Positions 1-33,002 of a DNA stretch of 33,002 nucleotides are shown here, one piece after another. The notes beneath the pieces are model-generated. The model saw only the letters and a list, made by a program, of their open reading frames with translations. It had not been told where the DNA came from and did not search any database. The position numbers and the translations under genes are program-made. This DNA comes from Actinomycetota bacterium (GTDB taxonomy: Bacteria; Actinomycetota; Actinomycetes; Actinomycetales; Kineosporiaceae). The first letter of the stretch is position 1. Every line of letters begins with the position of its first letter. The stretch is taken from the NCBI GenBank assembly GCA_030837345.1, contig JAUPKQ010000012.1:1-33002 (forward strand), read 5' to 3'.

Positions 1-39
1 CCCAGCCCTTGGCCCTGGCCCTTCAGGGTGCGGGGAGCC

Positions 40-85
40 AGTGTGCGCAGTTGTCGTCGTCATCACGACGGTGATTGCACACGCT
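40..85. other. Imperfect stem-loop near the left window edge
   Basis: Nested inverted repeats: GTGTGC at 41-46 pairs with GCACAC at 77-82, and inside it CGTCGT at 55-60 pairs with ACGACG at 65-70 around a CATC loop. It has no T-tract. It could terminate a gene lying left of the window or be a structured leader. The upstream context is missing, so the role is open. Confidence 0.3.
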
Positions 86-239
86 GATTCCCTGCTGTCT
101 GCGAAGCGGGTTCACGACCCGGTCTCCAACTGTCGATCACCCACCCCTGTCGATCAGGTCGACGCATCCTGATACTCGGAAAGGCTCACCGGCTCCGCGA
201 CACGGTCGTGTCAGCGGGGGAGCGGTCCTCCACCGCCGA

Positions 240-266
240 TAACCTGCCGTGATCCGAGGAGGAGGG
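240..266 (+). promoter_or_regulatory. Candidate -10 box and strong ribosome binding site for the large membrane protein
   Basis: TAACCT at 240-245 matches the actinobacterial -10 pattern TANNNT and is identical to the hexamer before purK. It would start a transcript near 252. A long purine-rich Shine-Dalgarno (GAGGAGGAGGG, about 256-266) follows, about five bases before GTG 271, and this decides the start. I see no convincing -35. Confidence 0.45.
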
Positions 267-270
267 CGTT

Positions 271-3200
271 GTGGACCCCGAGGCACGGATCCGGCGGAGG
301 GAACGGCGCCACGCGGAACGGGCGGCCCTGACCGACCTCGCGCGCTGCCCGGCCTGCGGATCATCGCTGACCGCCCCACGGTGCGGCACCTGCGGCGTCG
401 ATCTCTCCGGCTCCCTCGCCCGGCAGTTGTGGGATGTGTCGACGAGAGCAGCAACTCTCCTCACCGAACGTGAGGCCCTGCTGGAGCGCCTGGAGTTGGA
501 GGCCGACGCCCGGGCGCGGGGACCGGGGACCTCGCGGGGACCGGAACCGGTGCGGGGACCGGGGACCTCGCGGGGACCGGAGATCTCGCGGGGACCGGAA
601 CCGGTGCGGGGACCGGAGATCCTGAGAGGGCCCGGGCCCGCCGGGGTGTCCCTGCGGCGGTCCCTCCTCGCCCGGATCGGCGTCCAGGGCGCTTTCGTGG
701 CGCTGGGGGCGTTGCTGCTGGCGGTGGCGGGGGTGCTGTTCCTCGTCGTGTCGTGGGACCGGCTGTCGCTCGGCACCCGCGCCCTGGTCATCGCGGTGAT
801 CACCGGTGCCGCGATGTCCGCCGCCGTCTGGCTGCGTCCCCACCTGGCCGAGACGGCGGAGGCGATCGGCGGCGTGGCCGTCGTCCTCGTTCTCGCGGAT
901 GCCTGGGCGGTCCGGGAGACGGGCCTGTTCGGGGCGGACCGGGTGGACGGCGCGGCGTACGGTGCCCTGGCCGCCACCGTGATCGCCGTGGTGCTTCTCG
1001 GCTGGGGGATCGCCGGCGGGGTCCGGGCCGGGTCCGTCGCGGCGTCGGTCGTCGGACCGGTCGTTCCCGTCCTTCTCGGGATCTGGCTGGCCGGTGACGG
1101 GTTCGAGGCCACCTGCCGCTCGGTGTGCCTCGGTCTGGTCGGCGCCGTCGTCGCGACGGTCGTCCGGCACCGGGCACCTCACTCATGGCAGGCCGAGCGG
1201 CAGGTTCTTCGCGTGGTGGCGGTCGCCGGCTGGGCCGCCGCGTTCGCCGGGAACCTCGTCCTCGTCGACCTGCCCGGCAGCGTGACGTCGCTCCTCGGCC
1301 TGCTCGCGGTCGCCGCCCTGCTCCAGATCGTCGCCGAGCCGAAGGCCACGGTCGCCGGACAGCTGTGGTCCGCCACCTGCGGGGCGGCCTCGGCGCTGGC
1401 GGCGGCCGAGTTCGGCCTGTTCTGCGTCGACCTGGTCGAACCCGGCAGCGTGTGGGGGCTGGCGCTCGCCCCGGCGCTGTCGTCCGGCCTCGCCTGGGCC
1501 CATCTGCGGTGGGCGGGCCGGGCCGGGGTCCTGCGGATGCTCGACCACCGGCGGACGACGTCCGCCGCGAGGGCCGTGTCCCTCCTGGTGACGACACCCG
1601 CCGCGGTCGTGACGGGGCTCCAGATCGTCTCGGTGGTCGTGGTAGCGGTCACGGACCCGTGGTCGGCGTCACCGGAGACGATCCTCGCCGACCTGACCGG
1701 GATCCGCGGTGGCGGGGGTCCGCTCGGTTCGGGGCCCGAAGCCGTGACCGTGCATCTCGCGGGCGTGATCGGCCTGATCGCCACGGCGGCGCTGCTCGGA
1801 TGCTCCCACCCTCACCGGTGGGCTCCCGCCGCCGCCGTCGTCGCGGAACTGGCCGCCGTCGGCGCGCCGTACTCGCCCCGGCTGACCGTTCCCCTCGTCG
1901 CCCCGCTCCTGATGGTCGTGTCCGTCGCGTCGGCGTTCGGGGCCCTGCAGGCGGGCGGACGCCGGCCGGTCGTGGCGCGCGCCTGTCGCGTGACGTCCGG
2001 GGTGGCGGGAGGTCTCGGCGTCCTCGTCGCCTGGGCCGTCCGCGAGACGAGCGTGCCCGCGACCCTGGCCGGAGTGGGTGGTCTCCTGCTCGTCCGGCTC
2101 ATCGCGCACGGGCCGGCCAGGGCGTGGTGCCTCGGCGGCTCGGTGGCCGGTACGGCGGCGGCGGCAGGGGCCGTCGCCGGGATCGCCGGGTGGCCCCTCC
2201 CCGACCGCCTCGTCGTCGCGGCCGTCGTCGCGGGGGTACTCGCCGCCGCGGCCGTCGCGGTGCCCCTCGGGCCCTCGGACGACGTCAGCACCAGCCTGGC
2301 GGAACGGCGTGCCGCCGCCTTCGCGGGGCTGGGCGTCACCGCCGTCGGGGTGGTGGCCTCGCTGGACGCGCCGTTCGAGCCCGGGCGCCTCGCGGTCGTG
2401 CTCACCGCCGTCCTCGTGGTCGCCCTGAGCGGTGCGGCACGTCGTCCGGCGACCGCGCCCGCGGGGCCGGAGCCGCCGGTGGTGTTCGCCGCCGTCGTGG
2501 CGCCGCTCGCCTCGGCGGCCTCGGCGTCGGCGGGCGCCGCGTTCCGCGCGGACCTCCCGGACCTGCCCCTCGCTCTCGTCGCGGCCGGGGTCGTCATGCT
2601 GAGCGGGGCGGGCGTCGCCCTCTTCGGCCTGCGGCTCCCGGACGATGTGCGGCGCCGCCCGGCGGAGCTCGGCGCCGTCGTCACCGGGGTCCTCGTCCTC
2701 CTCGCCGGAGTGCTCACCGTCGACGCGCACCGGAACTGGCTGCTCTGGCTCCTTCTGGGTGCCGGTGCGACCGCGGCGGCCGTCCCGGCCGACCGCAGAC
2801 GGTGGGGCTGGGCCGGGTGGGTGCTGCTCACGCTGTCGAGCTGGGCGCGCCTCTTCGACGCCGGGATCGAACTGGTCGAGGCCTACACGGTTCCCCCGGC
2901 GATGGTCCTGCTCGCCGTCGCCGCCGTCCGGTCGTGGCATGACCGCTCCGTGGACTCCGGGCCGCGACTGGACTCCCGGCGGCACCTGGTCCCTGGGCTG
3001 ACACTCGCTCTTCTCCCGAGTCTCGTCGCCTCCCAGGAGGGATCCGCCTGGCGCCCGGCGGCCCTGCTCGTGCTCGCCGGGGCCGGACTCGTGCTCGCCG
3101 GGCTGGTGCTCGCCGGGGGCGGGCCGGTGACGGCGTGGCGCGTGGACGCCGTCCGGGACGTCGCCTTCGCAGCCTCGACGATCCTGGCGGCCGGGGTCGC

Positions 3201-4140
3201 CCTCCTCCGTCCGCTGACCGCAGTCCTCAGTCCCTCGTGGGGTCGTGGGTCCGGTGGTTCCCGCGTGGCGTGGTCCGATGCCGTGGCCTGGTCCGATGTC
3301 GAGATCTGGTCGCTTCCGGGCGCCTTCTTGCTGGTCGCGGCGGGGCTGCTGGTCTGGCGGACACCCACCGGAGCGACTCCCGCCGGGGCGGCACCCGCCC
3401 GGGCGACGCTGATGGAGACGCTCCAGGTCCGGCGGCGCTGCGCGGCCCTGCCCGCCGTGGTGGCAGCCGCTCTCCCGGGCCTGCTCGCGGTGGTCGTCGC
3501 CGGGGACGGGGCCGGACCGGGAGCGAGCGAGGTGACGGTCGTCCGCGCCTCGGCGCTCCTCTTGGGCGGCGGTCTGCTCGCCGTCGTCCGCGCGATCCGG
3601 CCGAGAGCGGCGCTGCTGACGTGGCCCACGGGGCGAGCCGCGAGCGCCGTGACGCTCGTGGCGGCCTGGGCGGGGTGGCGGGCGGGGATCGCCGTTCCCG
3701 AGGCGTGGACCGTACCCGCCTCGGTGGTGCTGCTCGCGGTCGGCGTCCTCGGCCAGCGCCGTGTGCCGGACCTCGGGTCGTGGCGGGCCCTCGGCCCGGG
3801 CGTCGCGCTGTTGCTCGTTCCGTCCCTGCTGCTCGCAGCCCGGGCGGGTGGGGACGATCACCGGCTGGCGCGGATCCTCCTGCTCACGGGGGTGGCGGCG
3901 GCCGTCGTCGTCGCCGGGGGAGTCGGTCGACGCCGGGCGCCCGTCGTCCTCGGCGGTCTGGTGCTGGTGGCGCACGCCGTCGTGCAGCTGGCGCCGTGGG
4001 CGGTCAGCACGGTCGCGGGGCTGCCGCGGTGGGTCGTCCTCGGCGCTGTCGGGACCGCCCTGCTGGCGCTCGGCGCCACCTACGAGTGGCAGTTGCGGGA
4101 GATCCGTCAGCTTCGGGGGCGGATCAGCGCTCTTCGGTGA
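271..4140 (+). CDS. Giant polytopic membrane protein with N-terminal zinc ribbon
   Basis: Predicted 1289-residue integral membrane protein of unknown function. Near the N-terminus two CxxC pairs (C26/C29 and C38/C41, in CPACG and CGTCG) form a treble-clef or zinc-ribbon-like site. A charged, possibly coiled segment follows (about 55-82), then seven RGPxxx hexapeptide repeats (83-124). From about residue 132 to the end it is almost continuous Ala/Val/Leu-rich hydrophobic segments, well over twenty possible membrane spans, separated by short Arg-rich loops. I see no catalytic motif, ATPase site or transporter signature. It ends in a short basic tail. GTG 271 is chosen for its very strong Shine-Dalgarno. 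The 3' end overlaps the convergent gtrA gene by 17 bp. Actinobacteria encode similar zinc-ribbon, many-span proteins annotated only as integral membrane proteins, so a function cannot be given. The coding assignment is secure because the frame is open for 3.9 kb with uniform codon bias. Confidence 0.85.
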   Translation: MDPEARIRRRERRHAERAALTDLARCPACGSSLTAPRCGTCGVDLSGSLARQLWDVSTRAATLLTEREALLERLELEADARARGPGTSRGPEPVRGPGTSRGPEISRGPEPVRGPEILRGPGPAGVSLRRSLLARIGVQGAFVALGALLLAVAGVLFLVVSWDRLSLGTRALVIAVITGAAMSAAVWLRPHLAETAEAIGGVAVVLVLADAWAVRETGLFGADRVDGAAYGALAATVIAVVLLGWGIAGGVRAGSVAASVVGPVVPVLLGIWLAGDGFEATCRSVCLGLVGAVVATVVRHRAPHSWQAERQVLRVVAVAGWAAAFAGNLVLVDLPGSVTSLLGLLAVAALLQIVAEPKATVAGQLWSATCGAASALAAAEFGLFCVDLVEPGSVWGLALAPALSSGLAWAHLRWAGRAGVLRMLDHRRTTSAARAVSLLVTTPAAVVTGLQIVSVVVVAVTDPWSASPETILADLTGIRGGGGPLGSGPEAVTVHLAGVIGLIATAALLGCSHPHRWAPAAAVVAELAAVGAPYSPRLTVPLVAPLLMVVSVASAFGALQAGGRRPVVARACRVTSGVAGGLGVLVAWAVRETSVPATLAGVGGLLLVRLIAHGPARAWCLGGSVAGTAAAAGAVAGIAGWPLPDRLVVAAVVAGVLAAAAVAVPLGPSDDVSTSLAERRAAAFAGLGVTAVGVVASLDAPFEPGRLAVVLTAVLVVALSGAARRPATAPAGPEPPVVFAAVVAPLASAASASAGAAFRADLPDLPLALVAAGVVMLSGAGVALFGLRLPDDVRRRPAELGAVVTGVLVLLAGVLTVDAHRNWLLWLLLGAGATAAAVPADRRRWGWAGWVLLTLSSWARLFDAGIELVEAYTVPPAMVLLAVAAVRSWHDRSVDSGPRLDSRRHLVPGLTLALLPSLVASQEGSAWRPAALLVLAGAGLVLAGLVLAGGGPVTAWRVDAVRDVAFAASTILAAGVALLRPLTAVLSPSWGRGSGGSRVAWSDAVAWSDVEIWSLPGAFLLVAAGLLVWRTPTGATPAGAAPARATLMETLQVRRRCAALPAVVAAALPGLLAVVVAGDGAGPGASEVTVVRASALLLGGGLLAVVRAIRPRAALLTWPTGRAASAVTLVAAWAGWRAGIAVPEAWTVPASVVLLAVGVLGQRRVPDLGSWRALGPGVALLLVPSLLLAARAGGDDHRLARILLLTGVAAAVVVAGGVGRRRAPVVLGGLVLVAHAVVQLAPWAVSTVAGLPRWVVLGAVGTALLALGATYEWQLREIRQLRGRISALR
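517..642 (+). repeat. In-frame 18-nt tandem repeat (seven units) encoding RGPxxx hexapeptides
   Basis: Seven consecutive 18-nt units encode RGPGTS, RGPEPV, RGPGTS, RGPEIS, RGPEPV, RGPEIL and RGPGPA. The shared core is near CGGGGACCGG and the variation falls in the second half of each unit. The array links the zinc-ribbon head to the membrane region of the 271-4140 protein. The unit length is a multiple of three, so gain or loss of units would keep the frame. Confidence 0.9.
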
Positions 4141-4690
4141 CCGGTGTCCCGTTCTGCTCGCCCGGCGATACCTGGTCGTCGTCCGCGGCGGTCTCACGCA
4201 TCTCCGTGAAGACGAACTGCCGGTAGGCCCAGAAGCGGAAGAGGGTGCCCAGCGCGAGGCCGATGACGCTCCCGCTGATGTTGTCGGCGAGGGCGGACTG
4301 CAGGCCGAGGACGTAGTGCGAGAACCACAGGCATCCGACCGAGATCAGGAGGCCGCCCACGTTCATCACGACGAACAGGACGAACTCGGCCTGGATCGCG
4401 GCTCGCCGCCGGTGCCGGAAGGTCCAGTAGCGGTTCCCGATCCAGGCGACGACGGTGGCGACGGCGACCGAGATGACCTTCGAGAGGAGGGGTTTGTGCG
4501 CGAGCGGCGCGTCCGTCGCCGGCCAGACGCCGGTGCGGAGCACGTTGTAGACATAGAGGTCGACGACGTAAGCGATGGCGCCGACGGCACCGAACTTGAC
4601 CATTTCTCGGTAGACGACGTCAACGGCTCCGCGGAGCGCCCTGGTCCAGCGCAACCTGGACCGGCGTGCCGGCGCCTCGTCCGTGGTCAT
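4124..4690 (-). CDS. GtrA-family membrane protein
   Basis: About 188 residues with four membrane segments. The GtrA-type core begins at VKFGAVGAIAYVVDLYVYNVL. It contains NRYWTFRHRRRA between spans two and three, and near the end FRFWAYRQFVF, both typical of the family. GtrA-like proteins are small membrane proteins thought to help move polyprenyl-linked sugars across the membrane for cell-surface polysaccharides, which suits the neighbouring locus. The start is uncertain. ATG 4690 gives a normal family length but has no clear Shine-Dalgarno. GTG 4858, in frame upstream, has one (GGGGAGCAGGA) but would add about 56 Ala/Pro-rich residues whose third codon positions are unusually A/T rich for this genome. 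I prefer 4690. The 3' end overlaps the large membrane protein gene by 17 bp, tail to tail. Confidence 0.85.
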   Translation of the reverse strand: MTTDEAPARRSRLRWTRALRGAVDVVYREMVKFGAVGAIAYVVDLYVYNVLRTGVWPATDAPLAHKPLLSKVISVAVATVVAWIGNRYWTFRHRRRAAIQAEFVLFVVMNVGGLLISVGCLWFSHYVLGLQSALADNISGSVIGLALGTLFRFWAYRQFVFTEMRETAADDDQVSPGEQNGTPVTEER

Positions 4691-4938
4691 CTCAAGAGAG
4701 AGGTCACACGCTGACGACGTGGCCTCCGGGGCCGGGGCCGTGGCTCGGGCCGCGGCTTGGGCTGGGGCTGGGACCGAAGCTGGAGCTGGGGCTGGGAGTG
4801 GCGTCGTCGCTCGGTCCTGGGTCACTGACTGCTGGCGCGTCGTCCTGTTCAAGGCCACGTCGAATCCTGCTCCCCTCGGCGGCTGGTACCGCCTCGGCGC
4901 TGGCTGGCTGTGAGCTGCGCCCCTCCCCGTCCCGAAAG

Positions 4939-4966
4939 AGGTTACCCGCAGTCGCCGGGGTAACCT
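4939..4966. promoter_or_regulatory. Palindrome with mirrored -10 boxes between gtrA and purK
   Basis: AGGTTACCC at 4939-4947 and GGGTAACCT at 4958-4966 are perfect 9-bp inverted arms around a 10-nt spacer. TAACCT (4961-4966) lies six bases before the purK GTG at 4973, the spacing of a leaderless actinobacterial promoter. The same hexamer occurs on the minus strand (4944-4939), pointing toward gtrA. The palindrome may be an operator over two divergent promoters. No regulator is identified in the window. Confidence 0.5.
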
Positions 4967-4972
4967 GCGCCA

Positions 4973-6169
4973 GTGCCCCATCTTGAGCGCCCTTCTGGTG
5001 GCTTCCCGGTCGTCGGCATCGTCGGCGGCGGCCAGCTGGCCCGGATGACGCAACCCGCTGCTATTGCCCTGGGCATTCGTCTGCGTCTGTTGGCCGAGGA
5101 CTCGGCATCGAGCGCGGCTCAGGTAATCCCCGACACCCAGGTGGGGGAACCGCATGACGCCGTCGGGGTGACCGCCTTCGCCCACACGTGTGACGTGCTC
5201 ACGTTCGATCACGAGCATGTGCCGACGCCGGTGCTGAGATCGATCGAGGCCGAAGGGATCGTCGTCCGGCCCGGAGCCGACGCCCTGGAACACGCTTCGG
5301 ACAAAGCGGTCATGCGAAGCCGCTTGACGGAACTTGGTGTCCCCTGTCCGCGCTGGCGGCTCGTGACGGAACTCACGGAGCTGGAGGAGTTCGGCGACGA
5401 GGTGGGCTGGCCGCTGGTGCTCAAGACACCGCGGGGTGGATACGACGGCAAGGGCGTCCTGGTCCTGGACTCGCTCGACGAGGCGAAGGACTGGCTCGAC
5501 CGCGCCCACCGGCCGGACGCCGATCACGCTCCGGTGCTGCTCGCCGAGGAGCTCGTCTCCTTCCGGCGGGAGCTCGCCGCTCTCGTGGCGCGCAGCCCGT
5601 CCGGTCAGGCGGCGGCCTGGCCGGTCGTCGAGACCCTCCAGACCGACGGGGTCTGCCGTGAGGTCGTGGCCCCCGCGCCGGGTCTCGCGCCGGAAACGGC
5701 GGTCGCGGCGACGGAGATCGCCTTGCGGATCGCGGGTGAGCTGGGCGTCGTCGGGGTCCTCGCCGTCGAGATGTTCGAGGTGGACGGCCCGGACGGGGTG
5801 CCGTCCGTCGTCGTCAACGAGCTGGCGATGCGGCCTCACAACTCCGGTCACTGGAGCATGGACGGCGCGGTGACCGGTCAGTTCGAGCAGCATCTGCGGG
5901 CGGTGCTCGACCTCCCGCTGGGGGATCCCCGGCCGAGGGCGCCGTGGTCGGTGATGGTCAACGTCCTCGGAGGGGAGCATGCGGAGCTGTACTCCGCCTA
6001 CCTCCACGTCATGGCCCGGGATCCTGGGGTCAAGGTGCACCTGTACGGCAAGGAAGTCCGTCCGGGCCGGAAGATCGGGCACGTGACCGTGTCGGGCGAC
6101 GACCTGGACGACGTCCGGGCCCGTGCCCGTCACGCGGCGGACTTCATCACGGGAATCATCGACGAGTGA
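4973..6169 (+). CDS. purK: N5-carboxyaminoimidazole ribonucleotide synthase PurK
   Basis: ATP-grasp enzyme of 398 residues that makes N5-CAIR from AIR, ATP and bicarbonate in purine biosynthesis; cytosolic. The N-terminal pre-ATP-grasp fold shows [11 protein letters not shown] at residues 15-25. The central ATP-grasp region has [13 protein letters not shown] (glycine-rich ATP loop) and [17 protein letters not shown]. Metal- and substrate-site residues follow in VEMFEV and [13 protein letters not shown], the family hallmark for purine ribonucleotide binding. The length is normal for actinobacterial PurK. The GTG start leaves essentially no leader after the TAACCT -10 box, so the mRNA is probably leaderless. 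purE begins 22 bp downstream, an operon order common in actinobacteria. Regulation may act through the palindrome overlapping the promoter. Confidence 0.96.
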
Positions 6170-6191
6170 ACCGACGAGTGAGGGGAACACC

Positions 6192-6737
6192 ATGAGCGGC
6201 GGCCCGGTGGTGGGCGTGGTGATGGGGTCGGACTCCGACTGGCCGGTGATGGAGCAGGCCGCGAAGGCCCTGGAGGAGTTCGGGGTCGAGTACGAGGCCG
6301 ACGTCGTCTCCGCGCACCGGATGCCGGTGCAGATGATCGAGTACGGCCGGTCGGCCCACGACCGGGGGCTGAAGGTGATCGTCGCTGGGGCCGGAGGGGC
6401 GGCCCACCTTCCGGGCATGCTCGCCGCGGTGACCCCGCTTCCGGTGATCGGGGTTCCCGTCCCGCTGCGCCATCTGGACGGCATGGACTCGTTGCTGTCG
6501 ATCGTGCAGATGCCGGCCGGGGTGCCTGTGGCCACCGTCTCCGTGGCCGGTGCCCGCAACGCCGGGCTGCTCGCCGTCCGGATGCTCGCGGCCGGGACGG
6601 ACGACGAGTCGGCGCGGCTGCGGACGGCGATGCTCGCTTTTCAGGACTCTTTGCGCGAGCAGGCCACCGTGAAGGGTGAACGCCTGCGGGTGCGGCGGTC
6701 GGGTGCCGCGGGCTTGGGATTCACTCCGGGGAGATGA
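6192..6737 (+). CDS. purE: N5-CAIR mutase PurE (class I)
   Basis: 181-residue enzyme that converts N5-CAIR, the PurK product, to CAIR. The class I signature is clear: [12 protein letters not shown] (phosphate and substrate loop) near residues 10-21, VVSAHRMP with the catalytic-site histidine, [15 protein letters not shown], and [12 protein letters not shown] 6192 is chosen because a GAGGGG Shine-Dalgarno sits just upstream and the protein then begins directly at the first beta strand. An earlier in-frame start would run back into purK. The C-terminal tail after [11 protein letters not shown] is a little longer than in most PurE proteins and looks unstructured. The pairing with purK shows the bacterial two-step route rather than the single-enzyme AIR carboxylase route. 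Confidence 0.96.
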
Positions 6738-7028
6738 GGGAGATCGCCGCGGACGAGGCTCGGAACAAGAGCTGAACAGGGCTAAGTCGCCGATCGGCGG
6801 TAAGTCTCCGTGGTGCGTGGCGAGAACGGTCGAGTTGAGAGAGTTTCATCGTGGAAGCCTCTCGAAGAATTTTCAGAAGAAGGCCTGAGGGCGATGTCCC
6901 CGGGTCCGCGAGATCATGACCCACCTGCGGGATCGCTGTGGACTGCAGGTTTGGCGGATACATGCTCGAATGCAATTGCCTGAGGCCACTAAGATCTTTC
7001 GTGTCGTTTCCCCTGGTTTCGGTGGGCA

Positions 7029-7058
7029 TTGCCGTTCCGATATCCGGTCCCTTAGGCT
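7029..7058 (+). promoter_or_regulatory. Promoter for the DUF4360 gene pair
   Basis: TTGCCG at 7029-7034 and TAGGCT at 7053-7058 are separated by 18 bp. This is the best -35/-10 pair I find in the window, and the -10 is the same hexamer as before galE. Transcription would begin near 7065, giving a leader of about 128 nt before ATG 7193. Confidence 0.5.
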
Positions 7059-7111
7059 CCCGCCACAGCTCGGCGTCGGACTGCCCAAGTTGACGATGCG
7101 GCCTGAAGACA

Positions 7112-7135
7112 CCATCAGTGACCCGATACTGATGG
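7112..7135. promoter_or_regulatory. 8-bp inverted repeat in the DUF4360 leader
   Basis: CCATCAGT at 7112-7119 and ACTGATGG at 7128-7135 are perfect arms around 8 nt. It lies about 50 bases downstream of the predicted transcription start and 58 bases before the ATG. It could be a repressor site or a leader hairpin. A second small hairpin, GGCAG-GACA-CTGCC, follows at about 7151-7164. Confidence 0.35.
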
Positions 7136-7192
7136 GCAAGGGCCGGTAACGGCAGGACACTGCCATTCTGGGTGAACGGGAGCACAAACCTC

Positions 7193-7876
7193 ATGACAAC
7201 ACGTCTGACAGGCATGCGTCGTGTCGGTCTCTTAATCTCGGCCGTCACAGTCGCCGTCATGGCCGGAGGCGTTTCCACGGCCTCCGGTGCCACGGCCGGG
7301 GCCACGGTAGATGCCGCGGCCCTTCCTTCCGACGCGGTCACCGCCAAGGTGGTGACGATGAACGGCTCCGGGTGCCCCGCCGGGACCGCGTCGGTCAGGG
7401 CGAACTCGGACAACACAGGTTTTGCGGTCACGTACAACCAGTACGTGGCGACCGCGGGTGCGGAGGCCGACAACGTCGATTTCCGCAAGAACTGCCAGCT
7501 CGCCGTCCAGCTGGGCATCCCCTCGGGCTTCACGTACGCGATCGCCCGGGCCGATTACTCCGGGTGGGGGCATCTGGCCACCGGCGCCACCGGTCTGCAG
7601 CGCGCCAACTACTACTTCCAGGGTGCGAGTAGCAACTCGTTCTCGGATCACAAGTTCACTGGTCCGTTCTCAGGCCGGTGGCAGGCCAGCGACGAGACCG
7701 ACATGGCGGAAATGGTGTACGCCCCCTGTGGGGAGACCCGTTTCCTCAACATCAACACTGAACTCCGGGTGAATGACGGATCAGCTGACCCCAAGACCAC
7801 CAGCGCCTTGTCGATGCGGTACGCCAGTGGTTCCGTCAGCACGATCTACAACCTCTCCTGGAAGCAGTGTCCCTGA
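7193..7876 (+). CDS. Secreted DUF4360 protein, copy 1
   Basis: 227-residue exported protein of the DUF4360 family, known from actinomycetes and fungi with no established function. A classical signal peptide is visible: basic RLTGMRR, then hydrophobic VGLLISAVTVAVMAG, and an Ala/Ser/Gly-rich exit near residues 30-36. The mature domain shows the family marks NGSGCPAGTASV (C61), DFRKNCQL (C101), GFTYAI, ANYYFQG, APCGETRFLNINTELRV (C179) and LSWKQCP (C226). The four conserved cysteines suggest two disulfides outside the cell. ATG 7193 is chosen over GTG 7172 because GGGAG lies about ten bases before it. A paralogue follows 54 bp downstream, so the two are probably one operon driven by the promoter at 7029-7058. 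Its function is unknown. Confidence 0.9.
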   Translation: MTTRLTGMRRVGLLISAVTVAVMAGGVSTASGATAGATVDAAALPSDAVTAKVVTMNGSGCPAGTASVRANSDNTGFAVTYNQYVATAGAEADNVDFRKNCQLAVQLGIPSGFTYAIARADYSGWGHLATGATGLQRANYYFQGASSNSFSDHKFTGPFSGRWQASDETDMAEMVYAPCGETRFLNINTELRVNDGSADPKTTSALSMRYASGSVSTIYNLSWKQCP

Positions 7877-7930
7877 CCCGCGGTCCGGTTTTCAGAGATC
7901 CGTCGCGGGAATTGAGATGAGGAGGCAGTC

Positions 7931-8587
7931 ATGTTTAGTGCATTGGGTATGGCCGGAGCGGTGGCTTCGTTACTCGGTTCGATGTTGATGGGGCCCTCCG
8001 GCACCAGCGTCGTGCTGACGGATCCCCCGGATGACAAGATCGTCATTGATCTGATGACGGTGATCGGTTCGGGGTGCCCGAGCGGGACGGCAGCGGTCGC
8101 GGTCTCTCCGGACAACACCGCCTTCACTGTCACCTACAGTGACTATCTTGCGCAGGTCGGTGTCGGCGCGAAGCCCACCGACTGGCGTAAGAACTGCCAG
8201 CTCAACCTGATCGTCCATGTTCCGCAGGGTTTCACCTACGCGATCTCGTCCGTGGACTACCGAGGTTTCGCCTCCTTGCAGGCCGGTGCCTCCGTGGTCG
8301 AGAGGGCTGCGTACTACTTCCAGGGGTCCCAGGACAACCAGGTCATCACGCACACCTTCAAGGGTCCCTTGGAGGACAACTGGCAGGTGACCGACGTGAC
8401 GGACATCGGCGCGATGGTCTTCGCCCCCTGTGGTGAGCTGCGGAACTTCAACATCAACACCGAGCTGAGGGTGTCCGCGGGAACCTCCGACGTGAAGAAG
8501 ACGACAAGCTTCTTCACGATCGACTCGGTGGACGGCGAGCTGGACACCACGTACCACTTCGCCTGGAAGGAATGCCCGAAGAAGTAG
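7931..8587 (+). CDS. Secreted DUF4360 protein, copy 2
   Basis: 218-residue paralogue of the preceding gene. It keeps the same cysteine pattern, GSGCPSGTAAV (C49), WRKNCQL (C89), APCGELRNFNINTELRV (C167) and AWKECP (C215), plus GFTYAI and AAYYFQG. A strong GAGGAGG Shine-Dalgarno fixes ATG 7931. The N-terminus (MFSALGMAGAVASLLGSMLMG) is hydrophobic but has no Lys or Arg before residue 36, so it lacks the positive n-region of a normal Sec signal. It may still be exported, or it may stay anchored. The two copies differ most in the N-terminal region and in loop residues, as expected for an old duplication that has diverged. The gene ends before a strong terminator hairpin at 8646-8671. Its function is unknown. 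Confidence 0.9.
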   Translation: MFSALGMAGAVASLLGSMLMGPSGTSVVLTDPPDDKIVIDLMTVIGSGCPSGTAAVAVSPDNTAFTVTYSDYLAQVGVGAKPTDWRKNCQLNLIVHVPQGFTYAISSVDYRGFASLQAGASVVERAAYYFQGSQDNQVITHTFKGPLEDNWQVTDVTDIGAMVFAPCGELRNFNINTELRVSAGTSDVKKTTSFFTIDSVDGELDTTYHFAWKECPKK

Positions 8588-8645
8588 GTCGTCCGGGTAC
8601 ATGATCGGTGTTGTTGATCGAGCCGCTCGCCGCATGAGTGGTGCC

Positions 8646-8671
8646 GGTGACACCTCCGCGGAGGTGTCACC
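8646..8671. terminator. Terminator hairpin after the DUF4360 pair
   Basis: A perfect 26-bp palindrome: an 11-bp stem of GGTGACACCTC and its complement around CGCG, centred 71 bases after the second DUF4360 stop codon. It has no following T-run, which is usual for actinobacterial intrinsic terminators. Confidence 0.7.
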
Positions 8672-8755
8672 ACCCGATCGGCTCCGCCGCGGGCCGACGT
8701 GAGTCGGACCGGATGCAGGGCTCCCGGCATCCTCTCAGGCCGGGTGGTGTGCCCT

Positions 8756-8789
8756 CGGTGGTCCTCCGTTCTCGCCGGAGGGACCACCG
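8756..8789. terminator. Second hairpin, terminator-like
   Basis: CGGTGGTCCTCCG at 8756-8768 pairs with CGGAGGGACCACCG at 8776-8789, with one bulged G and a 7-nt loop. It may be a back-up terminator for the DUF4360 operon or a leader structure of the downstream lipoprotein gene. Confidence 0.4.
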
Positions 8790-8806
8790 GGGGCATGCGT
8801 TTGTCT

Positions 8807-8825
8807 CTGCGAAACTCTTTCGCAG
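8807..8825. promoter_or_regulatory. Operator-like 19-bp palindrome
   Basis: CTGCGAAACTCTTTCGCAG has perfect 8-bp arms around CTC. The arm size and tight spacing are typical of dimeric helix-turn-helix regulator sites. It overlaps a possible -35 (TTTCGC, 8818-8823). It could equally be a short hairpin. No matching regulator is evident nearby. Confidence 0.35.
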
Positions 8826-9053
8826 TGCTCGGCATCGGGAGTATCGTCCGGGACTCGTGGACCCGGTCGGGGCCTTCGGGGGCCTGATCGATCTCGGGGA
8901 GGTTCGTGCTCACCGTTTGACGAGAGCGTCACCGCCGCTGACGGAACCACAGGGCGAAACCGGAACCAACCGGTGTCCTGGGTATCTACCGGTCACCGTG
9001 GACCGGGATGCGCGTTCCGTGTGCGTCGGGACCGAAAGGGTCAGGTACCGACA

Positions 9054-9707
9054 ATGTTGTCGTCTCGATCGTTCCGGCCGCTGTCATCGATCGCCCCGGG
9101 AGCGGCGGTTCTTCTGGTTCTCGCCCTCGCAGGCTGCGGGGGCGTGTCGTCCGCGGCGCCGAAGGGCCCCACCCCGAATGCCCGTGACATGCGTCTCTCG
9201 GCCCGGATCTCGGCGTCCGCCAAGGCGATCACCATCGACTACACCCTGATGAACGACGGTGCGGACATGGTCGTGGCCTTCACCGGAATCCCCGCGAAGG
9301 ATTCGGTAGCCGTGGCGAAAGTCGATCCGAACGCCGTCTACGTCACGGCCGAGGACGGCGTCGTCCAGCTCTCCAAGCAGGTCTTCGCTCATGAGGGCGA
9401 GGGGCCGGATCCATTCCTCGTGCGCGGCGTGGCGCTGGTCGGCGGCGAGTCGATGACGGAAAAGGTGACGGTTCCTCTGCCCCTCGTGTCACGCACCCCG
9501 TATCCCGCATCGGATTCCGCGAAGGCCACGCTTCCTTCCCCGGTGAAGTCCCTCCGGTTCTGTGTCGGGGTCGCTCTCCAGAACCAGCTCAACCCCCGCC
9601 AGCCAGACCCGTCGGACAGCGACACCCATCTGGCCTACTCGCACGATTCGGGCACCGCCGGAGCCCAGTTGCTCGTGTGCTCGCCGACGGCCGCCATGCC
9701 GTCCTGA
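9054..9707 (+). CDS. Putative lipoprotein of unknown function
   Basis: 217 residues. The N-terminus has arginines, a hydrophobic stretch (AAVLLVLALAG) and a lipobox LAGC with C28 as the expected lipidated cysteine, so the protein should be anchored on the outer face of the membrane. The mature part reads as beta-rich with alternating hydrophobic residues (ITIDYTLMNDGADMVVAFTG and similar), suggesting an immunoglobulin-like or DUF4352-like sandwich, but I cannot name a family. Two late cysteines (in RFCVGVAL and LLVCSP) could form a disulfide. ATG 9054 is preferred because it places the signal peptide at the N-terminus; an upstream in-frame start at 8973 would put 27 Arg-rich residues before it. 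It follows the DUF4360 operon but is separated from it by a terminator. It converges on the LCP gene with only 24 bp between stop codons. Confidence 0.82.
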   Translation: MLSSRSFRPLSSIAPGAAVLLVLALAGCGGVSSAAPKGPTPNARDMRLSARISASAKAITIDYTLMNDGADMVVAFTGIPAKDSVAVAKVDPNAVYVTAEDGVVQLSKQVFAHEGEGPDPFLVRGVALVGGESMTEKVTVPLPLVSRTPYPASDSAKATLPSPVKSLRFCVGVALQNQLNPRQPDPSDSDTHLAYSHDSGTAGAQLLVCSPTAAMPS

Positions 9708-9736
9708 GCGTCCTGAGCGTCGTCGGCGTCGTCAGC
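9701..9736. repeat. Four 9-bp tandem repeats at a convergent gene junction
   Basis: GTCCTGAGC, GTCCTGAGC, GTCGTCGGC and GTCGTCAGC follow one another without gaps. The first unit carries the lipoprotein stop codon and the last carries the LCP stop codon on the other strand. The array fills the whole gap between the two genes. Confidence 0.7.
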
Positions 9737-10913
9737 GTTTCGGGCGCCCGGCCTCGGCCAGGGGCCGGACCGCCTCGGTGTCGTCGTTCGCCAGCGCCGT
9801 GAAGAGCGCCCTGGCCTTCGCGGTGTTCCACGCGAGCGCGGCGCCGTCCGAGGTGCTGATGTCCCCCGCGATCGGGACGGTGAGGGACAGGCCGTCACCG
9901 CCGGAGACGCCGCGCATGGCGAGGACGAACTGGGCGACTCCGAGGGCGGAGGCCCCGTCGTCCACGGTCAGCGCCCTCCCGCCCGCCCCGGCGGCGGCGA
10001 GCGCACGCCAGGGGACGGCCACGACGGCTGGGGAGAGGGTCTTGCTCGCGATGGCGGCCAGGACCTCTCTCTGGCGTTCCACCCGTCCGAGATCGCCTCT
10101 CGGATCGCTGTAGCGGGCCCTCGCGTAGCCGAGGGCGGTGGCGCCGTTCATCACCTGGCAGCCCGGGGCGAGATCGATGTGGGCCTTCTCGTCCTTCATC
10201 GCGCGCTTGACGCAGAGGCGGACGCCGCCGATCGCGTCGACGAGGTTGGCGTAGCCGCCGAGACCCGTCTCGACGTACTCGTCGACGCGCAGGCCTGTCG
10301 CCTGCTCGACCGTCCGGACGAGCAGGCTGGGCCCGCCCAGGGCGTACGCGGCGTTGATCTTGTGTCTGCCCTTCCCCGGAACCGGGACGTAGGAGTCACG
10401 GGGGAGGCTGACGAGAACGCTCGGGCCGTCACCGGAGGGGACGTGGAGGATCATGATCGTGTCCGTGCGCGTGCCGGCGGCCTTACCCGTTCCGAGTTTC
10501 GCCCGTTCGTCGCGGCTGAGGTCCTGACGGGAGTCGCTGCCGACGACGAGGTAGGTCCGGCCCGGCGTCTCAGCCGGTCGCCCGGAGTCCGGAAGCGCGG
10601 GAATCCGTGACAGACTGGTGATTGCCGTCACAGCCAGTAGTGCGGGGTATCCGAGGAGAACGAGGACGACGACGGCCGCGACCAGGCGAGGCCGGGGACG
10701 CCACCGCCTCCGGCCTCGTCCCTGGCCGTCGGGCCGGTATCCCTGGCCCTCGGGCCGGAATCCGGGCCCGCTCGGCGCGTGCTCCTGCCCGGGCGGCGGA
10801 GGGGGAGGCTGCCCGGGGGTGCCTCCGAGCCCACGGCGGCGGAAGCGGAGCAACCGGGGGCGGGAGTGGTAGACGGTGCCCGGGCGGTCAGGATCGGGAT
10901 CTCGGCCGGCCAC
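9732..10913 (-). CDS. LCP (LytR-CpsA-Psr) family glycopolymer transferase, first copy
   Basis: 393 residues. LCP enzymes transfer lipid-linked glycopolymers to peptidoglycan on the outer face of the membrane. The cytoplasmic N-terminus is Pro/Gly/Arg-rich (about 30-76). One membrane span follows (about 77-97), then the extracellular LCP domain. Hallmarks are YLVVGSDSRQD (121-131), GTRTDTIMI (147-155, the Arg and Asp for pyrophosphate and metal), SLPRDSYVPVPG (169-180), HKINAAYALGG (184-194), LVDAIGGV (224-231) and GYARARYSDPRGDLGRVERQ (262-281). C234 and C252 could form the disulfide seen in some members. GTG 10913 begins two bases after the stop of the CoA-binding gene, so translation is probably coupled. 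A longer frame upstream is antisense-like and Arg-rich, and is rejected. No LytR-specific C-terminal domain is present. Confidence 0.92.
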   Translation of the reverse strand: MAGRDPDPDRPGTVYHSRPRLLRFRRRGLGGTPGQPPPPPPGQEHAPSGPGFRPEGQGYRPDGQGRGRRRWRPRPRLVAAVVVLVLLGYPALLAVTAITSLSRIPALPDSGRPAETPGRTYLVVGSDSRQDLSRDERAKLGTGKAAGTRTDTIMILHVPSGDGPSVLVSLPRDSYVPVPGKGRHKINAAYALGGPSLLVRTVEQATGLRVDEYVETGLGGYANLVDAIGGVRLCVKRAMKDEKAHIDLAPGCQVMNGATALGYARARYSDPRGDLGRVERQREVLAAIASKTLSPAVVAVPWRALAAAGAGGRALTVDDGASALGVAQFVLAMRGVSGGDGLSLTVPIAGDISTSDGAALAWNTAKARALFTALANDDTEAVRPLAEAGRPKR

Positions 10914-10915
10914 GG

Positions 10916-11347
10916 TCAGATCAGTCCCAGCTTCGGGGATTCGATGGCCGGACAGGTGTCCATCACGACGTCGAGTCCGGCCTCGCGGGCGCGGGCGGCG
11001 GCGGCCTGGTCGATCACCCCGAGTTGCAGCCAGACGGCCTTGGCGCCGGTCGCTATCGCCTCGTCGACGACGGCGCCGGCGAGCTCGCTGCGGACGAAGA
11101 CGTCGACGACGTCGATGCCTTCGGGGACGTCGGCGAGCCGGGCGTACCCGGGGGCACCGAGCACGGACTCGGCCTTCGGATGGACAGCGACGATCTCCTG
11201 CCCCAGCGTCGCCCTCAGGAAGCCGGCGATGCGATAGGCCACCCGCCCGGAGTTCCCGGACAGGCCGACGACCGCCCACCGGCCGTGCGTGGTGAGCAGC
11301 CGTCGGATGACGTCGGGGTCGTTTCGGTGCTCGTGTGCGGTGGGCAT
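10916..11347 (-). CDS. CoA-binding domain protein (YccU-like)
   Basis: 143 residues forming a single Rossmann-type CoA-binding domain, as in succinyl-CoA synthetase alpha N-termini and the small YccU family. Visible motifs are WAVVGLSGNSGRVAYRIAGFL near residues 24-44, VHPKAESVLG, DVVDVFVRSE, AKAVWLQLGVID and a final VMDTCPAIE with the conserved cysteine. The length is typical. The substrate and role of this family are not established, though CoA or nucleotide binding is likely. It is the first gene of a two-gene unit with the LCP transferase. A functional link is not obvious, and the pairing may only reflect shared transcription. It diverges from galE across 51 bp that must hold both promoters. 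Confidence 0.88.
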   Translation of the reverse strand: MPTAHEHRNDPDVIRRLLTTHGRWAVVGLSGNSGRVAYRIAGFLRATLGQEIVAVHPKAESVLGAPGYARLADVPEGIDVVDVFVRSELAGAVVDEAIATGAKAVWLQLGVIDQAAAARAREAGLDVVMDTCPAIESPKLGLI

Positions 11348-11386
11348 GAGCTCAAGTCTGCCTCCATCGACGCCTTGGCGCTCTAC

Positions 11387-11392
11387 TAGGCT
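11387..11392 (+). promoter_or_regulatory. -10 box for leaderless galE transcript
   Basis: TAGGCT lies exactly six bases before ATG 11399, with no Shine-Dalgarno present. The spacing puts the transcription start on the A of the ATG. I see no clear -35. Confidence 0.55.
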
Positions 11393-11398
11393 CTCACC

Positions 11399-12391
11399 AT
11401 GACGTGGCTGGTCACCGGCGGTGCCGGATACATCGGATCACATGTTGCGCGTTGCTTTCTCGAATCGGGGCGTGACGTGGTGGTGCTCGACGACCTGTCG
11501 AGCGGGCACCGGGAGTTCGTGCCGGAACGCGCCCGGTTCGTGGAGGGGTCCGCGGTCGACCCGAAGGCGGTGGAGGCGGCGCTGCGCGGCGCCGACGGCG
11601 AGCCGGTGACCGGCGTCGTCCACCTCGCCGGGTTCAAGTACGCGGGGGTGTCCGTCGACCGGCCGCTCCACACGTACGAGCAGAACGTCACCGCCATGCA
11701 GGTCCTCCTCGACCGCATGCTGGACGCCGGGGTGCCCCGGTTCGTCTTCTCGTCCAGCGCCGCGACGTTCGGCACCCCGGACGTCGACCTCGTCACCGAG
11801 ACCACGCCGACGCTGCCGGAATCCCCCTACGGGGAGACCAAGCTGATCGGGGAGTGGCTGCTGCGCGACGTCGGGCGCGTCCACGGTCTGCGGCACACCT
11901 CGCTGCGGTACTTCAACGTCGTCGGGTCCGGGTTCCCGGAGCTCTACGACACCAGCCCCCACAACCTGTTCCCCCTGGTGCTGAAGGCGCTGACCTCCGG
12001 CGGCGTGCCCCAGGTGCGTGGCACGGACTACCCCACCCCGGACGGTTCCTGCGTGCGCGACTACGTGCACGTCCTCGACATCGCCCGCGCCCACGTCGCC
12101 GCGGCCGCGGCGATGGAGGAGGGCCGCCAGCTCGAACGTGTCTACAACCTGGGCTCGGGATCAGGGCTCTCCGTGCTCCAGATCATGGACGCCGTCGCCC
12201 GGGTGACCGGTATCCCCTTCGAGCCGGAGATCACCGACCGGCGTCCCGGGGACCCCGCCCGCATCGTCGCCTCGGGCAAGCTCGCCGCCCGTGACCTCGG
12301 CTGGGCGAACACCCATTCCGTCGACGACATGGTCGCGTCGGCGTGGGCCGCGTGGAGCAGGGTGTCGGGATCAGACCCGGGGCCGGCCTAG
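11399..12391 (+). CDS. galE: UDP-glucose 4-epimerase
   Basis: 330-residue NAD-dependent short-chain dehydrogenase that interconverts UDP-glucose and UDP-galactose in the cytosol. Motifs are VTGGAGYIGSH (NAD-binding, residues 5-15), DDLSSGHR (31-38), HLAGFKYAGVSV (75-86), the catalytic SSSAATFG (118-125) and YGETK (Y144, K148), then LRYFNVVG and VRDYVHVLDIA. The C-terminal RRPGDPARIVASGKLAARDLGW is the usual sugar-binding end of GalE. It diverges from the CoA-binding gene and is expressed from a probable leaderless promoter. Its 3' end overlaps the UDP-glucose dehydrogenase gene by 21 bp, tail to tail. In this neighbourhood it probably supplies UDP-galactose for surface polysaccharide as well as serving galactose catabolism. 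Confidence 0.95.
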   Translation: MTWLVTGGAGYIGSHVARCFLESGRDVVVLDDLSSGHREFVPERARFVEGSAVDPKAVEAALRGADGEPVTGVVHLAGFKYAGVSVDRPLHTYEQNVTAMQVLLDRMLDAGVPRFVFSSSAATFGTPDVDLVTETTPTLPESPYGETKLIGEWLLRDVGRVHGLRHTSLRYFNVVGSGFPELYDTSPHNLFPLVLKALTSGGVPQVRGTDYPTPDGSCVRDYVHVLDIARAHVAAAAAMEEGRQLERVYNLGSGSGLSVLQIMDAVARVTGIPFEPEITDRRPGDPARIVASGKLAARDLGWANTHSVDDMVASAWAAWSRVSGSDPGPA

Positions 12392-13714
12392 GGCCCGGTA
12401 GGTCCACCCGGCGGCGCGCCAGGCGGCCGGGTCGAGGGCGTTGCGGCCGTCGAGCATCGTCCGCCCCCGGACCAGGGTGCCGAGAACGTGCGGGTCGAGG
12501 TCGCGGTAGAGCTGCCACTCGGTGAGCAGCAGGACGGCGTCAGCCCGCTCGCACGCCTCCTCGACGGTGGAGGCGAACTGGAGTTCGGGCCACGTCCGCC
12601 GGGCGTTCTCGACGGCCGCGGGGTCGGTGACGACGACGTCCGCGCCCTGGAGCTTGATCTGGGCGGCGACGTTGAGGGCCGGTGAGTCACGGACGTCGTC
12701 GCTGTCGGGTTTGAAGGCCGCGCCGAGGACGGCGACCTTCCGGCCGAGGAACGACCCCCCGAGGACCTCCCGGGCGAGCTCGACCATCCGGCTCCGGCGG
12801 CGCATGTTGATCGCGTCCACCTCCCGCAGGAAGGTCAGGGCCTGGTCGGCCCCCAGCTCGCCCGCCCGGGCCATGAAGGCGCGGATGTCCTTGGGCAGGC
12901 AGCCGCCGCCGAATCCCAGCCCGGCGCTGAGGAACTTCGGGCCGATCCGCTCGTCGTGGCCGATGGCGGTCGCCAGCTCGGTGACGTCGGCGCCCGCGGC
13001 CTCGCAGACCTCGGCCATCGCGTTGATGAACGAGATCTTCGTCGAGAGGAAGGCGTTGGCCGCGGACTTGACGAGTTCGGACGTCGGGTAGTCGGTCGCT
13101 ATCACCGGGACGCCCGCGGCGATGGCGTCGGCGTAGACGGCGTCGAGGAGATCCCGGGCCTTCCGGGCGGCACCGGGGCCGGCGGGAATCCCGTAGACGA
13201 TCCGGTCGGGCCGCTGGGTGTCGGTGACGGCGTGTCCCTCACGCAGGAACTCCGGGTTCCACGCGAGCATCGCACCGGGCACCCGGTCGGAGATCCGCGC
13301 GGACAGGCGCTCGGCCGTTCCGACCGGCACCGTGGACTTCCCGACCACCAGGTCACCGGGCGCCAGATGAGGCAGCAACGCGGAGACGGCGGCGTCCACA
13401 TAGGTGGTGTCCGCGGCGAATTCGCCCTTGCGCTGCGGGGTTCCCACGCAGACGAAGTGCACCCAGGGAGTCCGCTCGCCGCCGCCCGGGCGGGCGAGCT
13501 CCGCGACGTCGTGGGTGAACCGCAGGCGCCCGGACGCCATCGCCCGTTCGAGGAGGGCCGGCAGGCCGGGTTCGAAGAAGGGAGGGCGGCCCGCCGACAG
13601 CTCTTTGATCTTGGATTCGTCGACGTCGACGCCGATGACGTGATGCCCCAGATCCGCCATGCACGCGGCATGGACCGTTCCGAGGTACCCGCACCCGATG
13701 ACCGAGATGAACAC
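12371..13714 (-). CDS. ugd: UDP-glucose 6-dehydrogenase
   Basis: 447-residue NAD-dependent enzyme oxidising UDP-glucose to UDP-glucuronate. Motifs in order are VIGCGYLGTVHAACMADLGH (NAD Rossmann, residues 5-24), FVCVGTPQ (87-94), GKSTVPVGT (125-133), NPEFLREGHAV (153-163), SELVKSAANAFLSTKISF with catalytic-site Lys (212-229), GFGGGCLPKD with nucleophile C272 and K275, and GAAFKPDSDDVRDSPAL in the C-terminal NAD domain. It is slightly longer than many homologues but complete. The GDP-mannose and UDP-GlcNAc dehydrogenases share these motifs, and the call as UDP-glucose dehydrogenase rests on overall resemblance. The phosphatase gene upstream on the same strand ends nine bases before this start, so the two are likely co-transcribed. 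UDP-glucuronate would feed the polysaccharide genes at either side. Confidence 0.93.
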   Translation of the reverse strand: MFISVIGCGYLGTVHAACMADLGHHVIGVDVDESKIKELSAGRPPFFEPGLPALLERAMASGRLRFTHDVAELARPGGGERTPWVHFVCVGTPQRKGEFAADTTYVDAAVSALLPHLAPGDLVVGKSTVPVGTAERLSARISDRVPGAMLAWNPEFLREGHAVTDTQRPDRIVYGIPAGPGAARKARDLLDAVYADAIAAGVPVIATDYPTSELVKSAANAFLSTKISFINAMAEVCEAAGADVTELATAIGHDERIGPKFLSAGLGFGGGCLPKDIRAFMARAGELGADQALTFLREVDAINMRRRSRMVELAREVLGGSFLGRKVAVLGAAFKPDSDDVRDSPALNVAAQIKLQGADVVVTDPAAVENARRTWPELQFASTVEEACERADAVLLLTEWQLYRDLDPHVLGTLVRGRTMLDGRNALDPAAWRAAGWTYRALGRPRV

Positions 13715-13723
13715 AGCGGCAGG

Positions 13724-15856
13724 CTACCCCGCCGGGGCGTCACGGCCGGGAGGACCTGGAGTCCCCAGGGCGAGCTCCAGCCAGACGGTCTTGCCGCTGC
13801 CGTGCGTCGCGGCCTCCACCCCCCAGGAGTCCGCCAGCGACTCGACGATCGCCAGGCCCCGGCCCGAGACGTCGTCCGGCGACACCGGAAGATGCCGCAG
13901 CAACCGGTCGGAGTCGTCGAAGACCCCGATCCACAGATGCTCGGCCCGCAGCCGCAGGGTGAGCCAGATGCTGCTCGTGGTGTGGATCAACGAGTTGGTG
14001 ACGAGCTCGGAGACCGCCAGGGCGGCGGAATCCTGCAGATGGTCCAGGTCCCAGCTCGCGAGGACGTCACCGACGAACCGGCGGGCGGCGAGGGCGCTCT
14101 CCGGGCTCGGGTGCAGCATGCGGCGAGCCTGCTCGCGAAGGCCCGGGACGCGCGGGCGCACCGGGCCGGTCAGCCGCACGATCAGCAAGGCGGCGTCGTC
14201 CTGCTGGGCGCCCGGCGTGTCCGGCGGGGTGACGAGGAGGTCGGCGTACTGTTCGATCGGCAGCCCGACCGCCGCGCTCGCCAGGGCCGAGAACGCCTCG
14301 GCGTCCGGGTGGACGGCGAGGGGGGAGTCGTCGGCCAGCCCGTCGGTGAACAGGAGCAGGGTGGCGCGGGGCGGCAGCATCGCCGTCCGTTCGGAGTAGC
14401 GGATTCCCTCGTCCAGCCCCATCAGCGGACCGGCGGCGAGGGACAACGGCCTGACCTCGCCGTCCGGAGTGACGAGCAGAGGCAGGGGATGGCCCGCACT
14501 CGCCCCGGTGAGGGTGAGCTCGTCGGCGTTCAGTTCGAGATAGCAGCAGGTGACCAGATGGTCGGTGTGCCCGATGACGAACTGGTTCGCCCGGCCCAGG
14601 ACCTCTCCGGGGCTGTGCCCCTCACTGGCGTGGGTGCGGAGGATGGTCCTGATCTGGCCCATGATCGCAGCAGCGGAACTGTCGTGGCCCTCGACGTCAC
14701 CCATCACCAGCCCGGCGCTTCCCCCGGGGAGGACGAGCAGGTCGAACCAGTCACCACCGACCTGGCCGCCGTGCGCCGGCAGGTAGCGGAAGGTCGCCTC
14801 GATCCCGGGGACATCCGGGATCGTCGACGGGAGCAGCGCCCTCTGGAACGCCTCGGCCGTCTCGCGCAGCCGTTTCTCGGACGCGTTCCGTTCGAGGGCC
14901 GAGGAGAGGAGGTGGGCCATCGACTGGAGCAGGTCGACGTCCGTGGCGTCGGACTGGCGGGGCCGGGCGAAGTAGGCGATGAGACGCCCCCAGGTCCGTC
15001 CCCCGACCGTGAGGGGGGCGGAGACCGACGCGGCCACCCCCAGCCGCAGCAGGGAGGAGACCTGGGAGGCCTGTGGGTGGGCGTGCCAGTCGCTGATGAC
15101 GAACGGCTGGTCCCCTCGGGGCATGGGGGTCCCGCGCGGGGGCGCCTGGTACTGCAGCCCGGTGAGGGAGGCGATGGGCCCCCGGCCGGCGAGGACCTCG
15201 AAGAGGCCGGGCTCGTCGCCGAGCCGGAGGACCGCGCCCATCGGGGCGTCCATGATCTCGATCATGACGTCGAGGACCTTCTCGAAGGTCGCCGTGATGT
15301 CGCGGGTGGCGAGGGCGAACTCGCCGAAGGCGGACATCGTCGCGTGGGCCTTCTCCACCCGGTCCCGGGCCAGCGCGGCGGACAGCATGTGGGCGACCGA
15401 TCTGACCAGGTCGACATCCGGGTCGGGGATCGTCCTCGGCTCGTCGAAGACCACGACCAGGCGGCCCCACGGACGGCCCTCCACCAGGAGCGGCACCGAC
15501 AACAAGGCTCGCATCCCGAGGGGATCGACGTAGGGGAGCAGCCGGGGTCGCGTCCGGGTGAGCCAGTCCTCCACGACGAGGGGATCGCCGTCGACGTGCA
15601 GCTGCTCGAACTCGGGCGGAACGTCATACCTCGCCCCGGGCGTCAGCCCGATCTCACCCCGGGTGGCGAGCACCAGGAAGTCCGCCGGACCGTGCAGCCG
15701 TTTGATCACCAGTCCGGCCGAGGCTTTCAGGAGCTCCCCGGCGACGTCGAGCGCCTGCCCGACCGTTCCGGTGATGTCCGGCGACTGGAGGGCGAACCGG
15801 CCGAACTCCGCCAGGGCAGCTTGCCGGAAGGCCGCTGTCGTCACGGCACGGTCCAT
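13724..15856 (-). CDS. GAF-GAF-SpoIIE phosphatase-HATPase regulator
   Basis: 710-residue soluble signalling protein. Two tandem GAF sensor domains (about 10-165 and 172-325) share the pattern GRxWGRLxxxF near their ends and a short helix after each. A PP2C/SpoIIE serine phosphatase follows (about 345-563) with GGDWFD (D369, D372), MGDVEGHD (D387), FTDG (D505) and QQDDAALL (D553, D554), so the metal-binding acids are intact. The C-terminal domain (about 580-698) is a GHKL kinase-like fold resembling RsbW anti-sigma factors, with SELVTNSLIH (E617, N621) and GRGLAIVESLAD. This architecture is typical of actinobacterial partner-switching regulators that dephosphorylate and phosphorylate anti-anti-sigma proteins. 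No such partner is encoded here. The start at ATG 15856 has GAGG seven bases upstream. It lies just upstream of ugd on the same strand. Confidence 0.92.
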   Translation of the reverse strand: MDRAVTTAAFRQAALAEFGRFALQSPDITGTVGQALDVAGELLKASAGLVIKRLHGPADFLVLATRGEIGLTPGARYDVPPEFEQLHVDGDPLVVEDWLTRTRPRLLPYVDPLGMRALLSVPLLVEGRPWGRLVVVFDEPRTIPDPDVDLVRSVAHMLSAALARDRVEKAHATMSAFGEFALATRDITATFEKVLDVMIEIMDAPMGAVLRLGDEPGLFEVLAGRGPIASLTGLQYQAPPRGTPMPRGDQPFVISDWHAHPQASQVSSLLRLGVAASVSAPLTVGGRTWGRLIAYFARPRQSDATDVDLLQSMAHLLSSALERNASEKRLRETAEAFQRALLPSTIPDVPGIEATFRYLPAHGGQVGGDWFDLLVLPGGSAGLVMGDVEGHDSSAAAIMGQIRTILRTHASEGHSPGEVLGRANQFVIGHTDHLVTCCYLELNADELTLTGASAGHPLPLLVTPDGEVRPLSLAAGPLMGLDEGIRYSERTAMLPPRATLLLFTDGLADDSPLAVHPDAEAFSALASAAVGLPIEQYADLLVTPPDTPGAQQDDAALLIVRLTGPVRPRVPGLREQARRMLHPSPESALAARRFVGDVLASWDLDHLQDSAALAVSELVTNSLIHTTSSIWLTLRLRAEHLWIGVFDDSDRLLRHLPVSPDDVSGRGLAIVESLADSWGVEAATHGSGKTVWLELALGTPGPPGRDAPAG

Positions 15857-15894
15857 CGTCTACCTCGAACCCGTCGAGTGGTTGGGTCTGTCCA

Positions 15895-15926
15895 GGTGAT
15901 CTCGGGCCGCCGATATGACGATCACC
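15895..15926. promoter_or_regulatory. 7-bp inverted repeat between permease and phosphatase genes
   Basis: GGTGATC at 15895-15901 and GATCACC at 15920-15926 are perfect arms 18 nt apart. They lie in the 128-bp gap upstream of the 710-residue phosphatase. A possible minus-strand -10, TACGCT, is the complement of 15933-15938. It could be an operator or part of a terminator for the permease gene. Confidence 0.25.
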
Positions 15927-15984
15927 CATCGCAGCGTACCTACCGCGCTACCTTCCGTGCAGAGTCCGCCGTCTCGGGGAAACC

Positions 15985-17607
15985 TCAGGCGGGGATGTCC
16001 CGCTGGCGCAGGAGCGCCAGGGCCAGGGCACCCCCCGCGAGAGCGACGGCGCAGAGGACGACCAGGGGGACGCCGTCCACCGCCGCCGCCGGGACCCGCG
16101 GGGTGTGCGAGAACGGGGAGATGTCGAGGAGGACCCGGGGAAGATCCAGGAGCTCGCCGAGCTGGTTCATCAGCAAGGTGACGACGAGGAGACCCCAGCC
16201 GGCGACGCTCGTGACGGACGGTGCGACGGCGAACACCAGCAGCACCACGGCCGTGAGGACGAGGACCGCGGGAAGCTGCACGAGCGCCGCCCCGAGCAGC
16301 CGCGGCACCTCCGCGGCGACGTCGCCGGTGACGAGCCCGTAGCTGATCCCGACGGCCAGACCGCTGGCCAGCAGCAGCGCCGCGGTGCCGGACACGACGA
16401 CCACCAGGTGGCTCGCCACCCAGCGGACGCGGCTCACCGCTCCGGAGAGCACGGGTTCGGCGGTCCCGAACGCCTCCTCGACGCGCAGCCGGATCGTTCC
16501 CTGGACGGCGTACCCCGCCGCGAAGAAGGCGAAATACCCCATCACCACGGTCAGATAGGCGTCGACGAGCAGGTCGCTGCCACCGAGCTGGGTGACGAGG
16601 TCCGCGGCCTCGGGATTGCCGCCGATCATGTCGTCGACCTGGTCCGTCACGGCCCCCATCGCGATGCCCACCGTCACGAACGACGCGAGCCACCCGGCGA
16701 AGGCACCTCGGTGCAACCTCCGGGCGAGGCCGAGGGGCGAACGGAGCGCCCGGGAGGCGACGGCCGGACCCGGGCGCGGGGCGACGAGGCCGCTCCCGAC
16801 GTCCCGGCGCGCGACGAGCTCGACCGACGCCACCAGCCCCGCGAGGGTCCCGAGGGAGAGGAGCAGCAGGGGGAGCGGATCGTTCTTCGTGAAAGGGAAC
16901 ACCTGACCCACCCAGCCGAGAGGCGTGAGCCACGACGGCCAGGCCGTCGAGCTCGTCAGGCCACCGGGATCGACGGTGCCGAGCCCCTCGCCGACGGCCC
17001 GCAGCAGGAAGGCCACACCGAGGACGGCGCTCGCGGTCCCGTTCGCGCCCCGGGCGGTGCCGACGACCTGGGCCGACACGGCGGCGACCGCGGCGAAGCA
17101 CATGCCCACCAGCGCGACGGCCGCTCCCGTCACCACGGCACCGGAGACGGCGAGACCCGCCGCGACCAGCGCCGCGGCGACACCGGCGCCGACCGCGAGA
17201 TCCGCCGCGAACGTGACCGTCAGGGCCGCCGTCAGCACGGCGTACCGCCCGACGATCGCCGACCCGAGCAGCTCGGACCGTCCGGTCTCCTCGTTCTGCC
17301 GGGTGTGGCGCACCACGGTGAAGATGCTCATCAAAGGGGTGAGGAGGATCAGGAGCATCGAGGTCTCGGCGACGACGATCGCTCCGGTGTCCGGCCCGGC
17401 GGCCGGACCGTTGAACATCCGCGCGACGACGCTGCCCGCCCAGGCCCGGGCATAGGTGAGACGGTCGCCCTCCGAGTCGTACAGACCCAGCACGCTCGGT
17501 GCCGAGACCACCACCATGAGGACGATCCCCGCGATCCAGGTGGGGAGCAGGACGCGGTCTCGGCGGACGGCGAGGCGGACCAGCTGCCACGCCCCGGTCA
17601 CCTGCAC
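15985..17607 (-). CDS. ABC exporter permease (multidrug/polyketide-antibiotic type)
   Basis: 540-residue membrane protein with two similar halves of about six spans each. It resembles the large actinobacterial exporter permeases annotated as polyketide antibiotic transport proteins (COG3559 type). Landmarks are the initial VRRDRVLLPTWIAGIV, TVVRHTRQNEETGRSELLGS after the first spans, the matching YAVQGTIRLRVEEAFGTAEPVLSGAVSRVRW in the second half, and a final LDISPFSHTPRVP. GTG 17607 follows a GAGGAGGA Shine-Dalgarno at six bases. The usual partner, an ATP-binding subunit encoded just upstream with or without a TetR regulator, is absent. The flanking genes are two phosphatases. It therefore needs an ATPase from elsewhere or is a remnant of a larger operon. 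The frame is intact. Confidence 0.88.
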   Translation of the reverse strand: MQVTGAWQLVRLAVRRDRVLLPTWIAGIVLMVVVSAPSVLGLYDSEGDRLTYARAWAGSVVARMFNGPAAGPDTGAIVVAETSMLLILLTPLMSIFTVVRHTRQNEETGRSELLGSAIVGRYAVLTAALTVTFAADLAVGAGVAAALVAAGLAVSGAVVTGAAVALVGMCFAAVAAVSAQVVGTARGANGTASAVLGVAFLLRAVGEGLGTVDPGGLTSSTAWPSWLTPLGWVGQVFPFTKNDPLPLLLLSLGTLAGLVASVELVARRDVGSGLVAPRPGPAVASRALRSPLGLARRLHRGAFAGWLASFVTVGIAMGAVTDQVDDMIGGNPEAADLVTQLGGSDLLVDAYLTVVMGYFAFFAAGYAVQGTIRLRVEEAFGTAEPVLSGAVSRVRWVASHLVVVVSGTAALLLASGLAVGISYGLVTGDVAAEVPRLLGAALVQLPAVLVLTAVVLLVFAVAPSVTSVAGWGLLVVTLLMNQLGELLDLPRVLLDISPFSHTPRVPAAAVDGVPLVVLCAVALAGGALALALLRQRDIPA

Positions 17608-17766
17608 GACGGTCCTCCTCGTTCACCGGGGTGGAATCCCGTCACGATACCAAGCGTCAATGCCGCATTGCCGAGAGTGACGTCACCGTGACCTTGCCGT
17701 CGTCCAGCGGCTGGACCGCGCCCCTGAGCGGCGATCGCGATCACCTCCTGGGGAACGGGAAGACGC

Positions 17767-19380
17767 TCACTGGTGCAGCCGATCGGCGCTGTCGAGCCGG
17801 ACGACCAGGACGGCGACGTCGTCGAACGGCGTCGCCGACGACACGATCGCGTCGGCGACGTCCTCGGCAGAGGCTCCGGCGCTCGCCGCGTCCCGGGCAC
17901 CGGCCATCACGGTCTCGATCCTGTCCTCCTCCGCCCCGGGGTAGTCCTCCAGCCCGTCGGTATAGAGGATGAGGTCCACCCCGGGGGGCAGGATGACGGT
18001 CCGTTCGGGGTACCGGACGTCGGACAGGGCTCCGAGGATCAACCCGGCCGGCAACTGCAGGGGACAGGCGGCCGTGCCGTCCCGCGGCAGGATCCAGGGC
18101 GGCGGGTGTCCCGCGACGGCCGCCGTCAGCGCCCTGCTCCCCGGGTGGAGCCGCACGTAGCCCAGGGTGACCAACCGGTCGGTCCCGATGCTGGACAGGA
18201 AGGCGTTCGCCCGTTCGAGAACCAGGCTCGGAGGATGCCCTTCCAGCGCGTAGGCGTGGACGGCGCTGCGCACCAGGCCCATGACGGACGCCGCGGTCAG
18301 ATCGTGCCCCTCGACGTCCCCGATGACCAGGCCGAGCCCGCCCTCAGGCAGGGCGATGCTGTCGTACCAGTCGCCGCCGATCTGTTTGTCGGTGCTCGCG
18401 GCCCGGTACCTGGCCGCGATCCGCACCCCGGGGACGGTGACGGTGTCGTGGGGGAGGAGCGTCGCCTCCAAGGTGGCGAGAGACCGGCGTCTGCGCTCGT
18501 TGGCCTCGTGCTCGGCGGTGACATCCAGGATGAGCGCCAGCAGCAGCGGGCCGTCGACGTCCGACAGGTCGATGCGGTTGGCCCGGGCCCGGACCCACAG
18601 CAGCGTGCCGTCCGACCGGCGCATGCGGCGAAGGTCCGCGACCTCCGGGATCCGGCCCGCCCAGAGATCCATCATCCTGGCCGTCACCGAGGACTCGTCC
18701 ATGTCGTCGACGAAGAACGCTGTGGTGTACGAGCCGGGCAGCGTCCGGATGTCCACCCCCAGCATGTCGGCGAGCATCTGGTTGGCGCGTACCACGGTCC
18801 GGGACCCGTCGGCGTTCAACCGTGAGATCGCCACACCGACCGGCGCGTTCTCGAACATCGTCCGGAAGGACTCCTCGCTCCGCATCAGGCGGTCGAGGAC
18901 CTCATGCCGGTCAGTGACGTCGGTGAGATAGGCCAGCACCAGCGGCCCCTCCTCGCCGGGCAGTTCCACGGGGACGACGCGCGTCTCGACCCACGCCATC
19001 GACCCGTCATGCCGCAGGAGGCGCCTGACTCCCGAACCCTCGTCGTCCTCATGGTTCTCAGCCTCGTCGTCCCCGGCCGCGCCGCCCTTGGCCGCGCCGT
19101 CCCGGAGCGGTCCGGCGGACAGGTCCTCCCGCGGGAGGAACCGGGTGAGGTCACCGCCCACGAGCCTCGCGACGGACTCGCCGAGCAAGGTCGCGAGGGC
19201 CTGGTTGGCGAGGACGATCTGGCGGCGTCCCCCACCGTCGACCCGGGCGACCAGCGCCGCCACCGGAGCCTGCTCGAACACGGCCCTGAACGACGCCTGG
19301 CTGAGCCGCAGGGACGACGATGGCGTCTCGTGCTGAGGCCGGGGGTCTGGCGGCGGGTGGGATGCGTCCACCGGCGTCAC
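17767..19380 (-). CDS. PAS-PAS-SpoIIE phosphatase
   Basis: 537 residues. After a Pro/Ser-rich tail come two PAS domains, about 27-160 (SFRAVFEQAPVAALVARV ... LAYLTDVTDRHEV) and about 168-292 (SFRTMFENAPVGVAISRL ... LALILDVTAEHEA). The first carries an acidic insertion (about 103-116). A PP2C/SpoIIE domain fills 305-530 with GGDWYD (D337, D340), IGDVEGHD (D355), YTDG (D475) and PFDDVAVL. All metal ligands are present. It has no kinase-like domain, unlike the neighbouring phosphatase. The role is probably dephosphorylation of an anti-anti-sigma factor in response to a PAS-sensed cue. The start is GTG 19380; TTG 19383, directly before it, is an alternative, and neither has a good Shine-Dalgarno. 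It diverges from an LCP gene across about 200 bp with direct repeats. Confidence 0.9.
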   Translation of the reverse strand: MTPVDASHPPPDPRPQHETPSSSLRLSQASFRAVFEQAPVAALVARVDGGGRRQIVLANQALATLLGESVARLVGGDLTRFLPREDLSAGPLRDGAAKGGAAGDDEAENHEDDEGSGVRRLLRHDGSMAWVETRVVPVELPGEEGPLVLAYLTDVTDRHEVLDRLMRSEESFRTMFENAPVGVAISRLNADGSRTVVRANQMLADMLGVDIRTLPGSYTTAFFVDDMDESSVTARMMDLWAGRIPEVADLRRMRRSDGTLLWVRARANRIDLSDVDGPLLLALILDVTAEHEANERRRRSLATLEATLLPHDTVTVPGVRIAARYRAASTDKQIGGDWYDSIALPEGGLGLVIGDVEGHDLTAASVMGLVRSAVHAYALEGHPPSLVLERANAFLSSIGTDRLVTLGYVRLHPGSRALTAAVAGHPPPWILPRDGTAACPLQLPAGLILGALSDVRYPERTVILPPGVDLILYTDGLEDYPGAEEDRIETVMAGARDAASAGASAEDVADAIVSSATPFDDVAVLVVRLDSADRLHQ

Positions 19381-19477
19381 CAACCGATCTTCATGTCTCT
19401 GATGGCACCAACTCTCCCACAGTGGTCACCGAATGGTCACGTTGTGCTACGCCGGGATTGATCATAGGGATCGTCGC

Positions 19478-19518
19478 GGTCTGATCGGTGGGACGGGGCG
19501 GTCTGATCGGTGGGACGG
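19478..19518. repeat. 19-bp direct repeat in the divergent phosphatase/LCP spacer
   Basis: GGTCTGATCGGTGGGACGG occurs at 19478-19496 and again at 19500-19518, a 22-bp period. The copies are identical. Two turns of the helix between units would place proteins on one DNA face, so this may be a paired binding site controlling one or both divergent genes. Confidence 0.6.
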
Positions 19519-19576
19519 AGGCGGCCCGACCGGCGTGCCGGGAGCGTTTCTCCCGGCGAGAACCCGTGCTGCTCGC

Positions 19577-19582
19577 GATACT
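19577..19582 (+). promoter_or_regulatory. Possible -10 box for a leaderless LCP transcript
   Basis: GATACT ends six bases before ATG 19589, the same spacing as at galE and purK, and no Shine-Dalgarno is present. The first base deviates from the TANNNT pattern, so this is less certain than the others. Confidence 0.35.
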
Positions 19583-19588
19583 TTCCCC

Positions 19589-21091
19589 ATGGGGAGGGCG
19601 CCAGAGGTGGTCGGGTCGTCGGACACCGGGGGTGGACGGCGCGCCGTCCGTGTCCCGGGGACACCGCCGTCGGCCCCTCCCGCCGTCCGCACCCGGCGAG
19701 CCGTCACGCTTCTGGCGATGAGTCTGATCGTCCCCGGATCGGCGCAGCTCACGGCCGGTAATGTCCGGATCGGCCGCCTCGTGACGAGGACCTGGCTCGG
19801 CGCCGTCGCTCTCGCGGCCCTCGGCGGACTGACCTATCTGGCCGACCGGGCGACCCTGCTGTCGATCGTCACCTCGACGTTCGTGCTGAGCTCTGTCGCC
19901 GTCGTCCTGTTCGTCGGGGCGGTCCTCTGGCCGCTCCTGGTCATCGACGCCTGGCGCCTCAGCAGACCGCATCTTCTCCCCCGGCGGGCACGACTGGCAG
20001 TGAGTTGCCTCACTCTCATGATGGTCCTGGTGACGAGCGTGCCGCTTGTCGCGACGGGCCGGCGGGTGTGGGCCGGCGCCGACTTCATCGACGGCGTCTT
20101 CCACCCCGGGCCCGCCTCGGCTGCCCACCAGGGACGTTTCAACGTGCTCCTGATGGGGGGCGACGCCGGGAACGGGAGGATCGGCGTCAGACCGGATTCG
20201 CTGACGCTGGTGAGTATCGACGCCGAGACCGGGCGTCCCGTGCTGTTCAGCCTGCCCCGCAACCTGGAGGACGTTCCGTTCCCACCCGGCACCCCCGCGG
20301 CGAAGGCCATGCCCGAAGGCTGGTCGTGCGGCGATTCCTGCCTGCTGAACGGCCTGTACACGTGGGGTTCGGAGCATCGGGACCTCTTCCCGGGAGAGGC
20401 CGACCCCGGGGCCGCGGCGATGAAACAAGCAGTCACCGGGATCACCGGGCTGTCGGTCAACTACTACGTGCTCATCGACCTCCGCGGGTTCAGCAACTTG
20501 ATCGATGCGATGGGCGGTGTCGACGTCCGCGTCGGGCAGCCGATCCCCATCGGCGGCGGGACGTCGAGGATCACCGGGTGGATCCGGCCGGGAAACCGTC
20601 ATCTCGACGGGTATCACGCCCTCTGGTACGCACGGTCACGCCACGGCGCCAGCGACTACGAACGCATGGCCCGACAGCGCTGCGTCATGGACGCGATGTT
20701 GCGGCAACTCGACCCGGGCACGGTTCTGGCGAAGTTCCAGGGCCTCGCCGCCGCGGGCAAGAACATCATCAGCACCGACATCCCCGCGACCCACCTCGGG
20801 ACCCTGCTGGATCTCGCCGTTGGGGCGAAGGGCCAGAAGGCGAGCAGCGTCCAGTTCGTGCCACCGCTGATCAATCCCGCGCGCCCCGACCTGAGGCTGA
20901 TCCGTCACAAGGTCGCGGTCGCTGTCAAGACCTCCGAGGACGCCTCCGCGAGCCAGATGAAGGTCGTCCCGAAGGGAACCGCCACCTCGAGCCGACCGAC
21001 CGACCGGATGTCCCGTTCGCCGAACCCGTCGCAGCCCGCGTCGGCGCCGGCCGAGGTTTCCGACGTCAGTTCCGTCTGCGGCGTCGCCTGA
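19589..21091 (+). CDS. LCP (LytR-CpsA-Psr) family glycopolymer transferase, second copy
   Basis: 500 residues. Unlike the first LCP protein, it has several N-terminal membrane segments (about 38-57, 64-86, 92-119 and 135-157) before the extracellular LCP domain. Catalytic-region motifs are FNVLLMGGDAG (184-194), IGVRPDSLTLVSID (198-211, with the Arg-x-Asp pair), SLPRNLEDVPFP (221-232), LLNGLYTWG (252-260), FSNLIDAMGGVDV (301-313) and LWYARSRHGASDYERMARQR (345-364). C247 and C251 are close together. The tail (about 455-500) is Ser/Pro-rich and disordered. The start at ATG 19589 lies just after a candidate -10 box; a longer frame from 19433 would translate the direct repeats and is rejected. 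It heads the polysaccharide gene group and probably attaches that polymer to the wall. Confidence 0.9.
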   Translation: MGRAPEVVGSSDTGGGRRAVRVPGTPPSAPPAVRTRRAVTLLAMSLIVPGSAQLTAGNVRIGRLVTRTWLGAVALAALGGLTYLADRATLLSIVTSTFVLSSVAVVLFVGAVLWPLLVIDAWRLSRPHLLPRRARLAVSCLTLMMVLVTSVPLVATGRRVWAGADFIDGVFHPGPASAAHQGRFNVLLMGGDAGNGRIGVRPDSLTLVSIDAETGRPVLFSLPRNLEDVPFPPGTPAAKAMPEGWSCGDSCLLNGLYTWGSEHRDLFPGEADPGAAAMKQAVTGITGLSVNYYVLIDLRGFSNLIDAMGGVDVRVGQPIPIGGGTSRITGWIRPGNRHLDGYHALWYARSRHGASDYERMARQRCVMDAMLRQLDPGTVLAKFQGLAAAGKNIISTDIPATHLGTLLDLAVGAKGQKASSVQFVPPLINPARPDLRLIRHKVAVAVKTSEDASASQMKVVPKGTATSSRPTDRMSRSPNPSQPASAPAEVSDVSSVCGVA

Positions 21092-21174
21092 GACGAGCGG
21101 TTCACGGTGATCAGGGAGCGTCTGGCGATCACTGATTCGGAGAGGGCGGACACGGACGGTACATCCTGTGGCAA

Positions 21175-21188
21175 AGGTGGTCCCACCT
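21175..21188. promoter_or_regulatory. Short inverted repeat upstream of the GT2 gene
   Basis: AGGTGG-TC-CCACCT, with 6-bp arms, lies in the 170-bp gap before the glycosyltransferase. A TACCGT at 21247-21252, nine bases before ATG 21262, is the only -10 candidate I see. Both are weak. Confidence 0.2.
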
Positions 21189-21261
21189 GGCGGAAATGCG
21201 GGGGGCCTTTCGACGGACCTGGTGGGTCCGGCCCCTGCTGGTCGGCTACCGTCATCCCCTG

Positions 21262-22380
21262 ATGCTCGACGAACCGATGACGACGTCCCCCGGACCCGCG
21301 GGGGTACCCACCACGGCCGACGTGGTCGACTGGCCAGCGGTGTCGGTCGTCGTCCCCGTGCTGAACGAGGAGCGGCACCTCCGCGAGGCGGTGCACCGCA
21401 TACTCGAACAGGACTATCCGGGTCCCCTGGAGATAGTCCTGGCTCTCGGTCCCTCCGAGGACCGAACGGATGAGGTAGCTGCCAGCCTGGCTTCCCAGGA
21501 TCCACGAGTGATCACGGTCCGTAACCCCAGTGGGCGAACTCCCTCCGCGCTCAACGCCGCGATCCGGGCGTCCCGGTACCCGGTGGTCGTGCGGGTCGAC
21601 GGGCACGGTCTGCTGGCTCCCGGGTACATCCGGACCGCCGTTCGTCTCCTGGAGCAGACGGGCGCGGCGAACGTCGGCGGGGTGATGGCGGCGGAGGGTG
21701 TCACCGACTTCCAGCGGGCTGTCGCGGCCGCGATGACCTCTGTGTTCGGGGTCGGGGGAGCGCGATTCCACACCGGGGGCCAGGCCGGACCCGCCGAGAC
21801 CGTCTACCTCGGGGTCTTTCGCCGGGAGGTGCTCGAACGGCTCGGCGGCTACGACGAGAGTTTCATCCGGGCACAGGACTGGGAATTGAACCACCGCATC
21901 CGAAGCGGTGGCGATCTCGTCTGGTTCAGCCCTGATCTGTCCGTCACCTACCGGCCGAGGGCGTCGCTCCGGGCCCTCGGGAAGCAGTACCTCCAGTACG
22001 GCCGGTGGCGTCACGTCGTCATGCGGCAGCATCCCGGGACGGCGAATGCCCGCTATCTGGCTCCTCCTGTGGTCGTGGCGGCGTGCGTGGCAGGCCTCGT
22101 GGCGGCCCCCCTCACCCCGTGGACCCTTGTCGTCCCGGTGGGGTACGGCGCCGGGGTCGTCGTCGTGTCCGTGATGATCGGACGAGGGCTGCCGCTCCGT
22201 TCCCGGCTCCTGCTTCCCGCCGTCCTGGGGACCATGCACTGGGCGTGGGGAATCGGTTTCCTCACTAGCCCCCGGTCGCTGGCGGCACGTGATCCTCGAC
22301 CGGCTGATGTCGCTGCTCCCGGGACTGCGGGTGCTGGTGCGGCGGTGAACCCGGCGGCGTCGGGTCCGTCCCCGAAGTGA
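21262..22380 (+). CDS. Family 2 glycosyltransferase, ExoA-like
   Basis: 372 residues with a cytoplasmic GT-A catalytic domain and C-terminal membrane segments, as in the succinoglycan enzyme ExoA. Motifs are VSVVVPVLNEERHL (27-40, nucleotide-sugar binding), EIVLALGPSEDRTDEV (57-72), SALNAAIRAS (95-104), VVRVDGHG (109-116, the ExoA-style replacement of the DxD metal site), GGVMAAEG (139-146), and acceptor motif RAQDWELNHRIRSGG (203-217). QYLQYGRWR (242-250) leads into hydrophobic spans at about 266-305 and 315-335. It probably adds a sugar to a lipid-linked intermediate on the inner membrane face. The donor and acceptor cannot be told. ATG 21262 is favoured; ATG 21196 would add 22 residues and ATG 21277 would drop five. 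The GT4 gene follows after 28 bp. Confidence 0.88.
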   Translation: MLDEPMTTSPGPAGVPTTADVVDWPAVSVVVPVLNEERHLREAVHRILEQDYPGPLEIVLALGPSEDRTDEVAASLASQDPRVITVRNPSGRTPSALNAAIRASRYPVVVRVDGHGLLAPGYIRTAVRLLEQTGAANVGGVMAAEGVTDFQRAVAAAMTSVFGVGGARFHTGGQAGPAETVYLGVFRREVLERLGGYDESFIRAQDWELNHRIRSGGDLVWFSPDLSVTYRPRASLRALGKQYLQYGRWRHVVMRQHPGTANARYLAPPVVVAACVAGLVAAPLTPWTLVVPVGYGAGVVVVSVMIGRGLPLRSRLLLPAVLGTMHWAWGIGFLTSPRSLAARDPRPADVAAPGTAGAGAAVNPAASGPSPK

Positions 22381-22408
22381 CGGTCGATCGAGAAGGGCGA
22401 GGGCACTC

Positions 22409-23578
22409 ATGCGTGTGCTGATGCTGGTCGCGACCTCGCTGGCCTCGGACACCCGGGTCCTGCGGGAGGCGACCACTCTCGCGGTCGCCGGCCACGAGGT
22501 GCATGTGATCGGTAAGCAGGTCCCCCTGGACTTCGTCGCCCCGGACGGAGTGACGTGGTCCTCGGCCGGGGCGAGTTCGGTCTTCCGTGCCGAGGGAGCG
22601 GCCTCCCTGTCGGGGAAGGCTCTTTCGCCCCCCGTGAGGGCGGCACGGTGGATGATGTTGCCAACCCACCGCAACCAGGCGTTTTCCCGATGGGCGGCCG
22701 CGGCCGCCGAGGATGCCGGACATCGCACGTTCGACGTCGTTCACGCCCATGACTTCACCGCCCTGGAGGTCGGCGCGAGGCTTGCGGTCTCGCGAAGAGT
22801 TCCGTTCGTCTACGACAGCCACGAGTTCTGGAGCGGACGCCCCCGGGTCGGGCGGCCGACTCCGACCCAGGCTCGGCGCGAGGCGCGGATCGAGGCCGGG
22901 CTCGGCAGCCGGGCGGCCGCTGTCATCACCGTGGGGGACGGTGTTGCCGAGACGTTGCGCGCCCGCTACGGATGGACGCATATCACCGTCGTGCGGAACA
23001 CGTTCCCGATCCCTGACCGGCTCCCGGCCGCGCCTCCGACCCCCGTCGGGGCCGTGTACGCGGGCCGGATCGCGCCCTACCGGGAGCTGGAGGTCATCGC
23101 CGAGGCCAGCATGCGGATCGACATGCCGATCACGCTCATTGGACCGGCCGACACCACCTGGCTGGCCCGCTTCAACCCCGGCCGGGCCACCGTTCGCCCG
23201 GCGTTGCCGGTGGACGAGGTCGATGTGCTGCTCACCAGTGCTGGGCTCGCCTTGGTGACTCACAGTGACCGTTGGATCAATCATCGACTCGCGATGCCGA
23301 ACAAGCTCTTTCACGCCGTGCGGGCCGGAATTCCGGTAGTCGCCACGGATGTGGGTGAATTAGGGGCTTTGGTTCGTCGTCACGGGGTCGGGGAACTGTA
23401 CCGTCCGGGGGACGCCGAAAGCCTCGCCAGAGCCGTCGAGGCAGCGGTCCGGCGCTACCCGCAGCTCGTGGCGGCGGTGCACGAAGCCGCACCGGAGCTG
23501 TCCTGGCAGAAGGACGCCACCGTTCTGTTGGATCTCTACGCCCGGCTCCCGGTCTCCGGGGCCAAAGCCGGACGGTGA
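22409..23578 (+). CDS. GT-B glycosyltransferase (GT4-like)
   Basis: 389 residues with a two-Rossmann GT-B fold. The N-terminal half begins MRVLMLVATSLASDTRVLRE, the usual acceptor-side opening with SDTRV, and has DVVHAHDFTAL and VYDSHEFWSGR. The C-terminal half carries VYAGRIAPYREL, PITLIGPAD and the donor-site stretch MPNKLFHAVRAGIPVVATDVGELGALV, where the nucleotide-sugar would bind. A Shine-Dalgarno (AAGGGCGAGGG) supports ATG 22409. It sits between the GT2 gene and the ABC transporter genes and is probably part of the same biosynthetic unit. Sugar specificity is not readable from sequence. The paralogous type at 25387 shares the DTRV/DARM-like opening and H-E-x-Y/F motif, so both belong to one broader subfamily. 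Confidence 0.88.
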   Translation: MRVLMLVATSLASDTRVLREATTLAVAGHEVHVIGKQVPLDFVAPDGVTWSSAGASSVFRAEGAASLSGKALSPPVRAARWMMLPTHRNQAFSRWAAAAAEDAGHRTFDVVHAHDFTALEVGARLAVSRRVPFVYDSHEFWSGRPRVGRPTPTQARREARIEAGLGSRAAAVITVGDGVAETLRARYGWTHITVVRNTFPIPDRLPAAPPTPVGAVYAGRIAPYRELEVIAEASMRIDMPITLIGPADTTWLARFNPGRATVRPALPVDEVDVLLTSAGLALVTHSDRWINHRLAMPNKLFHAVRAGIPVVATDVGELGALVRRHGVGELYRPGDAESLARAVEAAVRRYPQLVAAVHEAAPELSWQKDATVLLDLYARLPVSGAKAGR

Positions 23579-23617
23579 TCAATGTGTCAACTCGGCAGGT
23601 TGCCGCCATCGCGTCGG

Positions 23618-23623
23618 TATCCT
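23618..23623 (+). promoter_or_regulatory. Candidate -10 box before the ABC exporter genes
   Basis: TATCCT at 23618-23623 lies in the 76-bp gap upstream of the permease. Transcription would start near 23630, leaving a 25-base leader that contains AAGAAGGA as the ribosome site for GTG 23655. No clear -35 is seen, so read-through from the upstream genes is also likely. Confidence 0.35.
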
Positions 23624-23654
23624 TAGCCCACCTGCGAACGTCAAGAAGGAACCC

Positions 23655-24560
23655 GTGAGCCAAGCCCGATCGAGCACCGCCGAGGACGAGTACAACGGCG
23701 AGCGTCACGTCTATGAACCTCACCGCGCGGGCCTGCCACCGCTGGTCCCGTACTTCCGTGAGTTGTGGCGACGCCGTACCTTCGCCTTCGAGCTCTCCCG
23801 CACGAGCATGCATGCCGCCAACACCGACACCGTGTTCGGTCAGGCCTGGCTCGTGATCAATCCTTTGCTGCTGTCCGGGGTGTACTACATCCTCGTCGAC
23901 ATCATCGGCGGGGGGGCGAGCAAGGCGGACCCCGGTGCCTTCTTCGCATTGTTGACCTCGGGGTTGTTCCTCTACTACTACATCACCGGGTCGATGTCCG
24001 CCGGTACGACGGCGGTGACTCAGGGTGGGCGACTCATCCTGAACACGTCGTTCCCGAAGATGTTGCTCACGGTGTCGACGGTGTACACGGCATTCCGGCG
24101 GTTCCTGCCGACATTGATCGTGTACTTCGGGATCCATCTGATCACCGGACAGAAGGTGGGATTCCACCTGCTCTGGCTGATTCCGATCCTGATCATGGCG
24201 ACGATGATGGGCCTCGGGCTGGCGAATCTGTTCGCCACTCTCCAGGTGTACTTCCGGGACACGGCGAGCTTCCTGCCGTACGTCATCCGGATCTGGCTCT
24301 ACCTGTCGCCGGTGCTGTGGACGATCGAGATGGCCAAGGAACGTGCCGGGAAGGGCGGCCAGATGTATCAGCTGCTGCTCACCTGGAGCCCGATCAATCC
24401 CATGTACGGCATCCTCGGCGCACAGGGCGAGGTCCTCGTGGGCGGTACCTCGCCGTCCTGGGACTTGCTCGCCTACGGGTTCGGATGGTCTGCTCTGATT
24501 CTGGTCGCAGGGTCTTTGCTCATGATGTCGAGGGAGCGTGAGTTCGCTGTCCGCCTCTGA
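23655..24560 (+). CDS. ABC-2 polysaccharide exporter permease (Wzm/TagG type)
   Basis: 301-residue membrane subunit of an ABC exporter for lipid-linked polysaccharide. The cytoplasmic N-terminus includes LVPYFRELWRRRTFAFELSR (amphipathic interface helix). Six membrane segments follow at about 64-84, 95-116, 136-160, 172-194, 208-225 and 272-290. NTDTVFGQAWLVINPLL and the late SPVLWTIEMAKERAG ... LLTWSPINPMYGILG are typical of the O-antigen/teichoic-acid exporter permeases. The AAGGA ribosome site seven bases before GTG 23655 fixes the start. The ATPase gene overlaps its 3' end or begins directly after it, so the two subunits are made together. Flanking glycosyltransferases indicate that the cargo is a surface polysaccharide. 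Confidence 0.93.
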   Translation: MSQARSSTAEDEYNGERHVYEPHRAGLPPLVPYFRELWRRRTFAFELSRTSMHAANTDTVFGQAWLVINPLLLSGVYYILVDIIGGGASKADPGAFFALLTSGLFLYYYITGSMSAGTTAVTQGGRLILNTSFPKMLLTVSTVYTAFRRFLPTLIVYFGIHLITGQKVGFHLLWLIPILIMATMMGLGLANLFATLQVYFRDTASFLPYVIRIWLYLSPVLWTIEMAKERAGKGGQMYQLLLTWSPINPMYGILGAQGEVLVGGTSPSWDLLAYGFGWSALILVAGSLLMMSREREFAVRL

Positions 24561-25356
24561 GGTCTCTCCGACCATGACCAGTCTCAGCCAGGGCGCCGCC
24601 ATCTCGGTCAAGGACGTCCATGTCCAATACCGGATGAACCTCCAGAAGAACCCGACGCTCAAGAACACCATCGTCAGGCTCGGCCGACGTGAGCGTACGG
24701 TCCGGGTCTTCGAGGCCCTGGACGGCGTCAGCTTCGACGTACCCCACGGCAAGGTCATGGGGGTGATCGGCGCCAACGGTGCCGGTAAGTCCACCTTGAT
24801 GCGGACGGTTGCGGGCATCCTCGCGCCCTCCCAGGGCCGGATCGAGGTCAATGGACGGGTCAGCACCTTGCTGGCCCTCGGAGTCGGGTTCAACTCGGCG
24901 CTTTCCGGGCGTGAGAACGTCACCCTCGGTGGTCTCGCCGCAGGTCTCTCACGGGCTGAGATCAAGGAGAAGTACGCGGAGATCTCGGCTTTCGCGGAGA
25001 TCGAGGACTTCATGGACATGCCGATGCGCACGTACAGCTCAGGCATGTACAGCCGCCTGGCGTTCGCGGTCGCCGTCAACATGGATCCGGACATCCTGAT
25101 CATCGACGAGGCGTTGTCCGCCGGTGACGCGCACTTCAAGAAGAAGGCCAGCGACAAGATGGCCGAACTCGTCTCGAAGGCTCGCACGATGCTCGTCGTC
25201 AGCCATGCCCTGGGCACCATCAAGGAACTCTGTGACGAGGCGATCTGGCTGCACAAGGGCAAGCTGATCAGGCGGGGTGAGCCCGATGAGATCATCGCGG
25301 CCTACACGAAGTTCCTGCAGGTCGGTGAGGACGCCATCACGCTCGAGGACTTCTGA
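24538..25356 (+). CDS. ABC polysaccharide exporter ATPase (Wzt/TagH type)
   Basis: 272-residue ATP-binding subunit paired with the preceding permease. Features are Walker A GANGAGKST (78-86), the Q-loop region around VGFNSALSGRENV (116-128), signature YSSGMYSRLAFAVAV (166-180), Walker B ILIIDEAL (186-193), D-loop SAGD and the switch histidine in VVSHA (H223). The N-terminal insertion RMNLQKNPTLKNTIVRLGRRER before the first strand is characteristic of the Wzt/TagH polysaccharide-export group. It lacks the C-terminal carbohydrate-binding domain of long Wzt proteins, so chain-end recognition is not expected. GTG 24538 overlaps the permease gene by 23 bp. ATG 24574 (residue 13) is a realistic alternative, because the Shine-Dalgarno before 24538 is too close to be ideal. 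Confidence 0.93.
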   Translation: MSSLSASEVSPTMTSLSQGAAISVKDVHVQYRMNLQKNPTLKNTIVRLGRRERTVRVFEALDGVSFDVPHGKVMGVIGANGAGKSTLMRTVAGILAPSQGRIEVNGRVSTLLALGVGFNSALSGRENVTLGGLAAGLSRAEIKEKYAEISAFAEIEDFMDMPMRTYSSGMYSRLAFAVAVNMDPDILIIDEALSAGDAHFKKKASDKMAELVSKARTMLVVSHALGTIKELCDEAIWLHKGKLIRRGEPDEIIAAYTKFLQVGEDAITLEDF

Positions 25357-25386
25357 GTCGTGCGGGGGCAGCGGCCCGAGGGCCTG

Positions 25387-26502
25387 ATGGTCGACGTCTC
25401 TGTCGTCACGAGCGGTCATGATGTCGCCGATGCCCGGATGCATCGTGAGGTCGCGGCGCTTCGGCGCCGTGGCCTCACGGTGGAGGTCCTCGGCCTCGGC
25501 GATGTCGGCGCGGGCCCCGAGGGCGCCGACATCCGGACCTGGCCTCGTCGTTCGATGGTTTTCAGGGCGGTGCACGCCGTCCGTCTGCCGTTCCTCGCCC
25601 GGGGACGGGTCCTGCTGACACTTGATCCGGACGTCGTGCCCGCTGGCGTCGTGGCGAGTCTGCTGCGCCGTCGTCGGCTCGTGGCGGATGTGCATGAGGA
25701 CTACGTCGCCCTCTTGGCCGACCGGGCGTGGGTGCCCGGCCGGTTGAGGGGCGCCCTTCAACGGCTTGCCGCCGCCTGCGTGGGCCTCGCCGGCCGGGCC
25801 TCGCTCACGGTCGTCGCCGACGACCACGTCCCGCCCCGGGGGAACCGGTGCCGCCGCCGTCTGGTGGTTCGGAATGTTCCCGATCCGGCTCTTCTGCCGA
25901 CTCCTTCGCCCCAGGTCGACGATCCGGCGCCCCGGGCCGTGTATGTGGGGGACGTCCGGACCAGCCGGGGCCTTCGCGTGATGGTCGAGGCGATCGCTCT
26001 CGCCCCCTGCTGGCGGCTGGACGTCGTCGGGCCGGTCGCGGCAGCGGACCAGCAGTGGGTCAAGGACCGGATGGAACGCCCGGACGTCGCAGGAAGAATC
26101 ACTCTTCACGGTCGCAAACCCCCTCGTGCTTCGTGGGAGATCGCCGCCAGCGCCTCGGTAGGCATGATCCTTGCGCAGGACACGCCTGCCTTCCGTGACG
26201 CTGTGCCGACGAAACTGTACGAGTACCTGGCCACCGGACTGGCCGTGCTGGCGACTCCGTTGCCCAGGGTTGCCGCGCTGCTCGACGGTTCCCTCGCCGG
26301 TGCGCTCGTCACCGAGGCCACTGCTGCCGCGGAAGTGCTCCGTGGCTGGTCGGCGGCACCGGCCGAGCTCGCCAAAGCGAGGCGGGCTGCGCTTGAGTGG
26401 GCGGATCGCGAACTGCGCGACGCCAATCCCTATGACGTGCTCGCAGCGGAGGTCGCCGTTCTCGCCGAGACGCCGGTAGGCGGCAGCCGGGGCCGTTCCT
26501 GA
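25387..26502 (+). CDS. GT-B glycosyltransferase
   Basis: 371 residues, a GT4-like glycosyltransferase related in plan to the one at 22409. The N-terminal Rossmann half opens VDVSVVTSGHDVADARMHREV and includes ADVHEDYVALL. The C-terminal half has AVYVGDVRTSRGLRVMVEAI, LDVVGPV, ITLHGRKPP and the donor-binding segment AVPTKLYEYLATGLAVLATPLP, with the conserved Glu in YEYLATG. ATG 25387 follows GAGGG at a good distance. GTG 25360, four bases after the ATPase stop, would add nine residues. It ends the plus-strand polysaccharide unit. Its last 73 bp overlap the convergent gene at 26430. Sugar specificity is unknown. Confidence 0.85.
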   Translation: MVDVSVVTSGHDVADARMHREVAALRRRGLTVEVLGLGDVGAGPEGADIRTWPRRSMVFRAVHAVRLPFLARGRVLLTLDPDVVPAGVVASLLRRRRLVADVHEDYVALLADRAWVPGRLRGALQRLAAACVGLAGRASLTVVADDHVPPRGNRCRRRLVVRNVPDPALLPTPSPQVDDPAPRAVYVGDVRTSRGLRVMVEAIALAPCWRLDVVGPVAAADQQWVKDRMERPDVAGRITLHGRKPPRASWEIAASASVGMILAQDTPAFRDAVPTKLYEYLATGLAVLATPLPRVAALLDGSLAGALVTEATAAAEVLRGWSAAPAELAKARRAALEWADRELRDANPYDVLAAEVAVLAETPVGGSRGRS

Positions 26503-27572
26503 CGAGGACCGGTGACCAGCGCCGGGCCGCCCGACCGGACGCTGAACGCCCGGCCGTCTCCTGGCCACCGGCGCAGAGACAGGACGTGCCTGATTCGCAG
26601 GGCGACGGCCGCGGGGTCGTGGACGAGATCCGCCGGGGTGATGCGGAGCACCACGAAACCGTCGTTCACGAAGGACTCGTAGCGGCCCCGACCTCCCCTG
26701 ACGGGAGAGGCCCGGCCCCAGAGACCGCCGGTTGACGAACCCACCATCGTCACGACGACGCGGGCCGTGGGAAAAGTGACCTCGGACGCTGCGGCAGGAT
26801 CGGTCAGGCCGCCCGGTCCTCCCTCGGCCCAGCCGGTGATCCCGGAGGCTCGAAGGAGCCGGTGCAGCCGGTACCCGGAGGCGCTCACCGGGCCGTGCCG
26901 GGTCGCGACGAGCAGACGGCGGAGTTGAACGCTGCCGGGACGGCCGACCCGTGCCCCGGCCGCCGCGATGATCCGTGCGCGAGGCAGCTCTCGACCTGCC
27001 CACACCCAGAGGTAGAGGTCGAGGGCTTCGTCGAAAGGGAAGAGAGCCAGACAGTCGACCGCGGTGCGTTCTCTACCGGTCGATCGCAGCCCTCGCAGAT
27101 CGATCACCTCCTCGGCGACCAGTCCTTCGGGTGACCATCCGCGCAGCCGCAGACCCGTGTGGCGTCGCCGGTTGGTCAGTACCTCGGCCGTCGCCCCCGG
27201 GCGGACGGGAAAGCCGTGCAGCGAGGCCGCCGTCCGCCGGCAGGCGACGGCCTCGGGCCAGGTGAGTTGCGCTGCCCGGGTGAGCATGCGGGCGGGGAAG
27301 ACCCCCGAGCCCGGCGAGCCCAGCCCGGACCGGGGGTCGGACGGGGGCCACCCGATCCCGGCGGACGCGGGTGTGAGGGGCAGGGGGCGGAAGGGCCCAG
27401 CGGGAACGAGCGGCCCGGACCGGGTGATCCCTCGCCCCGCGACCAGGAGCCACTCCCCGGCCGACTGCCGGCGCCGGATCTGCCGGGGGGACCACCCCGA
27501 GGCCTTGGCCTGCTCCGCGGTGAACACGCCGTCCTGCTCGTGAGCGACGGCCGGTACTCCGATCATGTGCAT
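26430..27572 (-). CDS. AbiEi-type helix-turn-helix protein with degenerate DUF559-like domain
   Basis: 380 residues. The N-terminal 50 residues (DGVFTAEQAKASGWSPRQIRRRQSAGEWLLVAGRGI) match the winged-helix domain of AbiEi-type antitoxin proteins. The middle region (RLRGW ... VIDLRGLRSTGRERTAVDCLALF ... DEALDLYLW) is the usual linker of actinobacterial proteins of this group. The C-terminal part (about 265-335) is placed like the DUF559/Vsr-like nuclease domain, ending YESFVNDGFVVLRITPADLVHDP. The acidic residues expected in its core strands appear lost (EVTFPTARVVVTMVG instead of a VDFAFP...VEVDG-like run). Such proteins often stand alone without a toxin, and no AbiEii-like nucleotidyltransferase is present here. 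The 3' 73 bp overlap the glycosyltransferase gene, so the last 25 or so residues are probably unconstrained. Confidence 0.75.
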   Translation of the reverse strand: MHMIGVPAVAHEQDGVFTAEQAKASGWSPRQIRRRQSAGEWLLVAGRGITRSGPLVPAGPFRPLPLTPASAGIGWPPSDPRSGLGSPGSGVFPARMLTRAAQLTWPEAVACRRTAASLHGFPVRPGATAEVLTNRRRHTGLRLRGWSPEGLVAEEVIDLRGLRSTGRERTAVDCLALFPFDEALDLYLWVWAGRELPRARIIAAAGARVGRPGSVQLRRLLVATRHGPVSASGYRLHRLLRASGITGWAEGGPGGLTDPAAASEVTFPTARVVVTMVGSSTGGLWGRASPVRGGRGRYESFVNDGFVVLRITPADLVHDPAAVALRIRHVLSLRRWPGDGRAFSVRSGGPALVTGPRQERPRLPPTGVSARTATSAASTS

Positions 27573-27623
27573 GACGTCAGCCTGCGACGGTCACGCCTGC
27601 TCCGGTATCCGAGTGATCCTTCC

Positions 27624-27660
27624 TGTGGACAAGGAGCCTCATCACCGTGCCTGTGGACGA
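27624..27660. other. Two DnaA-box-like sites
   Basis: TGTGGACAA at 27624-27632 is the complement of TTGTCCACA, the form of DnaA box preferred in high-GC actinobacteria. TGTGGACGA at 27652-27660 differs by one base. They are 28 bp apart on the same strand, the second inside the end of the NmrA-like gene. Two boxes do not make an origin. Confidence 0.35.
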
Positions 27661-28481
27661 GTCGACGGTCTCTGCCCGGCGCAGAAGCTCTTCAAGGAGC
27701 GGGGCATCCGACCGGTGACGTCCAGAACCGTGGTCGTCGTCCGGTTCTCGGCGCCGTTCGCGATCTCCGTGTCCAGGTCGGCGAGGATCCGCGCGAACCT
27801 CACGGACAGGCCGGCTCCGGTCAGCCAGGTCACGAGCTCCGCGGGATCCAGCGCGCGGTGCCGCACCGGGTGCCCGTGGAACTCGGTGATGACCTCCGCG
27901 ACCTCCCGGTAGCTCAGCGCCTCCGGACCGGTGATCAGGTGGCCGGTGTTGTGCGGGACGTCGTCCGTCAGGGCATGGACCCCCACGTCCGCGATGTCCG
28001 CCGGATCGACGAAGGCGACGCGGCCGTCACCGGTCGCGCTGACGATCTCCCCGTTCTCCCGGGCGCTGATCGCCTGCGGGTGGCGTCCTGTGAAGTTCGT
28101 CATGAACCACGACGGTCGCAGTACCGCCCACTCGTCGAAGGACCCGGCGAGGCGCCGGTGGACCAGCCCCAGCCCCTCGGCGGCGTCGTCGGTCGCCGAC
28201 GAACTGAGCAGTACCGCCCGGCGGACCCCGGAACCGAGCGCCCGTTCGAGGAACGGCGACATCACCGGCGCCGGGTCCGGTTCGCCGACCGGCGGGACCA
28301 GGTAGACGGCGTCGACCCCGCGCAGCGCGTCCTCATGCGTGCTGGTGTCGTACCAGTCGAAGCGGAACTCACCGGCCGACGGATGCCGGCTCGTGCCCCG
28401 GACCTCGTAGGCCCGCCGGGCGAGCCCCTCCGCGACCAGGCGGCCCGTCGTCCCTGTCGATCCGATGACGAGGACGGTCAC
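27642..28481 (-). CDS. NmrA-like NAD(P)-binding protein
   Basis: 279 residues, an atypical short-chain dehydrogenase of the NmrA/QOR2 group. The Rossmann motif GSTGTTG is at residues 7-13. VRGTSRHPSAG follows at the second strand, DAVYLVPPVG at the fourth, and AVLLSSSATDD and VLRPSWFMTNF in the core. The absence of a YxxxK pair at the usual place fits NmrA-type redox-sensing or quinone-reducing members. GTG 28481 overlaps the SnoaL-like gene stop in a GTGA, so the two are translationally coupled. The promoter is the divergent one with the TetR-type operators near 28960. It may detoxify or sense a small electrophile or quinone recognised by the repressor. The substrate is not known. Confidence 0.87.
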   Translation of the reverse strand: MTVLVIGSTGTTGRLVAEGLARRAYEVRGTSRHPSAGEFRFDWYDTSTHEDALRGVDAVYLVPPVGEPDPAPVMSPFLERALGSGVRRAVLLSSSATDDAAEGLGLVHRRLAGSFDEWAVLRPSWFMTNFTGRHPQAISARENGEIVSATGDGRVAFVDPADIADVGVHALTDDVPHNTGHLITGPEALSYREVAEVITEFHGHPVRHRALDPAELVTWLTGAGLSVRFARILADLDTEIANGAENRTTTTVLDVTGRMPRSLKSFCAGQRPSTRPQAR

Positions 28482-28927
28482 GATGCCACCGGCCCGGCGA
28501 GCAGCTCCTGGACGGCGAGAGGATTCCAGTAGTCGCGGTATCGCGCGATACGCCCGTCCCTGAAGGTGACGACGGCGACGTAACGCAGCTCGTAGGGCTG
28601 TCCGGTCGCGGTGACGAACCCGGTCGCGGTGAGTTCCGCGACGACGACGCCGGGGTCCGTCGTCCCGTGGAGCCTGAGGTCCTTGATCTCACGGATGTCG
28701 AGACGGCTCGGATAGTCGATGAGGTAGCCGCGCAGCGCCGACGTGCCGACGACCTCGTGCGGGCGGTCCGGGGGCGCGAAGGGGAACTCCATCACCCCGT
28801 CCTCGGTGAACAGGGCGATGAACCCCTCCATGTCCTTCGCCAGCAGCAGGTCGACGGCGGAGCGGAAGACGTCAGACGGTGCGGGACGTCCGGAGGGCAC
28901 AGGAGATGCAGGAGGTGCGGAAGGCAT
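28478..28927 (-). CDS. SnoaL-like (NTF2-fold) protein
   Basis: 149 residues with a cone-shaped NTF2/SnoaL-like fold. The first helix VFRSAVDLLLAKDMEGFIALFTEDGVMEFPFAP is typical, followed by ALRGYLIDYPSRLDIREIKDLRL, VVVAELTATGFV, YELRYVAVVTFRDGRIARYRDYWNP. These proteins bind small hydrophobic ligands and act as isomerases, hydrolases or cyclases. ATG 28927 is chosen for AGGGA about eight bases upstream. Further upstream the frame runs antisense to the TetR gene. It is first in a two-gene unit with the NmrA-like gene and faces the TetR gene across duplicated operators, so it is probably derepressed by the TetR ligand. Confidence 0.87.
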   Translation of the reverse strand: MPSAPPASPVPSGRPAPSDVFRSAVDLLLAKDMEGFIALFTEDGVMEFPFAPPDRPHEVVGTSALRGYLIDYPSRLDIREIKDLRLHGTTDPGVVVAELTATGFVTATGQPYELRYVAVVTFRDGRIARYRDYWNPLAVQELLAGPVAS

Positions 28928-28951
28928 GGTCCATCCCTGGGGAAGTACGAT

Positions 28952-28989
28952 ACGGACTGTCGGTCCGAATATACGGACCGTCGGTCCGT
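28952..28989. promoter_or_regulatory. Duplicated TetR-type operator and divergent promoters
   Basis: ACGGACCGTCGGTCCGT at 28973-28989 is a palindrome (8-bp arms counting the central bases flexibly, with CGGACC/GGTCCG perfect). A near copy, ACGGACTGTCGGTCCGA, sits at 28952-28968, a 21-bp period. The AT-rich spacer AATATA (28968-28973) supplies a -10 on the minus strand (TATATT) and possibly one on the plus strand (GAATAT). The arrangement suits a TetR dimer pair repressing both its own gene and the SnoaL-NmrA operon. Confidence 0.8.
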
Positions 28990-29010
28990 TTGGCGAGGGG
29001 GTTCGGTGGA

Positions 29011-29553
29011 ATGAGGGCGGACGCACAGCGCAACCGGGACGCCGTGCTGGCGGCCGCCGGCCGGTTGTTCGACGCCGCGACGTCCTCCGACGAGGTGTCC
29101 ATGGACGCCGTCGCGGTGGCGGCCGGGGTCGGCAAGGGAACCCTGTTCCGACGGTTCGGTGACCGGACCGGACTGATCCGTGAGCTGTATCAGCACCGCA
29201 GCGAGGAGATGGAGAACACCTGGACCCCCGTGCCGGAGGGATCACCGGCCGAGCGTGCCCTCGATCTGCTCCTGGTGATCCTCCGGTTCAAGACCGAGAA
29301 CAGGGCGCTCTCCCGGGCTCTCGAAGGCACCGGGAGGACGAGCCCCTACGACAACCGGTCCTACGACCGGTGGCACTCCACCCTGGCCTCGATCGTCGCC
29401 GAGGTCCGGGACGCCCCGGAGGCCGCGTTCCTCGCTCACGCGATGCTGGCCGCCGTCCGGAGTGACCTGCTGGAGCACCTCCGCCTCTGGCCCGAGGACC
29501 GGATCCGGGGTGGTGTCGAGGCGCTGGTGCGCTCGATCCTTGAGGATCAGTGA
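29011..29553 (+). CDS. TetR-family transcriptional repressor
   Basis: 180 residues. The N-terminal helix-turn-helix is clear: RNRDAVLAAAGRLFDAA, then VSMDAVAVAAGVGKGTLFRRFGDRTGLIREL, the standard TetR recognition region. The C-terminal ligand domain (about 60-180) is helical, with FKTENRALSRALEG and FLAHAMLAAVRSDLLEHLR, and its ligand is unknown. ATG 29011 follows GAGGGGG at about nine bases. The gene diverges from the SnoaL-NmrA pair, and the duplicated palindrome at 28952-28989 lies exactly between them, the usual layout of local autoregulation. The stop is two bases from the stop of the convergent small gene at 29556. Confidence 0.92.
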   Translation: MRADAQRNRDAVLAAAGRLFDAATSSDEVSMDAVAVAAGVGKGTLFRRFGDRTGLIRELYQHRSEEMENTWTPVPEGSPAERALDLLLVILRFKTENRALSRALEGTGRTSPYDNRSYDRWHSTLASIVAEVRDAPEAAFLAHAMLAAVRSDLLEHLRLWPEDRIRGGVEALVRSILEDQ

Positions 29554-29555
29554 GA

Positions 29556-29972
29556 TCAGCGGTCGAGCCGGGCCAGGGCGGCGGGGAGACCGTTGACGGC
29601 GATCGCCCGGCGGTTGACGCGGGCCGCCAGCCAGGTGGCGGGCAACGCGGCGGCGTCGACGGCGACGAGGACGTCCGCGGAGGTGACCAGCCGCCGGGTC
29701 GTTCCGTCCAGGAGGATCTGTGTCGCGCCGGGCAGCCGGTGGGGATCCATGACGATCTTGCTGATCCGCTGCTGGCCGCCCGCACCGAGAAGCACCGGGC
29801 GTCCGACGGGCACCCGTAGATCGAGGGTCTCGGCGAGGTCCCGCACCGGTGGGGTCCGGCTGATCAGGGTGACCCGGTGTCCGGTCTCCTGCAGCCTGTG
29901 GACGCCGGCGAGCAGGGCTTCCCCGGGAGGTGTCGCCCCGAGGGACACCAGCACGACCGAACCGGCGGTCAA
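29556..29972 (-). CDS. Small protein of unknown function coupled to a glycosyltransferase
   Basis: 138 residues. It looks like a single alpha/beta Rossmann-type half: VVLVSLGATPPGEALLAGVHRLQETGHRVTLISRTPPV, ISKIVMDPHRLPGA, and VTSADVLVAVDAAALPATWLAAR near the end. This resembles one half of a GT-B glycosyltransferase, but I cannot assign a family. The TTG start overlaps the stop of the glycosyltransferase gene as TTGA, the tight coupling expected of partner proteins. An accessory or second-half role for the glycosyltransferase is a guess from position. Codon bias is normal for the genome, and its stop lies two bases from the TetR gene stop. Confidence 0.68.
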   Translation of the reverse strand: MTAGSVVLVSLGATPPGEALLAGVHRLQETGHRVTLISRTPPVRDLAETLDLRVPVGRPVLLGAGGQQRISKIVMDPHRLPGATQILLDGTTRRLVTSADVLVAVDAAALPATWLAARVNRRAIAVNGLPAALARLDR

Positions 29973-31363
29973 CGGGACTCCCCGAACGTCGTCGGGGCAG
30001 GTCGGCCGGCCGCGTCAGGTCGGTCGGCGGAGGGCGTCGCCGGCGGGGCGCCGACGAGATCGCGCAGGGCCGCGAGGCGGGGCCGGAGCTGCCGGTCACG
30101 GCGGTACCGGCCGGCGTGGGCGCGGGCGGCCGCGGCGAGGGCGGAGGAGCCGGGTGAGCGGGCGTCGTCCGCGGCCCGGGCGAGAGCCTTCGCGATCGAC
30201 GCGGGGGAGAGATCGGCGGCCGGGTGCCAGCGGGGGTACCCGGCGAGGACCTCGGACGCCGCACAGCCGGGGGTGACGACGGACACGATCGGCAAACCCG
30301 TCGACATGTACTCGAAGACCTTCCCGGACGTGACGTACTCGCCCCCGCCGAGCAGGAACAGCAGGACGTCGAAACCCGCGTACGTCGCCGCGACGTCCGT
30401 CTTCGAGACGGGGCCGCGATAGGTCACCCCGGCGTCCGCCGCGTCGTCGACGATCGCCGAGAGCGTTTCGTCCGGGGTGGCGTAGTAGCCGAGGTATCCC
30501 CGGAGAACGGCGTGCGCGGAGGCGACCTCCGGGGAGCCGGGCCGTGCCGTGCGCCAGCCCTGGACGAACTCGGCGAGGGGGACGACGCGCGTCATCGTCC
30601 CCAGGTAGCCGAACCGCAGCGGCTCCGAGGGATCCGGCTCCCGGAAGAGTTCGGGCGGAAGATCCTGGTCGTACCCGTTCATCACGACGTGCATGCGGTC
30701 GGCCAGATGGGGGTAGGCCGTCGCGTGCCAGCGGCGGAGGGGCTCGTTGACCAGCCAGATCTCGGCGGCACCGCCCAGGCTGGAGGCCTCCGCCCGTCCG
30801 GCGGGGGAGTCAGGGGTGTGCCGCCGCCGCCCCGAGTAGGTGTGCAACGACCAGGCGTCGCGGTAGTCCACCACGTAGGGGACGCCGGACGTCTCGTGCA
30901 ACCGTGTGCCCGCCGTCACCGAGACCTCCGGGTTCGTCGTCGCGACCACGAGGTCGACGGGGTGGGTGTCGTGGACGGCGAGCGCGGCCCGTTCGAGGGC
31001 GAACCGCCACGGACCGTAACCGACTTCGGGAAACGCCCGGAGATCGCGCCGTTTGCGCACCGTCGCCCAGACGCGGGGGAGGAGGGCCCGGACGAGGGGC
31101 CAGGAGCGGAGGTCCGTCTGCTGGGCGGGCCAGGAGAAGGGGATCCGGCGGACGTCGACCCGGGGGTCGACGAGGGACTCCAGACGGGGATCACTGCCGG
31201 TGACGTCCCGGAACACCTCGCGCGGGACGGTGAGGACCGTCACGTCCCAGCCGTCCCGGGAGAAGGCGTTGACCGTGGCGAGCGCGCGGTGGACACCACC
31301 GGTTCGGGAGGGCGGGAACCCCCAGGCGACGTACAACAGATGCGGGGGCCGGCCGGTCGACAC
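29969..31363 (-). CDS. Family 4-like glycosyltransferase
   Basis: 464 residues with a GT-B fold. The N-terminal domain has HLLYVAWGFPPSRTGGVHRALATVN (acceptor side, with the glycine loop), VDLVVATTNPEVSVTAG and YVVDYRDAWSLHTYSG. The C-terminal domain has LRFGYLGTMTRVVPLAEFV, VTYRGPVSKTDVAATYAGFDVLLFLLGGGEYVTSGKVFEYMSTGLPIVSVV, with the donor-site Glu in KVFEYMSTG. The tail after about residue 440 is Ala/Pro-rich. GTG 31363 is preferred over GTG 31369 because a TAGGCT -10 box (31375-31370) would place the transcript start on it, giving a leaderless mRNA. It is followed in operon by the small gene at 29556 and diverges from the sugar-nucleotide genes, so it probably serves the same polysaccharide. 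Confidence 0.88.
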   Translation of the reverse strand: MSTGRPPHLLYVAWGFPPSRTGGVHRALATVNAFSRDGWDVTVLTVPREVFRDVTGSDPRLESLVDPRVDVRRIPFSWPAQQTDLRSWPLVRALLPRVWATVRKRRDLRAFPEVGYGPWRFALERAALAVHDTHPVDLVVATTNPEVSVTAGTRLHETSGVPYVVDYRDAWSLHTYSGRRRHTPDSPAGRAEASSLGGAAEIWLVNEPLRRWHATAYPHLADRMHVVMNGYDQDLPPELFREPDPSEPLRFGYLGTMTRVVPLAEFVQGWRTARPGSPEVASAHAVLRGYLGYYATPDETLSAIVDDAADAGVTYRGPVSKTDVAATYAGFDVLLFLLGGGEYVTSGKVFEYMSTGLPIVSVVTPGCAASEVLAGYPRWHPAADLSPASIAKALARAADDARSPGSSALAAAARAHAGRYRRDRQLRPRLAALRDLVGAPPATPSADRPDAAGRPAPTTFGESR

Positions 31364-31369
31364 CCGCAC

Positions 31370-31375
31370 AGCCTA
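31370..31375 (-). promoter_or_regulatory. -10 box for leaderless glycosyltransferase transcript
   Basis: TAGGCT on the minus strand (31375 to 31370) is followed by exactly six bases and then GTG 31363. The hexamer and spacing equal those at galE. No Shine-Dalgarno precedes either possible GTG. Confidence 0.5.
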
Positions 31376-31422
31376 CGGGCAGGGGTGGTGGCCGGGAGGC
31401 CGCTCCCCTCCCGTCGGGCCCG

Positions 31423-31470
31423 TCATCCACAGACCCTGTGGATATCCTCCGGGCCCGACGAGAGGCCCGG
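31423..31470. promoter_or_regulatory. Two adjacent inverted repeats in the divergent spacer, one DnaA-box-like
   Basis: ATCCACA at 31425-31431 and TGTGGAT at 31437-31443 are perfect arms around GACCC. Each arm extended by two bases (TCATCCACA; complement ATATCCACA) is one mismatch from the DnaA box TTATCCACA. Six bases on, CCGGGCC at 31449-31455 and GGCCCGG at 31464-31470 form a second hairpin. Both lie between the glycosyltransferase and acetyltransferase genes. Confidence 0.45.
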
Positions 31471-31480
31471 GCGCGTGCGA

Positions 31481-31486
31481 TAGGTT
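31481..31486 (+). promoter_or_regulatory. Candidate -10 box for the acetyltransferase operon
   Basis: TAGGTT at 31481-31486 would start transcription near 31493, leaving about 64 bases before ATG 31557. It follows directly after the two inverted repeats. I see no -35. Confidence 0.35.
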
Positions 31487-31556
31487 GACGTGCCATCAAG
31501 GGCCGGTGACGCCGGTACCGTCCGTGAGCGTCCCCGAGAGGCGGCGAGGCAAGGTC

Positions 31557-32219
31557 ATGGCGCGCATCCACCCCAGCGCGGACGTGTCGGACGAGGCGAA
31601 GATCGGGGAGGGCAGCAGCGTCTGGCATCTCGCCCAGGTGCGTGAACACGCTGTCCTCGGCGAGAACTGCATCGTCGGACGGGGCGCCTACGTCGGCGAG
31701 GGCGTCGTCATGGGTGACAACTGCAAGCTCCAGAACTACGCCTTGGTGTACGAGCCGGCGGTCCTTGAGGACGGCGTGTTCGTCGGTCCGGCCGTGGTCT
31801 TCACCAACGATCACTATCCACGATCCGTCACCCCGGAGGGCGTCCTCAAACGCGGCGACGACTGGGAGCCTGTGGGCGTCACGGTCCGCCAGGGTGCGTC
31901 GGTCGGGGCGAGGTCGGTCTGCGTGGCCCCGGTGACCATCGGCCGGTGGGCGCTTGTCGCGGCCGGGTCGGTCGTGGTCAAGGACGTTCCCGATTTCGCT
32001 CTCGTCGCAGGGGTTCCCGCACGGCGGATACGATGGGTCGGTCATGTCGGCGTGCCTCTTGAGCCGGACGCTGACGGAGCTGGTGGCTCGTCCGGTTCGA
32101 CCGGAGCCGTGTACTGGCGGTGCCCGACGTCGGGGCGGCGTTATGTCGAGACGCCCGGCGTGGACGGTGCCGAACCCACTCTTCGCGAAGTGACTCCCAC
32201 GGAGGTTCCGCAGGTATGA
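31557..32219 (+). CDS. Left-handed beta-helix N-acetyltransferase (WbpD/WlbB-like)
   Basis: 220 residues. Hexapeptide repeats fill residues 3-160: IHPSADVSDEAKIGEGSSVW, AVLGENCIVGRGAYVGEGVVMGDNCKLQNYALVYEPAVLEDGVFVGPAVVFTND, then VRQGASVGARSVCVAPVTIGRWALVAAGSVVVKDVPD. Together with the loop HYPRSVTPEGVLKRGDDWEPV this is the pattern of sugar-nucleotide N-acetyltransferases that acetylate UDP-3-amino-sugar acids. The helix is followed by VAGVPARRIRWVGH and a tail with YWRCPTSGRRYVE, a partial zinc-ribbon-like end found in some homologues. ATG 31557 has AAGG and GAGGC just upstream. The next gene overlaps by ATGA, and the aminotransferase it encodes is the expected preceding pathway step, so acetyl transfer to the new amino group is the likely reaction. 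Confidence 0.88.
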   Translation: MARIHPSADVSDEAKIGEGSSVWHLAQVREHAVLGENCIVGRGAYVGEGVVMGDNCKLQNYALVYEPAVLEDGVFVGPAVVFTNDHYPRSVTPEGVLKRGDDWEPVGVTVRQGASVGARSVCVAPVTIGRWALVAAGSVVVKDVPDFALVAGVPARRIRWVGHVGVPLEPDADGAGGSSGSTGAVYWRCPTSGRRYVETPGVDGAEPTLREVTPTEVPQV

Positions 32220-33002
32220 GCGACATGATCCCGGCCGCCAAGGTCCTCATCGGCGACGAGGAACGTGCAGCCGTTGACGCCGTCCTGCGCAGCGGCATGA
32301 TCGCTCAAGGGCCGCAGGTCGCGGCCTTCGAGCAGGAGTTCTCCCGCGAGGTCCTCGACGGGCGGCACGTGGTGGCCGTCAACTCCGGGACGGCGGGCCA
32401 GCACCTCGGTCTGCTCGCCGCGGGTGTCGGCCCCGGCCAGGAGGTGATCGTTCCCTCCTTCACCTTCGCCGCGACCGCGAACTCCGTCGCCCTGACGGGG
32501 GCGACTCCGGTCTTCGCCGACATCGAGCCCGACTACTTCTGCCTCGACCCGGTCGCGGTCGAGGCGGCCGTGACGGACAAGACCGTCGGCATCATGCCGG
32601 TCCACCTGTACGGGCATCCGGCGAACATGACGGCGCTGCAGGCCGTCGCCGACAAGCACGGCCTGAAGATCTTCGAGGACGCCGCGCAGGCGCACGCCGC
32701 CAGCTGGCAGGGGCGTCCGGTCGGCACCTTCGGCGAGTTCGCGATGTTCAGCCTGTACCCGACCAAGAACATGACCTCGGGTGAGGGTGGTCTGGTCTCG
32801 ACGTCGAGCGACGACGTCGCACGGCGGGTCAGGCTCCTGCGCAACCAGGGCATGGAGCGCCGCTACGAGAACGAGCTCGTTGGTTTCAACTGCCGGATGA
32901 CCGACGTCCACGCCGCGATCGGCCGTGTCCAGCTCGGCAAGCTCGCCGGGTGGACCAAGCAGCGCCAGGGCAACGCGGCCTTCCTCGACGCCAACCTGTC
33001 CG
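32216..33002 (+). CDS. DegT/DnrJ/EryC1 sugar aminotransferase (WbpE-like), cut by window end
   Basis: The first 262 residues of a PLP-dependent sugar-nucleotide aminotransferase (usual length about 360-380); the rest lies beyond the window. Motifs are LIGDEERAAVDAVLRSGMIAQGPQVAAFEQEF, NSGTAGQHLGLLAAGVGPGQEVIVPSFTFAATANSV, HLYGHPANM, EDAAQAHAA with the pyridine-nitrogen Asp (D155), and FSLYPTKNMTSGEGG with the Schiff-base Lys (K184). RNQGMERRYENELVGFNCRMTD follows. ATG 32216 overlaps the acetyltransferase stop (ATGA), and GGAGG lies upstream. Pairing with a WbpD-like acetyltransferase suggests 3-amination of a UDP-3-keto sugar acid, as in diacetamido-uronate synthesis. The oxidase and dehydrogenase of that route are not seen here and may lie downstream. 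Confidence 0.92.
   Translation, partial: MSDMIPAAKVLIGDEERAAVDAVLRSGMIAQGPQVAAFEQEFSREVLDGRHVVAVNSGTAGQHLGLLAAGVGPGQEVIVPSFTFAATANSVALTGATPVFADIEPDYFCLDPVAVEAAVTDKTVGIMPVHLYGHPANMTALQAVADKHGLKIFEDAAQAHAASWQGRPVGTFGEFAMFSLYPTKNMTSGEGGLVSTSSDDVARRVRLLRNQGMERRYENELVGFNCRMTDVHAAIGRVQLGKLAGWTKQRQGNAAFLDANLS

What the first reader, a model, noticed from the sequence alone, without database searches (positions are those of the whole stretch)
7193..8587. Tandem pair of secreted DUF4360 proteins
The two neighbours share four conserved cysteines and the NINTELRV core but have diverged over much of their length. DUF4360 has no known function and occurs in both actinomycetes and fungi. A co-transcribed, diverged pair hints at a hetero-complex or two different targets outside the cell.
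Basis: partly seen in the sequence, partly recalled or inferred. Interest (0 to 1): 0.55.

Follow-up and report, generated by a model that had tools for sequence, protein, structure and literature searches.

The report
Tandem pair of secreted DUF4360 proteins
Two neighbouring genes for look-alike exported proteins are really there, and such pairs have arisen and been kept several times in mycelial bacteria, most likely as duplicated extracellular binding proteins rather than as halves of one machine.

Summary
Confirmed: two complete DUF4360 genes, 7193-7876 and 7931-8587 (+), 54 bp apart, sharing four cysteines and NINTELRV, cores 48% identical. The refuter (pair only in this strain) fails: 44 of 80 related named loci hold two or three DUF4360 genes. 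In an even draw, though, only 4 of 30 other DUF4360-bearing genomes have a tandem pair and 22 have one gene. Pairs arose more than once (one old duplication rejected, p-AU 0.0002). Members mostly resemble counterparts elsewhere more than each other. The upstream copy is the more diverged in 43 of 47 loci. Fold: disulfide-locked beta-sandwich of the Bdellovibrio Bd1399 type (8OKH, Z 13.8), beyond that only weakly carbohydrate-binding-module-like. A required hetero-complex is not supported: single genes are common, another pair in this genome has decayed, and the linked model is inconclusive. In Streptomyces an element TTGNCATGNNCATG precedes DUF4360 genes and secreted peptidases, LPMOs and other hydrolases, suggesting an exoenzyme regulon; the window's genome lacks it. 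Best reading: duplicated secreted non-catalytic binding proteins, one conserved, one diverged. The family is known; recurrence, polarity and regulon are new leads.

The parts
7193..7876 (+). Upstream DUF4360 gene (P0001, 227 aa): N-terminal signal-like segment, then domain 48-226; predicted disulfides C61-C101 and C179-C226
   Evidence: AF2 pLDDT 86.8, pTM 0.83; 8OKH Z 13.8; disulfide pairing by analogy with Bd1399
7931..8587 (+). Downstream DUF4360 gene (P0002, 218 aa), the family-typical copy; uncharged hydrophobic N-terminus
   Evidence: core 74% identical to a gene of genome G435
7877..7930 (+). 54-bp gap between the two genes; no stable fold beyond shuffles, no terminator-like site
   Evidence: z 0.52
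7920..7925 (+). Shine-Dalgarno AGGAGG, 5 nt before ATG 7931
   Evidence: sequence
7178..7182 (+). Weak Shine-Dalgarno-like GGGAG before ATG 7193
   Evidence: sequence
6738..7192 (+). A+T-richer upstream region (59% GC against 70.5% for the window), presumably holding the promoter; no sigma-70-type site, and the best match to the Streptomyces CATG element has 3 mismatches
8646..8671 (+). Perfect 13-bp inverted repeat 58 bases after the second stop codon, possible end of transcript (no T run)

Best explanation
The two genes are paralogous exported proteins made from one short transcript. Each folds outside the cell into a disulfide-locked, elongated beta-sandwich with no recognisable catalytic centre, and works as a binding protein towards an extracellular polymer or surface, most likely a glycan. 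The downstream copy keeps the family-typical surface; the upstream copy has diverged to a different ligand or partner. They act side by side (duplication and specialisation), not as required halves of one complex. Shown: genes, family, fold class, recurrence and polarity of such pairs. Inferred: export, one transcript, disulfides, binding, ligand class, division of labour.
For: Family and four Cys. Fold: P0001 model matches Bd1399 8OKH at Z 13.8, 3.2 A over 159 of 166 residues; below it come jelly-roll carbohydrate-binding modules (TmCBM61 Foldseek E 3e-5; TmCBM27 Z 7.5), a weak level. Pairs: 44 of 80 loci; 50 of 52 adjacent pairs less alike than each is to its best counterpart elsewhere; one old duplication rejected, p-AU 0.0002; upstream copy further from the single-copy profile in 43 of 47 loci, in the majority within 9 of 9 lineages; 57 of 74 single genes closer to a downstream than to an upstream copy. 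P0001 groups (99/94) with one member of three divergently arranged pairs in Micromonospora, Actinophytocola and Paractinoplanes, so this kind of partnership persists in another gene order. Regulation in Streptomyces: DUF4360 shares an upstream element with secreted M14, S8, LPMO10, amidase and chitinase genes.
Against: No ligand was shown. CBM-like matches are at a level common for any beta-sandwich (tool note), and TNF-like and capsid jelly rolls score as high. Pfam finds no CBM. The exoenzyme element is absent from the window's genome (0 sites). The fungal relative VdSCP27 is an immunity elicitor whose activity survives loss of its cysteines (PMC7170778), which does not point to glycans. The nine lineages were grouped by me after seeing the tree.
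Confidence: 0.45

Rival explanations
1. The two proteins form a hetero-dimer or hetero-oligomer outside the cell, for example through edge strands as in the Bd1399 crystal dimer, and need each other.
For: Pairs are repeatedly kept close and codirectional; P0001-type genes lie next to an ordinary DUF4360 gene in 4 of 4 cases seen, in two gene orders; Bd1399 crystallised as a dimer of uncertain meaning (PMC10792529).
Against: 22 of 30 other DUF4360-bearing genomes have one match; a pair in the same genome has a decayed downstream member; linked model pTM 0.55, inconclusive.
Confidence: 0.15
2. Neutral tandem duplication or gene dosage: more of the same protein, later drifting.
For: Tandem pairs have arisen more than once; some lineages keep both copies alike, e.g. 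79% in L050; a decayed copy exists in this genome.
Against: 0 of 52 adjacent pairs are sisters on the tree and 50 of 52 are less alike than each is to its counterpart elsewhere, so pairs are mostly old and both copies constrained; all four Cys and most invariant residues are kept in both window copies.
Confidence: 0.2
3. Secreted peptidase inhibitors or accessory factors that protect or aim secreted subtilases and carboxypeptidases.
For: In Streptomyces the CATG element precedes M14 (12 of 68) and S8 (5 of 68) peptidase genes as well as DUF4360 (11 of 68).
Against: The element also precedes LPMO10, amidase, chitinase and PTS genes; no inhibitor fold among the best matches; element absent from this genome.
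Confidence: 0.1
4. Interaction effectors acting on other organisms (plants, fungi, prey bacteria), as proposed for fungal and Bdellovibrio relatives.
For: VdSCP27 elicits BAK1/SOBIR1-dependent immunity (PMC7170778); OmSSP2 induced about 4000-fold in mycorrhiza (PMC5938622); Bd1399 linked to predation (PMC10792529).
Against: Found across common soil actinomycetes, one copy in many Streptomyces-type genomes; the fungal effects may be recognition of a surface protein rather than its job.
Confidence: 0.1

Closest known systems
Bd1399 of Bdellovibrio bacteriovorus (PDB 8OKH) and its DUF4360 relatives Bd2850/Bd2851
   Same: Secreted beta-sandwich with two conserved disulfides in the same Cys order; fold match Z 13.8; Bd2850/Bd2851 carry consecutive numbers, so probably also neighbours (inference from the names)
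   Different: About 10% sequence identity; not found by sequence in the PDB; linked to predation
VdSCP27 of Verticillium dahliae and OmSSP2 of O. maius (fungal DUF4360)
   Same: Same Pfam domain, four Cys, small secreted proteins
   Different: Fungal, reported as single genes, plant-interaction roles; no bacterial-type tandem reported in the passages read
Tandem DUF4360 pairs of Streptomyces, Lentzea, Saccharothrix, Amycolatopsis, Actinomadura, Plantactinospora
   Same: Two (or three) neighbouring genes, upstream copy more diverged
   Different: The window's P0001 belongs to a distinct branch shared with three divergently arranged pairs
Jelly-roll carbohydrate-binding modules (CBM61, CBM27, CBM32, CBM16)
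   Same: Beta-sandwich arrangement
   Different: Weak scores, no sequence match, no ligand known

Membership tests
DUF4360 (Pfam PF14273) | Score above the curated cut-off over the whole domain | tested here: met
   197.6 and 232.1 bits, cut-off 27, profile 2-178 and 1-178 of 178
DUF4360 (Pfam PF14273) | Four conserved cysteines in the order of Bd1399's two disulfides | tested here: met
   Cys spacing 40/78/47 in P0001 against 37/78/36 in Bd1399; invariant in the 16-row alignment; pairing itself not shown
DUF4360 (Pfam PF14273) | Elongated beta-sandwich as in 8OKH | tested here: met
   Foldseek E 7e-9, prob 1.00; VIA Z 13.8 over 159 residues
DUF4360 (Pfam PF14273) | Exported protein | tested here: inconclusive
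   Hydrophobic N-termini read from sequence; no predictor run; 51 of 126 relatives have no K/R in the first 12 residues
Carbohydrate-binding modules | Sequence match to a CBM family | tested here: not met
   Pfam at E up to 1 gives DUF4360 only for both proteins
Carbohydrate-binding modules | Jelly-roll fold | tested here: inconclusive
   CBM rows at Z up to 7.5 and TM about 0.3, tied with TNF-like and capsid folds
Carbohydrate-binding modules | Binds a glycan | not testable with these tools
   needs binding assays
Required two-protein secreted complex | Partner always present | tested here: not met
   22 of 30 other genomes with DUF4360 in an even class draw have one match; for the P0001-type alone 4 of 4 have a neighbour
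Required two-protein secreted complex | Confident predicted interface | tested here: inconclusive
   linked model pTM 0.55, no PAE or coordinates given

The most novel reading that the evidence does not exclude
DUF4360 proteins are non-catalytic core members of an actinomycete exoenzyme regulon (secreted peptidases, LPMOs, wall hydrolases) under an undescribed CATGNNCATG operator, and lineages repeatedly and independently build a polarised two-gene unit in which the upstream copy diversifies while the downstream copy stays conserved: a recurrent specialisation of extracellular binding proteins.
Probability: 0.3. Interest if true: 0.65.

Novelty: new member of a known kind. Interest (0 to 1): 0.42.

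Why it matters
DUF4360 spans soil actinomycetes, predatory Bdellovibrio and plant-associated fungi and has no agreed job. A recurrent tandem unit with a fixed polarity, plus a candidate operator shared with secreted hydrolases, turns the question into direct tests: what each copy binds, and whether one regulator fires both DUF4360 and the exoenzymes.

Tried and rejected
Sequence search of the PDB with P0001 and a 44-row profile gave chance hits only (PARP2 E 0.49; a cobalamin protein E 0.03); the fold link came only by structure. Foldseek rows matching the whole linked model (vicilins, oxalate decarboxylase and others; rmsd about 20 A, TM about 0.1) were rejected as chance pairings of two sandwiches.

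Neighbouring genes: a crude gene caller over 101 stretches found no non-DUF4360 cluster in more than 9 of 101, mostly near-species synteny, so no recurrent partner enzyme is encoded next door. The gap hairpin folds no better than shuffles (z 0.52). WhiG, BldN, SigB and SigR-type promoter strings (recalled consensus) gave 0 of 110 upstream regions, SigE-type no excess (5, expected 6.2), SigU-type 2 against 1.2; a housekeeping-type string gave 5 against 0.1 expected. A search of 396 genomes of the phylum with the P0001-type profile showed no further P0001-type gene; its top rows outside the window were ordinary DUF4360 genes. Convergent changes in upstream copies: 152 against 87 deviations at 109 conserved columns over nine lineages, but no single diagnostic site.

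Papers: DUF4360 with Streptomyces is held by one paper, the CASP15 one (listing); DUF4360 alone by 6 and PF14273 by 2 (listings). Motif strings with Streptomyces: none. All absence claims are limited to the held open-access library and these searches.

Full report
What is there. The window holds two complete genes on the + strand, 7193-7876 and 7931-8587. Both are DUF4360 over the whole domain (197.6 and 232.1 bits, cut-off 27). The 54-bp gap carries AGGAGG 5 nt before the second ATG, and no terminator-like site was found. A perfect 13-bp inverted repeat lies at 8646-8671, after the second stop. Core identity of the two is 48%, and all four cysteines and NINTELRV are shared. The pair lies between purK/purE and an unclassified putative lipoprotein gene followed by a LytR-CpsA-Psr gene. 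GC over 6651-9100 is 60-65% in 700-bp steps against 70.5% for the window, which fits foreign origin or simply secreted-protein composition.

Own genome and relatives. The genome has six matches: this pair, genes on C153, C103 and C51, and a remnant on C103. The C103 remnant follows an intact gene on the same strand and is a decayed copy with pieces in different frames. Among 13 genomes of the family three have DUF4360, the window's included; among 58 relatives three have it. In an even draw of 394 genomes of the class 31 have it, the window's included. Of the other 30, 22 have one match and 8 have more; 4 of the 30 (G194, G323, G353, G400) have a tandem pair. Genus g59, which supplies 28 of the 30, is taken to be Streptomyces because an upstream region of G361 is identical over the stretch shown to that of the named S. 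actinomycinicus.

Pairs elsewhere. In 42 of these 80 loci there are two DUF4360 genes and in 2 there are three. This set is ranked by likeness to P0001 and so may over-represent pairs; the even draw above is the fairer rate. Of 52 adjacent pairs (window included) 49 are codirectional and 3 divergent; 42 of the 49 gaps are 33 to 140 bp. None of the 52 is a sister pair on the tree, and 50 are less alike than each member is to its best counterpart elsewhere. So most pairs are old and both copies are constrained.

Origins and polarity. On a tree of 75 members the pair members cluster within Streptoverticillium-type Streptomyces (98/92; the label is mine), Actinomadura (98/96) and G323 (100/99). 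Forcing all upstream copies of 22 pairs into one clade is rejected (p-AU 0.0002). Pairs therefore arose several times, or were reset by gene conversion. Against a profile of 67 single-copy genes the upstream copy scores lower in 43 of 47 codirectional loci, and in the majority within each of nine lineages that I defined after seeing the tree. Of 74 single genes 57 are closer to a downstream than to an upstream copy. P0001 (264.7 bits against 329.4 for P0002) is the diverged copy here. It groups (99/94) with one member of the three divergently arranged pairs of Micromonospora, Actinophytocola and Paractinoplanes; all four carry Met-Arg where single-copy members mostly have Met-Asp (P0001 208-209). 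The partnership thus exists in two gene orders, although P0001 is a long branch.

Structure. AlphaFold2 on the P0001 domain with 44 rows gives pLDDT 86.8 and pTM 0.83, almost all beta. It matches Bd1399 (8OKH) at Foldseek E 7e-9 and VIA Z 13.8, 3.2 A over 159 residues. The Cys order fits Bd1399's two disulfides (PMC10792529, section read). Next come TmCBM61, CBM27, CBM32 and CBM16, but also TNF-like and capsid folds at Z 6.5-8, a level that proves nothing. The two genes read as one chain with 18 paired rows (window included) gave pLDDT 75.5 and pTM 0.55: two good domains, relative placement not established. No interface scores or coordinates were available.

Regulation, an unexpected lead. Upstream regions of first or single genes in the fetched loci are rich in CATGTGCATG: 30 of 129 have at most one mismatch against 2.4 expected. 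None of the 47 stretches before second genes (last 100 bp) has it within two mismatches, as expected if the second gene has no promoter of its own. The pattern TTGNCATGNNCATG was then sought in 8 genomes chosen because their DUF4360 gene carries it (24 sites) and in 41 genomes of the same genus drawn evenly (111 sites, against 47 for the reversed control). Of 132 distinct sites 87 are intergenic by a crude gene caller and 68 have a gene start within 400 bp, 43 of these with a hydrophobic N-terminus. Of 30 control sites examined out of 47, 12 are intergenic, 8 have such a gene and 2 a hydrophobic N-terminus. The 68 genes include 12 M14 carboxypeptidases, 11 DUF4360, 5 S8 subtilases, 3 LPMO10, 3 PTS EIIB, 2 amidases, and single chitinase GH19, M28, A4, M48, ribonuclease and rhamnogalacturonan lyase genes; 43 families in all, of which 25 were listed, and also non-secreted ones such as MinD/ParA-like (4) and a transposase (2). 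None of the 8 control genes is a secreted hydrolase. The DUF4360 count is partly circular, since the motif came from DUF4360 promoters and 4 of the 11 are from the chosen genomes; the hydrolases are independent. The window's genome has no site, so for this organism the regulon is not shown. No held paper names the motif with Streptomyces.

Published function. VdSCP27 (DUF4360, 214 aa, four Cys) is secreted, triggers BAK1/SOBIR1-dependent immunity, and adds to virulence only together with VdSCP126 (PMC7170778, passages read). OmSSP2 is induced about 4000-fold in mycorrhiza (PMC5938622, passage). A Coprinopsis member is induced (value 4.6) by mechanical damage (PMC4704728, passage), and five DUF4360 genes rise and one falls in a fruiting mutant (PMC10949477, passage). 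None gives a molecular mechanism.

Verdict. The best reading is duplicated, exported, non-catalytic binding proteins with one conserved and one diverging copy. A required hetero-complex is the weaker reading. The family is known; the recurrent polarity and the exoenzyme element are the new parts and can be tested.

Noticed in passing
L042:3876-4169 and 4463-5140 (own genome, contig C103, minus strand): An intact DUF4360 gene followed by a decayed second copy with pieces in different frames: a second tandem pair whose downstream member was lost.
   Followed up: yes
Upstream of DUF4360 genes in Streptomyces loci, e.g. L072, L078, L087, L176: Element TTGNCATGNNCATG (or its CATGTGCATG core) shared with secreted peptidase, LPMO, amidase and PTS genes; apparently an exoenzyme operator not named in the papers searched.
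   Followed up: partly
Upstream of single-copy Streptomyces-type DUF4360 genes, e.g. L023, L025, L029, L137: A second enriched 8-mer, CCTACGAT (14 of 110 upstream regions), 70-270 bp before the start.
   Followed up: no
window 7931-8035: P0002 starts with an uncharged hydrophobic segment (no K/R before residue 36); 51 of 126 relatives also lack K/R in the first 12 residues, unusual for a Sec signal.
   Followed up: partly
window 9054-9707: Putative lipoprotein gene just downstream of the pair with no Pfam match.
   Followed up: no
window 23101-25550: A second stretch of low GC (61-66% against 70.5%).
   Followed up: no
window 12371-13714, 11399-12391, 21196-22380: UDP-sugar dehydrogenase, sugar epimerase and glycosyltransferase genes near a LytR-CpsA-Psr gene: a probable surface-polysaccharide region.
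   Followed up: no
L011, L012 (G001) and L005 (own genome C51): Very diverged DUF4360 members on long branches; the L005 match stops at profile position 169 of 178 and the protein has five Cys.
   Followed up: no
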